A stretch of 64,000 nt of DNA from positions 1,240,001-1,304,000 of the forward strand of contig NZ_JGVU02000002.1 in assembly GCF_000708755.2 (NCBI RefSeq), read 5' to 3'. How positions within the stretch are numbered: position 1 is the first letter of the stretch; each line of letters begins with the position of its first letter. This DNA is from Metabacillus indicus LMG 22858. Lineage in GTDB: Bacteria > Bacillota > Bacilli > Bacillales > Bacillaceae. The position numbers and the translations under genes are program-made. A model generated the notes under the pieces. It was given only the letters and a program-made list of their open reading frames with translations, was not told the origin of the DNA and made no database searches. This document shows, in pieces, positions 1 through 64,000 of this stretch.

Positions 1-677
1 AAACCGCTTTTCAGGAGATTGCTCAGCTGCAGGGAAAAATAGTAGCTGTTAATGAGAACAATGATTTTTTTCCATACCGGAATTTTCAGCATAAATCTCA
101 TTTTTCTCTGAGGTTTAAAGGCTCTCAGCCGGACCATGTAATAAACACCGCCAAGCATCAGCAGGACGAGGCTTCCAATCACCGCTGATTTTACTGCTTC
201 AAACAGGAAAAACAGAAAATGTGTCAAAAAACTGGGTTCAAGGTTCATGGAATGGTAGATCTGCTGAAACTGAGGGGCAATGACAGATTGTGAGAGGTAA
301 AAGAGAATGCCAATTGTGAAGAAGAGAAAAAGAGGATATTGCATAACCTTCTGCCATTTTTCGCGCTGCACGACTTTTCTGCTGAGCATATCTCCAGCTT
401 CTTTGAAGGCGGCATCCAGATCCCCGTGCTTCTCGGCAAAATACAAATAGCTTAGAACTTCACGGTGAAAGGATAATTCTTCAAAAGCCGAACGGATCGA
501 CTGACCTGCAGAGAGCCTTCTCAGACAATGAGCCACATCCCCGCTTTTATCTGCGCGAAGATCAATAGAAGTAAATTTTAACGCTTCATTTAGTGTATAG
601 CCCTTTTCTAAAAGATTGCTCATCCTCTTCAGAAATTGCGATTGATCCTTAAGGCTCCATCTTTTTTTAGTCTTCAT
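1..677 (-). CDS. comGB: ComGB, competence pilus inner-membrane platform protein (3' end outside window)
   Basis: GspF/PilC-type polytopic membrane protein that works with the ComGA ATPase to assemble the DNA-uptake pseudopilus. The reading frame opens at an ATG that overlaps the end of comGA by 11 bases and begins MKTKKRWSLKDQSQFLKR. About 225 residues are visible without a stop before the window edge; the B. subtilis protein is about 320, so the C-terminal third is missing. A cytosolic helical domain is followed by a hydrophobic stretch (YPLFLFFTIGILFYLS) typical of the family. The overlap with comGA implies translational coupling in the comG operon. Identity rests on position and pattern. 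Confidence 0.85.
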   Translation of the reverse strand, partial: MKTKKRWSLKDQSQFLKRMSNLLEKGYTLNEALKFTSIDLRADKSGDVAHCLRRLSAGQSIRSAFEELSFHREVLSYLYFAEKHGDLDAAFKEAGDMLSRKVVQREKWQKVMQYPLFLFFTIGILFYLSQSVIAPQFQQIYHSMNLEPSFLTHFLFFLFEAVKSAVIGSLVLLMLGGVYYMVRLRAFKPQRKMRFMLKIPVWKKIIVLINSYYFSLQLSNLLKSG

Positions 678-1734
678 AGGCATACATCCACTTATGAAGA
701 GCATAAGACGGCAAGTACCCCAGGGCAATCCCCTTCTTTATCGCATCCTTTAAGGTGGCATAATCACATTCGACCTTTTCCCCGCGTGCTTCTTTTATGG
801 CAAGTGTAAGGTTTTTCCCGTACAGCATTTCAAAGATTCCAAGTCTCCTGACGTTTCTCATTTTTTTACACTGCGGTGAGCATTCGCCCTCGCAAAATGG
901 ACATTTGACACCGACAAGCCTCTGAGCAACGACAGCTAGAAAGGTCTGCTCAATTTCAGACAGGCTTACATCAAATTCAAGCATTCTGTAAATCGCGCCT
1001 TTGGCATCTCTTGTATGCATCGTCGACAGAACCAAATGTCCTGTGAGCGCTGCCCTGATTGCAATTTGTGCAGTTTCCCGGTCTCTGATCTCACCGACCA
1101 TTATGATATCCGGGTCGTGCCTGAGTATGGCCTTCAGCCCGACCGCATACGTGATCCCCGCTTTTTCATTAACCTGTACCTGCAGAACCTCGGAGCTTTT
1201 CGTTTCAACCGGATCCTCAAGCGTTATAATGCTGCGGTTAAAATGTTTTTTGGCATAATGAATGAGAGAATAGAGAGTCGTTGTTTTTCCGGAACCGGTT
1301 GGACCCGTAAAAACCATTAAACCGTGGGAATGGTTTAGAAAAGAGAGAAGTTTTTGTGCGGACTGCGGAAAAAGCGACAGCTTGGTGACGGAAGGGATGC
1401 AATCATTCGGGAGAATTCTGATCACTAGACTTTCTTCAAATACGGTAGGAAGAGTGGACATGCGAAGCTGAACATTGATTGCCTCATTTGACAGAGCAAG
1501 TGAACCGTTCTGCGGCCTCCTCCTCTCGCCAATATCCATAGAAGCAAGAAATTTAAAATGGGCGATAATCCTGCCACAGACTTCTTTGCGGATAATCCTT
1601 TTTTCAATGAGATCATCATCAATTCTGTATTGAATAACCGCGTCTGTTTCCCTGGGAACAAAATGAATATCAGAAGCGTTAAGCTCACAAGCTTCTTCAA
1701 CAATTCTTTCACTGAGCAATTCGATGGAATTCAT
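667..1734 (-). CDS. comGA: ComGA, traffic ATPase of the competence pseudopilus
   Basis: GspE/PilB-family secretion ATPase, 355 aa (B. subtilis 356), first gene of the comG operon, needed for DNA binding and uptake at the cell pole. Walker A GPTGSGKT lies at residues 144-151. The Asp-box/Walker B region reads LRHDPDIIMVGEIRD, followed by a His box (ALTGHLVLSTMHT). A cysteine cluster (CPFCEGECSPQC) near residue 280 resembles the zinc-binding knuckle of GspE proteins. The ATG is preceded by AGGAGG at good spacing. Candidate ComK boxes sit 65-120 bases upstream. The length and motifs suggest an intact gene. Confidence 0.97.
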   Translation of the reverse strand: MNSIELLSERIVEEACELNASDIHFVPRETDAVIQYRIDDDLIEKRIIRKEVCGRIIAHFKFLASMDIGERRRPQNGSLALSNEAINVQLRMSTLPTVFEESLVIRILPNDCIPSVTKLSLFPQSAQKLLSFLNHSHGLMVFTGPTGSGKTTTLYSLIHYAKKHFNRSIITLEDPVETKSSEVLQVQVNEKAGITYAVGLKAILRHDPDIIMVGEIRDRETAQIAIRAALTGHLVLSTMHTRDAKGAIYRMLEFDVSLSEIEQTFLAVVAQRLVGVKCPFCEGECSPQCKKMRNVRRLGIFEMLYGKNLTLAIKEARGEKVECDYATLKDAIKKGIALGYLPSYALHKWMYAYED

Positions 1735-1798
1735 GATTTCCTCCTTTCTGTGCGGCTACTGAAAGACTACCTCATTTAAAGAGAAAGCGCACATACCG

Positions 1799-1853
1799 AA
1801 AAGTCAATTTTCGGGACAAATCAGGAGTTCTATAAGGGCGAAAACCTCATTTT
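1799..1853 (-). promoter_or_regulatory. Candidate ComK box (two AT boxes) of the comG operon
   Basis: Two perfect AAAA-N5-TTTT motifs are present: AAAAGTCAATTTT at 1799-1811 and AAAACCTCATTTT at 1841-1853. Their centres are 42 bp apart, four helical turns, one of the spacings known for ComK binding sites in B. subtilis. They lie upstream of comGA on its promoter side. ComK binding itself is inferred. Confidence 0.7.
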
Positions 1854-1930
1854 CCCCTTGAAGAAAAACAAAAAATAGAGCGGCAATGAATAATTTTACC
1901 AGTTTTGCCCATACTGTATAAAGTCTTTAA

Positions 1931-2002
1931 TGGGCTATAGCCAAGCGGTAAGGCAACGGACTTTGACTCCGTCATGCGCTGGTTCGAATCCAGCTAGCCC
2001 AG
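1931..2002 (+). tRNA. tRNA-Gln (anticodon TTG)
   Basis: 72-nt cloverleaf. Acceptor TGGGCTA pairs with TAGCCCA, with G as discriminator. The anticodon stem ACGGA/TCCGT closes the loop CTTTGAC, with TTG at 1963-1965. The T arm contains GGTTCGAATCC. CCA is not encoded. B. subtilis also has a single tRNA-Gln next to comGA. A structured repeat array starts one base after the discriminator, and no separate terminator is visible. Confidence 0.97.
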
Positions 2003-2003
2003 T

Positions 2004-2293
2004 ACGAAAAGCGGAGCCTTCCGTTTAGCTCCGGGAGTCAGATAAGAAATCACCCAAAAAGGCCGGTTTTGCCTTTTTGGGTGATTTTGTTCTGGCAGAG
2101 GAGTTGGAAGGCGCAGCTGGACACCACGAAAAGCGGAGCCGACTGTTCAGCCCTGACAGGCAGAAAAGAAATCACCGGAAAAGTCCGGTTTTGACTTTTT
2201 CGGGGATTTTGTTCTGACGGAAGGGCTAGGAGGCGGAGCTGGACACAACGAAAAGCGGAATCGCCCGGTTAGCTCCGGGAGTCAGATAAGGAA
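2004..2293 (+). repeat. 122-bp tandem structured repeat, array 1 (two full units and a 5' partial)
   Basis: Units begin with ACGAAAAGCGGA at 2004, 2126 and 2248, an exact 122-bp period; the third stops near 2293. In unit 1 a perfect 17-bp stem around a short loop (centred near 2067) is extended outward by GTCAGA/TCTGGC, GCTCC/GGAGT and GCCTTCC (2016-2022)/GGAAGGC (2106-2112). Unit 2 keeps the same layout with different bases (GCCCT/AGGGC). The array fills the gap between the tRNA and the convergent 2372-2620 gene. Related to the array at 28192-28702. Confidence 0.93.
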
Positions 2294-2340
2294 ACAACGA
2301 AACGGCTGTTCAACCTTTGCACAGGCCCCTTAACACAAAA

Positions 2341-2373
2341 AAACCTGCGGATAAACTTATCCGCAGGTTTTTT
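2341..2373 (-). terminator. Rho-independent terminator, bidirectional shape
   Basis: AAACCTGCGGATAA pairs with TTATCCGCAGGTTT and is flanked by A and T runs on both sides. It ends the small gene at 2372-2620 and would also stop transcription arriving from the tRNA and repeat array. Confidence 0.9.
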
Positions 2374-2620
2374 AAGCGTTTCTTTTCGCATAATAAATAT
2401 ATGGCTTCCTCTTAGATTTGAGCAATGACGGTTTTAGATAGTAAACCCTGTACCCGCTGTTCAGGATTTCATATTCTATATATTTCAGCTTGTTCTTTTT
2501 AGCGAACTCTTTGGAAGCTTTTTCAATGCTTGACTCATCTGTAATAAAATTCGGGCTGGAGTAGTCTGTTGCTACATTCCGGTTGCCAATGCCTTCTAAG
2601 AAAAATTGAATTTCTGTCAT
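2372..2620 (-). CDS. Hypothetical protein, 82 aa
   Basis: I do not recognise this protein. It starts MTEIQFFLEGIGNRN, is rich in Lys and Tyr, has no membrane segment or Cys motif, and ends in a basic stretch (KSKRKPYIYYAKR). Three ATG codons lie in a row; the third is chosen because the AAAGGGTGG ribosome binding site is 7 bases before it. A longer reading from 2701 has no ribosome binding site. A good terminator follows immediately, which supports a real gene. It is monocistronic and converges on the tRNA and repeat array. Confidence 0.6.
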   Translation of the reverse strand: MTEIQFFLEGIGNRNVATDYSSPNFITDESSIEKASKEFAKKNKLKYIEYEILNSGYRVYYLKPSLLKSKRKPYIYYAKRNA

Positions 2621-2802
2621 CATCATTCCACCCTTTTCGTTCTTTATAATGAACCATCTGTATTCACTATACAAAGAAAAGGCTGAAATGAAAATCTTCA
2701 AATTCGGGCAAATTTTTAAGTTATCCCATCATTACTAGGTATTTCTGCATAATTCTCATGAATTCTTATTATTTTGTTCCCTATAAAGAACGGGAGAGCT
2801 TT

Positions 2803-3183
2803 TTATGAAACGGATTTTTGTACTTCTTTCTTTTTAGAAAGCTTTGTCAGGGCTTGAGGATTATAGCCGACGACCAGTTTTTTTCCGTCTGTGATAATAG
2901 GCCTTCTAAGTAGTTTGGGCTCGTCGATGATCAGTTTTATCACATCTGAAAGCGGCAGTTCATCAATATCCAGGTTCAGTTCCTTGTATGTCTGGCTGCG
3001 GGTCGCCAGAATCTCATCCATGCCGTCTGTTGTAAGCTGAAGGATTTTTTGAAGTTCTGAATAAGTAGGAGTTTCGCGAAACAAATGTTTTTCATTGAAA
3101 TCAACGTTATGTGCCTTAAGCCAATGCTTTGTCTTTCTGCATGATGTACAGCTCGGATAACTATAAAAAACCAATTCGTTCAT
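2803..3183 (-). CDS. mgsR: Spx/MgsR family stress regulator
   Basis: ArsC/Spx-like protein of 126 aa, the same length as B. subtilis MgsR (YqgZ), which binds RNA polymerase alpha and modulates part of the SigB stress regulon. An N-terminal redox switch CTSC is set in YSYPSCTSCRKTKHWL. The family's RRPI segment (LRRPIITDGKKLVVGYN) is present near the C-terminus. The start is the ATG 8 bases after GGGAGA; an in-frame ATG three codons earlier lies too close to it. The Spx paralogues YjbD and YusI are possible alternatives, but gene order (next to yqgY and yqgX) favours MgsR. Confidence 0.85.
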   Translation of the reverse strand: MNELVFYSYPSCTSCRKTKHWLKAHNVDFNEKHLFRETPTYSELQKILQLTTDGMDEILATRSQTYKELNLDIDELPLSDVIKLIIDEPKLLRRPIITDGKKLVVGYNPQALTKLSKKKEVQKSVS

Positions 3184-3451
3184 TGTCTTCATCTCCCATT
3201 TTATATTGTTTTTTTATGATCAATTTTGTTTAGACGGCAGCTGTTCAACTTGTATAAACCAATTGTACAGCAATTGTTTAACTTTTGTACAGCAATAAGC
3301 CTCGATTTCAACAAACTTTTTTAGGTTTGTTTACACTTTGTGACATAATTGGTACTTCTAGAATGTAAACGCTATTTACAAGGACGTTGGACGTACTTTA
3401 TAATAAAAAAAGTGATGGACTTAGGGACTCAAACAAAGGAGGGATTGACAT

Positions 3452-3697
3452 ATGGATCGCATGTTCCGAGTATTAGGCTTCTGGACTGGCATCTTCGCTG
3501 TCATGTTTTACCTGGGAGATATGAAAACGACTTCATTATTATTCTTCGGTCAGACGGGATTTTTCGTGTTTTTATCTTATCTTAAACTTTCTGAGCGCAT
3601 GTACATTTACGTGTTCGGCGCATATTTAACGATTTTCTTCGTGGGCTTTACATATTGGACTACATTTATGATGGTTCCTGGGCAAGGCGGTCACTAA
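3452..3697 (+). CDS. yqgY: Small membrane protein, DUF2626 family (YqgY-like)
   Basis: 81 aa, with AAAGGAGGG 8 bases before the ATG. Three predicted membrane helices cover most of the chain (for example FWTGIFAVMFYLG and MYIYVFGAYLTIFFVGFTYW). It matches my memory of the Bacillus YqgY/DUF2626 family, whose role is unknown. It is transcribed alone, divergently from the MgsR gene and convergently with the methyltransferase, and shares a bidirectional terminator with the latter. Confidence 0.85.
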   Translation: MDRMFRVLGFWTGIFAVMFYLGDMKTTSLLFFGQTGFFVFLSYLKLSERMYIYVFGAYLTIFFVGFTYWTTFMMVPGQGGH

Positions 3698-3727
3698 GAT
3701 CAAACCCCAACAAACTTATCAAAATAA

Positions 3728-3763
3728 AAATGGTGACCTGCAAAATGCAGGTCACCATTTTTT
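3728..3763. terminator. Bidirectional terminator between yqgY and the methyltransferase
   Basis: Fifteen-base stem AAATGGTGACCTGCA/TGCAGGTCACCATTT with an AAA loop, a T run on the + side and an A run on the left. It serves the two convergent genes, and its right end touches the methyltransferase stop region. Confidence 0.93.
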
Positions 3764-4840
3764 ATAAATGTCATCAGTCAGGCGCTCAATACCTTTGCCA
3801 TGCAGAAACACATGAAACGCAGAACTGATGTTGCCTGGCATGATCAGGTCTCTTACAGCTCTGTTTTGTTTGGCAGACGGGCTGAAAGGATCCCTGTGGG
3901 AATGCTCATGGAGAAATGAAAGAATTCCCGCATTCATCAGAAACTGATCCTGCCTTTCTTTCACGAGCAGGTTCCACCCAAGCTCTTCCGCTTTTTTCTC
4001 ATACGCATCAAAATGGATATGTGTTGTTATATCCATTTCAAACGGGTGAAGAAGCGGCGGCATCATTTGATGTCTGAAATATCCCCTCATGCTCCCCTGC
4101 TTTCTTGCAGGAGTGTGCCACTCTGCGTTTGTGTAGCCATAGTCCACCATTGCGATGACAGCAGCCTCACAAGCATGATCCAGCATCCGCATATAGCTGA
4201 GCATAGCCAGCGGCACTTCAAAGCGCTGGCCTTCTGAGAGCTCAATATTCTGCCACAGCAGGAAGGAAGCAATCTCTTCATTCTTGAGAGGCTCGAATTC
4301 TTCAACTAGCGCGCCATTTTTATATGCTACTTTCACTTCAAACAGCTGTGAATCTATTTTGGCAACTACATGTACAGGGAAGGCATCAAACAGTTCATTT
4401 GAGAAGATGATCCCTCTGAAATTTTCAGGAAGCTGCTCCTGAACAGAAACGGCAAGATCTGCGCATCTTTCCATTTGAAGGTTTCTGTGAAATCCGCTTC
4501 CTTCAACAGAAATAACCGTTAAAGCCTCATAAGTACGAGGTGAACAATTTTTCCATTCCAAAAGAAGTGCTTCCAGAAATCTGCCTGTGCCCCCGCCGAT
4601 TTCACAAAACGCCGGTTCAGCGAGGTCTTTTTCAACCATCCTGGAAAAAAAGGCTGCAAACACTTTCGCATAAACATCCGAAACATTGCTCGAGGTGTAA
4701 AAGTCTCCGCCTTTTCCTATCTTTTGCCGGGTACTTGAATAATAGCCGTGCTCAGGATGATAGAGGACAAGGTTCATATACTCCGCATAGGAAATAGAGC
4801 CTCCCTGCCGGTCAATCAGATCGAAGACAAGCTGTTTCAT
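3752..4840 (-). CDS. MidA/NDUFAF7-type SAM-dependent methyltransferase
   Basis: 362-aa class I methyltransferase of the COG1565 (Methyltransf_28) family, whose mitochondrial member NDUFAF7 methylates an arginine of complex I. The bacterial substrate is unknown. The SAM-binding glycine motif reads FCEIGGGTGRFLEALL near residue 100, and the family signature GIIFSNELFDAFPVHVV follows. The end lies in the shared terminator. It is 8 bases downstream of the MBL hydrolase gene, so the two probably form one transcript. B. subtilis yqgX has no such neighbour as far as I recall. Confidence 0.85.
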   Translation of the reverse strand: MKQLVFDLIDRQGGSISYAEYMNLVLYHPEHGYYSSTRQKIGKGGDFYTSSNVSDVYAKVFAAFFSRMVEKDLAEPAFCEIGGGTGRFLEALLLEWKNCSPRTYEALTVISVEGSGFHRNLQMERCADLAVSVQEQLPENFRGIIFSNELFDAFPVHVVAKIDSQLFEVKVAYKNGALVEEFEPLKNEEIASFLLWQNIELSEGQRFEVPLAMLSYMRMLDHACEAAVIAMVDYGYTNAEWHTPARKQGSMRGYFRHQMMPPLLHPFEMDITTHIHFDAYEKKAEELGWNLLVKERQDQFLMNAGILSFLHEHSHRDPFSPSAKQNRAVRDLIMPGNISSAFHVFLHGKGIERLTDDIYKKW

Positions 4841-4848
4841 GGCAGTTC

Positions 4849-5481
4849 CTAAAAACCGTTTAAAAATGGATTGCTGTCCATTTCGGCTCCTATCGTTGTA
4901 TCCTGTCCATGCCCAGGCAGCACGACCGTGTCTTCAGGAAGGTTCAGCAGTTTGTCATGGATGCTTTTAATCAGCTGGCGATGATTGCCTTCAGGAAGAT
5001 CCGTCCGGCCAATGCTGCCCGCAAACAGAGCATCTCCGGAGACGACAAATCCGCTTTCCTCAAAGAAAAAGGAAATGCTTCCCGGTGAGTGGCCCGGCGT
5101 TTCCAGCACTTTGCAGGAAAAAGACCCTGCATTCAGAATGGTTTCCTCATCAATTAGATGGTCGGCATCTTCAGCTGCAATAGATTGTCCAAGAAAAGCG
5201 TTTGACCCGTTCTTAGCGGGATTTCCAAGCCACTTTTTTTCAAGTCTGTGTATGTAGACAGGAATTTTGTATTCATTGCGCACGTCGTCAACAGCGCCGA
5301 TATGATCAAAATGGGCGTGTGTCAGAAGCACTGCCATTGGCTTCAGGCCGCGTTTTTGCAGGTGCTGAATCAATTTATTTCCTTCGCTCCCCGGATCAAT
5401 GACCAGGCATTCTTTTTCGCGGTTGGAGATGATGTAGCAATTTGTTTGGAGAGGACCTAAAGGAAGCTGCTCCCAGTTCAT
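4849..5481 (-). CDS. yqgX: MBL-fold metallo-hydrolase YqgX (glyoxalase II-like)
   Basis: 210 aa, as in B. subtilis YqgX (211). It belongs to the metallo-beta-lactamase fold with glyoxalase II-like zinc ligands: THAHFDHIGA, a second-shell His in ETPGHSPGSISF, Asp in VSGDALFAGSIGRTD, and PGHGQDTTIGAE near the end. Hydrolysis of thioesters such as lactoylbacillithiol is likely. The start is the ATG before NWEQLPLGPLQTNCYI with GGGGTG upstream; an earlier ATG six codons upstream has no ribosome binding site. Likely co-transcribed with the methyltransferase. Confidence 0.92.
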   Translation of the reverse strand: MNWEQLPLGPLQTNCYIISNREKECLVIDPGSEGNKLIQHLQKRGLKPMAVLLTHAHFDHIGAVDDVRNEYKIPVYIHRLEKKWLGNPAKNGSNAFLGQSIAAEDADHLIDEETILNAGSFSCKVLETPGHSPGSISFFFEESGFVVSGDALFAGSIGRTDLPEGNHRQLIKSIHDKLLNLPEDTVVLPGHGQDTTIGAEMDSNPFLNGF

Positions 5482-5562
5482 ATAAACACCCCGTTGCATG
5501 CATTTTCTTTCTATTCTACACTAAAAAGGGAAACAACTAAAAGAAGGAGGGGCTGAAAAAGG

Positions 5563-6009
5563 GTGAAAAGATTATGGGGAATCGAATGGACCAGTGGTGC
5601 CTCTGCTGAAGCTATTCAGGAATATGACTGGATAGACAGAGCGGATATGATCACGGTAACAGACTGCAGCCGTCTTGTCTCAAAGCTGAAAGAAGAAAAG
5701 CATACTCTGATAGAAGATGTGCATGAGCTGCTGCAGACAGATCTGAGTGTGCTGTACGGTACATTTACTGACTATGGCTTTACAAGTGAAGCCGGCCGCC
5801 ATTATTTCCTTTCAGAGATGATCCTTTCGTTCAGACTCACAAGCGGCGATCCTCTCCAGAAACAAATGTGCAGACTTCAGACAGAGGAGCACTTGATTGC
5901 AGAGAATGACAGCGTTTTATTCACTGATGCAGACAATTTCGAGCTCATGAAAAAAATGGCTGATTCATATGGGGTCTGTATAGAATTCGGGCCTCGACAA
6001 ACAGAATGA
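5563..6009 (+). CDS. Hypothetical protein, 148 aa
   Basis: I do not recognise this protein. It is soluble and acidic, with no signal peptide and no clear motif; it begins MKRLWGIEWTSGASAEAIQ and has many Asp and Glu residues. The GTG start follows AAGGAGGGG by 10 bases, a strong site. It is divergent from yqgX, and a small membrane protein gene follows 83 bases later. Ser-Gly-Ala near the N-terminus and a conserved-looking LYGTFTDYGF segment are the only landmarks I can offer. Confidence 0.75.
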   Translation: MKRLWGIEWTSGASAEAIQEYDWIDRADMITVTDCSRLVSKLKEEKHTLIEDVHELLQTDLSVLYGTFTDYGFTSEAGRHYFLSEMILSFRLTSGDPLQKQMCRLQTEEHLIAENDSVLFTDADNFELMKKMADSYGVCIEFGPRQTE

Positions 6010-6092
6010 AAACGTTTAAACTATTAAAAGGAATATTTTGCTTTTCTTCATGATTTTATGAAACGACTTACATACGTCAGGGGGCTACAAAT

Positions 6093-6266
6093 ATGGGGTT
6101 AGTTATTATTTTTGCTCTAGTTACATTGCTGTCTGTGCTAGGATTGCTGCGCTCGTTTAAAGACAAAAATGTAATGGGCATTGTTTTCGCCGGCGGAACA
6201 CTTGCTGTTTTCGGATGGTTTACGGTAATGACCATTCTTCACCATGGATTTCCGACTGCTCACTAA
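6093..6266 (+). CDS. yqgW: Small membrane protein, DUF2759 family (YqgW-like)
   Basis: 57-aa protein (MGLVIIFALVTLLSVLGLLR...) with two hydrophobic segments separated by FKDKNVMG. AGGGGG lies 8 bases before the ATG and a strong terminator follows the stop, so the gene looks genuine although short. It matches my memory of the Bacillus YqgW/DUF2759 proteins of unknown function. Position between yqgX and yqgV agrees. Confidence 0.82.
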   Translation: MGLVIIFALVTLLSVLGLLRSFKDKNVMGIVFAGGTLAVFGWFTVMTILHHGFPTAH

Positions 6267-6274
6267 CAGGCAGC

Positions 6275-6322
6275 AAAAAACGGCCATACGGAGTGCACAT
6301 GCACTCTGTGTGGCCGTTTTTG
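6275..6322. terminator. Bidirectional terminator
   Basis: AAAACGGCCATACGGAGTGCA folds onto TGCACTCTGTGTGGCCGTTTT, with A and T runs on either side, between the convergent 57-aa membrane protein gene and the thiamine-binding protein gene. Confidence 0.92.
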
Positions 6323-6329
6323 TTTTTTA

Positions 6330-6638
6330 CTACTGATGGGCATTTACACTTTTAAGCTTGCTTTCCATTGTAGACTTTTTGTCTCTCCGGTCATCGATTC
6401 GGATATTGGTGGCCACTCTTTGAATCCCTTTCTCAAAAGGAGACTCGTGAATCGCCTGAATGACTTCAAATAAATCCGGCAGCTCTCCTTCGATAAGCGT
6501 ATTCATCGGGGTAAGCTGAAATTTAATCTTGCCTTCCGCTTCATATCCTTTGAGGATTTTTTGAACTGCTGCTACATACTGGCTTACACTTGCCGTTTCG
6601 GTGCCTATTGGTATGACGGTTACATCTGCTATGGCCAT
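6330..6638 (-). CDS. yqgV: MTH1187-family thiamine-binding protein YqgV
   Basis: 102 aa, DUF77/Thiamine_BP family: small ferredoxin-like proteins reported to bind thiamine or its precursors. The N-terminus AIADVTVIPIGTETASVSQYV and the segment LTPMNTLIEGELPDLFEVI are typical. The start chosen is the ATG after AAGGCAGGAACG; the reading frame continues to 6689, but that would run into the end of the upstream lipoprotein gene (stop at 6661) and has no ribosome binding site. It is probably the last gene of a unit with yqgU. Confidence 0.88.
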   Translation of the reverse strand: MAIADVTVIPIGTETASVSQYVAAVQKILKGYEAEGKIKFQLTPMNTLIEGELPDLFEVIQAIHESPFEKGIQRVATNIRIDDRRDKKSTMESKLKSVNAHQ

Positions 6639-6660
6639 ATTCGTTCCTGCCTTCTTTTTT

Positions 6661-7758
6661 TCATTTAACGATACTCTTAATTTCACCATCTTTCAAGTGA
6701 ATGAGCTTTTCCCGGTATGACCCGTACAGGGCATATTCCCCATCAGGTGAAAGACTGATCGGGCTGTTGTCGACATTCTCAATGATTGTACTCATTGTTT
6801 CTTTTTCCGGGTCAACAGCAGTCAAATCGAACTTCCCTTCCGTATCTCCCGGAATAAAAGTATAGAAAACACCTTCTGCCGTGTCATATTCAGGAATAAG
6901 CCACTCGGAGTATAAAGGAGTTAATGGAACGTCAAATGAATAGAGAAGTTCCCCGTTTTTGAAAAACAAATACGTGCCGGTTGATTCCTCTTCATTCTCT
7001 ACTTTTATTGAGAATGTGTATTCTCCAAAATGCGCATGTGAGATAATGTGTTCTTCAAGAATCCGTTCTTCCTTTGTCTGCAGAGAATAAGCTGCAAGCG
7101 GAGCTGTGAGCTGCGGTTCTGCTTCATTCCATTTTAGATAAGTGATTTCATCATCAGTGAGCCACTGAATAAATGGAAGCTCGACCGGGTTTTTCTCAAG
7201 CGAATAATCACTCATTGAAAGGAGAAAGGTTTCAAAAGACCAGTTTTCATCAAAAGCTGTGATGAAAAGCTTTTCTCCTGAAGGACTCCATGAAAAATTC
7301 AGTTCAGTTGACGGGAATGACCGCTCTGTCCTGATATTTCCTGATTGATCAAGGACCGTGATGCTTGCCTCATAGCTAGTGGGGCTGGAGTGGACGGCGA
7401 GCAAGCCCGATTCCCGGCTGATTGACAATTGAACGATGGATGCCTCTGTTTCAAAGAACGGCTTTCTTTCTCCTGTGAACAAATTATATTGGTAGACGAC
7501 GGACCCGCCGGCATTTTCGCTTAAATAATAAATGCTGCTCTCATCTGCCCAGTCTTCAGCCGAAAAGAATTCTGAGTCCGAAAGCGGGACAAGATCTTTT
7601 TCTGCTGCCTTGTCTGCAGACATGTCTTTCTCATTCGTTTGCTCTGATTTAACTGCCTTTTCGTCCGGGACATCCCGAGATTGATGAGGCTCCTGCGAGC
7701 AGCCGGCAGCAATTATGACAATAAATAGTAAAGCGGTAAATCGTCTGGCTCTCATCAT
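6661..7758 (-). CDS. yqgU: YqgU-like lipoprotein
   Basis: 365 aa. The signal peptide is MMRARRFTALLFIVIIAAGC with the lipobox IAAGC (Cys20), so it is exported and lipid-anchored. An Asp/Glu/Lys-rich linker follows, then a beta-rich region with repeats of the type seen in TolB/WD propellers (LSISRESGLLAVHSS, FSWSPSGEKLFIT, ISLSPDGEYALYGS). Function is unknown. GAGGGGAGACGAG precedes the first ATG. The gene order yqgT-yqgU-yqgV matches B. subtilis. Confidence 0.85.
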   Translation of the reverse strand: MMRARRFTALLFIVIIAAGCSQEPHQSRDVPDEKAVKSEQTNEKDMSADKAAEKDLVPLSDSEFFSAEDWADESSIYYLSENAGGSVVYQYNLFTGERKPFFETEASIVQLSISRESGLLAVHSSPTSYEASITVLDQSGNIRTERSFPSTELNFSWSPSGEKLFITAFDENWSFETFLLSMSDYSLEKNPVELPFIQWLTDDEITYLKWNEAEPQLTAPLAAYSLQTKEERILEEHIISHAHFGEYTFSIKVENEEESTGTYLFFKNGELLYSFDVPLTPLYSEWLIPEYDTAEGVFYTFIPGDTEGKFDLTAVDPEKETMSTIIENVDNSPISLSPDGEYALYGSYREKLIHLKDGEIKSIVK

Positions 7759-7809
7759 CTCGTCTCCCCTCTTCTTATCTTGTAATACGTTCAGACTTGC
7801 TGAAAAGTT

Positions 7810-8952
7810 TCAGGATTTCAGCATATATAATGAAGCCCAGAAAATGCCTCTGCTTTTTTTGTAAATGTCATCGAACTGACTGAGAGGAAGAGGATTCACT
7901 CCCGTCCCAAGCTCTATAGTATACCCGCATTTCTTCTTCACCAAAACAAACCAGTCCCTGAATCCCGCATGACTGTCAATGGTTCTGATCGCTTTATAGC
8001 CGCTCTGCCTGCTGAATTCTTTCACGATGATGCCCGCTTGTTCCGGCTCACAGTTCATGTATCCCCAGTAGATTTCTTCGCCCTGGGTATGAACAGCGAC
8101 AACCATATCAAAGTTTTCTGTCTCCACAAGCTTTGCCATCATAATGGATTCCGGTTCAGTCAGCGGCGCGTCACCCGGGTAATCCCTTGAAGACGGAGCT
8201 TTAGGAATTTTTCTCTCCTTTTCAATCTCCCAGTTCGCAGGATATTGATTGTTCAGATCCACTCCATTAATATTCGCCTTCCACTGTTCAAAATCAAGGC
8301 TGTTATTGTTCATGTGAAGCGTCGAATGATAGTGCGAATTATCAGACGGCAGTCCGTTCAGTACAAGCTGTACACCGTCAGGATTGACCATCGGGACAAA
8401 AGAAAGGGATACTTGCTGATATAAATCCATTGCGGAATGACCTTCAAATGACCCTCCGTCAACAACCGCTTCTAAATATTCATGGAGCCAGTTCATCAGG
8501 ACAGATGTTGTAATCCATTCATTTGCATGAAAGGAGCCGTTCATATGAACTTTTTTGGGTCCGTTTCCAATTTTAAGCTCATATACTGGCAGCCCCAAAA
8601 CACTGTGTCCAATTGTCCGTTTTTCTACAAAAGGATAGGCATGAAGGATTTTTTCCAGATCTTCAAGCAGAACAATGTAATCATATGCTCTCGTCTTCTG
8701 GATAAACTCAGGTGATGGCGGCAGTGGAAGCTGCCCCTCATAAAAGTCTATTATATTCCTAATATGCGGTGCATTGAAAGTGGACGATATGTGACATTTT
8801 ACATTCTCGGTAAAAGGTATGCGGAGCGTTTCTCCTGAAAGGATGCAGGCTGCGGAACATGCCGGATTTGCCTCAAATAGGAGCTGTTCATGTATATTCA
8901 GCAGATGGGACAGTTCTTTTAAATGTGTATCCCTTTTCACTCTGACAATCAT
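7810..8952 (-). CDS. yqgT: Gamma-D-glutamyl-L-diamino acid endopeptidase I family (M14), YqgT
   Basis: 380-aa zinc carboxypeptidase-fold enzyme acting on the gamma-D-Glu-diaminopimelate bond of murein peptides. The zinc ligands are visible in MNGSFHANEWITT (HxxE) and VAVHTQGEEIYW (third His); the catalytic Glu is in GYTIELGTGVNP near the end. The first 45 residues (VKRDTHLKELSHLLNIHEQLLFEANP) look like a LysM wall-binding module. No signal peptide is visible. GGGGGG lies 6 bases before the chosen ATG; an ATG 12 codons upstream has no site. Confidence 0.9.
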   Translation of the reverse strand: MIVRVKRDTHLKELSHLLNIHEQLLFEANPACSAACILSGETLRIPFTENVKCHISSTFNAPHIRNIIDFYEGQLPLPPSPEFIQKTRAYDYIVLLEDLEKILHAYPFVEKRTIGHSVLGLPVYELKIGNGPKKVHMNGSFHANEWITTSVLMNWLHEYLEAVVDGGSFEGHSAMDLYQQVSLSFVPMVNPDGVQLVLNGLPSDNSHYHSTLHMNNNSLDFEQWKANINGVDLNNQYPANWEIEKERKIPKAPSSRDYPGDAPLTEPESIMMAKLVETENFDMVVAVHTQGEEIYWGYMNCEPEQAGIIVKEFSRQSGYKAIRTIDSHAGFRDWFVLVKKKCGYTIELGTGVNPLPLSQFDDIYKKSRGIFWASLYMLKS

Positions 8953-9047
8953 TACAATCCCCCCAAAAAATGTGCTTATATTCAGCATATGATTACATGC
9001 GGGCTTTCTTGTTAAAGCATTTATTAAAGAAGGGAATCAAAGAGAAT

Positions 9048-9080
9048 AAAAAAAGCTTTGGCACAGGGCCAAAGCTTTTG
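9048..9080 (-). terminator. Terminator of the LTA synthase gene
   Basis: AAAAGCTTTGGC/GCCAAAGCTTTT with a five-base loop. Flanking A and T runs would allow it to work on either strand. Confidence 0.92.
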
Positions 9081-9085
9081 CAGGT

Positions 9086-10969
9086 TTACTCTTTTTTCTC
9101 ATTTTCCTTTTTCATTTCATCATAGAAACGAAGGAGGTCACCATAGATGATTTTATCGGAGTAGTTAAGCTCCTGTTTCGCTTTATCCATATATGGTTCA
9201 CACGCATCCTTGTCTTCAGCAGGCTGCTCTGTTGATTTGTCGTAGCATGTGCCGCTTGTGTAGACAAATTTGTCTGTGATGAAGCTTCCATCACGTAGAA
9301 CCGTAAAAGGAAGTTTATCTTTTGAGAAGAGATCCTTGCCGAATTCAATCTCATCTTTCGTCTCTACGCCAAGCAAATGCATTAGTGTAGGACGAATATC
9401 GATCTGTCCTGAAACGTCAGAAATGGTTTTAGGATTTTTATCCGTCACTCCAGGGATGTGAATGACAAAAGGCACTCTCTGAAGCTGAATTTCATCGTAC
9501 GGCGTCACTTCTTTGCCGAGGAACTCGCCCATCGCAGCATTGTGGTTTTCAGAAATACCGTAGTGGTCACCGTAAAGGACGATAATGGAATTCTCGTAAA
9601 GCCCTTCATCTTTTAGCTTCTGAATGAAGTGCTTTAAGGCTTCATCCTGGTAACGCACAGTCGGGAAATAGTTATTCAGCGTTTTGCTGTTTGAGTTAAA
9701 CTCATCCACCATTTTGTCTTCTTCGTTCAGTTCAAACGGGAAATGGTTGGTAAGCGTGATATGCTTGCTGTAAAACGGCTGGGGAAGTTCTTTCATATGG
9801 TCAACAGACTGTTCAAAAAACTCTTTGTCTTTTAATCCCCATCCGACAGAATTTTCTTCGTTTACTTCATAGTCATTTACATCAAAGAACCTGTCATATC
9901 CAAGTGCCTGATACATGATGTCACGGTTCCAGAAGCTTTTATTATTGGCATGGAAAACAGCCGAATAGTACCCTTGCTCTTTAAGAAGCTCAGGAGCAGC
10001 TACATATTCGTTGTTGCTGTTTGTAAAGAAAACGGCTCCCCGGCCTAGCGGATACAGGGAATTCTCTACGATAAATTCAGAATCGGACGTTTTCCCCTGT
10101 CCTGTCTGATGATAAAAGTTGTCAAAGTTGTAGCTTTCACCGATAAAATCATTTAAAAATGGCGTGATTTCTTTGCCGTTAATGGTTTCGTTAATGACAA
10201 AGCTCTGAGTCGATTCCAGTGAAACCAGGATTACGTTTCTGTCTTTTGCAATGCCGAACATGTCTTTGTCCGGTTCCTTCTTATTCGCTTTTACATAGTT
10301 CTCAATTTCAGTCAGGCTGTTGCTGTCTGCAAGAGCGCGCTGTGCAGATGTTTTAGACTGCAGCACGCCGTCATAAATGTGGAAATTATAGACGCTGATG
10401 TTTTTCACAAGCATTTCACGGTCAAATGAACGTGTAAGCAACTGCGGACGTTCAGTCTCAGCCAGTCCCAGGTTGAAGAAAAAGATACCGGCAACAAGCA
10501 GATAGAAAGCTGATTTTTCTTTTCTTGTGACGGCGGCACCTGCCTGAAAGCGCGGACGCTTCATAAGCCAGGCAAGAATGACAATGTCAACAAGCAATAG
10601 CAGATCAAGCGGTTCAAACAGGGAAGAAATACTGCTTCCGAGGTCACCCATATTGCTTGTCTGAAAAAGAACCGGAATTGTCAGGAAGTCATTGAAAAAT
10701 CGGTAAAAAACAATGTTTGCAAGCAAGACAAACGTTACGATCATGCTCGCAGCAAGGATATATCGGTTGCGGTTTTTCTCTTTCATGAACAGGCCAAAGC
10801 CGAAGATAAACAAAAGAAAGCTCAGGGGGTTAATAAACAGGATAAACTCTTGGGTGAAATTTTCAATTTTGATATCAAAGCTAGTTTTGTAGACAATGTA
10901 TGTTTTGATCCACATGAACAGTGTCGCGATAAGCAAAAATGAAATTTTTGAAAATGATTGGATACGCAT
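9086..10969 (-). CDS. yqgS: Lipoteichoic acid synthase family protein (YqgS)
   Basis: 627-aa LtaS-type glycerolphosphate transferase that polymerises polyglycerolphosphate from phosphatidylglycerol outside the membrane. Five hydrophobic segments fill residues 10-170. The extracellular sulfatase-like domain has the catalytic Thr294 in [10 protein letters not shown], metal ligand Glu252 in LESTQSF, and the DH pair in LYGDHYG. An ALA site at 212-214 fits the signal-peptidase cleavage that releases the domain. It corresponds by position to YqgS, one of four B. subtilis LtaS paralogues. AGGAGG precedes the ATG. Confidence 0.93.
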
Positions 10970-11253
10970 TTCATAACCTCCTCATTCGTTAGAACCTGCG
11001 CAGTCAAGATCTCGTTTTTTTATTTTTTTAAATTCTCTTTAATTTCCATAAATTAGGCAGATTGAACAACTAAACCATATCTTAATACTTCTTTAACAAA
11101 AAATCAATCGTTTTTAACACTTAGCTTACAATAGGCTGATAGAATTGTAATGTTGTTCAGCTTATTCGTTTTACCCTATAGTTAGACGTATAAAACCCAA
11201 AAAGGTTTCAAAAATGCCAAAGTAAATATCTTCTGAATATTCTTTAAAATAAG
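10970..11253. other. AT-rich upstream region of yqgS
   Basis: This gap between yqgS and the glcK terminator holds no gene I can support on either strand. Besides the promoter at 11079-11107 I see only AT-rich sequence; TTAAAG, TTAAGA and TTTAGT occur at 11-bp steps on the minus strand but match the PhoP consensus poorly. Confidence 0.6.
11079..11107 (-). promoter_or_regulatory. Probable SigA promoter of yqgS
   Basis: TTGATT (minus strand, 11107-11102), a 17-base spacer and TAAGAT (11084-11079), about 110 bases upstream of the yqgS start. Confidence 0.5.
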
Positions 11254-11288
11254 AAAGGAGCCTTATCTGCTTTGATAAGGCTCCTTTT
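11254..11288 (-). terminator. Terminator of the gluP-yqgQ-glcK unit
   Basis: AAAGGAGCCTTATC/GATAAGGCTCCTTT around a six-base loop, just after the glucokinase stop. Confidence 0.92.
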
Positions 11289-11318
11289 AGTATTGCTTTC
11301 CCGGGCTTTTATATGCGA

Positions 11319-12287
11319 TTAAACCGCGGAAAGTTTTGTTTTTACAAGCCACGCTCCGCCAATAACGCCAGCATCATTGCCAAGAGTTGCAATGGATATG
11401 GACGCGCCTTCAGCCACACGCGGGAATGCATAACGCTTGAAATACTTCTCTGTGTTTTTTCTTAAGTGCTCTCCGGCTCTTGAAACTCCCCCGCCGATTA
11501 CAATCTTCTCAGGATTCAGACCGTTTGAAAGGTTTGCAAGTGCAAGTCCAAGCTGCTTCGTAATATATTCAACAACTTCCGATGCAAGAGCATCTCCCTG
11601 TTCAGAAGCTTCAAAAACATCTCTCGACGAAATGCTGCCGTTTTCGGCATAAAGGGTTCTGAGGCTGCTCTGCGCATCACTTTCGCTCAGTTTTTCAACG
11701 GCAAGTCTTACAATGCCCGTTGCAGATGCAATTGTCTCTAAGCAGCCTTCTTTGCCGCAGTTGCAAGGTGCTCCGCCTTCAGTCACAGAGGTAATGTGTC
11801 CTATTTCTCCCCCTGCACCGTTTACACCATGCACAACCGTTCCGTTTGAAATGATGCCGCCGCCGACTCCTGTGCCAAGCGTTACACATATAACATCCGT
11901 CGCTCCGTCTCCGGCTCCCTTCCACATTTCGCCGATCGCTGCGATGTTTGCATCATTGTCAATAACGGCTCTGAGGCCTGTCTCAATTTCAAGGTGATGC
12001 TTTAACGGGTAATTTTTCCAGCCGAGGTTCACTGTTTCATACACAAGTCCTGTTTCTAAATTCACAGGGCCCGGTGCACCCATGCCAATGCCGGCAAGCT
12101 TCGCTTTTGTCTGGCCAAGCTCTGAAAGTTTGGCGTCAATTGCCTTTGCAATATCTGTCGTAATGGTTTTTCCGCTTTTATCTGTAGGGATCTCCCATTT
12201 TTCAATCATTTCGCCGTAATGGCTGATAAATGCCATTTTAATTGTTGTACCGCCAAGATCTATTCCAACCAGCCATTTATCTGTCAT
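11319..12287 (-). CDS. glcK: Glucokinase (ROK family)
   Basis: 322 aa (B. subtilis GlcK 321). ATP-dependent phosphorylation of free cytosolic glucose. The ATP phosphate motif [13 protein letters not shown] is at the N-terminus; the sugar-binding region EIGHITSV and the ROK zinc motif [11 protein letters not shown] follow in the middle; [11 protein letters not shown] closes the adenosine site. The order gluP-yqgQ-glcK is that of B. subtilis, with close spacing, so the three are probably co-transcribed. Confidence 0.96.
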
Positions 12288-12354
12288 AATATGTCATCCT
12301 TTTTTGTTGTAGTCTTAGAGAAACCGTTTGCACAATCATTTAAAACAGCAGGAG

Positions 12355-12555
12355 CTATTTCTTTTCAAGAACCCGCTGCCTTTCCTGCCTAAGAAGCAGG
12401 ATTGCCATTTGGTAGTCCTTTACGTCCATTAGGTTTGATTCATATATTTGCCTGATTTCCATTTCCATCAGTTCAAGATCAGCTGCTCTGTCTCCAATAT
12501 ATATGATCGTTCCCATTTTTTTCAGAAACTGCTGAATATCGTAAATCGTTTTCAT
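12355..12555 (-). CDS. yqgQ: YqgQ, DUF910 family small protein
   Basis: 66 aa, an all-helical small protein of unknown function that sits before glucokinase throughout Bacillus. Landmarks are TIYDIQQFLKKMGTIIYIGDR and the C-terminal LLRQERQRVLEKK. Two adjacent ATGs are possible; the second gives better spacing from CAGGTG. A nucleic-acid-binding role has been suggested for the family from structure only. Confidence 0.88.
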   Translation of the reverse strand: MKTIYDIQQFLKKMGTIIYIGDRAADLELMEMEIRQIYESNLMDVKDYQMAILLLRQERQRVLEKK

Positions 12556-12674
12556 CATTACACCTGCTCATTTCATAGATATTCTGCATGAACCTACATA
12601 AAAGTATAAAGGAATGTCACTTTCCGTCAAGAGGATATTTTAAAATTCAAAACTGGAGTGTATTTTTTCAGGGA

Positions 12675-12700
12675 ACAAAAAAAGAGCGGGCCCCGCTCTT
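12675..12700 (-). terminator. Hairpin at the 3' end of gluP
   Basis: AAGAGCGGG/CCCGCTCTT with one central C, followed on the minus strand by a T run. It lies just 3' of the gluP stop and ahead of yqgQ, so some read-through or a separate promoter may feed yqgQ and glcK. Confidence 0.75.
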
Positions 12701-12702
12701 CG

Positions 12703-13872
12703 CTACAATCCCTTTATCAGAAGCGAACCGTAAAGATACAGCCCCCCTGTAAAAAACAGAGCAAGAACTGCTCCTGTCAGCCGCAAGCCCCATTTCTTCT
12801 GTTTGGGCAGCTGCACCATCAAAGCTGCAAGAAATCCTCCTGCAAGACCTCCAAGATGACCGGCGTTATCCACTCCTGGAAATGCAAAACCAAACAGCAG
12901 ATTCAAAACGATGATAAAGATGACATTTGTTCCAATTGTCCTGAAAAACAGCTTTGGCTTATCAATGCCCATATAGAGCAGGGCTCCGAAACATCCAAAA
13001 ATGGCGCCTGATGCCCCCGCGGATATGGAAGGGCTGAATGCAAAGCTCGCTAGCGTTCCTGATGCTCCCGCAAACAAATATATAAGCAGAAACCTTACAG
13101 ATCCGTACATTCTCTCAACCGCCCCCCCTATATAAAGAAGCGCCAATGTATTCATCAGCAGATGGAGGATTCCGATGTGAAGAATAATAGGAGTGAACAA
13201 ACGCCACCATTCCCCGTCGGCAAGCAGCGGGTTATATTTCGCCCCATAGTCAACAAGCGTCTGGGGGTTCTGGCTGCCTCCTGAAGCTTCAAGAAGCATA
13301 AACATGCCGACCTGCAAACCGATAAACAAATAGGTGAAAAGAGGTTTTCCATAACGGAAAAGCTGTCTTTCTTCATTCGCTTTCTTATTTGAATGAAAGA
13401 TGGCCTCCTTCTTCAACAAGCCTATGTCTGCTTCTTCTGCATCTACCAAAAACGGCAGCCTTTTCCCAAGCAGCGCTTCAAGATAGTCAATCATCTTCTG
13501 CTCATTGTCTTTATGGATGACAACCGATTTAATGGTTGTTTTTCCTTCCTGATGAGGTCTTTCGGTCCGGTGTTCCCAATCATCAACCGGCGGATAGGGG
13601 GAAAGATAAATATTCAGAAGCTGGACAGGGTGCTTGAATGTTTGCGCGCGGAGCCTATCTATTCTGAATGCGGTTCTCTCGATATCCTGCTGAAGCTGGC
13701 TGCCCCAGTCCAGGTCTATCTGCAGAATGCGTATAAGCTGAAACTCTTTATTTTTATTTGGAGCAAGCAGAATTTCGCGATCATCGTCCGAAAGACGGAT
13801 GATCTGATCATTATGCCGCGTGACAGCATCGTGAACATATTTCCAGAATATTTGTTCCTGCCTTATTCCCAT
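12703..13872 (-). CDS. gluP: Rhomboid intramembrane serine protease GluP, short form
   Basis: 389-aa rhomboid protease. A cytosolic N-terminal domain of about 175 residues is followed by six or seven membrane helices. Active-site Ser near 288 in SAGASGAIFG, catalytic His in DNAGHLGGLAGG, and the conserved His-Asn pair in HLLMNTLALLYIGG are all present. B. subtilis GluP (507 aa) carries a C-terminal TPR domain; here the chain stops soon after the last helix (LYLYGSLLIKGL). Start chosen at the ATG after GGAGTG; the alternative GTG lies three codons upstream. Confidence 0.92.
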   Translation of the reverse strand: MGIRQEQIFWKYVHDAVTRHNDQIIRLSDDDREILLAPNKNKEFQLIRILQIDLDWGSQLQQDIERTAFRIDRLRAQTFKHPVQLLNIYLSPYPPVDDWEHRTERPHQEGKTTIKSVVIHKDNEQKMIDYLEALLGKRLPFLVDAEEADIGLLKKEAIFHSNKKANEERQLFRYGKPLFTYLFIGLQVGMFMLLEASGGSQNPQTLVDYGAKYNPLLADGEWWRLFTPIILHIGILHLLMNTLALLYIGGAVERMYGSVRFLLIYLFAGASGTLASFAFSPSISAGASGAIFGCFGALLYMGIDKPKLFFRTIGTNVIFIIVLNLLFGFAFPGVDNAGHLGGLAGGFLAALMVQLPKQKKWGLRLTGAVLALFFTGGLYLYGSLLIKGL

Positions 13873-14034
13873 ATGCTTCACTCCGACCTTTTTAAGTATA
13901 GTATATCAACTCCATGCATCCCTGTTAAGAAAAGCGCCTGTTACTGAATTTTATGAAAAGCCGCCAAATATGCATTGATTGCGTTTCAATATCCTTTTTT
14001 ATGCTGCTGATTATGTATATGTCTGCAAAAAGAT

Positions 14035-14061
14035 AAAAAAGCACCTGCAGGAGGCGCTTTC
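14035..14061 (-). terminator. Terminator after yqgO
   Basis: AAAGCGCC/GGTGCTTT with loop TCCTGCA, followed on the minus strand by a T run; it overlaps the yqgO stop. Confidence 0.8.
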
Positions 14062-14236
14062 AGCGGAAAACACGAAACATAAACTTATTGCGGATAAACG
14101 GTATCCTCATCGACAGCTGTATAAACTGGTGCCGGATGGCCGGGCTGCTCAGAACAGCATTCATCAGCCTGTAGCGGTACTGATAAAAGACAAGAGCTCC
14201 GAGTATAGTCAAAAGTACAGAATTCACTTTTCGCAT
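14060..14236 (-). CDS. yqgO: YqgO-like small membrane protein
   Basis: 58 aa: one N-terminal hydrophobic segment (VNSVLLTILGALVFY) followed by a very basic tail (RYRLMNAVL, RHQFIQLSMRIPFIRNKFMFRVFR), hence a likely single-pass membrane protein with a cytosolic tail. The second ATG is chosen because GGAGGG lies 6 bases before it; the first overlaps that site. Function is unknown. Position matches B. subtilis yqgO. Confidence 0.8.
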   Translation of the reverse strand: MRKVNSVLLTILGALVFYQYRYRLMNAVLSSPAIRHQFIQLSMRIPFIRNKFMFRVFR

Positions 14237-14303
14237 GATCATCCCTCCTGCTATTACTCTCTGCGGGAGATCACGGTTTTATCCATGCATCATTCACTTT
14301 CGG

Positions 14304-15074
14304 TTAATAAAAAAGAAAGACTAGCAATGCTGCACCAAGGATCGCGGTGAAATTAACGGCATCATTATCAAGAAAGCCGCCAATTTTCTCTCCTTCAGTA
14401 TCGCAGTGCATCTTTTTTTCTGTTGTTTTTCCGCATGCAGGGCATTGAAACTGCACCTGAACGGCCGCACCGAGAAACGTATCAATCAGATTTCCGGCGA
14501 ACCCTATAAGAAAGATCAGATAGAACTCCATCGGCTCAAGAGCAAAGACAGCATATGCACAAAGGGCTATCAGCCCGGACCCTGCCGCTGCGGCTGCTGT
14601 GCCGAGAACGCTGACTGCTCCTGATGTTCCTTTCTCCACTTGTTTCAAGGAAAAAATCATTCTCGGCTTTTTTCTGCTCAATGTTCCAATTTCTGAAGCC
14701 CAGGTGTCAGCATTTGCTGCAGCAATTGCTGCACTGTAGACAGCAAATCCTCCCTCAAATGGAAAAAATGCATAAAGAATGCTTAAAAGCGAGGCAGCCC
14801 CTCCATTTGCAAACACCTGAACGGCATCCCTCTGATCTCCTTTAACAAGCATCTCTTCAACACTCGCTTTTTGATTCCGCTTGTACTTGCTCCATAAGCT
14901 TGAGCTTCCAAAAAACACGCCAAGCAAGATCAGTCCCGGATAACCAAAGCCTGCATAAATGGAGATGCCGGTAAAAACCGCTGCCGCTGCACCGCCAAGC
15001 GTTAAAGATTTCAGCTTACATCCTGCAGCAGAAATGCCCAGAATAAACAGAATGGCAATTAAAAGATCAGCCAC
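14304..15074 (-). CDS. DUF92 membrane protein (TMEM19/VTE6 family)
   Basis: 256-aa polytopic membrane protein. In plants and cyanobacteria the family includes VTE6, a phytyl-phosphate kinase; the bacterial role is not settled. The family signature is clear: AAIAAANADTWASEIGTLSRKKPRMI, then GTSGAVSVLGTAAAAAGS. Later come a CxxC (FQCPACGKTTEKKMHC) and GGFLDNDAVNF. The GTG start follows GAGGTGAT by 9 bases and overlaps the end of the folate cyclo-ligase gene by 8 bases, implying translational coupling. Confidence 0.88.
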   Translation of the reverse strand: MADLLIAILFILGISAAGCKLKSLTLGGAAAAVFTGISIYAGFGYPGLILLGVFFGSSSLWSKYKRNQKASVEEMLVKGDQRDAVQVFANGGAASLLSILYAFFPFEGGFAVYSAAIAAANADTWASEIGTLSRKKPRMIFSLKQVEKGTSGAVSVLGTAAAAAGSGLIALCAYAVFALEPMEFYLIFLIGFAGNLIDTFLGAAVQVQFQCPACGKTTEKKMHCDTEGEKIGGFLDNDAVNFTAILGAALLVFLFY

Positions 15075-15633
15075 TTGTCAAGATCACCTCATCTTCAGTT
15101 ATGATCTTCCTGACCGGAATATCATGATGTTCTGCAGGAAGGTCCGGCAGAATTTGTTGAGAAAAGGCAAGTGAGACCGTCATCCCTCCAAATGAAGGAA
15201 GATACCTGTCATAATAGCCTCCCCCGTAGCCGATCCGGTACCCCAATTTGCTAAAACAAACCCCGGGAACAAATAGTAGATCCATTTCGTCAGGCGTCAC
15301 TAAGGATGTTTTTGACACAGCAGGTTCCTTTAAGCCGTAATAAACAACCTCCAGCTGATCTTCTGATGTATACGTGCGAAATTCCATTTCCCTGGTTTTC
15401 GGCAGGCATCTCGGAATAGCTACACGCTTGTTCATCTGCAGCGCTTTTTCAATGATACGATTTGTGTCAACTTCCATGCCTCGTGAGATTGTAATGCCAA
15501 TCGTCTTGCTGTCTTTCCAGCAGGAGGACTGAAAGAGTTGTTTATGTATACGCCCGCAAAGGCTTCTGTATGTATCAGGTTCCATCTCAGATAATTCGTC
15601 CAGCATTTGTTTTCTCAATGTTTTTTTCAGCAT
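15067..15633 (-). CDS. yqgN: 5-formyltetrahydrofolate cyclo-ligase
   Basis: 188-aa enzyme converting 5-formyl-THF to 5,10-methenyl-THF with ATP. The signature GYRIGYGGGYYDRYL is at the usual place, preceded by LLFVPGVCFSKL; a basic N-terminus (LKKTLRKQMLDEL) contributes to ATP binding. The chosen ATG follows AAAGGGAGA. A longer frame reaches 15678 but would run through the L33 terminator, so it is not used. Overlaps the DUF92 gene. Confidence 0.93.
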   Translation of the reverse strand: MLKKTLRKQMLDELSEMEPDTYRSLCGRIHKQLFQSSCWKDSKTIGITISRGMEVDTNRIIEKALQMNKRVAIPRCLPKTREMEFRTYTSEDQLEVVYYGLKEPAVSKTSLVTPDEMDLLFVPGVCFSKLGYRIGYGGGYYDRYLPSFGGMTVSLAFSQQILPDLPAEHHDIPVRKIITEDEVILTSG

Positions 15634-15663
15634 CAGCCATTCTCCCTTTGCTAAAATTCGCGT

Positions 15664-15694
15664 AAAAAAAAACAGCAAGGAAAAAATTCCTGCT
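15664..15694 (-). terminator. Terminator of rpmG
   Basis: AGCAGGAA pairs with TTCC(T)TGCT around a T-rich loop, followed by nine T on the minus strand. It lies between the L33 stop and the yqgN start, which also argues against a longer yqgN. Confidence 0.8.
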
Positions 15695-15696
15695 GC

Positions 15697-15846
15697 TTAC
15701 TTTGTTTCGCGGTGCAATGTAACCTTTTTCTCTCTAGAGCAGTATTTTTTAAGCTCCATACGATCTGGGTTATTACGTTTATTCTTTTTAGAAATGTAAT
15801 TACGTTCGCCGCATTCTGTGCAAGCTAATGTAAGATTAACGCGCAT
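15697..15846 (-). CDS. rpmG: 50S ribosomal protein L33
   Basis: 49 aa beginning [17 protein letters not shown] and ending TLHRETK, diagnostic for L33 (RpmGA position in B. subtilis). Only three of the four zinc-ribbon cysteines are present: C9, C12 and C36, with Glu where the fourth is expected (KKYCSRE). I recall similar three-Cys forms in other Firmicutes, so this is not necessarily damage. Own terminator follows. Confidence 0.96.
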
Positions 15847-15955
15847 GTTGATTTCCCTCCAAACTGAAAAAACTTATACTAAATCAGACTTAACTATAAT
15901 AGCATTTTTAAAAAATAAATGCCACATTATTTTCAACTTTTATTTCATACAGATG

Positions 15956-17005
15956 TTAGGAATTTTTTTTCGTGTACTCTTGCCAGGCATTTGCCGTCTC
16001 TTCATTCATATCAGCGAGAGCTGAGTGATCTTGAATCTGGCACTGTCCGATCATCCCGCCAAGGCTGCACGATTTTCCTACATAGCTGTTTTCCCACAGA
16101 ATGGAATGTGTAACAGAAGATTTTTCGTGGATGATGGCTGATTCAGACAATACAGTGTGAGGCCCCACTGTCGCCCCTTCATGTATGATCGTATTGCTGC
16201 TGATATAGATTGGCCCCTTCAAAGTCACATCATCATGGATCGTGACACCGTCCTCCATCCAGATGCCCTTGGCAATCTCTTTTCCCTTAGGGGCGAGATT
16301 CACTCGATGTTCAAGCATATCAAATTGTGCTTCGCGGTAATTTGAGAGAGTTCCAATATCCGACCAGTACCCCTCCGCTCTGAAAAGGGAGATAGTCTCT
16401 TTATTTCGGATCATTTCAGGGAACAGATCATTGCTGAAATCACTGGATGCAAACTCTTCCAGGTAAGAGAAGATGCTTGGATTGAAAATATAGATCCCCG
16501 TATTGATGGAGTGATCTGAAAGGTCATTCCACTTCGGTTTTTCAAACATCCTGCTGATATGGGTTTCTTTTGAAAGCAGCACTCCGTATTCAATTGGGAG
16601 ATCAAGCGGCTTTGTGAAGATTGTCGCAGCCGCACCGTGTGACAAATGATGATCAATGCCTGCGGTTAAATCAAAATCGGTCAGAATGTCCCCGCTGATG
16701 ACAAGAAAAGGTTCTGTCAGAAGCTCTTCTGCAAGCTTGACGCTCCCTGCTGTGCCAAGAGGCATTTCCTCTTCACTGTATGTGATTCTGATGCCCCACT
16801 TCGAACCGTCTCCAAAATAGGACCTGATGGCTGACGACAAGTAATGTACGGTCATAATAACATCATCTATACCATGCCTTTTGAGAAGCTCAAGGCTATA
16901 TTCCAGTACGGGCTTATTCAGTATGGGCACAAGCGGCTTTGGACAATGATTTGTAAGCGGTCTGAGCCGGCAGCCTTCTCCGCCTGCGAGGATAACAGCT
17001 TTCAC
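15956..17005 (-). CDS. Sugar-1-phosphate nucleotidyltransferase with left-handed beta-helix
   Basis: 349 aa. The N-terminal GT-A-like pyrophosphorylase domain starts [15 protein letters not shown] with the follow-on Lys in [12 protein letters not shown]; the metal Asp is in [11 protein letters not shown]. The C-terminal 110 residues show hexapeptide-repeat character ([36 protein letters not shown], read in pieces), as in GDP-mannose or glucose-1-phosphate pyrophosphorylases. The exact sugar cannot be told. GTG start after GGAGCTGAAG. Six bases downstream of the glycosyltransferase, so they form one unit. Confidence 0.88.
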
Positions 17006-17011
17006 TTTACT

Positions 17012-18697
17012 TCAGCTCCTTGTCTTTATGGAATTCAGCACTTCATATTCTTCTATCACTTGCTCTGCAAACAGATCATAGGAAAAACGCCGCGAAACGT
17101 CAGACAATCCTTCCTTCGCAAGGCGATCTGCCCATATTTTATTTGTTAGTGCCTCTAAGATAGCTGATGTTAAAGCTTCCGAATTCCCCCGCTCAAATAA
17201 AAGACCGTTTTCCCTATGCCGGATGATTTCTTTAAGCCCGCCGGTATCAGATGCAATTGTAAGCTTACATGCTGCCATGCTCTCAAGGGAGATCATTCCA
17301 AAGGGTTCATACAAACTTGGCACAACGGTCATCTCACAGTTCTTAAAACATATATGAAGAGGTGCATCGTCTAAAAAACCAAGAAATATGACATGATTTT
17401 GAACGTTCAATTCTTTCGCTAGTTTTTCATATTCGCTGCGGTATGGCCCATCTCCTGCAATTATAAGCCTAATTTCAGGAAAACGCTTTAAAATTTCCGG
17501 CATGGCTGCAAGCAGCACGCCGAATCCTTTTTCGGGGACCAGCCGTCCCGCTGCAAAAATATATGGCTCTCCAGATAAAAAAAGAGGTTTTTTGTTTTTA
17601 GAATTTTTATCATTCATATTACTTTTTAGCGGATTTATTCCATTATAGATGACCGCAGACTTGCCGGGGGCCATTTCTAATTGATCTTCAGCTTGTTTCT
17701 GCATATATTGGCTGCATACGATGACCCTGTCAGACTCTTTAACAAGCCTTTTTTCTTCCATAGTAATGTGTTTCTGCAGCGGGGTACATGCGGACCCGTT
17801 TCGCCCAATTTCTGTCGCATGTATGGTCGCTGCAAGCGGAACTCCCCAACCTTCCCTTACAGCCCGTCCGGCCCCGGCAGTCAGCCAGTCATGTACGTGA
17901 ACAAGATCAAAGGAGAGGCCTCTATTTCTTTTCAAAAACTGAACGAAGGCAAAGTTCATGTTCAGCACCCACTCTTCAAGGCTAGTGCTCGTCTTATACA
18001 GGGGTTGTAGCCTGAAAATGTGCAGAAAAGGCGCCGGGTTCTCATAGCCTTGCAGAGCGGGGTCCGCTGCAGCGGTTAAGAGAATGACTGTTTTCTTTTT
18101 TTCAGCGAGGGCTTGAACAAGGACATGCACATGACGGCCTAGTCCGCCAATAAGATTTGGCGGATATTCTGTTGAAATCATAAGGACAGAAGCGTGAAGT
18201 TTGTGAAGCGAGCTTTTGACCTCCTCCACATTCTGCATATTCGTGTTTAAGTCCTGTAATATTACCGGTTCTTTTTCATCTGGAACATCCCCATATGAGG
18301 TGTATCCGGAAAAGCAGCGCTTCCAGTTCGTTCTGGAATAGGCCGATCGCCAATCTGAACTGCTGCCGCTGCCTGTTTCTCCATGAACGGAGTCTGATCT
18401 TGCAAGTGTAAGTTCTCTGCTTTGATCATATAAGATGAGGTCGGCAAAGTAGATGGCTTCCGTCCCGCTGTATGGAATAAATGCGTGCCTTTCCTTTTGC
18501 AGCTCTATATCCTTATAAGCAAGAAACCCTTTTGCCTGCCTGAAAATGCGGATCTTTTTTCCAAGCAGGCAAAACGCTTTGCCGAATAGAGTGGACACAA
18601 TCCTTTGATCCGGCTCATCGATATCCCAGCTAGCATACAAACCTGACTGTTTTTGGGCGAGTCTGATCCCTGTCTCCTTTTCATGAATGATATCCAC
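17012..18697 (-). CDS. yqgM: GT4-family glycosyltransferase (YqgM-like) with extra N-terminal domain
   Basis: 561 aa. Residues from about 170 form a GT-B glycosyltransferase: LMISTEYPPNLIGGLGRHV (acceptor side, glycogen-synthase-like), LVHVHDWLTAGA, ATIHATEIGRNG, the phosphate-binding AAGRLVPEKGFGVLL, and the E-x7-E motif EPFGMISLESMAACKL. The first 120 residues (GLYASWDIDEPDQRIV, FIPYSGTEAIYFADL) resemble a carbohydrate-handling or DUF4912-like module, a weak call. The GTG start follows GAGGGG. With the adjacent nucleotidyltransferase it could make an alpha-glucan or a surface glycan; the product is unknown. Confidence 0.87.
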   Translation of the reverse strand: MDIIHEKETGIRLAQKQSGLYASWDIDEPDQRIVSTLFGKAFCLLGKKIRIFRQAKGFLAYKDIELQKERHAFIPYSGTEAIYFADLILYDQSRELTLARSDSVHGETGSGSSSDWRSAYSRTNWKRCFSGYTSYGDVPDEKEPVILQDLNTNMQNVEEVKSSLHKLHASVLMISTEYPPNLIGGLGRHVHVLVQALAEKKKTVILLTAAADPALQGYENPAPFLHIFRLQPLYKTSTSLEEWVLNMNFAFVQFLKRNRGLSFDLVHVHDWLTAGAGRAVREGWGVPLAATIHATEIGRNGSACTPLQKHITMEEKRLVKESDRVIVCSQYMQKQAEDQLEMAPGKSAVIYNGINPLKSNMNDKNSKNKKPLFLSGEPYIFAAGRLVPEKGFGVLLAAMPEILKRFPEIRLIIAGDGPYRSEYEKLAKELNVQNHVIFLGFLDDAPLHICFKNCEMTVVPSLYEPFGMISLESMAACKLTIASDTGGLKEIIRHRENGLLFERGNSEALTSAILEALTNKIWADRLAKEGLSDVSRRFSYDLFAEQVIEEYEVLNSIKTRS

Positions 18698-18831
18698 TGC
18701 TATTCCCCTCGCTTCACTTGCTTCAATGTCATTTCCCGCACATCCATTTCTCTCCTTATTATGACATAAATCCTGTATTTGAAAAAAGCTGATCCAATAA
18801 GGACAATTTTCGACAATATCTACGAATTTCC

Positions 18832-18860
18832 TTTAGTCCATAAGCTTTTTATGGTATAAA
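18832..18860 (+). promoter_or_regulatory. Probable extended -10 promoter of the yqzD/yqzC-like pair
   Basis: TGGTATAAA at 18852-18860 with a weak TTTAGT 17 bases upstream; the start codon is 33 bases after the -10. Confidence 0.5.
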
Positions 18861-18893
18861 GAAAAAGGGAAAAAATATTAGAAGGTGAATAAA

Positions 18894-19241
18894 ATGGAGA
18901 TTATGATTATTGCCCTGTTTGCCGTAAGCATCCTTTTAATTGGCGTCTCATATTTTCAGAGAGATTCCGTTAAAGACATTGAACAGGAAGTAGAGCACCT
19001 GTCGGTATCATCTATGCAGGAGATCTACAAGCTGAAGAAAAAAGTCAGAGTTTTAGAAGAAGAAATTCTGCAAAACGGCCTTCAGCTTTCAGATTATGAT
19101 TCAATCGATCCTCAAACGCTTCAGCGCATTGTTTTAAAGCATAATCAAGGATTATCCACTGAAGCCATTGCACGTTCTGAATACTTAAGCGAGGATGAAA
19201 TCAGAGACATTCTAAAAAAGAATGAGAGGGTCCTCACATGA
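18894..19241 (+). CDS. yqzD: Membrane-anchored coiled-coil protein (YqzD-like)
   Basis: 115 aa. One N-terminal membrane helix (IMIIALFAVSILLIGVSYF), then a charged coiled coil (IEQEVEHLSVSSMQEIYKLKKKVRVLEEEIL), then a helical C-terminal part with the look of a small helix-turn-helix (GLSTEAIARSEYLSEDEIRDILKK). The ATG six bases after GAAGGTG is chosen over a GTG three codons upstream. The stop overlaps the next start (ATGA). By position next to pst it corresponds to B. subtilis yqzD; function unknown. Confidence 0.78.
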   Translation: MEIMIIALFAVSILLIGVSYFQRDSVKDIEQEVEHLSVSSMQEIYKLKKKVRVLEEEILQNGLQLSDYDSIDPQTLQRIVLKHNQGLSTEAIARSEYLSEDEIRDILKKNERVLT

Positions 19242-19714
19242 GCAGAAAAGGATTTCAATCGTTCGCAGCAGGAATGATTCTTTCCACATCTGTACTCGCT
19301 GCCACTCACTTTTTCGGAGAAAACAACGACAAAGCGACTGTGACTGTCAATAGAGAAGTAACTGAAAATGACATCAAAGAATACTTAATCAAAAACGGCC
19401 AGACGGCTGTTGATACGAAAGAATATGACGAATTAATCGCCTTTAAAGAAAAGGCTTTAATTGAAAAGCAAAAACAGGCTGAAAAACCTGCAGAAGAAAA
19501 ACCCCAGCAGGAAAACTATACCCTTAAAATTGTAGACGGCATGGCGACTTCTGATGTTTCGCGCATTCTCGAACAGGAAGGCGTCATCGAATCCGCAAGC
19601 GAATTTAATGATTTTGTCATTAACGGAAATTATCATACAAAAGTACGCATGGGAACATTCCAGCTTAAAAAAGGAATGAGCTTCAGCGAGATTGTAAATG
19701 TTCTCGTAAAATAA
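19238..19714 (+). CDS. yqzC: MltG/YceG-like N-terminal domain protein (YqzC-like)
   Basis: 158 aa. An N-terminal hydrophobic segment (FAAGMILSTSVLAATHFF) acts as signal or anchor. A Lys/Glu-rich linker follows. The last 65 residues resemble the LysM-like subdomain of endolytic transglycosylase MltG: LKIVDGMATSDVSRILEQ, then VRMGTFQLKKGMSFSEIVNVL. The catalytic MltG domain is absent, so it may bind wall rather than cut it. Overlaps the preceding gene by four bases; a terminator follows. Confidence 0.8.
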   Translation: MSRKGFQSFAAGMILSTSVLAATHFFGENNDKATVTVNREVTENDIKEYLIKNGQTAVDTKEYDELIAFKEKALIEKQKQAEKPAEEKPQQENYTLKIVDGMATSDVSRILEQEGVIESASEFNDFVINGNYHTKVRMGTFQLKKGMSFSEIVNVLVK

Positions 19715-19719
19715 AAAGG

Positions 19720-19755
19720 AGTGAACGCCAGAGAAATCGAGGCGTTCATTTTTCT
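19720..19755 (+). terminator. Terminator of the yqzD/yqzC-like pair
   Basis: TGAACGCC/GGCGTTCA followed by TTTTTCT. Confidence 0.8.
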
Positions 19756-19775
19756 ATTCGGGAATTCCCGACATA

Positions 19776-19809
19776 AAAAAGCTTGCCGCGTTTGCGGCAA
19801 GCTTTTTTG
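19776..19809. terminator. Terminator of the pst-phoU operon (bidirectional)
   Basis: AAAAAAGCTTGCCGC/GCGGCAAGCTTTTTT around GTTT, next to the phoU stop. Confidence 0.93.
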
Positions 19810-19814
19810 ATGGT

Positions 19815-20474
19815 TTAAGCATTAAGGTCGTATCTTCTGCCTTTTACGAGGTAGAGGACGCTTTCTGAGATATTTGTCGCATGGTCAGCTGTGCGTTCGA
19901 TGTATCTGCACACGAACATAAGCTGAGTAAGCTGCTGCATAAGCTCTTTGCGCTCAGGCATAATTTCAAGCAGTTCACGAATTGTCTGGCCATATAAATC
20001 ATCCACCTGATCATCCATCTCCGCTACTTGCTTGGCAAGGACCACATCTTCTTCGTTATATGCCTTAACAGACAGGGATAACATTTCAACAGCAATCGCA
20101 TGCATTTTTTTAATGGTTTCAATCGGTTTGAATAACGGCTCGTCCCCGATTCTGATTGTTGATTTTGCAATATTAACAGCAAAGTCCGCCATTCTTTCAA
20201 TGTCATTAGAGATTTTAATGGCGACGATAATTCTTCTCAGGTCAATGGCAACGGGCTGCTGCTTGGCAATAAGAAGGATGGCAAGGTCATTGATTTCCTC
20301 ATCCAGATCATCAATTCTTTCATCATTTTCGATAATTTCAAGCGCTGCTTCTACATTTCTTGTTTCAAGTGCACCGATTGCCTCAGACAGCGATTTTACG
20401 GAAAGGCTTGCAATTTCATTTAATTTATCCTGAAGAATTTTAAGGTCATATTCAAACTTCTCTCTTACTACCAT
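19815..20474 (-). CDS. phoU: PhoU, phosphate signalling protein
   Basis: 219-aa all-helical protein of two PhoU three-helix repeats. Metal-binding acidic motifs appear in each half: ENDERIDDLDEEINDLAI with RMADFAVNIAKS, and AEMDDQVDDLYGQ with RTADHATNISESVLYL. It links Pst activity to the PhoR-PhoP two-component system. The start is the ATG 7 bases after GGAGGG; the frame is open to 20525 but unsupported. B. subtilis has no phoU in its pst operon, so this arrangement differs from the model species. Confidence 0.95.
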   Translation of the reverse strand: MVVREKFEYDLKILQDKLNEIASLSVKSLSEAIGALETRNVEAALEIIENDERIDDLDEEINDLAILLIAKQQPVAIDLRRIIVAIKISNDIERMADFAVNIAKSTIRIGDEPLFKPIETIKKMHAIAVEMLSLSVKAYNEEDVVLAKQVAEMDDQVDDLYGQTIRELLEIMPERKELMQQLTQLMFVCRYIERTADHATNISESVLYLVKGRRYDLNA

Positions 20475-20573
20475 GTCGCTTCCCTCCAATAGTATCAAGC
20501 TGATGTGTTTTTCCCAGTAAATCATACAGGAATAAGCCGTGCAAACTGATTGTTTTGCACGACTTACCTTTAT

Positions 20574-21398
20574 TTAACCGAAACGTCCTGTGATGTAATC
20601 TTCTGTACGTTTATCAGACGGGTTAGAGAACAGCTTGTCAGTATGTGCGTATTCCACAACTTCGCCGTTTAGGAAAAATGCTGTGCGGTCGGAAATACGT
20701 GCAGCCTGCTGCATGTTGTGAGTAACAATCACGATGCTGTACTGCTTTTTCAATTCCTGAACAAGCTCTTCCACTTTTAACGTCGAGATCGGGTCAAGTG
20801 CAGACGTCGGCTCATCCATCAGGATCACATCGGGTTCAATCGCAAGACAGCGCGCGATGCACAAACGCTGCTGCTGTCCGCCGGAAAGGCCGTATGCATT
20901 TTCTTTTAAGCGGTCCTTTACTTCATCCCAGATGGCTGCGCCTTTTAAGCTTTTTTCAACGATGGCGTCAAGCGTCTTTTTCTCGCGGATTCCATGAATT
21001 CTTGGTCCGTATGCAACATTGTCATAAATAGATTTAGGGAACGGATTTGGCTTTTGAAACACCATTCCTACTCTTGTACGCAGGTCTTCAACCCCGTAGC
21101 CCTTGTCAAAGATATTTTTTCCGCGGTAGATAATTTTGCCTGATGTGCGGACTGTAGGAATCAGTTCAACCATGCGGTTCAATGTTTTAATGTACGTTGA
21201 TTTACCGCAACCTGAAGGTCCGATAATCGCCGTTACTTCGTTTTCATAGATATCAAGGTCAATATTTTTCAGCGCCTGGTCATTTCCGTACCAAAGATTC
21301 AGGTTATCTGTTTTATAGACGATGCTTTTTTCTTTTTCAGCCTTCGCCGCGAACTCCTCGTTTTCCTTGCGCTCTTTCACAACTTTTGTCATTTCCAT
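20574..21398 (-). CDS. pstB: PstB, phosphate ABC transporter ATPase
   Basis: 274-aa ATPase of the high-affinity phosphate importer. Walker [18 protein letters not shown]-loop [16 protein letters not shown], signature [16 protein letters not shown], Walker [14 protein letters not shown] and the switch His in [10 protein letters not shown] are all present. The N-terminus has a charged extension of about 25 residues before the ABC core. AGGAGG precedes the ATG. A single pstB here contrasts with the two (pstBA, pstBB) in B. subtilis. Confidence 0.98.
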
Positions 21399-21433
21399 CG
21401 TGTGAAACCTCCTTCATCCATTTCAAAGCATGT

Positions 21434-22312
21434 TTAATAATTTTTCTGGAACTTGTTACGAATCAAGACAGCCACAGAGTTCATGACAATCAGGAAGATA
21501 AACAGAACGATAATTCCGGCGGCAGCTACATCCTGGAAATCAGCCTGCGGTCTTGAAGCCCAGTTAAAGATCTGAATTGGCATAACGGTAAATGTGCTCA
21601 TTACACTTTCAGGCAGGTAGTTTACGAATGCGAACGCACCTACAACCAGCAGAGGCGCTGTTTCGCCTATTGCCCTTGAGAATGCAAGAATGCTACCTGT
21701 TAAAATACCTGGTATAGCAGCCGGTAAAACAACTCTGCGAATGGTCTGCCACTTCGTTGCCCCCATACCGAAAGATGCTTCACGTAGCTCTTTAGGAACA
21801 GCTCTGATGGCTTCCTGAGACGCAACGACAATAACCGGAAGAACAAGAAGCGCCATTGTAAATCCCCCGGCTAAAATGCTTCTTCCAAGGTCAAAGTAAC
21901 GGACAAATACAGTAAGACCCAAGAGTCCAAAAACGATCGAAGGAACTCCGGCAAGGTTTGCAATATTCACTTGCAGGAAGTTCGTGAATTTATTTTTCTT
22001 AGCGTATTCTTCCATATATAAAGCCGTGCCGACACCAAGAATCAATCCAGTCGGTATGACTACAGCCATAACCCAGAGGGAACCGACCAGTGCTGCTTTA
22101 ATACCTGATGCTGACGGTCTTCTTGATGCGAAATTCTGAAAAAATTCCGGTGTTAAAAAGCTAAATCCTTGAGTGAATATCCGATATAAAAGAATTCCGA
22201 GAACAACGAGAGCAAAACTTGTGGCAATCATAAAAATACCTTTGTAAATGCCGTTTACCGCAAGCCTGCTGCCCATCTTCTTTGCGACTTTATCTTTATT
22301 AATGTAGTTCAT
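21434..22312 (-). CDS. pstA: PstA, phosphate ABC transporter permease
   Basis: 292 aa, six membrane helices, with the EAA loop (EAIRAVPKELREASFGMGATKWQTIRRVVLPAA, conserved core REASFGMGATKWQT). Pairs with PstC to form the channel. The ATG before NYINKDKVAKKMG is chosen because GGGAGGA lies 8 bases upstream; a longer frame to 22354 overlaps pstC and has no site. Only one base separates its start from the pstC stop. Confidence 0.96.
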   Translation of the reverse strand: MNYINKDKVAKKMGSRLAVNGIYKGIFMIATSFALVVLGILLYRIFTQGFSFLTPEFFQNFASRRPSASGIKAALVGSLWVMAVVIPTGLILGVGTALYMEEYAKKNKFTNFLQVNIANLAGVPSIVFGLLGLTVFVRYFDLGRSILAGGFTMALLVLPVIVVASQEAIRAVPKELREASFGMGATKWQTIRRVVLPAAIPGILTGSILAFSRAIGETAPLLVVGAFAFVNYLPESVMSTFTVMPIQIFNWASRPQADFQDVAAAGIIVLFIFLIVMNSVAVLIRNKFQKNY

Positions 22313-22313
22313 C

Positions 22314-23255
22314 TTAGTATTCCTCCCTGAAGCGGCGGGAAATAAACTGTGCAAGCAGGTTCATGAGCAATGTGAACAGGAATAGCGTCATACCGACAGC
22401 ATAAATGCTGTAGTAGATTGTTGTTCCATAACCTGCATCACCTGAACTTACCTGAACAATGTAAGCTGTCATCGTCTGAATGGATTCCGTCGGATCAAAC
22501 GTAAGCTTAGGTGTAGCACCGCCTGCTAGTGTAACAATCATCGTTTCGCCGATTGCACGTGAAATAGCCAGTACAAATGAAGCAATGACACCGGATATAG
22601 CTGCCGGAAGCACTACCTTAATGGCAACTTCAAATTTCGTTGATCCAAGTGCCAGGGCGCCTTCTCTCATAGCTCTTGGAACAGATGTCATGGCATCCTC
22701 AGATAGTGAAGCAATCATTGGAATGATCATAATCCCCACCACAATACCCGGGCTCAGAGCATTGAAGAATCCAAGGTCAGGCATAATCGAACGAAGCAGC
22801 GGTGTAACAAATGTCAGGGCGAAGAATCCGTACACAATAGTCGGTATCCCGGCAAGTACTTCAAGGATCGGCTTTATGATCCTTCTTACCCGGTCTGATG
22901 CATACTCACTCAAATAAATAGCAGATGCCAAACCAATCGGCAAAGCTACAACCATTGCAATTACTGCTACAAGAAGTGTTCCAGAAATAAGTGTTATAAT
23001 TCCGTAGGCTGGATCACTTTCAAAAAACGGATACCATTCCCGCTGGGTTATAAAGTCAAGCAGAGGCACTTTGCTGAAAAACGTTACCGTTTCAACAATA
23101 AGAGTTAACACAATTCCTACTGTCGTAAGAACGGAAATGACAGCTGTCAGCAATAAAAATGCCGGGACCAGTTTTTCTGTAGATCTCATCCAGGATCTTT
23201 TCTCTTTTTTTTCTCTGATCAGTTCACTGACAGAGCGGCTTGATTCTGTTGCCAT
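22314..23255 (-). CDS. pstC: PstC, phosphate ABC transporter permease
   Basis: 313 aa, six membrane helices; EAA loop in MTSVPRAMREGALALGSTKFEVA. A charged cytosolic N-terminus (SVSELIREKKEKRSWMR) precedes the first helix. The ATG 10 bases after GGAAAGGGG is chosen; an in-frame TTG seven codons upstream is inside that site. Second gene of pstSCAB-phoU. Confidence 0.96.
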   Translation of the reverse strand: MATESSRSVSELIREKKEKRSWMRSTEKLVPAFLLLTAVISVLTTVGIVLTLIVETVTFFSKVPLLDFITQREWYPFFESDPAYGIITLISGTLLVAVIAMVVALPIGLASAIYLSEYASDRVRRIIKPILEVLAGIPTIVYGFFALTFVTPLLRSIMPDLGFFNALSPGIVVGIMIIPMIASLSEDAMTSVPRAMREGALALGSTKFEVAIKVVLPAAISGVIASFVLAISRAIGETMIVTLAGGATPKLTFDPTESIQTMTAYIVQVSSGDAGYGTTIYYSIYAVGMTLFLFTLLMNLLAQFISRRFREEY

Positions 23256-23286
23256 AATGCGAAAACCCCTTTCCAAAACATGGGAA

Positions 23287-23314
23287 GATGAGAAGCAGTT
23301 TTATGCTTCTCATC
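23287..23314 (-). promoter_or_regulatory. Hairpin in the pstS-pstC gap
   Basis: GATGAGAAGCA/TGCTTCTCATC, a perfect 11-bp stem without a following T run. Such hairpins after a binding-protein gene usually stabilise the upstream mRNA or partly stop transcription, giving more PstS than membrane subunits. The role here is inferred. Confidence 0.7.
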
Positions 23315-23328
23315 TATTAGATTTTAAA

Positions 23329-24303
23329 TTATTTTAAACCTTCGATTGTTTCAAGCTGCTCTTTGTACTTTTCTTCAGGAAGGCTTACGTATCCGACTTC
23401 TTCAGCAAGTGCGCCGGCGTTTTCCATGTAGAACTTCACGTATTCAGCAACTTGTGGCTTTTCTTTCATTGAAGCGTTGTTCACATAGATGTAAAGCGGA
23501 CGTGAAAGCGGATTGTATTCGCCAGACTCAACTGATTCATTTGTCGGCTCAACTGCTTTGCCTTCTTCATTTACGATTGGAACAACTTTAAGTGTATCTT
23601 TGTTTTCAAGGTAGTAAGCATATCCGAAGAATGCCATTGCGTTTTTGTCTCCTTGCACACCTTTAACAAGAACGTTGTCATCTTCAGAAAGAGTAGCAGC
23701 TTTAGCAACAGGCTCTTCGTCAAGAATTACTTCATCGAAGTAGTCATACGTTCCTGAATCAGTTCCTGGAGAGAAAAGCTTGATTGGCTCGTTTGGCCAG
23801 TCAGGGTTGATATCAGACCATTTCTTTTCTTTACCGTCTTCAACCCAAATCTTTTTAAGGTCTTCAACCGTTAATTCTTTGATGAAATCATTTTCTTTAT
23901 TTACTACTACAGAAAGTCCGTCAAAAGCGACTTGAAGTTCAGTATATTCAATTCCAGCGTCTTTAGCTGCTTGTGCTTCTTCATCTTTAATTGGACGTGA
24001 CGCTTGAGAAATATCCGTTTCGCCTGCTACGAACTTCTCAAATCCGCCGCCAGTTCCTGATACGCCGATAGGAGCTTTAACATCTTGATTTTCCATTGCG
24101 AATTCTTCAGAAACTGCTTCACCGATAGGAGCAACAGTTGATGATCCGTCGATTCCAACTTCACCTTCTAATTGAGCTGCTTCTTCAGAAGTTTTGTCTT
24201 CAGAACCGTTTCCTTCTGTGCTTTCACCATTTCCGCATGCTGCTGCGAATGCAAGCAAAGACGAAATCATAATAGTCATGGCTAAAAATTTGAAGCTTTT
24301 CAT
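23329..24303 (-). CDS. pstS: PstS, phosphate-binding lipoprotein
   Basis: 324 aa. Signal peptide MKSFKFLAMTIMISSLLAFAAAC with lipobox FAAAC, then an acidic linker. Phosphate-site segments: VGIDGSSTVAPIGEAVSEEF, GVSGTGGGFEKFVAGETDISQASRPI and FSPGTDSGTYDYF are classical for PstS. Anchored outside the membrane, it feeds PstCAB. GGGGGAATTAAG lies before the ATG. First gene of the operon, behind a PhoP box. Confidence 0.97.
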   Translation of the reverse strand: MKSFKFLAMTIMISSLLAFAAACGNGESTEGNGSEDKTSEEAAQLEGEVGIDGSSTVAPIGEAVSEEFAMENQDVKAPIGVSGTGGGFEKFVAGETDISQASRPIKDEEAQAAKDAGIEYTELQVAFDGLSVVVNKENDFIKELTVEDLKKIWVEDGKEKKWSDINPDWPNEPIKLFSPGTDSGTYDYFDEVILDEEPVAKAATLSEDDNVLVKGVQGDKNAMAFFGYAYYLENKDTLKVVPIVNEEGKAVEPTNESVESGEYNPLSRPLYIYVNNASMKEKPQVAEYVKFYMENAGALAEEVGYVSLPEEKYKEQLETIEGLK

Positions 24304-24365
24304 ATTTCTTAATTCCCCCTACAAAGTGGTGTTTTTGTCCTACAAGTAATACAATAACGCCTAAG

Positions 24366-24404
24366 TGTTAACATGGTTTTAATCAAATGTTAAGGTTTTG
24401 TAAA
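24366..24404 (-). promoter_or_regulatory. PhoP box of the pst operon
   Basis: On the minus strand, TTTACA, TTAACA, TTAAAA and TTAACA stand in series with exactly five bases between each (24404-24399, 24393-24388, 24382-24377, 24371-24366). This 11-bp spacing of TT(A/T/C)A(C/T)A is the PhoP binding pattern. A weak -10 (TATTAC, 24351-24346) follows. Phosphate-starvation induction is inferred from this. Confidence 0.85.
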
Positions 24405-24480
24405 TGCATATCCCTTTTTGTCGAATAGTGAAAGGGTGCCGGCTTAATGCTTGTTCCAGCAGACTCTTTTCAAACCCAAC

Positions 24481-24512
24481 AAAAAAAGCACTCTCATTTG
24501 AGTGCTTTTATT
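24481..24512. terminator. Terminator of pbpA
   Basis: AAAAGCACTC/GAGTGCTTTT with a six-base loop and A/T runs, immediately after the pbpA stop on the minus strand. Confidence 0.88.
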
Positions 24513-24532
24513 GTCCTCTTTATCGCTTGCTT

Positions 24533-26695
24533 TTATTCAGCTTCTTCCAGCTCTCTTGCATTTTCAGGCTGGCCGACACCTTCTTCAATGCCTTCTTTGC
24601 TCTGTTCGCTTTTCAGTTCAAAATACTTATCCATAATTCTCCGTCCTATCAGGTTATTGATTGGATGAGAATTGCTGGCTTTATCATACGCCCATGGTAC
24701 AACTACTGAAAAGGCGATTTCAGGGTTGTTGTGAGGCGCATACCCCACAAGAGTCAGATTATAAGTAGGCGAAAGGAACTGGTCTTTGTTCGGCCCGTCG
24801 TAAAATGCCTGGGCTGTCCCTGTTTTGCCTGCAGGGAGGTAATCCGCTCCCATGAAATAACCATAGGCAGTCCCTCTTTTTTCCTGCATGACCCTTCTGA
24901 ATCCTTCCTGAACACGTTCAACATACTGGGGCTTCATTTCAACCTTATTTAACACTTCAGGATTAATGGATTCAATCACAGATCCAAGATTGTCTTTCGG
25001 AGACGGTTCTCTTATTTCCTTCACAAGCTGCGGCTTCATGCGGTAGCCGCCGTTTGCAATGACAGAAACATATTGCGCAAGCTGAAGCGGCGTATACGTG
25101 TCATATTGTCCGATTGATAAATCAAGCAGCAGGCCGGGCGTTACATCCCTTCCTTTAAAGCCTGTTGCTTCGTTAGGGAGGTCTATGCCCGTTTTGACGC
25201 CAAGACCAAACTGGCTGTAGTAGTTTCTCAGCACAGAAAAGGCTGATGTATCTAGGGGCAGTGATTTGTTTCGTCTATACTCGCCATCCGCCATAGCGAT
25301 GGCAGTTTTAAACATATATACATTGGAAGACCGCTGAAGCGCTTCAAGATCATTGATGTTTCCCATTGTCTGATAGGACTTTTTAGGCGGGGAGCCTTTG
25401 ATGTAAAGAGGTTCGTCCAGCTGTATGCTTCCGGGCTTAATCACACCTGATTGGAAACCTGAAAGAACAGTGGCCCCTTTTACAGCTGACCCCATTGTGT
25501 ATGAACTTGTCATCGTCCCGAGAGCATAATCATCAATGACGGTTTTTCCATTTTCATCTTTTTTGATCTGTTTACCCGCCATAGAAAGCACTTCACCGTT
25601 TCTCGGGTCCATCATGACGACAAAGGCCCGGTCAAGGAGGGCCGTTCCGGATTTCTTTTTGGCCGCTTTCAATTCTTCTTCGATGATCTTTTCAACTTCC
25701 TGCTGAAGCTCTACATCGACTGTCATGATCAGGTCTTTGCCGCTCTTTCCTTCGGTGATGATTTCTGTATCAATGATGTTTCCCGACTTATCGGTAATAT
25801 TGCGGGCTTTTGCTTTTTGCCCCTGCAGAATGTCTTCATATTGATACTCGAGATAACTTTTCCCCACTCTGTCATTCCGGCTGTACTCACGGGAAGTGAA
25901 ATAGTCCAGTCTGTCCTGGGGCACTCCCTCTTCAGAAGAAGAGATGCTGCCTATAAGCGTTCGGAGTGTTTTATCAAACACATAGTTGCGCTCCCAGTCG
26001 GTTGTAATATCGATACCGGGCAGCTCATCAAGGTTTTCGCTTATAAAAGCAAATTCCTTTTCAGAAATGTTGTCTTTTTTAATAATCTGGGGCGTCAGGG
26101 CATAACCGCTGTCCATTTCCCGTTTGATCGCAAGAACTTTAAGCTCTTCCTGAGTAATTTCCTTCAGCTCATTTTCCGTTATTCTTTCAAGCTGCAGATC
26201 GTACAGGTCATCTTCGCTCATTACTCCGTCAAGCACCTTCTGACGGTCCGCTTTCGTGATTTTCTTTTCTGCTTTTTCAGGACGCGTCAAAATCCAGTAA
26301 TCTTTTTTATCTCTTACCGTGATTTTCTTTAAGTCTTCTTCCAGAGCCTCCTGGTCCTCTTTTGAGTCCGTTGTGTCCTGGTCAAAAATCTTGGCAAGTT
26401 TGGCTGCTGTTTCAAGTCGTTCCTCTTGATCAGAAGAAGCCGATCTTGTATATGTAATCGCCTTGATCGGCTTGTTGTCTACAATTGTATTGTAGTTTCT
26501 GTCAAAGATTTTCCCCCGGGGGACAGACGTGCTTATTGTTACTTCTTCCGTCCTTTCAACTTCCTTGCGGTAATCTTCTCCATATACAATCTGGACAATG
26601 CCAAGCCTTAGTATCATTCCTGAAAATAACAAAAAGATAAGGAAAAACAGGATATTCAAGCGAAGCGGGACTGTCCGTTTCTTTTTCTTTGTCAT
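24533..26695 (-). CDS. pbpA: Class B penicillin-binding protein, PbpA-like transpeptidase
   Basis: 720 aa (B. subtilis PbpA/PBP2a 716), the elongation transpeptidase. One N-terminal membrane helix (NILFFLIFLLFSGMILRLGIV), a dimerisation domain including VPRGKIFDRNYN, and the transpeptidase domain with active-site SxxK in YTMGSAVKGAT, SxN in LQRSSNVYMF and KTG in PAGKTGTAQAF. The C-terminus is Glu-rich. The ATG follows AAGGCGGTG. Divergent and separated from pst by its own terminator; it is transcribed alone or with yqgE. Confidence 0.93.
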   Translation of the reverse strand: MTKKKKRTVPLRLNILFFLIFLLFSGMILRLGIVQIVYGEDYRKEVERTEEVTISTSVPRGKIFDRNYNTIVDNKPIKAITYTRSASSDQEERLETAAKLAKIFDQDTTDSKEDQEALEEDLKKITVRDKKDYWILTRPEKAEKKITKADRQKVLDGVMSEDDLYDLQLERITENELKEITQEELKVLAIKREMDSGYALTPQIIKKDNISEKEFAFISENLDELPGIDITTDWERNYVFDKTLRTLIGSISSSEEGVPQDRLDYFTSREYSRNDRVGKSYLEYQYEDILQGQKAKARNITDKSGNIIDTEIITEGKSGKDLIMTVDVELQQEVEKIIEEELKAAKKKSGTALLDRAFVVMMDPRNGEVLSMAGKQIKKDENGKTVIDDYALGTMTSSYTMGSAVKGATVLSGFQSGVIKPGSIQLDEPLYIKGSPPKKSYQTMGNINDLEALQRSSNVYMFKTAIAMADGEYRRNKSLPLDTSAFSVLRNYYSQFGLGVKTGIDLPNEATGFKGRDVTPGLLLDLSIGQYDTYTPLQLAQYVSVIANGGYRMKPQLVKEIREPSPKDNLGSVIESINPEVLNKVEMKPQYVERVQEGFRRVMQEKRGTAYGYFMGADYLPAGKTGTAQAFYDGPNKDQFLSPTYNLTLVGYAPHNNPEIAFSVVVPWAYDKASNSHPINNLIGRRIMDKYFELKSEQSKEGIEEGVGQPENARELEEAE

Positions 26696-26835
26696 GCTGC
26701 ACCGCCTTATTGTCGAAATCAGGTTTTAAAAATGAAAATAGACACCATAACATGGTGTCTACCCTCTATTTTATGAAAAAAATCGACTTATTTCTATTAT
26801 TTTCGACAGTTGTAACACGATTGTCATATGCCGTG

Positions 26836-28131
26836 TCAGCTGCTTTCTCCATCTACAAGGTTCGGCTCAGGCATTTTTTTCTGTCCGTTAACCTCTTTTT
26901 TATCGATGGGTTCATTTGTTTCAGGCAGTGAAACCTTCCTTATGAAAAAATAAATACAGCTGTGTCCTGCCCCTATGATAGCAAGCAGAAAAGGAATGCT
27001 CTGTTTTTCATTAAACAGCGTGACAGAAAGAATAAACAGGAGGATTGACGTAATTCTCCCCATGTTTAAAAACAGTTCTCTGACGACAATGTATTCGATC
27101 CTTGCTTCTCCTGCATTCCATGACCGCCCAATCACATCGTAAGTCAATGAAATGTAGGGAACGAGCAGAAGCGGATAGGCGACCGCAATAGAAATCGCAT
27201 AGATGATGAGCTTTGTGTAGGTCAGATCAAAAAGAAGCAGGAAAATGGAAGCATAAAGCAGAATTCCCCCTGCCAGGATAAACTTCTTTCTCATTTTCTT
27301 CGTAATCATCCTTGTGGCCAGATAATAAAAAACAAAAGCAACCGCAGAGTTAATCAGCCCATATTTCCCCAGAGCAAGTTCGCTGCCGGTCGTGATAAAA
27401 ACAAGGACTCCAATGACAAAAATAAACGTACCTTCCCTGAGCCCCTGAAAGAAATGAGCGTTCGTAATCATACGCCAGTTCATGTTCCGCTTTCTTTCTT
27501 TTAAAACATCCATAAGCAGAAAACGCCCGTTCGCATGCCTTCTTTTCAAGAAGAGACTTAGAATCACTGCACAAAAAAACAGGGCAAGCGACAGGGAAAA
27601 GATTGTTTTGTATCCCGTGTCTCCTGCAAGCCTTGAGATGACAAAACCGGCGACAATCGGGCCGATCATTCCAGCAGAGGAAGTCATGACCCCTAAAAAT
27701 CCGTTAAAAAAGTCCCTTGTCTCAGGTTCTGTAATTTCAAATGTCAGTACATTAAAGGAAAGCCAGTAAAAACCTGAGCCTATCCCAAGAAGACCTCCAA
27801 GCAAAATCAAATTATCTGCTGCCCTGTCCCCAATTAAGAGAACGGACAGATAAAATACAGCCAGAAAGGCAACACCAAGACGAAACACAATCACCCGGTC
27901 AATTTTTTTCGCCCATCTCCCGGCAATAATAAATGTAATGGGCTGCATGATCACAATCGTCAGATTATAGATCCCTAAATCCAAAAAACTGCCGGACTGC
28001 TTCCACAAATACACATTAACAAAAGCATTCGAGAGGGCAATCCCTAAAGAATACATGCCCCCAATCGTCAGAAGCAGAAGCAAATCGCGGTTCACTTCCA
28101 CATTACCAAAGACTTTCTGCAGCTTAGACAT
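26836..28131 (-). CDS. yqgE: MFS transporter YqgE-like
   Basis: 431-aa major facilitator protein with about 12 hydrophobic segments and a cytosolic basic loop near the middle (LFLKRRHANGRFLLMDVLKERKRNMNWR). The A-motif-like segment after helix 2 reads AGRWAKKIDRVIVFRLG. Substrate unknown. Position between pbpA and sodA matches B. subtilis yqgE. GGGGAG precedes the ATG. A 122-bp repeat array begins 60 bases upstream of the start. Confidence 0.86.
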   Translation of the reverse strand: MSKLQKVFGNVEVNRDLLLLLTIGGMYSLGIALSNAFVNVYLWKQSGSFLDLGIYNLTIVIMQPITFIIAGRWAKKIDRVIVFRLGVAFLAVFYLSVLLIGDRAADNLILLGGLLGIGSGFYWLSFNVLTFEITEPETRDFFNGFLGVMTSSAGMIGPIVAGFVISRLAGDTGYKTIFSLSLALFFCAVILSLFLKRRHANGRFLLMDVLKERKRNMNWRMITNAHFFQGLREGTFIFVIGVLVFITTGSELALGKYGLINSAVAFVFYYLATRMITKKMRKKFILAGGILLYASIFLLLFDLTYTKLIIYAISIAVAYPLLLVPYISLTYDVIGRSWNAGEARIEYIVVRELFLNMGRITSILLFILSVTLFNEKQSIPFLLAIIGAGHSCIYFFIRKVSLPETNEPIDKKEVNGQKKMPEPNLVDGESS

Positions 28132-28191
28132 ACCTAAAACTCCCCTTCATCAGCTACTAATTAGTCTGTGTAAAGGGGGGGGAGATATGCA

Positions 28192-28702
28192 AAGAAAAGC
28201 GGAATCAGCCGTTTAGCTCCGATAGGCAGATAAGAAATCACCCGAAAAGTCCGCTTTTGACTTTTTGGGGGATTTTGTTCTGACAGAGGAGTTGGCTGAT
28301 GGAGCTGGACACCACGAAAAGCGGAATCGCCCGGTTAGCTCCGAAGGACAGAAAAGGATCCGACGGAAAAAGCCGGGTTTGCTTTTTGCGGCGGAGCCGT
28401 TCTGGCCGAGGAGTTGGGCGATGGAGCTGGACAATACGAAAAGCAGAGCCTTTCGTTTAGCCCTGACAGGCAGAAAAGAAATCACCCAAAAAGTCCGGGT
28501 TTGACTTTTTGGGGGATTTTGTTCTGACGGAAGGGTGGGAGGCGGAGCTGGACAATGAGAAAAGCGGAATCATCCGTTTAGCTCCGGGAGTCAGATAAGG
28601 AAGCGGCGGAAAAGGCGCTTTATGCCTTTTTTGACGATTCCGTTCTGGCAGAGGAGTTGGCTGATGGAGCTGGACAACACGAAAAGCGGAATCAGCCGTT
28701 TA
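28192..28702 (+). repeat. 122-bp tandem structured repeat, array 2 (four full units and a 5' partial)
   Basis: Units begin at 28192, 28314, 28436, 28557 and 28679 (steps 122, 122, 121, 122); the last stops near 28702. They share with array 1 the start GAAAAGCGGA, the GCTCC or GCCCT arm, a central hairpin and the end GGAGCTGGACA. Outer 7-base arms pair perfectly but differ between units: ATCAGCC (28204-28210)/GGCTGAT (28294-28300) and ATCGCCC (28326-28332)/GGGCGAT (28416-28422). Unit 4 has one mismatch. The array fills most of the 637-base yqgE-sodA gap. Confidence 0.94.
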
Positions 28703-28726
28703 ATTCTTACTATAAAATCTCCAAAT

Positions 28727-28760
28727 AAAAAAACAGGAAATCCAAGATTTCCTGTTTTTT
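28727..28760 (-). terminator. Terminator of sodA
   Basis: AAAAAACAGGAAATC/GATTTCCTGTTTTTT around CAA, just after the sodA stop. Confidence 0.93.
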
Positions 28761-28768
28761 CACGTCTA

Positions 28769-29377
28769 TTATTTAGCTTCTTCGTAGCGTCTGTTTACTT
28801 CTTCCCAGTTTACAACGTTCCAGAAAGCTCCGATGTAGTCAGGACGGCGGTTTTGGTAGTTCAGGTAGTAAGCATGCTCCCAGACATCAAGACCAAGGAT
28901 CGGCGTTTTGCCTTCCATTAAAGGAGAGTCCTGGTTTGGAGTGCTTGTTACTTCAAGCTCGCCATTGTTTACAACAAGCCATGCCCAGCCAGATCCAAAG
29001 CGTGTAGCGCCAGCTTTAGCGAATTCTTCTTTGAATGTTTCAAAGCTTCCGAATTTGCTGTTGATTTTGTCAGCAAGTTCTCCTGATGGAGCTCCGCCGC
29101 CGTTTGGTGAAAGGATTGTCCAGAACAGGCTGTGGTTCGCATGGCCGCCGCCGTTGTTGCGTACAGCTGTGCGCGCTGATTCAGGCACTGCGTCAAGATT
29201 TGAAACAAGTTCTTCAACACTTTTGCTGAGAAGATCGTCATGACCTTCTAGAGCAGCATTCACGTTCGTGATGTATGTGTTATGGTGTTTCGTGTGGTGA
29301 ATATTCATTGTTTCCTTATCGATATGCGGTTCAAGTGCATCATATGCGTAAGGCAGTTGCGGTAGTTCGTAAGCCAT
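28769..29377 (-). CDS. sodA: Superoxide dismutase, Mn type
   Basis: 202 aa. Metal ligands: His27 in [12 protein letters not shown], His in [11 protein letters not shown], and the Asp/His pair in [25 protein letters not shown] and Gln in [13 protein letters not shown] fit manganese-preferring enzymes. Cytosolic, removes superoxide. AAGGAGGAG precedes the ATG, and a terminator follows directly, so the gene is monocistronic. Confidence 0.97.
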
Positions 29378-29493
29378 TTAAATCTCCTCCTTGAATGGTA
29401 TGTAGTTGCTAAGCCTAAGCTTGTCACATTAAGATTACCAAAATTGACCGATTGTTTCAATTTATATGCATGTTTTTTCGAATGTTCTTCACG

Positions 29494-29976
29494 TCAGAGA
29501 ACGGTATACAGGAAATAACCGATCATAACGAGCTGAATGATTGTTTTGGCAAAAACCCCTGATATAAATCCAATAAGAGATCCAAGGCCGACTTTTACAG
29601 ATTCATTAAAATCTTTTTTGTGAACGAGAAGTTCTGCAAGCACTGCACCGATAAACGGTCCAATGATGATTCCCGCTATAGGAATGATAAATGGACCGAT
29701 CAAAAGTCCAATCGTGCTTCCCCAAATGGCAGCCTTGCTTCCTCCGACTCTTTTGACCCCCATTAAATTTGCCACATAGTCAGCGGCAAATAAGACAGCG
29801 ACAAACACTCCCTCAATCAGCCAGAACTGATAGCCGAATTCCTCAAAGCCAAAGAAAGCGCCAAATAGAAGAAATCCGCCGACAATGAAGAGAACGCTTG
29901 GGATAATCGGATAAATCAGTCCTGCAAATCCAATCACAAACATAATGATAATCAGTGTCCAATATAAAGCTTCCAA
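29494..29976 (-). CDS. yqgC: DUF456 membrane protein YqgC
   Basis: About 160 aa, four or five membrane helices, with the DUF456 features [18 protein letters not shown] and [18 protein letters not shown] (glycine-zipper-like). Function unknown. The frame stays open to 30021, but that stretch contains the terminator of the upstream cotransporter. I therefore place the start at the TTG before EALYWTLII, 9 bases after GAGTGGTG; a GTG at 29988 is the alternative. Confidence 0.82.
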
Positions 29977-30010
29977 ATCGGAAAACACCACTCTTTCTTC
30001 GTTATTGCTG

Positions 30011-30040
30011 AAAAAAAGCAAGAGCTTTAGCCCTTGCTTT
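30011..30040 (-). terminator. Terminator of the Na/Pi cotransporter gene
   Basis: AAAGCAAG/CTTGCTTT with loop GGCTAAAGCT on the minus strand followed by a T run. Confidence 0.82.
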
Positions 30041-30071
30041 CATTATAGCTTATTCAGTCTTTTTTAAACCA

Positions 30072-31709
30072 TTATTTGCGGTAGCCAAGCACAGCTTCAG
30101 CGATGTTGACAGAATGGTCGCCGATTCGCTCAAGGTTGCTGATGATGTCGACAAATACAATGCCTGCCTGACCCGTGCAGCTTCCCTCATTTATGCGGAG
30201 AATATGCTTTTTGCGCAGTGTGCGTTCCATTTTGTCAATCTGTTCTTCTGATTTCATGACTTTTGCTGCAAGATCTGTATTTTTATCATCTAATGCAGTA
30301 ATGGCATCTTTCAGCGTGCTGATTGTCAAAGTGAACATTTCATCTAAATCTTTCAGTGCGGATTCAGTGAGCTTTACTTTGTTTGTAAGCTGATAATCGA
30401 CAAGCTCCACAATGTTTTCAAAGTGATCGCCGACGCGTTCGATGTCTCTTACCGTATCCATCAGAGTTGAATGTTCTTCAGACTCTGCTGCAGACATTTC
30501 TGCCCGTGAAATTAATACGAGATAGTCTGTGATTTTCCGGTCAAGATTATTGATGGCATCTTCGATCTGGTAAGCTGTATCGGCATGTTTACTCTGGTTT
30601 GTTTTCAGATATTGATTTGCCTCTTCAAGGCCAAGTGATGCAAACTGACCCATGCGAAGGATTTCCTCTTTCGCCTGGCCAAGCGCAATGGAAGAGGATT
30701 GCTCAATAAACAGCGGATCCAAATGTTTTGCTTTGTATTCTACCAGAGAATCTTCTCCAGGAATTAACTTTGTTACAATGTAAGCAAGCACCCCGATAAA
30801 CGGAAGCTGAATTAACGTATTTGATAAGTTAAATGTTCCATGAGCAAAGGCAATCGTCATCTCGGGATTCAATCCAAGGTTCGCCTTCAGCATGGCGACA
30901 AAGGCTGTGAACAGCGGCAGAATCAGCAGGAAAATGGCTGTCCCTATCAAGTTGAAGATAACATGCGTCAATGCCGCTCTTCTTGCAGCAACAGAAGCAC
31001 CAATTGAAGCCAAAACGGCCGTAATCGTAGTACCAATGTTATCTCCGAAAAGAACCGGCAGGGAAGCTTTAATATCAATCAGGCCAAGTCCATGAAGCTC
31101 CTGCAGGATACCGATTGTCGCACTCGAGCTTTGGACGATGACAGTAAAGACAGTGCCGATCACAACGCCAAGCAGCGGATTGTCACTCATGCTGACAGTG
31201 AGTTCCTGAAAAGCCTGAAGCGAACGAAGCGGCTTCATGCCGTCGCCCATTAATTCAAGTCCAAAGAACAAAGCACCAAATCCGAAGACAATCTGGCCGA
31301 AGTTATGAATTTTTTTGTTTTTAAAGAAGAAAAGCAGTACAGCACCGGCAAACAGAATCGGCAGTGCATAGTCTGAAATTTTAATACCTATGATAAAGGC
31401 TGTGACAGTGGTTCCAATATTTGCACCCATAATGACACCAATTGCCTGGCGCAAATTCATAAACCCTGCGCTGACAAGTCCTACGACGAGTACAGTCGTA
31501 CCGCTGCTTGACTGGATGAGTATTGTAACAAATATACCTGCCAGAACACCCATAACAGGATTTGTCGTAAACTTATCCAGTATGTCACGCAGTCTGTCAC
31601 CTGCTGATTTTTGCAGTCCGTCGCCCATGAATTTAATTCCGAAGAGGAAAATCCCAAGGCCTCCGAGAAATTCAAAGATCATCTTCTGTAAATCGAGATC
31701 CAACTTCAT
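30072..31709 (-). CDS. Na/Pi cotransporter family protein with C-terminal PhoU domain
   Basis: 545 aa. Two inverted NptA/PNaS repeats, each with the QSSS signature (VTILIQSSSGTTVLVVG and VIVQSSSATIGILQE), carried on about eight to ten membrane helices, probably sodium-phosphate symport. The last 200 residues are a PhoU-like helical domain (RDIERVGDHFENIVELVDY and SNLERIGDHSVNIAEAVLGY). A PhoP-type box lies upstream. Together with pst 6 kb away it would give the cell two phosphate systems. GTTAGGGG precedes the ATG. Confidence 0.92.
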   Translation of the reverse strand: MKLDLDLQKMIFEFLGGLGIFLFGIKFMGDGLQKSAGDRLRDILDKFTTNPVMGVLAGIFVTILIQSSSGTTVLVVGLVSAGFMNLRQAIGVIMGANIGTTVTAFIIGIKISDYALPILFAGAVLLFFFKNKKIHNFGQIVFGFGALFFGLELMGDGMKPLRSLQAFQELTVSMSDNPLLGVVIGTVFTVIVQSSSATIGILQELHGLGLIDIKASLPVLFGDNIGTTITAVLASIGASVAARRAALTHVIFNLIGTAIFLLILPLFTAFVAMLKANLGLNPEMTIAFAHGTFNLSNTLIQLPFIGVLAYIVTKLIPGEDSLVEYKAKHLDPLFIEQSSSIALGQAKEEILRMGQFASLGLEEANQYLKTNQSKHADTAYQIEDAINNLDRKITDYLVLISRAEMSAAESEEHSTLMDTVRDIERVGDHFENIVELVDYQLTNKVKLTESALKDLDEMFTLTISTLKDAITALDDKNTDLAAKVMKSEEQIDKMERTLRKKHILRINEGSCTGQAGIVFVDIISNLERIGDHSVNIAEAVLGYRK

Positions 31710-31756
31710 TCAACCCCTAACATCTTTTTATCGACATGTTTCTACAACCTCCCCAA

Positions 31757-31785
31757 TTATTAACGAATTGTGGATTGATTGTAAA
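31757..31785 (-). promoter_or_regulatory. Probable SigA promoter of the Na/Pi cotransporter
   Basis: TTTACA (minus strand 31785-31780), 17-base spacer, TAATAA (31762-31757), about 50 bases upstream of the start codon. Confidence 0.55.
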
Positions 31786-31789
31786 GGTG

Positions 31790-31828
31790 TTTATCCCTTT
31801 TTCATAAAAAATTTACAATATCTTAACA
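31790..31828 (+). promoter_or_regulatory. Candidate PhoP box between the Na/Pi cotransporter and yqgB
   Basis: On the + strand, TTTATC, TTCATA, TTTACA and TTAACA are spaced by exactly five bases (31790, 31801, 31812, 31823). Three of four match TT(A/T/C)A(C/T)A fully. The box adjoins the -35 of the divergent Na/Pi promoter and points toward yqgB. Which of the two genes it controls cannot be told from sequence. Confidence 0.65.
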
Positions 31829-31917
31829 TTAGCAGTTTCTATTCGATTATTCCTTGTTTCTTGCGGTCTGCATGGTTAAAATGAAAACTGGATGATTATA
31901 GAAGGATGTGCGTATAA

Positions 31918-32691
31918 TTGAACATTTTTAAACAGCTCGCAAAAAGTACTTATTCCCCCAAATCGATCTCCATGTTCAGATTTCAGGGAATCGGCAAAAC
32001 CATTCTTTATGTCTTTATGCTGACAATACTTATCACCCTGCCAATGGGGATTTACATGTCCTCCGGCATATCAGCACTGCTGAAAGGCCTTGACTCAACA
32101 CTTAGAGAGGACTTGCCGGAGTTTACAATAGAAGATGGAGCATTGGTTTCAGATGCGAAAGAGCCGTTAGAGCTCACAAAAGATGATCTCTTTATCGTCT
32201 TCGATCCCACTGGTTCTTTTACAGTTCAGGAAATTGAAAGCAAAGAAAATGCGATCGGCCTCCTGAAAAATGAATTTGTCTATGCTTTTGCCGGACAGTC
32301 GCAAAGCTATGATTACTCTATGCTGAACACATTGTCTAAAGCGGATCTGCTGACGTACTCGTCCCAGTTCGAAAGTGTTCTGCCAATTGTCATCGGAACT
32401 GTCCTGCTCGTCTTTTACCTTTTTACCGCTGCATCAAAATTTATCGAAATTACGTTTCTTGCGTTTGTGAGTATTCTCTTTAAGAATAGTCTGCAGAAAA
32501 AAGTGAATTTTAAACAGCTGTGGGTAATGGCTGCATATTCAATTACACTCGCATCTATTTTCTTCATGATTATGGAGTTCCTGCAAATTTCGGTCCCTAG
32601 CGGAATTTTCATCAACTGGTTTGTAAATCTGGTTGTCATGTATCTGGCACTTAAAGAAATTCCCGGTGCACGCAAGAAAACGCTCGACTGA
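31918..32691 (+). CDS. yqgB: DUF1189 membrane protein YqgB
   Basis: 257 aa, TTG start 9 bases after AGAAGGATG. An N-terminal cytosolic segment (FKQLAKSTYSPKSISMFRFQGIGKTI) is followed by one membrane helix, an extracytoplasmic domain of about 120 residues, and three further helices toward the C-terminus. It fits the DUF1189 family, function unknown; some members sit near maltodextrin genes. Divergent from the Na/Pi cotransporter with a PhoP-like box between them. Confidence 0.86.
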   Translation: MNIFKQLAKSTYSPKSISMFRFQGIGKTILYVFMLTILITLPMGIYMSSGISALLKGLDSTLREDLPEFTIEDGALVSDAKEPLELTKDDLFIVFDPTGSFTVQEIESKENAIGLLKNEFVYAFAGQSQSYDYSMLNTLSKADLLTYSSQFESVLPIVIGTVLLVFYLFTAASKFIEITFLAFVSILFKNSLQKKVNFKQLWVMAAYSITLASIFFMIMEFLQISVPSGIFINWFVNLVVMYLALKEIPGARKKTLD

Positions 32692-32696
32692 CTGAC

Positions 32697-32740
32697 AAAA
32701 TGAGCCCCAAAGCATCTTCAGCTTTGGGGCTCATTTTATA
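32697..32740. terminator. Bidirectional terminator between yqgB and the MCP gene
   Basis: TGAGCCCCAAAGC/GCTTTGGGGCTCA with a seven-base loop and TTTTATA or TTTTGTC tails on the two strands. Confidence 0.92.
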
Positions 32741-32752
32741 TGTACAAGTGTT

Positions 32753-34492
32753 TTACACTTTGTATTCTTTGGCGGATTGCGCGAGGCTCTTTGAAAGTTC
32801 TGAAACCCTTAACCCGATTTCATGCGTTCTGCTTACCTGAGTCATTTGTTCTTCTGAAGAAAACAGCATCTGCTCTGCGCTCGCAAGCGTTTCCTGAGAA
32901 ACAGATTCAAAGCCTGCCGAAGATTTTTCCATGACAGGCAGATAGTCATGCAGCTTATTCATTTGCCTCTTCATTCCAGACAGCCTGTCACTCACTGTTT
33001 TAATTTCAATTGAAAGTTCATCAAACAGAACACGTGATTCTGAAGCCGCATGAAGATGGGAGTGAATGGCTGAGAGCATTTCATCAAATTCTTTTGATGC
33101 ATGAACGGCGATACCCTCCATGTTTGAGATGGAATTCCTGATTTTATGAGTGGCATTTGATGATTGTTCAGCGAGTTTTTTCACCTCATCTGCAACAACG
33201 GCAAACCCTTTTCCCGCCTCACCCGCTCTGGCTGCTTCAATGGCTGCATTGAGTGCAAGCAGTTTCGTCTGCTCAGCAATCGTATGAATAATGGCGGCAA
33301 CATCCGCAATCGACATGGAATGCTCTTTCACGCTTCTGATCACAGCCGTCATTTTCTCTGTTTCGCGCTCAAATACATTCATCGTACGGATCATCTTTGA
33401 TCCCTGCTCTTCTCCGCGTGCTGCTGAAGAGTTCATATCTGATGCACGGCTGAACAAAAATTCCATGTTGCGGAAAACTTCTTTTAATTCATCCTTCACC
33501 CTGCTGAACACCTCTGCGCTTTCCGCTGAACCCGCGGCTGTCTGCTCTGCACCCAATTTCACAATTTTAATGGCCTCTACAAGCTGGCCATTTTGCATAA
33601 CCCCTTCATCTGTCGCTTCCCTGAGCTGATCTCCTTTAGCCGACAGCTCATCTGCAGCATGATTGATATCACCAATAATGCTGCGCATATGATTCATCAT
33701 GGAATTAAAGCTTTTCATGACTGAATTTATTTCAGGAACCTTCGTTTTCACATGGACATTCCTTGTTAAATCGCCGTCCCTCACATCTTTCATCGCTTTT
33801 CTGAGGACGGCAAGAGGATTCGTTAAGCTTCTGATCACAATAATCAGCACCGCTGCTGTAAGCAGGACACTGATTCCAATCATCCAAACGGTAAATGAAG
33901 CGAGGGTCTTAGAGGTTTCCATATAACTTTCTGTCTCTACCGCAATAAGGAATTGACCCTTGAGCTCCTGAACTTTCTTAAAAGACAATGTGTAGTCGGT
34001 CCCGCCTATCGTCTGGTGGATCACGCCATTTTTCTTTTCGGTGATTTCTTTCAGCTGATCCTCTTTAAATTGCAGCCTGCTGTTTGAACTCACAGAAAAA
34101 GGATTGGCCTTCCCTTCGGCTACAAGGAAAAAATCAGCCTTCAGCCCGTCCTGTATTAATGCGGAGGCCTGGTTGGAGAGGACCACTTTATTAAACCTTT
34201 CAAGGAATGAATCCTCTTCGCCTACGTAGGCAATCATAAGATTCCCTGCAATTTCGTTTGTCGTGTTAACCTCCCTTGCAAGCCTGTCCTCAATCAATGA
34301 CATCGTTGCTTCTTTGGATTTTGAATAAGAAATAAAACCTACAGCACTTATAGATGCTGCCATAATGGTTAATACAAGGAACAGGAGCCTTGCCTGGAGG
34401 CTCACTTCTGATATTTTTACAGATCGTATCTTCATGTATATGTAAGATAAAGACCCATTCTTTTTGCTTACTTTCCCGATAAGTCCCTTCAA
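32753..34492 (-). CDS. Methyl-accepting chemotaxis protein
   Basis: 579-aa transmembrane receptor. First helix around residues 35-55 ([21 protein letters not shown]), an extracellular sensor of about 130 residues of single-Cache type, a second helix ([18 protein letters not shown]), a HAMP domain ([18 protein letters not shown]), and the signalling domain with the hairpin tip [39 protein letters not shown], cited in part. The ligand is unknown. The TTG start has AGGAAGGGTG upstream; the ATG 20 codons later lacks a site. B. subtilis has no MCP gene at this place, so it is a lineage-specific insertion. Confidence 0.94.
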
Positions 34493-34715
34493 TGCGCCTA
34501 CACCCTTCCTCTTAACTCATGAAAATTATCCCAGATTAATGTTAAGAGAGTGTAAACCCCTCATTAATTTATGGAGAATTTTGTCGTATTTATAGGTATT
34601 AAGAAGGTTTCTCCACCACTTCATCTTTCTTAGAAAGGAATAAAGAAAGGCATGTCATATTTTTAGTGGACAAGCCATATAAATAATCATCGTGACGGAT
34701 TGGGAGATGATACAT

Positions 34716-35048
34716 ATGAAGCGGCTGATGGTCTTTCTTTTAACACTCTTTCTTCTCTATATTATGTACTATGACATCAGTACAGGAACGATTGCCTTTT
34801 CGCCCCCTGCCAAGGATAATGAACCTGCAGCGGCAGTTCAGACGTCGCCCTCTCCTTATACAGTAAAAGAAATTAAGCAGGGTGAAACCGTCTTAACCAT
34901 CGTTGAACAGCTCCACAGCGGACTGCCCGTTTCCATAGAACAAGTCAGGAAAGACTTTGAAAAGCTGAATCCAAATGAAAAAGCAGATGCGATCCAAGTA
35001 GGAAAAGCATATAAATTTCCACTTTATGAAAAAGAAGTTGCTTCTTAA
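34716..35048 (+). CDS. yqfZ: LysM-domain protein YqfZ-like
   Basis: 110 aa. N-terminal membrane anchor (LMVFLLTLFLLYIMYYDIS), a Pro/Ala linker, then a LysM-like module (YTVKEIKQGETVLTIVEQL ... LNPNEKADAIQVGKAYKFPLY). Likely attached to the membrane and binding peptidoglycan. The ATG after GGGAGATG is chosen over an upstream GTG. Position just before ispG as in B. subtilis. Confidence 0.85.
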   Translation: MKRLMVFLLTLFLLYIMYYDISTGTIAFSPPAKDNEPAAAVQTSPSPYTVKEIKQGETVLTIVEQLHSGLPVSIEQVRKDFEKLNPNEKADAIQVGKAYKFPLYEKEVAS

Positions 35049-35179
35049 TTCTTGTCAATATCGCGCACTCACTGTTACAATATTGTGAGGGAAAGCACAA
35101 TTTCCCCGCATTGAATGATGATCAAATAGGTACTATGAAACCATAGGACCATGATTATGAATTAAGGAGCGATTTACAC

Positions 35180-36292
35180 GTGAGTGAAATCATACATCGT
35201 ACCAAAACCCGTCCTGTTAAAGTCGGCAATCTGACCATTGGCGGAAATAATGAACTAGTCATTCAGAGTATGACAACAACGAAAACACACGATGTGGAAG
35301 CTACGGTCGCTGAAATCCTGCGTTTAGAAGAAGCAGGATGCCAAGTAGTGCGTGTTGCCTGCCCGGATGAGCGTGCAGCCGATGCTATTGCTGAAATAAA
35401 AAAACGCATCAACATTCCGCTTGTTGTAGATATTCATTTCGATTATAAACTGGCTCTAAAAGCTATTGAGGGCGGTGCAGATAAGATCCGCATCAATCCG
35501 GGAAACATCGGCCGCAGAGAAAAAGTCGAGGCTGTTGTAAAAGCAGCGAAAGAAAAAGGAATCCCGATACGCATCGGGGTTAATGCAGGTTCTCTTGAGA
35601 AACGCATCATTGAGAAATACGGCTATCCGACAGCAGACGGAATGGTCGAGAGTGCCCTGCACCATATTAAAATTCTTGAAGATCTGGATTTCCACGATAT
35701 TATTGTGTCCATGAAAGCATCTGATGTCAATCTTGCCATCGAGGCTTACGAGAAAGCCGCAAAGGCTTTTGACTATCCCCTTCATCTTGGAATTACGGAA
35801 TCAGGAACGCTGTTTGCCGGTACAGTTAAAAGCGCTGCCGGACTTGGTGCTATTTTAAACAAAGGAATCGGAAACACGCTTCGCATTTCCCTTAGCGCAG
35901 ATCCGGTTGAGGAAGTGAAGGTTGCACGCGAGCTTCTTAAATCTTTCGGCCTTGCATCAAACGCCGCGACATTAATTTCATGCCCGACATGCGGACGCAT
36001 TGAAATTGACCTGATCAGTATCGCAAATGAAGTGGAAGAATATATTTCAACCATCAAAGCCCCAATCAAAGTTGCCGTTCTGGGCTGTGCCGTAAACGGA
36101 CCTGGAGAAGCACGTGAAGCTGATATCGGCATTGCTGGAGCACGCGGTGAAGGTCTTCTTTTCCGCAAAGGACAAATTGTCCGCAAAGTGCCTGAGGAGA
36201 CAATGGTTGAGGAACTGAAAAAAGAAATCGACAAAATTGCCGAAGAGCATTATGCAAAGCAGGAAGCTGAAAAAGCTTCCGCTGAAATGTAA
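35180..36292 (+). CDS. ispG: IspG, 4-hydroxy-3-methylbut-2-enyl diphosphate synthase
   Basis: 370 aa. Penultimate step of the MEP isoprenoid pathway, with a [4Fe-4S] cluster. N-terminal TIM barrel starts [19 protein letters not shown]; the cluster cysteines are in [13 protein letters not shown] (two) and [14 protein letters not shown] (third), with the Glu of GEAREADIG as fourth ligand. GTG start after TAAGGAG. The final-step enzyme ispH lies 8 kb away in the same window. Confidence 0.97.
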
Positions 36293-36327
36293 AACAAGCC
36301 TGGCCAAATGGCCGGGCTTGTTTTTAT
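36291..36327. terminator. Terminator after ispG, shared with yqfX
   Basis: AAACAAGCC/GGCTTGTTT with inner GGCC/GGCC and AAAT loop; the T run continues TTTTTATTTA. Confidence 0.92.
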
Positions 36328-36338
36328 TTATCCTACTT

Positions 36339-36728
36339 TTAAAAGAACGGCAGGATAAAAATTCCGAGGATGAGTGATACGATACCGATGCCGATTGCCC
36401 ATCCGCCAAGAGCTTCTGCCCCTCTGCGGCGTGCAACAAAGCCTACAATGATGCCCGCTGCCCCGAGGATGACAGGGAAAACGAACAATGAGATGACTGA
36501 CAGAACAATGGCCAAATACCCCATTCTTCGTCCGTCCGTTCTGACTCCTTCTTCTTCGTCGCGGCGGTCGTAGTCTGCCTCTCTTCTCAGAGTGGCCGGA
36601 GCTGCAAGTTCGGCAGCCGTTTCTTCTCTATAGTCATCGCGGAAATCTCTGCTGTAGCCAACTTCATCATCACGGAGGTCATATTCCTTGATGTTACCGT
36701 GATAATCATAATGTTTCTCATCTGCCAT
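36339..36728 (-). CDS. yqfX: YqfX-like two-helix membrane protein
   Basis: 129 aa. The first 75 residues are hydrophilic with many Asp, Arg and Tyr (YDYHGNIKEYDLRDDEVGYSRDFRDD); two membrane helices follow (LAIVLSVISLFVFPVILGAAGIIVGFVA and GWAIGIGIVSLILGIFILPFF), separated by RRRGAEALG, in a DUF4190-like arrangement. Function unknown. Start after GGAGGG, five codons inside a longer frame. Confidence 0.83.
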   Translation of the reverse strand: MADEKHYDYHGNIKEYDLRDDEVGYSRDFRDDYREETAAELAAPATLRREADYDRRDEEEGVRTDGRRMGYLAIVLSVISLFVFPVILGAAGIIVGFVARRRGAEALGGWAIGIGIVSLILGIFILPFF

Positions 36729-36913
36729 GCGTGATCCCTCCATTCATATTGTAAGGAACATTTATAGTATGAGTTGATCGGCACGTCAGTATAACTGTTA
36801 AAGTTTACTGTGATTGTAATGGCTGATTATGATACACTAAAGAGTATAGTTCATCATTAATCAGTTATGAGATAAACTTTTATGGGAATGTTTGACAGCA
36901 AGGGAGAGAAGAC

Positions 36914-37498
36914 ATGATGCTGCGTTTAGGAATTGATATAGATGGCACAGTTACATCACCTGAAACCTTTGTGCCGTATTTGCAAAAATCATTTAATGAA
37001 TCCATTACTTTTGAAGATATGAAGGAGTACGATCTGACGAAGCTTTTAAAGATCTCAGAAGCTGAATTCTGGAAATGGATGGATGAAAAGGAACCGCTCA
37101 TTTACAAAGAAGCACCAATGGCACTGGATGCGAAACTCGTTCTTGATGAATGGAAGAATAAACATAAGCTTCTTTTCATCAGTGCAAGAAGAAGCCACTT
37201 GGAAGAAGTGACGTATGAGTGGTTTAATCGAAACGGTCTTACGTACCATCAAATCGACTTAATCGGCACACACGATAAGCTCCAAGCAGTGAAGAAAAAT
37301 AAAATTGATGTCTTTTTTGAGGACAAGCATGACAACGCATGCACCATCAGTGAGGTATTTAATATTCCTGTCATTTTATTTAATACCCCATATAATCAGG
37401 AACCTGTTCCAAAAAACGTCATCAGGGCAGATAATTGGCTTGAGGCAAGAGACTGGGTCAATTCTTATGCAGAAAACCGTTACTCCTTAACAAAATAA
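36914..37498 (+). CDS. yqfW: YqfW, HAD-family putative nucleotidase
   Basis: 194 aa. The HAD nucleophile motif is DIDGTVTSP; a Ser in LLFISARRSHLE is motif II and FFEDKHDNACTI is motif IV, as in 5'(3')-deoxyribonucleotidase-like (NT5C) proteins. Probably dephosphorylates a nucleotide. Two adjacent ATGs follow AAGGGAGAG; the first is given. Strong terminator after the stop. Confidence 0.88.
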   Translation: MMLRLGIDIDGTVTSPETFVPYLQKSFNESITFEDMKEYDLTKLLKISEAEFWKWMDEKEPLIYKEAPMALDAKLVLDEWKNKHKLLFISARRSHLEEVTYEWFNRNGLTYHQIDLIGTHDKLQAVKKNKIDVFFEDKHDNACTISEVFNIPVILFNTPYNQEPVPKNVIRADNWLEARDWVNSYAENRYSLTK

Positions 37499-37536
37499 AA
37501 AAACGCCTGCGAAAAACAAGCCGCAGGCGTTTTTTT
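37498..37536. terminator. Bidirectional terminator between yqfW and zur
   Basis: AAACGCCTGCG/CGCAGGCGTTT with A and T runs on either side. Confidence 0.93.
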
Positions 37537-37957
37537 ATGTGGTTACTTCATGGCATTCAGGGCACATTCCGTAAATTTCGAACTTGTGGCCGCTGATTTC
37601 ATATCCGGATAAGTTTTCCTTCAAATTCCCCATAGGACAAGAAGAAATTTCTTTAGTCTTTCCGCACGTCAGACAAATAAAGTGGTGATGATGGTGTTTC
37701 GTTGAGCATGAAAAGCGGAAATGCTTTTCGCCTGAGAGTTCTGTCGTTTCAAGAATGCCCATTTCCGCAAAAAGTGAAAGGTTGCGGTAAATCGTATCAA
37801 AACTCAGACCCGGATATTCCGGCTTCATTTCTTCAAGCACATCCCTCGCAGTCAAGTATTTGTTGGACTGCGAAAAAAGTTCAAGCATCTCTTCCCTCTT
37901 GCTCGTATATTTATATCCTTTTTCCTTCATTAAAAGAAGAGCTTCCTGTACATTCAT
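37535..37957 (-). CDS. zur: Zur, zinc uptake repressor (Fur family)
   Basis: 140 aa. Winged helix ([34 protein letters not shown]), then the dimerisation domain with a His run ([15 protein letters not shown]) and two structural zinc pairs, CLTC and CPEC. It is the third gene after two zinc-transporter subunits, with one base between it and the permease stop, so it probably represses its own operon when zinc is sufficient. Fur and PerR are alternatives; position (YqfV) and the permease favour Zur. Confidence 0.93.
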
Positions 37958-37958
37958 T

Positions 37959-38795
37959 TTACTGGCCCCTTTTTAATTTAGTCCATCCAATTGTAAGAAC
38001 GAGAATGAGAACGGAAAGCATAACAATCGTCCCGCCCGGAGCTAAATCGAGCTGATAGGCTAACACTAAACCAATGATAACAGATATTTCTCCGAAGAGT
38101 ACAGAAAAGAAAATGGCCTGCTTAAACCCTTTTGCAATCCGGATGCTTGCTGCCACAGGAAGCGTCATAAGCGATGAAACAAGCAGAATGCCGACAATCC
38201 GCATAGACGCTGCAATGACAAGCGCAACGGTTAAAATAAAGATAAAATGGATCCATTTTGAATGGATGCCCGATGCTGCTGCATGCTCCTCGTCAAATGA
38301 CAAAAGGAACAGTTCTTTATAAAGAGCAAAAATAACGATCAGAACAAAGGCAGCAATGGAGATGATCACCCATAAATCCGTGCGCGTTACAGCACTTACA
38401 CTTCCAAATAAATAGTTGAACAAATCTGTGTTAAATCCGTCCGCAAGTGAAATGAAGATAACACTGAGGCCTACTCCTGCCGACAGGATGATCGGAATAG
38501 CGAGCTCCTGAAAATGTTTATAAACGCCTCTGAGCTTTTCAATAAACAATGAACCCGCAACCGAAAAGCCCATTCCAAGATAAATTGGATTGAGTCCTGA
38601 CATGCCGAGGACTTTCTTTTCAAGAAGAAGACTCGCGGCGATGCCGGCGAGTGTCACATGACTTAAAGCATCTGCAATCAGCGACAGTCTCCTGACGACA
38701 ACAAATACTCCCAGAAGCGGAGCTATGAAACCAATTAATATGCCTGCAAGAAACGCATTCTGCAGGAATTCGTACGTAAATATACTGTTAATCAT
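37959..38795 (-). CDS. znuB: Zinc/manganese ABC transporter permease (ZnuB-like)
   Basis: 278 aa, about eight membrane helices, ABC-3 family. Typical segments are [32 protein letters not shown] and [22 protein letters not shown]. Lies between the ATPase gene and zur, resembling the zurAM-zurR order of Listeria. GGGGAAGG before the ATG. Substrate inferred as zinc from the adjacent repressor. Confidence 0.92.
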
Positions 38796-38797
38796 TT

Positions 38798-39571
38798 TTA
38801 CCTTCCCCCATGATCGTGATGATCGTGAGTCAACACATGAACTGAATGACCGTAATAGTCAGACATATCAGAGCTCTTCAGGCTTTCAAATTCCTGTGTA
38901 TTTCCGTGGAAATGCATATGTTTATTTAAGCATGCGACATGTGTTACCTTATCTGTGATCGTTCCGACATCATGTGTAACGAGAATGAGGGTAATACCCA
39001 TGCCTTTGTTTAAACGCTGCAGCATTTCATAGAAGCTCTGAACGGTTTGAGCATCAACTCCGACTGTCGGCTCATCCAAAATGAGCAAATCCGGATCACT
39101 CACAAGCGCTCTGGCAATAAAAGTCCGCTGCTGCTGCCCGCCTGAAAGCTCTCCTATGTTCCGGTTTGTCAGTTCTTCAAGCCCGACTGCGCCAATCGCT
39201 TCTTTTACTTTTTGATGATGGGCATGGTTCAGTTTCTTAAATAACCCGAGCTTTGATGTCAGCCCGCTCGCAACCACTTCATAGACAGAAGCCGGAAACC
39301 CGGTATTAAAGCTGCTGGCTTTCTGGGAAACAAAACCGATCCGATGCCAATCTTTAAATTTGCGGATGTCCTGGCCGAAAAGCTTTATATTCCCGTGATC
39401 CGGCTTTAATAGCCCAAGCATGCATTTAAGCAGCGTTGTTTTTCCGGATCCGTTTGGGCCGACAAGACCGAGAAAGTCTCCCTCTCTCACGGTAAAATGA
39501 ATATCCTCGAGCACCGCGGTGCGTTCATATGTGAAAGTCAGACTTTGAACATCAATAATAGGCTGATTCAT
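38798..39571 (-). CDS. znuC: Zinc/manganese ABC transporter ATPase (ZnuC-like)
   Basis: 257 aa. Walker A GPNGSGKTTLLKC, signature [16 protein letters not shown], Walker B LLILDEPTVGVD and switch His VTHDVG. The C-terminus is rich in His (VHVLTHDHHDHGG), which may sense or hold metal. Start is the ATG after GGAAGTGA; an in-frame TTG five codons upstream is rejected. No solute-binding gene (znuA) is in the window. Confidence 0.93.
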   Translation of the reverse strand: MNQPIIDVQSLTFTYERTAVLEDIHFTVREGDFLGLVGPNGSGKTTLLKCMLGLLKPDHGNIKLFGQDIRKFKDWHRIGFVSQKASSFNTGFPASVYEVVASGLTSKLGLFKKLNHAHHQKVKEAIGAVGLEELTNRNIGELSGGQQQRTFIARALVSDPDLLILDEPTVGVDAQTVQSFYEMLQRLNKGMGITLILVTHDVGTITDKVTHVACLNKHMHFHGNTQEFESLKSSDMSDYYGHSVHVLTHDHHDHGGR

Positions 39572-39615
39572 TACATTCACTTCCAAGTTTCAGAATGGTT
39601 CCGATTTATTTTCGT

Positions 39616-39646
39616 AAAAAAAGATCAGAAGCCATGTCTGATCTTT
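39616..39646 (-). terminator. Terminator after yqfU
   Basis: AAAGATCAGA/TCTGATCTTT with a seven-base loop and a T run on the minus strand. Only about 45 bases separate it from the znuC start, so the zinc operon promoter must be very compact. Confidence 0.88.
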
Positions 39647-39694
39647 AACATAGAGATTATACAAGATTACCCGTAAAAGAGCAAGAATTTCTGC

Positions 39695-40576
39695 TTAGTG
39701 AATCGCAGATTTAAAATTGGTACCCTTTGTTTCCTGGGTGTTCATGATGGTGATAAAGGCGTTTGTGTCAATCTCATGCACGATGGATTTAAGCTTAGTC
39801 ACCTCTAGCCTTGTCACAACCACATAAATGACTTCTTTTTCATCATCAGTATAGCCGCCTTTTCCTTTCAGCTTTGTTGTACCCCTTCCAAGGCGCTGAA
39901 GGATGGCATCAGAAACATCTTCATAATAATCGGATATGATGATGACCGCTTTAGTTTCATCTAGTCCCTGAATGACTGTGTCGATTGTTTTAAACGCAAT
40001 ATAGTAGGCCATGACTGAATACATCGCCTGTTCCGGCCCGAAGACGAACGCCGCCCATGTAAAAATGAAAATGTTGATAAACATAACGAATTCGCCTACA
40101 GAAAACGGAAGCTTCTTAGTCAGAAGAATCCCGAGGATCTCCGTTCCGTCCATCGAACCGCCATTTCGGATGACGAGCCCGACACCCGCTCCAAGCATCA
40201 ATCCGCCAAACACTGTTGCAAGCACCGGCTGGTTTGTAAAAGGTTCTACATGATGCAGCATACTTTCAATGACCGCGAGAAACACAATGCCGAATATAGA
40301 CGAGATCATAAATGTTTTGCCTATTTGTTTGTAGCCGTAGTACATAAACGGCAGATTCAGAACGACCACAAGTGTCCCGAAATTAATAAACGGGAGGCTG
40401 TCAGGGGTTATGTAGTCCAAGATCAGCGAAATTCCGATAATTCCTCCGTCAATGATCTGATTGGGAATTAAAAACAGTTCAATCGAGGCTGCTGCAAGGG
40501 CAGCTCCGATCACAATCAGGATCATCCTTCTGGCAAACCGTCCCGCACTTTCTTTTTTATGCTGTTTTTTTGCCAC
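39695..40576 (-). CDS. yqfU: YitT-family membrane protein YqfU (DUF2179)
   Basis: 293 aa. Five membrane helices in the first 210 residues ([44 protein letters not shown]) and a cytosolic C-terminal DUF2179 domain ([29 protein letters not shown]). Function unknown. GTG start after AAAGGAG. Confidence 0.9.
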
Positions 40577-40702
40577 AATAAAACTCCTTTCTTAAAGAAT
40601 TCCTGTTCCGAATATGTGTAAAAAATTTGCCTTTCTTCTTTCCTGAATAGGCACTTTTTAAAAAACTCCGCCATACATTGAACTGTAGAGGAGGTTATGT
40701 AC

Positions 40703-40957
40703 GTGATTTTATTTCAAAAGATTGTCAACCAGAAACTGAATACCCTTGATACAGACGGCCTGCTTCAGCTTGCCAAGCAGAATAACCTTTCCATCAGCAG
40801 ACCCCAGGCACAGGAAATTGTGAAAATCATCAGAGGGAAAAACATCAATATTTTTAACGATGCAGAACGAATCGATCTTTTAAAACGGGTGGCTGCCATT
40901 ACTTCGCCTGCGACAGCCCAGAAGGTCAATCAGCTCCTGCAGCAGTTTATTGGGTAA
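40703..40957 (+). CDS. yqfT: YqfT, DUF2624 small protein
   Basis: 84 aa, helical, of unknown function: FQKIVNQKLNTLDTDGLLQLAKQ, then SRPQAQEIVKIIRGKNINIF and a Gln-rich tail. GGAGG lies 8 bases before this GTG; the ATG two codons earlier is only 2 bases from the site. Terminator follows. Confidence 0.84.
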   Translation: MILFQKIVNQKLNTLDTDGLLQLAKQNNLSISRPQAQEIVKIIRGKNINIFNDAERIDLLKRVAAITSPATAQKVNQLLQQFIG

Positions 40958-40988
40958 AAGCTGCCGGTTTCCCGGCAGCTTTTTTTTT
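40956..40988. terminator. Terminator between yqfT and nfo
   Basis: AAAAGCTGCCGG/CCGGCAGCTTTT with a TTT loop and long T run; convergent genes share it. Confidence 0.93.
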
Positions 40989-40991
40989 GTT

Positions 40992-41888
40992 TTATTCCTG
41001 ATTGCGTATTAAATCAAGCAAATCCGGGTTATATTCCTGATTGCGGAGCATCTCAATTTCAAAGCGGTACGGAGGCTTCTTGTCTTTTTTATCTTCTCCT
41101 ACATATGGCGTTTCAAGGATTTTCGGAACATCCGAGAGTTCAGGATGATGAACAATCCGGTTCAGTGCTTCAAAGCCGATGTGACCGAAGCCGATGTTTT
41201 CATGGCGGTCTTTTCTGGCTCCTACCGGGTTTTTGCTGTCATTGATGTGAAGAACTTTCAGTCTGTCGAGTCCGATAATGGAATCAAATTCCTTCAAGAC
41301 GCCGTCAAAGTCATTGATCAAATCGTAGCCGGCATCATGAGTATGACACGTATCAAAACAGACGGATAAATGTTCATTATGAGTCACTCCGTCAATGATC
41401 TGTGCAAGCTCATCAAACGACCTGCCGCACTCAGACCCTTTTCCGGCCATAGTCTCAAGGGCGATCTGAACATTTTCTTCTTTCACAAGCACTTCGTTCA
41501 GGCCTTCAATAATCTTTTTAATGCCTATATCGGCTCCCGCACCTACGTGCGCACCCGGATGCAGCACAATCTGTTTTGCGCCGAGTGCGTGGGAACGGTC
41601 TATTTCCGAGCGCAGAAACTGCACACCGAGCTCAAACGTTGCCGGATTTGTCGTGTTGCCGATATTGATGATGTACGGTGCATGCACGACAATATCCGAA
41701 ATGCCGTGCTCCTTCATGTGTGCAAGACCGGCCGCAATGTTCAGGTCTTCTATCTTTTTTCTTCTTGTATTCTGGGGTGCTCCTGTATAGATCATAAACG
41801 TATTTGCACCGTAAGAAGCCGCTTCCTCACTTGCCGCAAGGAGCATTTTTTTTCCGCTCATTGATACATGTGATCCAATTTTAAGCAT
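40992..41888 (-). CDS. nfo: Endonuclease IV
   Basis: 298 aa AP endonuclease for base-excision repair, TIM barrel with three zinc ions. Metal-ligand segments: [39 protein letters not shown] and [27 protein letters not shown], quoted in pieces. In B. subtilis Nfo protects spore DNA. GGGGGATAAGG before the ATG. It lies 11 bases after cshB, so it is likely co-transcribed. Confidence 0.97.
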
Positions 41889-41899
41889 GCCTTATCCCC

Positions 41900-43216
41900 C
41901 TACTTGCGCTTTTTGTTCAATCTTCTTTGGCGTTTTTTAATTTCATCCATTTCACGGGACATTTTCTTTTTGTAGCCCGGTTTGACGCCCTTAGGCTTTC
42001 TCACCATGCTTTTCGCCATCTGTTCGGTTCCGTCTGACGGCTTAGCCCGTTTTTGTCTGCGTTTGCGGTCGTCAATCGTTTTCCACTCGCCGTTTGCAAG
42101 GTCCATGTTTTCAAACTGGATGCCAAGCTTTTCAAGCAAGTTCAGAGCATGCTCATTTTCAGGCTCATAAATGGTTGCCGCAATGCCTGAATAATCAGCT
42201 CGTCCTGTACGGCCGACGCGGTGGATGTAAAAATCAAGATCGCTTGGCAGTTCAAAATTGATGACGTGGCTGACTCCGTCGATATCAATTCCGCGTGAGG
42301 CAAGGTCTGTTGCAACAACGTACTGATACTCCAGGTCATTAATCTGTTTCATCATTTTTTTGCGGTCTCTCGGCGTCAGATCCCCGTGGATTCTGCCGAC
42401 TCTCAGTCCTTTTGCAATCAGTCCGTCTGCAACCTCATCCGCTTTCTTTTTCGTGTTTGTAAACACGATGGCAAGAAACGGATTATAGCTTTTCAGCATT
42501 TCATAGAGCAGACTTGTTTTATTGCGGTGACGCAGGGGCACAAGGACATGTTTGATTTTCTTCGCCGCTGCCTGTTTAGGTGCAACATGGGTGAATTTCG
42601 GGTTTTCCATGTATTTTTTTAAGAATGGCTTTAGTTTCTCAGGAATCGTTGCCGAGAATACAAGCATTTGAAGCTTTGCAGGCATAGCTGCACCGATTTT
42701 GTCCACATCTTCAATAAAGCCCATATCAAGCATAAGATCAGCTTCATCGACAACAAGCGCTTTTGCATGATGAACATGCAAGGCGTTTGCTGCAACAAGG
42801 TCTTTAATACGCCCAGGCGTGCCAATGACGATTTGAGGCTGAGTTTTCAGTTTATCAATCATTCTTTGCTTATCGGTTCCGCCGATAAAGCATTTCGCTG
42901 TAATTGTTTCGTTTTCAGGAGCAAATTTAATAATGTGAAGAGCATCCTGGTAGATTTGATTTGCAAGTTCTCTTGTAGGTGCGGTAATGACGACCTGCAC
43001 ACTTTCGTCTGCGGCATCGATTCTTTGAATAAGCGGCAGCAGATACGCATGGGTTTTTCCCGTTCCTGTCTGTGACTGCCCGATTGCCGTTTCCCCTTTC
43101 AGAAGGGAAGGAAATAAGCGTTCCTGTATTTCAGTTGGTTCATAAAAACCCAGCGCTTTAACAGCATCTATAATAAAAGGCTTAAATGGAAACTGAGTGA
43201 ACTTTGTCTGTTCCAT
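41900..43216 (-). CDS. cshB: DEAD-box RNA helicase CshB
   Basis: 438 aa, the length of B. subtilis CshB. Q motif FKPFIIDAVKALGFYEPTEIQ, motif I SQTGTGKTHAYLL, PTRELA, motif II VDEADLML, SAT (VFSATIP), ARGID-type DLASRGIDIDG and HRVGRTGR. A basic C-terminal tail (KRAKPSDG ... KKRQRRLNKKRK) binds RNA. Linked to cold adaptation and mRNA decay. Start at the ATG 9 bases after AAGGAG; two earlier ATGs are too close. Confidence 0.96.
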   Translation of the reverse strand: MEQTKFTQFPFKPFIIDAVKALGFYEPTEIQERLFPSLLKGETAIGQSQTGTGKTHAYLLPLIQRIDAADESVQVVITAPTRELANQIYQDALHIIKFAPENETITAKCFIGGTDKQRMIDKLKTQPQIVIGTPGRIKDLVAANALHVHHAKALVVDEADLMLDMGFIEDVDKIGAAMPAKLQMLVFSATIPEKLKPFLKKYMENPKFTHVAPKQAAAKKIKHVLVPLRHRNKTSLLYEMLKSYNPFLAIVFTNTKKKADEVADGLIAKGLRVGRIHGDLTPRDRKKMMKQINDLEYQYVVATDLASRGIDIDGVSHVINFELPSDLDFYIHRVGRTGRADYSGIAATIYEPENEHALNLLEKLGIQFENMDLANGEWKTIDDRKRRQKRAKPSDGTEQMAKSMVRKPKGVKPGYKKKMSREMDEIKKRQRRLNKKRK

Positions 43217-43459
43217 GTTCATCATCTCCTTGATGAAAAATTAAAGTAAGACGGTTTTAGCCATACGAAGGTGAGATCTTCTTTCAAACAAAAACACTGC
43301 ACGCATCCGGAGACACGCCTGTCCATCAAAACATTATATACGATATCCGGCAAAAAAACCAATTTGCTTTTTGGCCTATTCTCATAAATCTGCTGACCAT
43401 CCGCAGGTACCCTGCATATTGTGTAGGTAGGATAGACGTTAGTTTAAAGGAGGGTCATC

Positions 43460-44191
43460 ATGTTTCAGCAAAGACCAATGCCCCAAATGCCTTCAAGAGG
43501 TATGCAGCCCCAGAGAATGCAAATGGGCGCACAGCGGTTTTCGGGGCAGCCTATTGGATATCAGCAAGCAAGAGGATTAGGCTCATCCAGGTTTCAGCCT
43601 TTCGGACCGCAGATGGGATCATTTGGACCGCAGTTTGGCGGACCGGGTTTTGGAGGTCCTGGTTTTGGAGGTGCCGGGTTTGGCGGACCGGGATTCGGGG
43701 GACAGGGATTCGGAGGAGCAGGATTTGGCGCACAGCAATTCGGACAGCAGGCAATCGGAAAAAGCGGAGGGCTAAAAGGTCTTTTATCGAGATTTTTGCC
43801 GGGCGGCGGAGGCCAGGGACTTACAGGTGCGGCGAATGCAGCGCAGGGCCTTCAGGGACTCACAAATCCAGCCAATCTTTCAGGCATGCTTGGAAACGTT
43901 CAGAAAGTGCTGGGCATGGCACAGCAGGTCACTCCAATGGTTCAGCAGTACGGGCCTTTGGTACGAAACCTTCCGGCTATGATTAAAATTTACAGCGAAC
44001 TTAAAGGCGGAGGCTCAAGCGACGACGGCGAAAGCACAGAAACAGCTGAAACTCAGCCTGCCGCAATCCAGACTGAGGCCGTTTCAACCGAAACATCAGA
44101 GCAAGAAACTTCAGCTGAAGTAAAACAGGCTGCAGTGAAAGAAAAAACACCTGCAGTCAAAGGCGCTTCTGCTCCAAAGCTGTATATCTGA
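43460..44191 (+). CDS. yqfQ: YqfQ/VrrA-like glycine-rich protein
   Basis: 243 aa. An N-terminal Gln/Met/Pro-rich part ([20 protein letters not shown]) is followed by a run of [10 protein letters not shown] and GFGGQ pentapeptides (43629-43740; 15-bp DNA unit), a helical centre, and a Glu/Thr/Ala-rich tail. VrrA of B. anthracis, its relative, is known for a length-variable repeat. YqfQ is regarded as a spore-associated protein; this role is from knowledge, not sequence. AAAGGAGGG before the ATG. Confidence 0.85.
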
Positions 44192-44243
44192 TATTCTTCT
44201 TTGAATTATTCCCCAGTCTCAGCTATAATAATGAAGAGATTAC

Positions 44244-44276
44244 AAGAGCCAAGAGCCTGATTCTTTGGCTTTTTTC
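44244..44276 (+). terminator. Terminator of yqfQ
   Basis: AGCCAAGA pairs with TCTTTGGCT, followed by TTTTTTCTC; 41 bases before the ispH start. Confidence 0.82.
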
Positions 44277-44316
44277 TCTTTTCTGTAAAGTACTTCTCTT
44301 TAGGGGGCTCTTTTTA

Positions 44317-45258
44317 ATGGAAGTAATTAAGATTGCACCGCGGGGCTATTGCTATGGCGTAGTAGATGCCATGGTTATTGCCAAGAATGCCGCTCTCGAT
44401 AAAACTCTGCCGAGACCGATTTATATCCTCGGCATGATTGTTCACAATAAACATGTAACTGACGCATTTGAAGATGAAGGCATCATCACGCTCGACGGAA
44501 GCAACCGCCTTGAGATTCTTGAGAAAGTCCAAAGCGGAACCGTCATTTTTACCGCTCACGGCGTTTCTCCGGAAGTAAGAAAGATAGCATCCGAAAAAGG
44601 GCTGGTTACCCTTGATGCGACATGCCCTGATGTAACAAAAACACATGATCTGATCCGTGCAAAAAAAGCGGAAGGCTATCATGTCATATACATCGGAAAG
44701 AAGTCCCATCCTGAACCTGAAGGAGCTGTCGGTGTAGCGCCTGATATCGTCCATCTTGTTGAAACAGAAGAAGATGTCGATGCTCTGACATTCCAGAATG
44801 ATAAAATCATCGTCACAAACCAGACAACGATGAGCCAGTGGGACGTTTATGACATTATGGAACGCGTGAAAGAAAAATACCCGCATGTTGAATATCACCA
44901 GGAGATCTGCCTTGCGACACAGGTGCGCCAGGAAGCCGTTGCCGAACAGGCCAAAGATGCTGACCTGACGATTGTTGTCGGAGATCCGAAAAGCAACAAC
45001 TCAAACCGTCTAGCCCAGGTTTCTGAAGAGATTGCAAGCACGAAGGCCTACCGCATTTCAGACCTCAGCGAACTGAAGCTCGAATGGTTTGAAGGAGTGA
45101 AGAAAGTGGCCATCACAGCAGGCGCTTCAACTCCGACCCCTATTACCAAAGAGGTCATTCAGTTTCTTGAAAAGTATGACCCTGAGAACACTCTGACGTG
45201 GAATATTGAGCACAATGTTCCCCTGCAGAAGATTCTTCCGAAAGTAAAAGCAAAATAA
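44317..45258 (+). CDS. ispH: IspH, 4-hydroxy-3-methylbut-2-enyl diphosphate reductase
   Basis: 313 aa, last step of the MEP pathway, making IPP and DMAPP. Three cluster cysteines are in [23 protein letters not shown] and [11 protein letters not shown]; the substrate His and Glu are in TAHGVSPEV and HPEPEGAVG, and Thr in QTTMSQWD. Start ATG after AGGGGG. Strong terminator downstream. Confidence 0.97.
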
Positions 45259-45260
45259 AA

Positions 45261-45304
45261 AAGTACAGCCGCCGGAAATCCTTTTTTCCGGCGGCTGTTT
45301 TTTA
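45261..45304. terminator. Bidirectional terminator between ispH and yqfO
   Basis: ACAGCCGCCGGAAA/TTTCCGGCGGCTGT, a 14-bp stem with A and T runs. Confidence 0.94.
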
Positions 45305-46423
45305 TACAAGGCTAAATGGATCGGTGTTAATTGCTGAAGGGTAGATGCCCACTTCAAATTTCTTTTCTTCACACATTGAAAGCAGAAGGTCTGAGACCCC
45401 TTTTTTCATCACTTTCTCAGCGTTGTGGCCCGGGTCAACGATGTTTAGGCCAAGCATCATAGCGTCGTGAGCCGTATGGTAGTACATATCCCCTGTCACA
45501 TAAACATCAGCACCCTTGCGTTTTGCGTGATGGATATATTTGTTTCCGTCGCCGCCAAGAACCGCTACTTTTTTGACTTTGTCTTCTTTATTTCCAACAA
45601 GTCTCACAAACGGCACATCGAGCGCCTCCTTTACATGAACGGCAAACTCTTCAAGTGTCATTTCTTTTTCCAGTTTTCCGATTCTGCCAAGACCAAGTGA
45701 CTTCCCTCCGTTTTCAACCGGATAGATGTCGAACGCAGGCTCTTCATATGGATGTGCTTTCATCATAGCTGATACAATTTTCTTCTGACTGCTCGCTGGA
45801 ATGACCGTTTCGATTCTCTCTTCTTCTGCACATTCCAGCTTTCCTTTTTCTCCGATGTAGGGATTCGTTCCTTCAAGGGGAAGAAAACGCCCGGTTCCTT
45901 CTGAAGAAAAAGAACAATCGCTGTACATGCCGATGTGACCTGCACCTGTATCCCCCAGAACGGTCCGTATCCGGCCGGCGTGATCTTTCGGGACATAGAC
46001 CACCAGTTTCTTCAATGTCTCCTGATAGGTGTCTGCCAGGACTTCTGTGTCTGTGAGCCCGAGAGCGTCTGCGAGCAGATCATTCACTCCGCCTTCTGCG
46101 ACATCCAGGTTTGTATGGGCAGCATACACGGCGATATCATGCTTGATGCATTTTTCAATGAGTGCTCCGCCTGGCTGGTCGGTTGCAAGCTGTTTTAGCG
46201 GCCTGAAAATAGGAGGATGATGGGCAATGATCAGGTTTGCCTTTTTTTCAATGGCTTCATCCACCACTTCATCAAGTACATCCAGTGCCACTAATACGCC
46301 TGTTATCGGTTTATTCAGCGTTCCGATCTGCAGGCCGATTTTGTCTCCTTCCACCGCATATTCTTTCTTTGAAAAAGATTCGAAGAGCTGAATGATTTCA
46401 TAGCCGTTTGGTTGTTTGCTCAT
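45302..46423 (-). CDS. yqfO: YqfO, Nif3-like dinuclear metal protein
   Basis: 373 aa. Metal-binding DUF34/NIF3 fold in two halves (LIIAHHPPIFRPLKQL; VYAAHTNLDVAEGGVND; VYVTGDMYYHTAHDAMMLGLNIVDPGH) with a PII-like domain inserted in the middle, as in other Gram-positive members. Described as a possible GTP cyclohydrolase-like or metal-insertion protein; the real role is unsettled. Its start overlaps the trmK stop by four bases. Confidence 0.93.
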   Translation of the reverse strand: MSKQPNGYEIIQLFESFSKKEYAVEGDKIGLQIGTLNKPITGVLVALDVLDEVVDEAIEKKANLIIAHHPPIFRPLKQLATDQPGGALIEKCIKHDIAVYAAHTNLDVAEGGVNDLLADALGLTDTEVLADTYQETLKKLVVYVPKDHAGRIRTVLGDTGAGHIGMYSDCSFSSEGTGRFLPLEGTNPYIGEKGKLECAEEERIETVIPASSQKKIVSAMMKAHPYEEPAFDIYPVENGGKSLGLGRIGKLEKEMTLEEFAVHVKEALDVPFVRLVGNKEDKVKKVAVLGGDGNKYIHHAKRKGADVYVTGDMYYHTAHDAMMLGLNIVDPGHNAEKVMKKGVSDLLLSMCEEKKFEVGIYPSAINTDPFSLV

Positions 46424-47133
46424 TCTCCCGCCGCCTCCTCAAGCATGGCAATCATGCGAGTTAATTCCTGCATTTTCCTGCTGTTTTCTTCGCTTTCTGT
46501 TGCCTTGCTTATATTTTCTAAAATACGTTTATAGTGTTCTTTTTCCTGTGACCACTTCTTTATAAACGTGCTTGATTGTTTTCGCATTAAATGGGGTCCT
46601 ACAAGAAGGCCGGTTTCAAGAGAAACATCTTGATACGGAGCTTTTGCGTCTCCTCTTTCCCCGACAAGAATTTCATAGATTTTTCCGTCCTCTTCCAAAA
46701 TCTCTTCATTCACCAGTTCCCAGCCGTTTTGAAGCAGCCATTCTCTAATGTGATGAGCATGAATATTCGGCTGAAGAATCAGCCTCTGCACACCCTGGAG
46801 CTTTTCCTTTCCTGCATCCAGAATCTTTTCGATCAAAGCACCGCCCATGCCGGCGATCGTAATGCAGGTGACTTCATTCGGCCCTATCACTTCCAGCCCG
46901 CTGCCGAGACGCACAGAGATGACATCCTCGAGTCCGCTTTTTTTCACCTGTTTTTTGGCAGACTGGTAAGGCCCTTCCACAACCTCTCCCGCTACTGCAG
47001 AAGCGGCCAGCCCGTTCAGAAGGGCATAGCAAGGCAGATAGGCATGGTCTGAGCCGATATCAGCAAGCACCGCACCTTCAGGTATATAATCAGCCACTGT
47101 TTTCAGCCGTTTTGATAAGTTTACATCGTTCAT
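46420..47133 (-). CDS. trmK: TrmK, tRNA (adenine(22)-N1)-methyltransferase
   Basis: 237 aa. SAM-binding motif VLADIGSDHAYLPCYALL, then SVRLGSGLEVI and the conserved CITIAGMGGALIEKILD; a C-terminal coiled coil (WSQEKEHYKRILENISKATESEEN) is typical of TrmK (YqfN). Methylates A22 of tRNAs such as Ser and Tyr. Translationally coupled to yqfO. Confidence 0.94.
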   Translation of the reverse strand: MNDVNLSKRLKTVADYIPEGAVLADIGSDHAYLPCYALLNGLAASAVAGEVVEGPYQSAKKQVKKSGLEDVISVRLGSGLEVIGPNEVTCITIAGMGGALIEKILDAGKEKLQGVQRLILQPNIHAHHIREWLLQNGWELVNEEILEEDGKIYEILVGERGDAKAPYQDVSLETGLLVGPHLMRKQSSTFIKKWSQEKEHYKRILENISKATESEENSRKMQELTRMIAMLEEAAGE

Positions 47134-47181
47134 TTTCTATCACCACATTCTTATGTACTTTTAAATCAGTCTCTCTATATA

Positions 47182-47222
47182 ATAAGAAAAGTCCTCCGCA
47201 GATGCAAAGGACTTTTCTTTAT
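47182..47222 (-). terminator. Terminator of cccA
   Basis: AAGAAAAGTCCT/AGGACTTTTCTT with a 12-base loop; tail TTATTATAT on the minus strand. Confidence 0.85.
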
Positions 47223-47268
47223 CACATTATGTAATGCTTTAAGCGTCATAATATGACCCGGTTCAAGG

Positions 47269-47631
47269 CTATTTGATTTCTGATACCCATTTGGCCATTT
47301 CGTCAAGCTTTTCATCAGGAACAAGTCCTGCAGGCATTGCTCCGCGGCCGTTTTTAATCGTGTCTTTGATTCCGTCAACACCGAGCTTGTCCCCTACTCC
47401 TTTAAGAGCCGGACCTGCTCCGCCTTCGTAATTCTCACCATGGCACGAAATACAGTTCTGCTTGTAGATTTCCTCCGGTGAAGCGTTTGCAACTTCCCCT
47501 GATTTATCTTCTTCTTTTCCTTCACCAGCCATTTCCTTCATATCGCCGAGCCCCTTGATGGATAAGAAAAACATAAGGCCGATTCCGATTACGGCAACTA
47601 GAGCAAATGGAATGAGCGGATTGCGATTCAT
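47269..47631 (-). CDS. cccA: Cytochrome c550
   Basis: 120 aa, as B. subtilis CccA. One N-terminal membrane anchor (LIPFALVAVIGIGLMFFLSI), acidic linker, then the haem domain with CxxCH in NCISCHGENYEG and the axial Met in GRGAMPAGL. Exposed outside the membrane, it carries electrons to the aa3 or caa3 branch. GGGGAGG before the ATG. Confidence 0.95.
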   Translation of the reverse strand: MNRNPLIPFALVAVIGIGLMFFLSIKGLGDMKEMAGEGKEEDKSGEVANASPEEIYKQNCISCHGENYEGGAGPALKGVGDKLGVDGIKDTIKNGRGAMPAGLVPDEKLDEMAKWVSEIK

Positions 47632-47702
47632 TATGTAACCTCCCCTATGTAAAAATCTTGAAATGCAGGTAAACGATAGGTTTAAACAATCTCTATTTTA
47701 CT

Positions 47703-47716
47703 TGAAAACGCTGTTA
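47703..47716 (-). promoter_or_regulatory. Candidate cre (CcpA) site upstream of cccA
   Basis: TGAAAACGCTGTTA matches TGWAANCGNTNWCA at 13 of 14 positions. It lies 72 bases upstream of the cccA start. Catabolite control is inferred from this alone. Confidence 0.4.
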
Positions 47717-47767
47717 AGGAAAAGAGTTATTGCAGAAAGATGGCGTATTTTTCAAAAATTAGACAAA

Positions 47768-47794
47768 AAAACCTCATCTGTTAAGATGAAGTTC
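47768..47794 (-). terminator. Terminator of the acyl-CoA dehydrogenase gene
   Basis: CTTCATCT/AGATGAGG with a short loop, followed by TTTTTTT on the minus strand. Confidence 0.85.
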
Positions 47795-47810
47795 TTCAAA
47801 TCACGTTCGT

Positions 47811-48950
47811 TCAGCACCCAATCTGTCTGGCAATAACCATTCTTTGAACTTCACTCGTGCCTTCACCAATCTCAAGAAGCTTTGCATCCCGAAGATAGCG
47901 CTCCACCTGGTATTCTTTCATATAGCCGTATCCGCCATGAATTTGGATCGCCTGGTTGGATACCTCTGTGCACATTTCAGATGCGAACAGCTTGCAGTAG
48001 GACGCTTCTTTAGTGAATGGCTTTCCTTGATCCTTGAGCCAGGCCGCTTTGTATACCGCTGTACGCGCAAGGTCAATTTTCATGGCCATGTCAGCAAGCT
48101 TGAACTGTATCGCCTGAAACTCGCTTAGCGTTTTGCCGAATTGCTTTCGCTCCTTTGAGTAAGCAAGCGCCTTTTCAAATGCCGCCTGTGCAATCCCGAC
48201 AGCCATTGCAGCAATTCCGATTCTTCCTCCGTCAAGAGTCATCAGGAATTGCCTGAAGCCGTTCCCCTTCTTGCCAAGGAGATTTTCAGACGGAACCTCG
48301 ACATCTTCTAAAATCAGTTCTGTCGTGTTGGATGCGTTCAGCCCCATTTTTTCATAATTATCAATGACCTTGAAGCCAGGTGCATCTGTCGGAACAATAA
48401 TGGCACTGATTTCTTTTTTTCCTTCATTCCGTCCAGTAATGGCTGTTAATGAAAGAAATTTGGCGTAAGAAGCATTTGTAATGTAGCATTTGTTGCCGTT
48501 GATCGTAAACTTGCCGTCCTTTTCAACTGCTTCAGTCAGGGTTCCTCCTGCATCAGAGCCTGCGTTAGGCTCAGTGAGACCAAAAGCCCCTAAAGACTCT
48601 CCAGAGCAGATTTTTGAAAGATATGTTCTCTTCTGCTCTTCTGTTCCAAACATGCTGATTGGCGCCCCGCCTAAAGAAATATGGGCGGAATATGTAATGC
48701 CTGTCGAACCGCAAGCTTTGCTTAATTCTTCCGTTACGATTGCAAAACTGGTTGTATCTGCTCCGCTTCCGCCGAATTCCTCAGAGAATGGCAGTCCAAG
48801 AATGCCCATATCCCCCAGCTGTTTGAAAATTTCGGCCGGAAACTGTTTCGTTTTATCCCGTTCATATGCTCCCGGTTCCACAACTTCTTCTGCGAATTCC
48901 CTGATGGTTTTTTGAATCATGCGCTGCTCTTGTGATAGTTCAAAATTCAT
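47811..48950 (-). CDS. Acyl-CoA dehydrogenase
   Basis: 379-aa FAD enzyme of short- or medium-chain acyl-CoA oxidation. Signatures: GAFGLTEPNAGSDAGG (FAD/substrate), KQFGKTLSEFQAIQFKLADM, QIHGGYGYMKEYQVERYLRDAKLLEIGEGTSEVQRMV, quoted in part, where the Glu of GEGTSE is the usual catalytic base. Chain-length preference cannot be read. It is a single gene between cccA and sigA, where B. subtilis has none, so it is a lineage-specific insertion. AGGGATAAA before the ATG. Confidence 0.93.
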   Translation of the reverse strand: MNFELSQEQRMIQKTIREFAEEVVEPGAYERDKTKQFPAEIFKQLGDMGILGLPFSEEFGGSGADTTSFAIVTEELSKACGSTGITYSAHISLGGAPISMFGTEEQKRTYLSKICSGESLGAFGLTEPNAGSDAGGTLTEAVEKDGKFTINGNKCYITNASYAKFLSLTAITGRNEGKKEISAIIVPTDAPGFKVIDNYEKMGLNASNTTELILEDVEVPSENLLGKKGNGFRQFLMTLDGGRIGIAAMAVGIAQAAFEKALAYSKERKQFGKTLSEFQAIQFKLADMAMKIDLARTAVYKAAWLKDQGKPFTKEASYCKLFASEMCTEVSNQAIQIHGGYGYMKEYQVERYLRDAKLLEIGEGTSEVQRMVIARQIGC

Positions 48951-49280
48951 TTTATCCCTCCGTTTTGAATACGCTTACATTATAAATTATAAGATGAACA
49001 GCTCTATTTTCACAACTTTTTAAATTTTTTATTTTATGAAAAAATATTTTTTTGTGTTTGTTTTGTGCCCATTTGCCCGGAGATGATCCTGCAGCCGGAA
49101 TGAAACCCGCATGTTATCAGGGTAAAATCATGTTTTCCCCGTCTATTCAGCAATTGCTGCCGAAGAATTTTTTTAAGAAGGCAGTTTGCAAATTAAATAA
49201 CAATTAAGTAAAATAATGAAAAGAAGATGTAAGAAAAAGGGTGTTAGCGCTGTCACATCTGATTCTTAAGAATTTGAACA
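48951..49280. other. Gap upstream of the acyl-CoA dehydrogenase
   Basis: No gene is visible on either strand. The minus strand next to the dehydrogenase is very AT-rich and presumably carries its promoter, but I see no clear -35/-10 pair and no FadR-type palindrome. A cre-like TGTTAGCGCTGTCA lies at 49242-49255. Confidence 0.6.
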
Positions 49281-49312
49281 ACAAAAAAAAGCGAACGTAA
49301 TGTCCGCTTTCT
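49281..49312 (-). terminator. Terminator of the dnaG-sigA operon
   Basis: AAAGCG/CGCTTT extended imperfectly inward, followed by a run of eight T on the minus strand. Confidence 0.75.
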
Positions 49313-49317
49313 GCTTT

Positions 49318-50430
49318 CTATTCAAGAAAATCTTTAAGCCGTTTGCTTCTGCTTGGATGGCGAAGCTTGCGAAGCGCTTTTGCTTCAATCTGACGGATAC
49401 GCTCTCTTGTTACGCCGAAAACTTTTCCGACCTCTTCAAGAGTGCGGGTACGTCCGTCGTCAAGTCCGAAGCGAAGACGAAGCACGTTTTCTTCCCGGTC
49501 AGTAAGAGTATCAAGCACATCTTCAAGCTGTTCTTTCAGAAGTTCGTATGCAGCATGCTCAGATGGAGATGTGGCATCCTGATCTTCTATAAAGTCACCA
49601 AGATGCGAGTCATCCTCTTCCCCGATTGGAGTCTCAAGAGAAACAGGCTCCTGCGCAATCTTAAGGATTTCTCTGACTTTATCAGGCGTCAGATCCATGT
49701 CTTCCGCAATCTCCTCCGGTGAAGGCTCACGGCCTAAATCCTGAAGCAGCTGGCGCTGAACCCGGATCAACTTGTTAATTGTTTCAACCATATGAACCGG
49801 AATACGGATCGTTCTTGCCTGGTCGGCAATGGCGCGTGTTATGGCCTGGCGAATCCACCAAGTAGCATAGGTACTGAATTTAAAGCCTTTGCGGTAATCA
49901 AATTTCTCTACCGCCTTCATCAGTCCCATGTTGCCTTCCTGGATCAGATCGAGAAACAGCATTCCGCGGCCTACATACCGTTTTGCAATACTGACGACAA
50001 GACGGAGGTTTGCTTCAGCGAGTCTTCTTTTCGCTTCTTCGTCTCCTTCTTCTATCCGGTTTGCAAGCTTAATTTCTTCGTCTGCAGTCAAAAGGTCTAC
50101 TCGTCCGATTTCTTTAAGGTACATGCGGACAGGGTCATTTATTTTAACGCCCGGCGGCACACTCAAATCATTCAGGTCAAACTCTTCTTCCTTTGCAAGC
50201 TGCTGAATGTTCGGGTCTTCTGTTGATTCGTTATCTCCCACCAGTTCAACACCCTGTTCACCCAGGAATTCATAATACTCATCCATTTGGTCTGATTCAA
50301 TTTCGAAGCCTGACATGCGTTCAGCAATCTCTTCGTATGTTAAAACTCCACGTTTTTTTCCGATTTCAGTTAATTGGTCCTTAGCCTGTTCCAATGTCAA
50401 TTCAGAATCATGGGTTTGTTTATCAGCCAT
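49318..50430 (-). CDS. sigA: SigA, primary RNA polymerase sigma factor
   Basis: 370 aa (B. subtilis 371). Region 1.1 at the N-terminus ([15 protein letters not shown]), region 2 with the -10 recognition helix ([21 protein letters not shown]), region 3, and region 4 with the -35 helix-turn-helix ([36 protein letters not shown], in part). Start at the ATG after AAGGAGGGG. Follows dnaG closely, as in the classical macromolecular synthesis operon. Confidence 0.98.
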
Positions 50431-50524
50431 TGGATCCCCTCCTTCCAAACTCTTGCAATTAGTGCTTTATAGTAATGTTCTGATTGGAAATAATCAATCA
50501 GCAACAGTGAATCTCATTTCAGTG

Positions 50525-52336
50525 CTATTTAAGGCTTTGTTTCAGCTTAATGATTTCCATGGCAATGCCGGCAGCTTTAACAAAATCCTTTTTGCGTTCT
50601 GCATCGTGCTTTTCAGATTCTTTTTCTTTTATCATTAACCAATTTTGGTGATTCAACACCTGTTTGATATAATCTGACAGCTCCCGCTCCGAAATTTCTT
50701 CATTCACGGAAAGCATCGCGATATCTGAAACCACTTGATGAAGCTTATGATCAGGCAGTCTCCTCAGAAAGGAGCTTACATTTGCTTCAAAGCCCTCTTC
50801 GTAATAAGCATATAAATAAGTAATAATGGCTCTGTGTTCCTCAATATTAAATTGAAGCCCCACCCTGTCCAGCACTTTTTGGGCGATTTCTTTGTTTCTC
50901 AGCATGTGGGCGATGAGCAGCCTTTCTGCATTATGAAAAGCTTTCAGAAGGCGCTTTTGCTGCGGTATCCTTGTCTCCGTTTTTGGAGGAGCCGGCGCAG
51001 CCTGCTCTTTTTTCGGCTCACGCTGCCTGCTTCCTTTCTGATCAAGCACACGGCTTTTCAAAACATCCATGGAGAGTGAAAACTCTTCAGACAGCTGTTT
51101 CAGATAAAGCTCAATTTCAACAGGATTGTCAAGAAGACTCAGCTCTCTGACTATATCTTCGATGTACTGCAGTCTTTGTCCTTCATCGTGCAGATTTTTG
51201 CCTTTTCTGAACATCTGCATCTTAAATGCCATCAGCGTAATGCTTGCCCCTATTACATCCTGCCTGAACTTCTCGGCTCCGTGTGTCCGGATGTAGTCAT
51301 CAGGGTCTGTCCCATGAGGCAGGGCGGCTACCCGCATTTTGCATCCTGCAGCAGCAAGTGTTCTTGAAGCCCTGAGCGTTGCCTCCAGGCCTGCAGAATC
51401 TGAGTCATAGCATATGATAACATCTCCTGCATTTCTTTTGATGATTTTTGCCTGGGCATCTGTAAGCGATGTACCCATTGTGGCAATCGCATTCGGCACA
51501 TTTGAACGGACAGCAGATATCACATCGGCAAAACCTTCGAATAAAACGGCTTGCTGATTTTTGCGTATATGTACTCTTGCCTGATGAAAATTGTAAAGGA
51601 CCTTGCTCTTATTGAAAATCGGGGTTTCAGGACTGTTCAGAAACTTCGGCTGTTCCTTGCCGAGCACTCTGCCTGAGAACGCGATTGTTCTCCCGGTATG
51701 GTCAAGGATCGGGAACATAACTCTGTTTCTGAAGCGGTCAAGATAGGAATCAGAATTGTTCTTCTTAACAAGAAGCCCTGCTCGTTCCATCATTTCGGGA
51801 CTGTATCCGCGTTTGGTCAGAAATTTCGCAGCGAAATCCCACGAATCAAGCGAATAGCCAATTTCAAACTGATCGATAGTTTCCTTATCAAAGCCTCTGC
51901 CTGTCAGATAATCAAGAGCTTCCTGGCCTTCTTTCGTGTTTACGAGCAGGTGATGGTAAAACTTTTTCAGCAGTTCATGAGCTTCAATCATTTTTTCATC
52001 ATCGCTGTTTGCGTCTTTTGGCTGGGCGGAATGAAGATGATCCGGCAGTTCTATGTTAAGCCTGTCTGCTAAAGATCCGGCTGCCTCCACAAAGGAGAGC
52101 CCTTCTATCTGCATCAGAAAGGAAAAAACATTTCCTCCGGCGCCGCATCCAAAACAGTGGTAGATCTGCTTATCATGCGAGACAGAAAATGACGGAGATT
52201 TTTCTCCATGAAAAGGACAGAGACCAAAATGATTTCGCCCCTGCTTTTTCAATTGAACATATTCGCCTACAACATCCACGATATCTGCAGACTTCTGAAT
52301 CTGATCAATAAGTTCGTCAGGAATACGATTTGCCAT
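50525..52336 (-). CDS. dnaG: DNA primase
   Basis: 603 aa. N-terminal CHC2 zinc ribbon ([14 protein letters not shown] ... [10 protein letters not shown]), catalytic TOPRIM domain ([30 protein letters not shown]) and a C-terminal helicase-binding domain. Synthesises RNA primers for lagging-strand replication. GGAGATG precedes the ATG; yqxD lies 32 bases upstream. Confidence 0.98.
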
Positions 52337-52368
52337 AGTAACATCTCCGTGAAACTAATATTCGCGAT

Positions 52369-52821
52369 TTAATCACCAATTCCTGCATCTTTCGACAAAA
52401 TCTTTTGAAGGGTGCGGACAAAATGTTCCCGGTCTGCTCCGGTAAACTTCTTCGGTCCTTTCGTATGATTCCCGCTTCGCCGTTCCTTTGCGGAAAGATA
52501 CCTGAACTGAAGAGCTGTTTCAATCGAATCTTCTGTAAGTTCTATACCCCGGGGTGTGATAACTGTAACCCCTTTTTTAAGGAGAAGCCCTGCAAGACCG
52601 ATGTCCTGAGTCACAACGGTATCGTGCCTCGAGGTGTGATTAACAATGTATAAATCAGCAGCTTCTTTTCCTGTGTCCACGTATACCCAGTCGCATCCAT
52701 ATGTAGTTGATGACTGATGATTGTAGGAAGCAACAAACAGGACCCGTACCCCGTGCACTGCAGCCAGATCAGCAATCTCCTGTTTAACCGGACACGCATC
52801 TGCGTCGACAATAATCTGCAT
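52369..52821 (-). CDS. yqxD: YqxD/YaiI family protein (UPF0178)
   Basis: 150 aa. The family signature IIVDADACPVKQEI is at the N-terminus, with RHDTVVTQDIGLAGLLLKKGVTVITPRG in the middle, cited in part: a PIN-like fold with conserved Asp residues, perhaps a nuclease; role unknown. The ATG is taken by alignment with the family; the frame extends seven codons to a GTG at 52842 that has GGAGTG about 11 bases upstream, so that start is possible. First gene of the dnaG-sigA operon. Confidence 0.88.
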   Translation of the reverse strand: MQIIVDADACPVKQEIADLAAVHGVRVLFVASYNHQSSTTYGCDWVYVDTGKEAADLYIVNHTSRHDTVVTQDIGLAGLLLKKGVTVITPRGIELTEDSIETALQFRYLSAKERRSGNHTKGPKKFTGADREHFVRTLQKILSKDAGIGD

Positions 52822-53089
52822 CTTTTTTTCGCCGTCTTTCACTATTCTACATCACTCCGAAGGATTCCTTCTAAACTATCCAGAAAAGATGCCAAAGGAA
52901 ATCAAGACTGAATTTGTCGAATTATTTTTTAATGATTAGCTTGACAGATCACAATAAATAGTTTATTCGTAATAGGTCAAGTCTAAACCTAAAATAAGTA
53001 ATTTTATCACAATTTTTTATTATAATACAAAGTCTTTCATTTTTCCATTCTTTTTAGCCAATTAAAGCTGTAAACAGGATACATGCAGA
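52822..53089. other. AT-rich gap between ppsR and yqxD
   Basis: No protein gene visible. The minus strand presumably carries the yqxD-dnaG-sigA promoter; a weak TTGACC-16-TTTATT is the best I can see. On the + strand TTGACA (52941-52946) and TATTCG are 17 bases apart, and TATAAT occurs at 53021-53026, with no + strand gene downstream. Confidence 0.5.
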
Positions 53090-53119
53090 AAACTCAGAGT
53101 ATCAGGCCACTCTGAGTCT
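53090..53119 (-). terminator. Terminator of the ccpN-ppsR unit
   Basis: ACTCAGAGT/ACTCTGAGT around an eight-base loop, followed on the minus strand by TTTTC. Confidence 0.85.
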
Positions 53120-53134
53120 TTACATCCGTTAGAT

Positions 53135-53947
53135 TCAGTTGTATCTGTTCATGATGTTCTGGATCATGTTGGCTGTCTCTTCTACCGCTTTATTTGAAAC
53201 ATCAATCACCTGGCAGCCGATTCTGTCGATTATTTTTTCGAAGTATTCAAGCTCCACTTTGATTCTGTCAATGTTGGCGTAGATCGCCTTGTCGTTAAGC
53301 CCCAGTGAAATGAGCCGTTCTTTTCTGATATCGTTTAACTTGTCCGGGCTTATTTTAAGGCCGATGCATTTTTGCGGCGACACTTTAAACAGCTCTTCAG
53401 GCGGTTCAACTTCCGGAACGAGCGGAACATTGGCCACTTTAAACCGTTTGTGCGCCAGATACTGGGACAAAGGCGTTTTCGATGTTCTAGACACACCGAC
53501 AAGGATGATATCCGCTTTCATGATGCCCCTTGGATCTCTTCCATCATCGTATTTTACGGCAAATTCAATGGCTTCTACCTTTTTGAAGTAATCTTCATCA
53601 AGTTTTCTTACTCTTCCCGGCTCATATTTGGCTGAGATGCCGTACGCAGATTCCATTTTATCAATGAGCGGTCCGATAATATCGTAATAAACGACCCCCT
53701 GGGCTTCCGCCTCCTCAATCAGTCCCTGCCTCAGGTCAGGCACAACAAGGGTAAAGCAGACAATAGCCTGTTCAAGCTTTGCATGGGCGATAATCTCTTT
53801 AATCGTTCCAAGATCCTCTACATATGGAATCCGCTTTACTTTGGTGTCTGCAGCGTACCCGTTGAACTGGCTGATCGCAGCTTTGATAACCAGTTCAGCC
53901 GTTTCACCGACAGAATCCGAAACAACATAGACATGACGATTGTACAT
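53135..53947 (-). CDS. ppsR: PpsR, PEP synthase/PPDK regulatory protein
   Basis: 270-aa bifunctional kinase and pyrophosphorylase (DUF299, YqfL) that switches pyruvate,phosphate dikinase or PEP synthase by ADP-dependent Thr phosphorylation. N-terminus [20 protein letters not shown] and P-loop [16 protein letters not shown] are diagnostic. Start at the ATG after GTGGGGAATGGT; 11 upstream codons are discarded. Follows ccpN, as in B. subtilis, and is also linked to gluconeogenic control. Confidence 0.95.
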
Positions 53948-53966
53948 ACCATTCCCCACTCCCCAG

Positions 53967-54605
53967 TTAGATGATTTCATTCTCCGCTAGTCCGACCAAT
54001 ATCTTTGTCATATTTGTTTTTGTAATTCTGCCTGTTACTTCGAACCCTTTATCTGTTTCTTTAATAACTGGAATGGCATCAATTTGTTTATGAATTAAAT
54101 ATTTCGCTACATCCACGATGTTGTCCTCTCTGCTGCACATCGTGATGTTCGGCATTCTTGTCATAATGATATTGACCGGAATCGATGCAAGCTCCTGCTT
54201 TCCGATGCTTGCCCTGAGCAGATCTTTCCTCGACAGCACACCGACAAGGATGGACCCCTGGTCGACGACAAAGAGCGTCCCCACATCTTCAAGAAACATG
54301 GTCACAATGGCATCGTAAACAGACACATTTTCATTTACAACGACAGGTATGGACTGAAAATCCTTTACCTGAAGTTTTTTCAATTTATCAGACAGCATGC
54401 CGGCTCCGGTCTTGCCTGTGTAAAAATAGCCGACTCTAGGCCTCGCTTCCAGGTATCCGGCCATCGTCAGGATGGCAAGGTCAGGCCGCAGAGTGGCCCT
54501 CGTTAAATTCAGCTGGTCTGCAATGTGTTCGCCGGTAATCGGCCCGCTTGCTTTTACAATCTGCAGAATATGTTCCTGTCTTTTATTTAATTCGATTGTA
54601 CTCAC
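53967..54605 (-). CDS. ccpN: CcpN, repressor of gluconeogenic genes
   Basis: 212 aa when read from the GTG, equal to B. subtilis CcpN (YqzB). N-terminal winged helix ([41 protein letters not shown], in part) and two CBS domains ([37 protein letters not shown]) that sense the ATP/ADP state. Represses gapB and pckA in glucose. The GTG immediately follows AAGGTG; the ATG seven codons upstream has no site. Operon with ppsR. Confidence 0.94.
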
Positions 54606-54746
54606 CACCTTAAGGTTCCAATACATATGTATCTATAGTTCTGCTTTCACTCAATCCAAATAGGTTATACTCATATAAAAATATTATATACTATTTGAGC
54701 AGATTGAAAAGAACCTTTTCACAGGCTGCTTTTGAAATACGTAAAC

Positions 54747-54785
54747 AAACGGGACGATTGCCTCAAGGCAACCGTCCTCGTTTCT
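54747..54785 (-). terminator. Terminator of glyQ-glyS
   Basis: GGGACGATTGCC/GGCAACCGTCC with a TCAA loop (one G-T pair), followed by TTTGTTTA on the minus strand. Confidence 0.85.
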
Positions 54786-56846
54786 CTATTTTACAATGAC
54801 AGCATTCATGTCCGCAAAGGATTCAATGAGTGCTGCAAGCTTTTTCATCTGGGCAAGGCGATTTGTTTTCAGTGCTTCGTCTTCTGCCATAACCATAGTT
54901 TCGCTGAAATAGCTCTCAATGGCAGGCTGAAGGGAGCGAAGAGCTTTAAACGCTTCTTTATACTCGCCGCGGGCTCCGTGCGCAGCATATGCTTCCGCTG
55001 CTTCTGTGTACTTGCTGTAGAGATCTTTTTCTTCCTGATTTTTAAACAGGGAAGGATCTACAGCGTCACCCGTTCCTTTTTTGGAGATATTCTGAACGCG
55101 GGCAAAAGCTTCCATTTCTTCTTTAAATCCTGCTTCACCTGCAGCAGCGGCCAGAACTTCCGCTTTGGAGAGGACAGCCGTAAGTTCAAGCTGTTCAGAC
55201 CCAAGAACCGCATCGACGATATCGTATCTGATTTTCTTTTCATCAAGAACATGCTTGATGCGCATTTTAAAGAATGAACGCAAATCTGCCATTACTTTTT
55301 CTTTATCCGAACCTTCAAATGGAGCAAGGGCAGCTTCAAACAATTCATCAAGCGTCACCTTCCACTGCTTGGCAAGAAGAATGTGAACAATACCGCTTGC
55401 CTGACGTCTGAGTGCATATGGATCCTGCGATCCTGTCGGAATGACGCCGATTGAGAAGAATCCCGCAATCGTATCCAGTTTATCCGCAAGAGCAACAATC
55501 GCACCCGCGGTGGTTGAAGGTGCTGCATCATCCGCGTGACGAGGCATGTAGTGCTCGTTAATGGCCGCTGCCACTTCTTCTGCTTCGCCGAACGCTCTTG
55601 CATATTTTTCACCGATGATTCCCTGCAGTTCAGGGAACTCATAGACCATATGAGTGACCAGATCGAATTTGCAGATTTCAGCTGCGCGCACCGCATGTTT
55701 TTTCTCTTGCTCTGACGCAAAGCGGTCTGCCAGTTTTTCAGACAATGCCGTTACTCTTCTGACTTTATCGCCTGTAGAACCAAGTTCTTCGTGGAAAATG
55801 ATTTTATCAAGTTTCTTTACGTTATTTGCAATCACAAGCTTTTGATCCTCATTGTAGAAGAACGCAGCATCAGAAAGGCGTGCACGCAGCACTTTTTCGT
55901 TTCCTCTTGCTACATTTTCAATATGGTTGTGATCACCGTTTCTGACAGTCACAAAGAATGGAAGCAGCTTTCCTTCTTTGTTTTTCACAGGGAAATATCT
56001 CTGATGTTCTTTCATCGTTGTAATCAGAACTTCTTCAGGAAGAGACAGATATTCTTCTTCAAACTTGCCGAAGAGCGCCGTCGGATACTCTACAAGATTC
56101 GTTACTTCTTCAAGCAGATCCTTATCGATCGGAATCTCCCATCCGTTTTCTTCTTCGATATGATGAAGCTGTGTCAGAATCGCTTCTTTCCGTTTTACCG
56201 GGGAAGCGATAACGTATTGTGAAAGAAGGGTTTCTTCATAGTGAGATCCTGATTGCACCGTCTGATCCTGTCCCAGGAAGCGGTGTCCTCTTGTTTCATT
56301 GCCTGTTTTCACACCGGTGATTTCAAACGGAATGATTTCGCTGCCAAAGAGCGCAATCATCCATTTGATCGGACGTGCAAACCTTAGGTCCTGGGATCCC
56401 CAGCGCATATTCTTCGGGAATGTCAGGCTTGTGATGATGTCTTTAAGCTCTGACAGCAGCTGTTTTGTTTCTTTTCCCTTAATAAATTTATGAACATGGG
56501 CATATTCAATGCCGCCGATTTCTTTAAAATAAATATCCTCAGGAGACGCTCCCTGGCCTCTTGAAAAGCCGGCAGCCGCTTTTGACCAGTTTCCTTCTGA
56601 ATCAAGCGCTATTTTCTTCGCCGGTCCTTTCGCTTCTTCTTCAATATCCTTCTGCTTTTCCGCAACATCCTCAATCCGTACGGCAAGCCTTCTCGGAGTT
56701 GAGTAAACATGCACTTCTCCAAATGAAATGTTTTTCTCTTTCAGCCAGTTTTCAACTTTCATAGAAAGCTGATTCATCGCATCTGTTACAAATCTTGCAG
56801 GAAGCTCCTCAAGTCCAAGTTCAAGCAGCAGATCCTGTTTACTCAT
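54786..56846 (-). CDS. glyS: Glycyl-tRNA synthetase beta subunit
   Basis: 686 aa. N-terminus [15 protein letters not shown] is the family signature; a HD-like region ([19 protein letters not shown]) and a C-terminal anticodon-binding domain ([21 protein letters not shown]-like) complete it. Works with GlyQ as alpha2beta2. The ATG overlaps the end of glyQ by eight bases after AGAGGAGG. Confidence 0.97.
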
Positions 56847-57729
56847 TTGTTTCAGCCTCCTCTTGTTTCAGCATTGGAAATCCAAGCTTCTCCCGTTCAT
56901 TATAAAAAGTTTTGGCTACTTTTCTGGCAAGGTTTCGGACGCGGCCGATATATCCCGTTCTTTCTGTCACGGAAATCGCCCCTCTTGCGTCAAGCAGATT
57001 GAACGTATGGGAACATTTTAAAACATAATCATATGCAGGGTGCACAAGTCCCTCGTCCATCTGGCGGTGGGCCTCTTTTTCATAAATGGAAAACAGGTTA
57101 AAGAGCATATCTGCATCTGATGTTTCAAACGTATATTTAGAATGTTCGTATTCAGGCATCAGGAAGATGTCACGCACAGTGTATCCTTCTGTCCATTCCA
57201 GATCGAACACATTTTCTTTATCCTGAATGTAGGATGCGAGACGTTCGATACCGTAAGTAATTTCAACAGAAACAGGTTTGCATTCGAGTCCCCCTACTTG
57301 CTGGAAGTAAGTGAACTGTGTAATTTCCATGCCGTCAAGCCATACTTCCCACCCGAGTCCTGCGCATCCAAGAGACGGGTTTTCCCAGTTATCCTCAACA
57401 AAACGGATATCATGCTTCAGCGGGTCAATGCCAAGAGCTTTAAGAGAATCGAGATACCACTCCTGAATATTGTCAGGAGAAGGTTTAATAATGACTTGAA
57501 ACTGATGATGCTGATACAGTCTGTTCGGATTTTCGCCGTATCGTCCATCTGCCGGGCGGCGGGAAGGTTCAACATAGGCTACCTTCCAAGGCTCCGGACC
57601 TACAGCTTTCAGGAACGTGTACGGGCTCATTGTACCTGCCCCTTTTTCTGTGTCATATGCCTGCATTAATACACAGCCGTGATCAGACCAGTGTTTTTGC
57701 AATGTCAATATCATGTCTTGAATATTCAT
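56839..57729 (-). CDS. glyQ: Glycyl-tRNA synthetase alpha subunit
   Basis: 296 aa catalytic subunit of the bacterial-type tetrameric enzyme. Class II motifs appear in [28 protein letters not shown] and [20 protein letters not shown], in part; the specific [23 protein letters not shown] start is clear. The ATG has GGAGGT 7 bases upstream; the TTG five codons earlier is part of that site. A T-box leader precedes it. Confidence 0.97.
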
Positions 57730-57773
57730 AACATGCACCTCCAAAATGTATTGTCATTCACAAGATAAGCAAC

Positions 57774-57990
57774 AAAAAAACTCCCGTCTCTATGCTGCTT
57801 AATCTCAGCATAGGGACGAGAGTTAACCCGCGGTTCCACCCTAATTGCAAGTGCACTTAGTGCACTGCCACTTTCCGTAAGCGCCGCTCGGGAAACGCCT
57901 TTCTTTGCCTGTTGTCACCCGGCTTCCACCGTCCCGGGTTCGCTTTCGCACAACTGCAGCAAATACTCTTTTTCCTTCATAGCAGCTCCA
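57774..57990 (-). promoter_or_regulatory. T-box riboswitch of glyQS
   Basis: The conserved T-box AGGGTGGAACCGCGGGTT lies on the minus strand at 57843-57826. The terminator stem ACTCCCGTCTCTATGCTG/CAGCATAGGGACGAGAGT (57780-57824) ends in seven T. Upstream is a long stem I with GGGACGG in its distal part. A GGC followed by AAAG (57909-57907) is the likely glycine specifier. Uncharged tRNA-Gly is expected to stabilise the antiterminator and switch on glyQS. Confidence 0.93.
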
Positions 57991-58041
57991 TATAATTATT
58001 AGCATCATAACCTGAATGCAAGCTCAAAGTCAATAGGCCCG

Positions 58042-58800
58042 TTAATCCGAAAGCTTGCCACGCAGCGCGTCCATCTGATCAAGGAAACGCTTGGATTTAA
58101 GAAAAAGGCCTGAGTACTCGCTGTAGTATGTATGGATGACCATTTTCAGCTCCGCCTTCGTTTCGGGTTTTAAAGACACTTGCCCAAGCCTTTCCAGATC
58201 AAAATAATAAAACAGCCTCAGCAGCTTGGCGGTTCCCTGCGAGATCTTGAGTCTGTAAGGGTCCATTTCAAAGCAGCGGTGGCACAAAAAGCCGTTTTCC
58301 CGAATGGAAAAATGAAACGTTCCATCTCTGCTTCCGCAGTTGACGCAAGAGTCAAGCTGAGGATAAAGACCAAGAACATTCAGCATTTTCATCTCGAAAA
58401 TGTGAAGCAGAACATCCGGGTCCACTCCTTCATTCAAAAGCTTGAGAGACTGGCTGAAAAGCTCAAAAAGAAAGGGATTAGGATCATTTTGCTCCGTGCT
58501 TTTATCAAGCAGCTCCGCCATATAGGATGCATATGCCGTCAGAAAAATATCTTCCCTGATGCCTCTCATTGATGCTATTGTTTCTCCCTGCTGAAGACCG
58601 CCGAGACCTGTTGATTTTTGAAATAAAAAATACCCGTAAGTGAATAACTGTGTAGAAGCAGTCAGGCGGCTGTTCGGCTTTTTAGCGCCTCTCGCCATAA
58701 CGCCCACTTTTCCAAGCTCACGGGTATAGAGTGTCACAATCTTGTTTGTTTCACCATAATCATTTGTGCGTATCACAATGCCTTCGCATTTTTGAAGCAA
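58042..58800 (-). CDS. recO: RecO, DNA repair mediator
   Basis: 252 aa. OB-fold N-terminus ([22 protein letters not shown] ... [12 protein letters not shown]), helical body, and zinc site CVNCG ... FLCHRC. Loads RecA with RecR and RecF. TTG start, 6 bases after GGTGAG; no other start fits the family's N-terminus. Confidence 0.96.
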
Positions 58801-58832
58801 TCATTCTCACCATCCAGAAGGATTCGGTCAGA

Positions 58833-58976
58833 TCACGAAATTGGAAAGTCCGCTTCTGTCAGCTCATGATCATGTAAATCGGGTCCGTCACCAGTATCTT
58901 TTTCCATTTCCTTAAAAAGAAGATAGGTATCAATATTACCTGTCTGAATAAACACTTTCCAGGTAAAATCAAGCAT
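58833..58976 (-). CDS. yqzL: YqzL family small protein
   Basis: 47 aa: MLDFTWKVFIQTGNIDTYLLFKEMEK followed by an acidic tail. Too short to be found easily, but AAGGCGGGG sits before the ATG and the sequence fits the YqzL family that lies between era and recO in bacilli. Function unknown. Confidence 0.88.
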   Translation of the reverse strand: MLDFTWKVFIQTGNIDTYLLFKEMEKDTGDGPDLHDHELTEADFPIS

Positions 58977-59093
58977 GTTAACCCCGCCTTTCAGTTGTTA
59001 AGAGAAGCAAGCTGTTATCCAATTCTATACCGTTATCTTGACCGAACATCCTTCGTTTCATGTTAGATAAAATTTGTTAATTTCAAGGAGCTT

Positions 59094-60429
<1,336 letters not shown>

Positions 60430-60505
60430 CTATTTTACCTCTGCCGGAATGAAATTTCACCTGATTGCCGCAAATGTAATTTAATTGTAAGAATTTTCTC
60501 ATAAC

Positions 60506-60883
60506 TTAAAGGATCTTTGGAAAGAAAATGAGTAACCCTATCATAACCGCAAGAATGGCATAAATCAAAACAGCGCCGGCTGCTGCGTCTTTGGCTGCCT
60601 TTGCAAGCGGGTGATAGTCGGCGGTTACAAGGTCAACAACACGCTCTACCGCCGTATTCATGAGCTCAAGCGAGAGCATTCCGCCCATAAGGAAAAGAAT
60701 GATGATCCACTCGCCGGCAGACAGGTGAAAGTACAGCCCGGCCCCCGTCACGATCAGACATACAAAAGCATGAATCTGAAAGTTCCGCTCATGAATCAGG
60801 GTCATCTTTATCCCCTGCCAAGCATAATAAAAACTTTTTAAAAACCGTTCACGCTCAGACTTCTCTTTTAAGTCCATACGCAT
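60506..60883 (-). CDS. dgkA: DgkA, undecaprenol/diacylglycerol kinase
   Basis: 125 aa (B. subtilis DgkA 123). Three membrane helices with the signature [20 protein letters not shown]. In Gram-positives the enzyme phosphorylates undecaprenol for wall lipid recycling. The start used is the ATG of MRMDLKEK after AAGGATA, inside the end of ybeY (29-base overlap); a longer frame to 60922 runs deeper into ybeY. Confidence 0.93.
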
Positions 60884-61337
60884 CGAGAATATCCTTTTGT
60901 TTGCCGAACATCTTTTTTTCATCTTCTTCTGTCATGTGGTCATATCCCAGCAAATGAAGAAGGCCGTGAACAGCCAGAAATCCTAGCTCTCTTGTAAAAG
61001 AATGACCGTATTCTTCCGCCTGTTCCTTTGCACGGGGCACTGAAATGATGATATCCCCGAGGATGCGGGGCATATCTTCCCCGCCGACGATCGAAACCTC
61101 GCCTTCGCCCAGCTCTTCCATCGCAAAAGAAATGACGTCCGTTACCTGATCTTTGTTCCGGTACTCTCTATTTACTTCCTGAATTCTCTGATTGTCTGTG
61201 AACGTAACAGAAAGCTCTGCATCCTGAGGCACGTTCTCAGTTTGAGCCGCGTGCTGCAGCAGGTTTTCGACCATAGAAAGCTGGTCTTGTGAGAGCTGTT
61301 CTGTTTCATCCTCCATATCGATTATCATTCTGTTCAT
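60855..61337 (-). CDS. ybeY: YbeY, endoribonuclease for rRNA maturation
   Basis: 160 aa. Zinc motif [11 protein letters not shown] (H-x3-H-x5-H) and the segment [19 protein letters not shown] are typical. Acts in 16S rRNA 3' processing and ribosome quality control. Its ATG overlaps the pgpH stop (four bases) and its 3' end overlaps dgkA. Confidence 0.96.
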
Positions 61338-63511
61338 GCCTGTTTCACCTTCTGTTTTGTAATTTCCGGATATTCAATTCTTGAGTGAAATATCCCCTTT
61401 AATGTTTCGCTGAATGATTTCGCAATGATATCCAGTTCCCTCAGAGTCAGATCACACTCGTTCAGCTGATGGTCCTGAAGCCTGTCCGCAATGATTCCGC
61501 GTATCAGCTTTTCAATTTTATCCGGTGTCGGACTCGACATGGATCTTACCGCAGCCTCTACACTGTCTGCAATCGAAATAATCGCGATTTCTTTTGTCTG
61601 CGGCTTCGGTCCGGGATATCTGAACTCTTCTTCGTATATATCAGGGTGGTTCTGCTTCGCTTTATGATAGAAAAACTTCAGCAGGGTTGTCCCGTGATGC
61701 TGTTCTGCAATATCCACAAACTCTTTGGGCATTTTGTGTTTCCTGAGCATTTCCGCACCGTCTGAAGCATGTGCGATAATCACATTTTTACTTAGCTGGG
61801 GAGACAGTTTATCATGCGGATTTTCAATATTCATCTGATTCTCAATAAAGTACTGAGGCCGTTTTGTTTTTCCGATATCATGGTAATAGGCTCCCACGCG
61901 GGCAAGCAGTCCATTCGCACCGATTGCCTCGCACGCTGCTTCTGAAAGATTTGCGACCATGACACTGTGATGATACGTCCCTGGTGTTTCAGTCAGAATT
62001 TTTCTGAGCAGAGGATGATTCGGGTTCGACAGCTCAATCAGTTTCATTGTCGAGAGAATTCCGAAACCCGTTTCAAAAAACGGCATGAATCCAATTGTCA
62101 GAACAGACGATATGAGTCCGGAAGCAAGAGCCATTATGAAATAAGAGCCCAACTCAATATTTGAGTAGCTTCCGTTTTGTATCAAGGTGATCGCTGTGAT
62201 GATCATGATGTTGATCAGCGCCACAAACAATCCCGTCTGCAAAATTCTTGACCTGACATTCTGCTCGTTCAAAAAGAGGACGCCTGCTATACTGCCGAAC
62301 AGGAAGTAGATGCCGATCGTGAAATTGAACGTCCCCGTTACGCCTTCATTAAAGATAATGCTGCCGCATACAGCAAAGATAATGCTTGTCAAAATGGCCA
62401 GTCTCTCATGGAGAAGCAGCTTGATCAGCATGGCACCCATAGCGACAGGAACGAGATACCCTACGTTATTATAATTGATTTCCTGAAAGAAGCTGATAAT
62501 TTTAATCAGCAGGATGGTAATGCTGAATATCAGGACATACAGAATGAGAGAGTGATTTTTTCTGTGCGGCTGTCTGTCAGGAGCCTCAAAATAATAAATG
62601 AGCGCCGCAAGGATCAGAAGGATCATCAGCAGCAGACCGGCAAACGGCTTCAAAGCAAGCTTATTGTCGAGAAGACCTACAAGATCAAGTTTGCGGTAGA
62701 TATCCCTGCTGATGTAACCGCCTTCTTCAACAAGAATCTGTCCCTGTTTAATCTGTACTTCATTGACATCATCGTATGCCTGCTGCTTTTTCTCTTCCGT
62801 CGCATCAAGATCAAAGACATAGTTCGCAATAACGGCATATCTTCCGAGTTCAATCGCTGCTTTCAGTAAGTCCGCCCTTAAATTCGAGGATGTAAGGTCC
62901 TCTTCAACCAGATCCTTTGCCTCATCCTGCTTCTGCAGCGGAATTTCCTCGCTCATCACCCGGTTGACTGCCGTGACCGCTGCATCCTTGGCTATATTCA
63001 GCTCATTCTCCGAGGATTCAAGGAGAGCGGTGAATGTATCATCTGAAATTTTTTCTCGGATATCTTCTGTAAGCTTGTCCTTCAGCCGAATGAGTTTTTC
63101 TTCAATTGATACTGTGTAGGCTTCTTCGCCTTCTGTCACATTTTCATTCTGCAGCTTCATTTCATCTGCAGCCTCTTTGTTTGTTTCTTTTACAAAGTCA
63201 AAGATCGATGTTATGACTTCTACGCGGTTTACAACATAATCTTTTCTCAGGACATATTCATCTTGAACGGCATCGTATGCTTCCTGCCGTTTGCTCTCAG
63301 TTTCAAACGTATCTTCCGCCTGAGTCGGAGCTATGATTGTCTGATCAGAGTAAGTAAAAAGTTCAACATCAACCGTTTCCGGCTTTACATTGCTGTAAAG
63401 GGAGACAAAAATGACAGCAGCAAGCAAAAAATACATGGAAATATGTATAAACTTATAATGCTTTAACGTTTCAATGAGCTGACTGAGCTTAGCACTTCGC
63501 TTTGTTTTCAT
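61334..63511 (-). CDS. pgpH: PgpH, membrane HD-domain cyclic-di-AMP phosphodiesterase
   Basis: 725 aa of the 7TMR-HDED class. N-terminal helix, an extracellular helical domain of about 250 residues rich in Glu and Lys, seven membrane helices (about 300-480), then a cytosolic HD domain: [14 protein letters not shown] with [26 protein letters not shown] and [16 protein letters not shown] give the metal ligands. Hydrolyses c-di-AMP to pApA. Start at the ATG after GGGGGTGATG; 22 earlier codons lack a site. Confidence 0.95.
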
Positions 63512-63545
63512 AACATCACCCCCCGCTCCCCTTTGCATTCCTGAA

Positions 63546-63582
63546 AAAAGTGACCCGAAAACGGGCGCCCGGGTCACTTTGT
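63546..63582 (-). terminator. Terminator of phoH overlapping its stop codon
   Basis: AAAGTGACCCG/CGGGTCACTTT with a T run on the minus strand; the TGA of phoH (63576-63574) lies inside the first arm. It would separate phoH from pgpH. Confidence 0.88.
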
Positions 63583-64000
63583 CTTGTCATATGCTTCAAT
63601 GATTTTCGCTACAAGCGGATGGCGCACGACGTCTGACTGCTGCAATTCATTAAACGCTATACCGCTTACAGAATTCAGTGTATCCCTTGCTGCAGCAAGA
63701 CCCGACTGGACGCCTCTCGGCAGGTCAACCTGTGTAATATCGCCGGTAATGACCATTTTCGAACCAAATCCGAGTCTTGTTAAAAACATTTTCATCTGTG
63801 CAGGTGTTGTATTTTGGGCTTCATCCAAAATAACAAAAGCATCATCAAGCGTTCTTCCTCTCATATAGGCAAGAGGCGCAATTTCGATGGTGCCTCTCTC
63901 AATCAGCCGCTGCGTATGTTCCGCTCCGAGAACATCGTTAAGCGCATCATAAAGAGGGCGTAAGTAAGGGTCTACTTTTTCTTTGAGGTCTCCAGGCAGG
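63574..64000 (-). CDS. phoH: PhoH-family ATPase (5' part outside window)
   Basis: The last 142 residues of a PhoH-like P-loop protein. The window begins inside [20 protein letters not shown], continues through [28 protein letters not shown], cited in part (Walker B), and [18 protein letters not shown]. The Walker A motif lies beyond the window edge. Sits beside ybeY and pgpH, as in most bacilli; probable RNA-associated ATPase or helicase. Confidence 0.96.

Follow-up and report, generated by a model that had tools for sequence, protein, structure and literature searches.

Many bacterial genomes are full of small palindromic repeats, often with no known agent of movement. Y1 transposases typically show a polarity relative to the replication fork and act on folded single strands, and folded single strands also recombine at the attC sites of integrons. 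Several described families offer themselves for comparison. In the sections of PMC3733652 that treat them, MITEs have terminal inverted repeats of 15-30 bp, and GTAG or CGTC tags at the repeat end mark elements of the REP/RAYT type. As excerpted from Cozzuto et al. 2008 (PMC2267715), the MITE bcr1 of the B. cereus group is 147-167 bp long and is called mobile in the title of a work cited there, while Bhal-1 is a family of 36 copies of 74 bp. In their table, Weinberg et al. (2010; PMC2864571) class Bacillaceae-1 as 'certainly' RNA and as probably not cis-regulatory.

The family described here came to light as a tandem array of 122-bp units in a 64-kb window, a term that denotes the whole stretch of DNA analysed. 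A literature search, which included unit strings in full text and had subscription journals outside its scope, returned no paper naming it among the hits listed. We consider the chances about even that the units are a non-autonomous family of mobile hairpins, perhaps spread as single strands at replication forks. With some 80 sites, a close genome whose sites are partly different and a strong fork polarity, the question of what moves such repeats becomes testable.

The array and its family

Tandem Repeats Finder, applied to the 64-kb window, places an array with a period of 122 and 4.2 copies at 28192-28702 (array B). The preliminary description had seen five starts at a step of 121-122 bp, the fifth truncated, and the array indeed consists of four full units of 121-122 bp each and a 24-nt start of a fifth (Table 1). 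It sits 60 nt upstream of the start of one flanking gene, whose product, judging by its sequence, we take to be an MFS type membrane transporter; that of the other flanking gene is presumably superoxide dismutase-like (sodA-like). Elsewhere in the window, positions 43633-43751 hold a nested tandem repeat of 15/30/45 bp.

Table 1. Positions of the units, their neighbours and related copies (window coordinates unless a locus or contig is given)
Feature	Position	Strand	Remarks
Unit B1	28192..28313	+	R1 match of 137.8 bits, R1 itself being built partly from B1
Outer arms of B1	28204-28210 / 28294-28300	+	hairpin of the whole unit z -5.7
Unit B2	28314..28435	+	R1 match; 97.5% identical to first unit of the orthologous G004 array
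Unit B3	28436..28556	+	R1 match; 94.3% identical to second unit of the orthologous G004 array
Unit B4	28557..28678	+	R1 match; one outer-arm pair broken; nothing closely similar in the G004 array
Partial fifth unit, right border of array B	28679..28702	+	first 24 nt of a unit
tRNA gene left of array A	1931-2002
Unit A1 (array A)	2004..2125	+	R1 match of 141 bits; starts one base past the tRNA gene
Unit A2 (array A)	2126..2247	+	R1 match
Partial third unit of array A, about 48 nt	2248..2295	+	from border reading
Terminator-like hairpin with T-run	28728..28760	-	read from sequence; 3' of the sodA-like gene, adjoins right border of array B
Flanking gene, presumably superoxide dismutase-like	28769..29377	-	ORF of 202 aa
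Flanking gene, presumably membrane transporter	26836..28131	-	ORF of 431 aa; relatives compared
Distant units in the sodA-like/transporter gap	L141 9812-9938; L142 9565-9938		model match
Second-type copies, examples	G000:C2:1687960; C22:184652; C2:756349

A covariance model, R1, was built from the six full units of the window and run on the genome that contains it (G000, here the home genome) and on related genomes, as the preliminary description had proposed. The family proves to be dispersed and multi-copy. The home genome has at least 123 matches at E<=0.01, with 150 of 1006 candidates scored, and leaving out 11 of the 123 that score below 59 bits gives 112 units. These lie at 78 places, as 57 single, 11 double, 7 triple and 3 quadruple copies, and none of the 78 clusters mixes strands; the assembly is in 22 contigs, some of them ending inside repeats, and identical units may be collapsed in these counts. 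With 89 candidates scored per genome, matches were found in 33 of the 40 genomes searched, the home genome included. The bearers belong to 20 of the 22 genera, spread over several families of this order, and the seven genomes without a match include all five that represent one particular genus of the same family. Five congeners (G001, G002, G004, G005 and G006) have at least 89 matches each. A broader model, R2, run over the phylum with stricter filters and 12 candidates scored per genome, matches 3 of 299 genomes, all of the same order and the home genome among them; plasmid and phage collections gave no match to array B.

Judged by the neighbouring transporter, the closest named genome is Metabacillus idriensis (88%), although records nearest the window possibly fall outside that search. 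Neither this species nor two near relatives (L080-L082) have a unit match in the sodA-like/transporter gap, among the 55 of 80 named loci searched. Alkalihalophilus marmarensis and pseudofirmus OF4 (L141, L142), on the other hand, have distant units in the very gap that holds the window array. At a locus of another genus (L068 689-2184), 11 or more units stand in one array, two of them with a Bacillaceae-1 module instead of the unit start.

Pairing and the folding strand

All six full window units fold better than their dinucleotide shuffles, with z-scores of -3.6 to -7.1 and at most 1 of 200 shuffles folding as well in each case. The preliminary description had given every unit one long hairpin with an outer arm that always pairs with its partner. 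The arm pairs it quoted are correct for B1, B2 and A1, and the general rule has to be relaxed for two units: in B4 the outer arm ATCATCC/GGCTGAT contains one broken pair and the fold of lowest energy consists of three hairpins in place of one, and the outer arm of A2 has a G.A/A.G mismatch.

Pairing was then followed in alignments of many copies, both of them fitted to the covariance model, which favours structure, and both made up of related copies that are not independent. Among 111 units of the home genome (109 distinct), 92.4% of cells are paired, and in 27 of 40 pairs both members change. The covariation, whose absence from further copies the preliminary description had named as evidence against its idea, is strong, amounting to 449 covarying cells against 151.8 in shuffled alignments and at most 101 with the partners slid. 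Of six congeners the nearest is G004, at 97% over the transporter locus, and its repeats give the same picture, with 343 cells in 86 units (82 distinct) against 102 shuffled. Sliding the partners by 1-3 columns lowers the paired cells of the two alignments from 92-93% to 33-48%. Pairing is thus kept while sequence varies, as had been proposed. The further claim that pairing is under selection goes beyond this and is unproved, as block exchange between copies also spreads matched arms.

The pairing is also asymmetric between strands. On the plus strand of the units, that is, the strand on which the hairpin was read, the home copies have 397 G.T cells against 36 A.C cells, a difference that falls to 94 against 35 when four G.T-rich columns are removed, and 218 G.A cells against 19 C.T cells. 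Folding energies favour this strand over the complementary one in 106 of 109 home units, 82 of 82 in G004 and 34 of 36 from other genera under RNA parameters, and in all 36 of the latter under DNA parameters. One strand is therefore the folding strand, and the excess of G.U over A.C fits RNA and single-stranded DNA alike.

Fork polarity, turnover and borders

The folding strand has a fixed relation to replication in this genus. It lies in the lagging sense in 72 of 78 home clusters and in 67 of 73 clusters of G004, where one match on a second contig was left out of the count. The G004 chromosome is a complete-looking contig of 4.11 Mb, and the strand of the element switches at dnaA (C1:1801581). 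The terminus boundary at 3.9 Mb, about half a chromosome from dnaA, was chosen after the strands had been seen, as was the split of home contig C2 at 550 kb; the home dnaA lies on contig C5. GC skew, taken from the stretches around elements, agrees with the fork assignment over 400 kb of G004 and 454 kb of the home genome, with single 3-kb loci scattering. One G004 unit (C1:1802939-1803060; L307 2859-2980) is situated within the presumed origin region, about 0.9 kb from the match to the DnaA domain. IS200/IS605 elements use the template strand usually exposed at forks, and the lagging-sense strand found here is not that strand, a point against the mobile reading.

Flanking genes, called by a simple ORF script, do not explain the polarity, since it holds in 17 of 18 home clusters between convergent genes and 12 of 12 between divergent ones (29 of 30 together), and in 6 of 7 where both flanking genes are on the lagging strand. 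A leading-sense terminator stands within 160 nt to the right in 27 of 72 clusters and to the left in 3, six clusters being skipped; targeting to terminators was considered and set aside, since the right-side excess follows from sitting antisense between leading-strand genes.

These flanks bear on the first half of the earlier proposal of a functional RNA or a mobile palindromic element. Were the plus strand transcribed, the hairpin could be a regulator, a processing site or a terminator-like structure, with its compensatory changes selected. The covariation, the G.U bias on one strand and an apical loop that, by eye, is alike across genera are what such an RNA would lead one to expect. So is the company the unit keeps in Rfam. 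The suggestion that the family may be catalogued in Bacillaceae finds no support in Rfam for the unit itself, which has no gathering-score match in the window, the array or 19 loci of other genera. It gains something from the catalogued Bacillaceae-1 RNA (RF01690), which has seven gathering-score matches in 4 of these 19 loci, its modules lying on the unit's strand and either within a unit, at its start or beside it (L068, L074, L326 and L076). A motif marked 'certainly' RNA in the table of PMC2864571 is thus nested within the units. Yet of the 41 clusters with co-directional flanking genes, 31 have both genes on the leading strand and the folding strand antisense to them; the left flanks of home clusters have no promoter-like sequence in common (by eye), about 15 of the 78 lying in another repeat whose flank they have in common; clusters sit between divergent genes (12 of 78) as well as convergent ones (18 of 78); and presence varies between close genomes. 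We regard a functional RNA as unlikely, and as less likely than a mobile hairpin family, the half of the proposal that fits the dispersal and the site differences.

Outside the genus the picture is mixed. With position 0 assumed as the origin, 19 of 22 clusters are polar in G007, of another genus (40 of 49 matches used), and 11 of 15 in G021 (26 of 36 used); the best two-arc fit is equalled in 7 of 200 and 74 of 200 shuffles, respectively. G032, of another family of the order, has no orientation bias (30 of 49; 84 of 85 matches used). If the host kept the units as a signal of chromosome polarity, in the manner of other skewed motifs that indicate which way replication runs, the strong replichore polarity in this genus would follow, but many sites are not common to close genomes, G032 shows no bias and none were found in the five genomes of one same-family genus. 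Such a role is highly improbable.

Orientation could also reflect survival, with units landing either way and those whose better-folding strand is the lagging-strand template being deleted or harmful. The weaker-folding strand is indeed the lagging-strand template in the 72 of 78 clusters. A different hairpin repeat of 117 bp offers a comparison. Its family (CGCTCCAG...GGAGTCAAG...CACTGG) has 33 home copies by pattern, e.g. at C2:1311934, and occurs also at L289, L292 and L299; about 15 of the 78 home clusters are nested in or against it, and 13 of its 33 copies hold or touch a 122-bp unit. Its fork orientation is fixed too (30 of 33 copies; 17 of 20 without nested units), yet here it is the complement that forms the better fold, in 8 of 9 plain copies from the home genome and G004 (DNA parameters), the sole exception being a truncated copy of 92 nt. 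Orientation-dependent survival is accordingly improbable as the source of the polarity.

Presence of the element varies between close genomes. In a collinear block of the home genome and G004, in which long alignments are 88-97% identical and mostly 93-96%, nine sites are common to both, 3 of 12 home sites have no intact unit in G004 and 11 of 20 G004 sites have none in the home genome; 27 of 92 weak rows at <=32.4 bits were left out of this comparison. One of the 'empty' sites holds a decayed copy and several hold short remnants, and at most differing sites gain is not distinguishable from loss. Unit number differs at three of the nine shared sites (home/G004: 4/2 in array B, 2/5 in array A and 1/4 at another site) and is equal at the other six. 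In array B, the two G004 units have their orthologs in B2 and B3, and the home genome has B1 and B4 in addition. Array borders can therefore stay fixed while units are gained, lost and exchanged. To the right of the G004 ortholog of array B lies some 550 bp of another tandem repeat (CTTCTTACGCTATCTTGCACC...) that is absent from the window.

The units within arrays are mostly unlike one another. In the home genome the identity of adjacent units is not above random (0.713 against 0.731 permuted). In 18 arrays of G004 it is 0.786 against 0.774, but 31 of 70 units have their nearest relative in the same array, against 3.3 permuted, and 9 of 52 adjacent pairs are at least 95% identical. Part of the growth of arrays is plain local duplication.

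Exchange between copies raises the question of whether covariation needs structural selection at all. Quasipalindrome template switching, which corrects one arm by the other, together with gene conversion between copies, could produce it from DNA processes alone. All four orthologous single copies, which differ by 5-14% and of which two or three sit in another repeat, are closer to another home copy than to their ortholog, as are five units of two equal-length arrays, and the outer arms come as blocks in the list of 112 home copies, both of which suit such an origin. Turnover is not total, since for A1, A2, B2 and B3 the most similar unit is one of G004 and not another home copy. Against an origin in DNA processes alone, one-sided pair changes predominate among near-identical copies in both genomes, with double Watson-Crick-to-Watson-Crick changes making up only 3 of 46 changed pairs in the home genome and 7 of 54 in G004, and symmetric correction would not be expected to favour G.T over A.C and G.A over C.T on one strand. 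We find it quite unlikely that the covariation arose in this way.

The borders of the clusters are one-sided. Partial units occur on the left of 0 of 21 home arrays and 2 of 57 singles and on the right of 15 of 21 and 10 of 57; for arrays in the G004 block the figures are 0 of 8 on the left and 5 of 8 on the right. By eye over the 112 home copies, the unit ends GAAAAGCGGA and AGCTGGACA are not inverted repeats of each other. Comparison of filled and empty sites by eye gave no clear target duplication, the borders often being blurred by remnants, flanking deletions and nested repeats.

A second type of single copy is present 20 times in the home genome and begins with ACAAAAGCG or nearly so. 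Seventeen of the 20 copies go on with a tail that starts GAT, in the best cases GATAACTTTGTTATGTTATCC. The tails contain TTATCCACA, which we take to be the DnaA-box consensus, exactly in 3 of 20 and with at most one mismatch in 6 of 20, against shuffled means of 0.01 and 0.29.

Candidate movers and comparison with known systems

If the units are mobile hairpins, the mobile or copied form would be a folded single strand, more likely of DNA than of RNA. Its entry into the chromosome would take place preferentially at forks, which would give the folding strand its lagging-strand sense, and further units would be added beside existing ones. Pairing would be kept because recognition or protection acts on the folded strand, and block exchange between copies would spread matched arms.

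One candidate for the enzyme, within the mobile reading, is a Y1 transposase of the IS200/IS605 or RAYT type that would act, or would once have acted, on the element in trans. These enzymes typically work on folded single strands and show polarity at forks, and across the 40 genomes Y1 genes are found in 25 of 33 that bear the element against 1 of 7 that do not (p 0.004, relatedness ignored). Five of the six genomes with neither come from one genus, however, and the association may thus be shared ancestry. Moreover, the Y1 model (PF01797) has no match in G001, G002, G004, G005 or G006, all of them rich in the element, although the sites of G004 differ much from those of the home genome. The sole Y1 gene of the home genome (180 aa; L160 1260-2010) lies between GGGGTCAGTCCC/GGGACTGACCCC hairpins unlike the 122-bp units. 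A Y1 enzyme acting in trans is consequently very improbable. The same home gene, with its GGGGTCAGTCCC hairpins, resembles a RAYT with its own REP.

Retrotransposition by template jumping, which would fit the clean start, truncated end and arrays, was rejected, as the home genome and G004 lack the reverse transcriptase domain (PF00078). This domain was likewise without a match in G001, G003, G007 and G012, and over the 40 genomes it is not associated with the element (14 of 33 against 2 of 7).

The mobile reading can also be given a form without an enzyme of its own, in which the element enters the discontinuously synthesised nascent strand at forks, either deposited in the form of folded single strands or by copying. 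Entry of this kind would lead to the lagging sense, a clean 5' border, a truncated 3' border and arrays largely of unlike units, and would account for G004, which has neither a Y1 transposase nor a reverse transcriptase. It is weighed down by the co-occurrence of Y1 genes and the element across the 40 genomes, and we hold it with low confidence, as decidedly unlikely in this specific form. The main results against the inferred mechanism are this Y1 association and the lack of polarity in the distant genome G032.

Set beside the described systems, the family can be likened to REP and MITE repeats, except that its units have no terminal inverted repeats. It resembles REP/RAYT systems, with their Y1 transposases, in being made of intergenic palindromes in many copies and in co-occurring with Y1 over the 40 genomes; it differs in that five congeners have many copies without Y1_Tnp, and in that the home Y1 gene is flanked by different hairpins. 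Like bcr1, which the cited title calls mobile, it is short and intergenic, and it is the lack of terminal inverted repeats in the 122-bp units that separates it from MITEs. Bacillaceae-1 RNA is likewise a hairpin motif of Bacillaceae and lies on the same strand as the units, but it is a two-hairpin motif of 67 nt, and the 122-bp units themselves do not match it. In other genera this catalogued RNA falls inside a presumably mobile repeat, and the RNA status of Bacillaceae-1 and of other families defined by covariation should be checked against single-stranded DNA. The families of Cozzuto et al. 2008, e.g. Bhal-1 and Bant-1, appear in the excerpted text (PMC2267715) as dispersed stem-loops in Bacillus genomes, and a kinship of Bhal-1 with the 122-bp family is possible, the two being set side by side by description. 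As a dispersed palindromic repeat the family is ordinary; it is unusual for its polarity at forks, its one-sided borders, the exchange of its units and the catalogued RNA motif nested in it.
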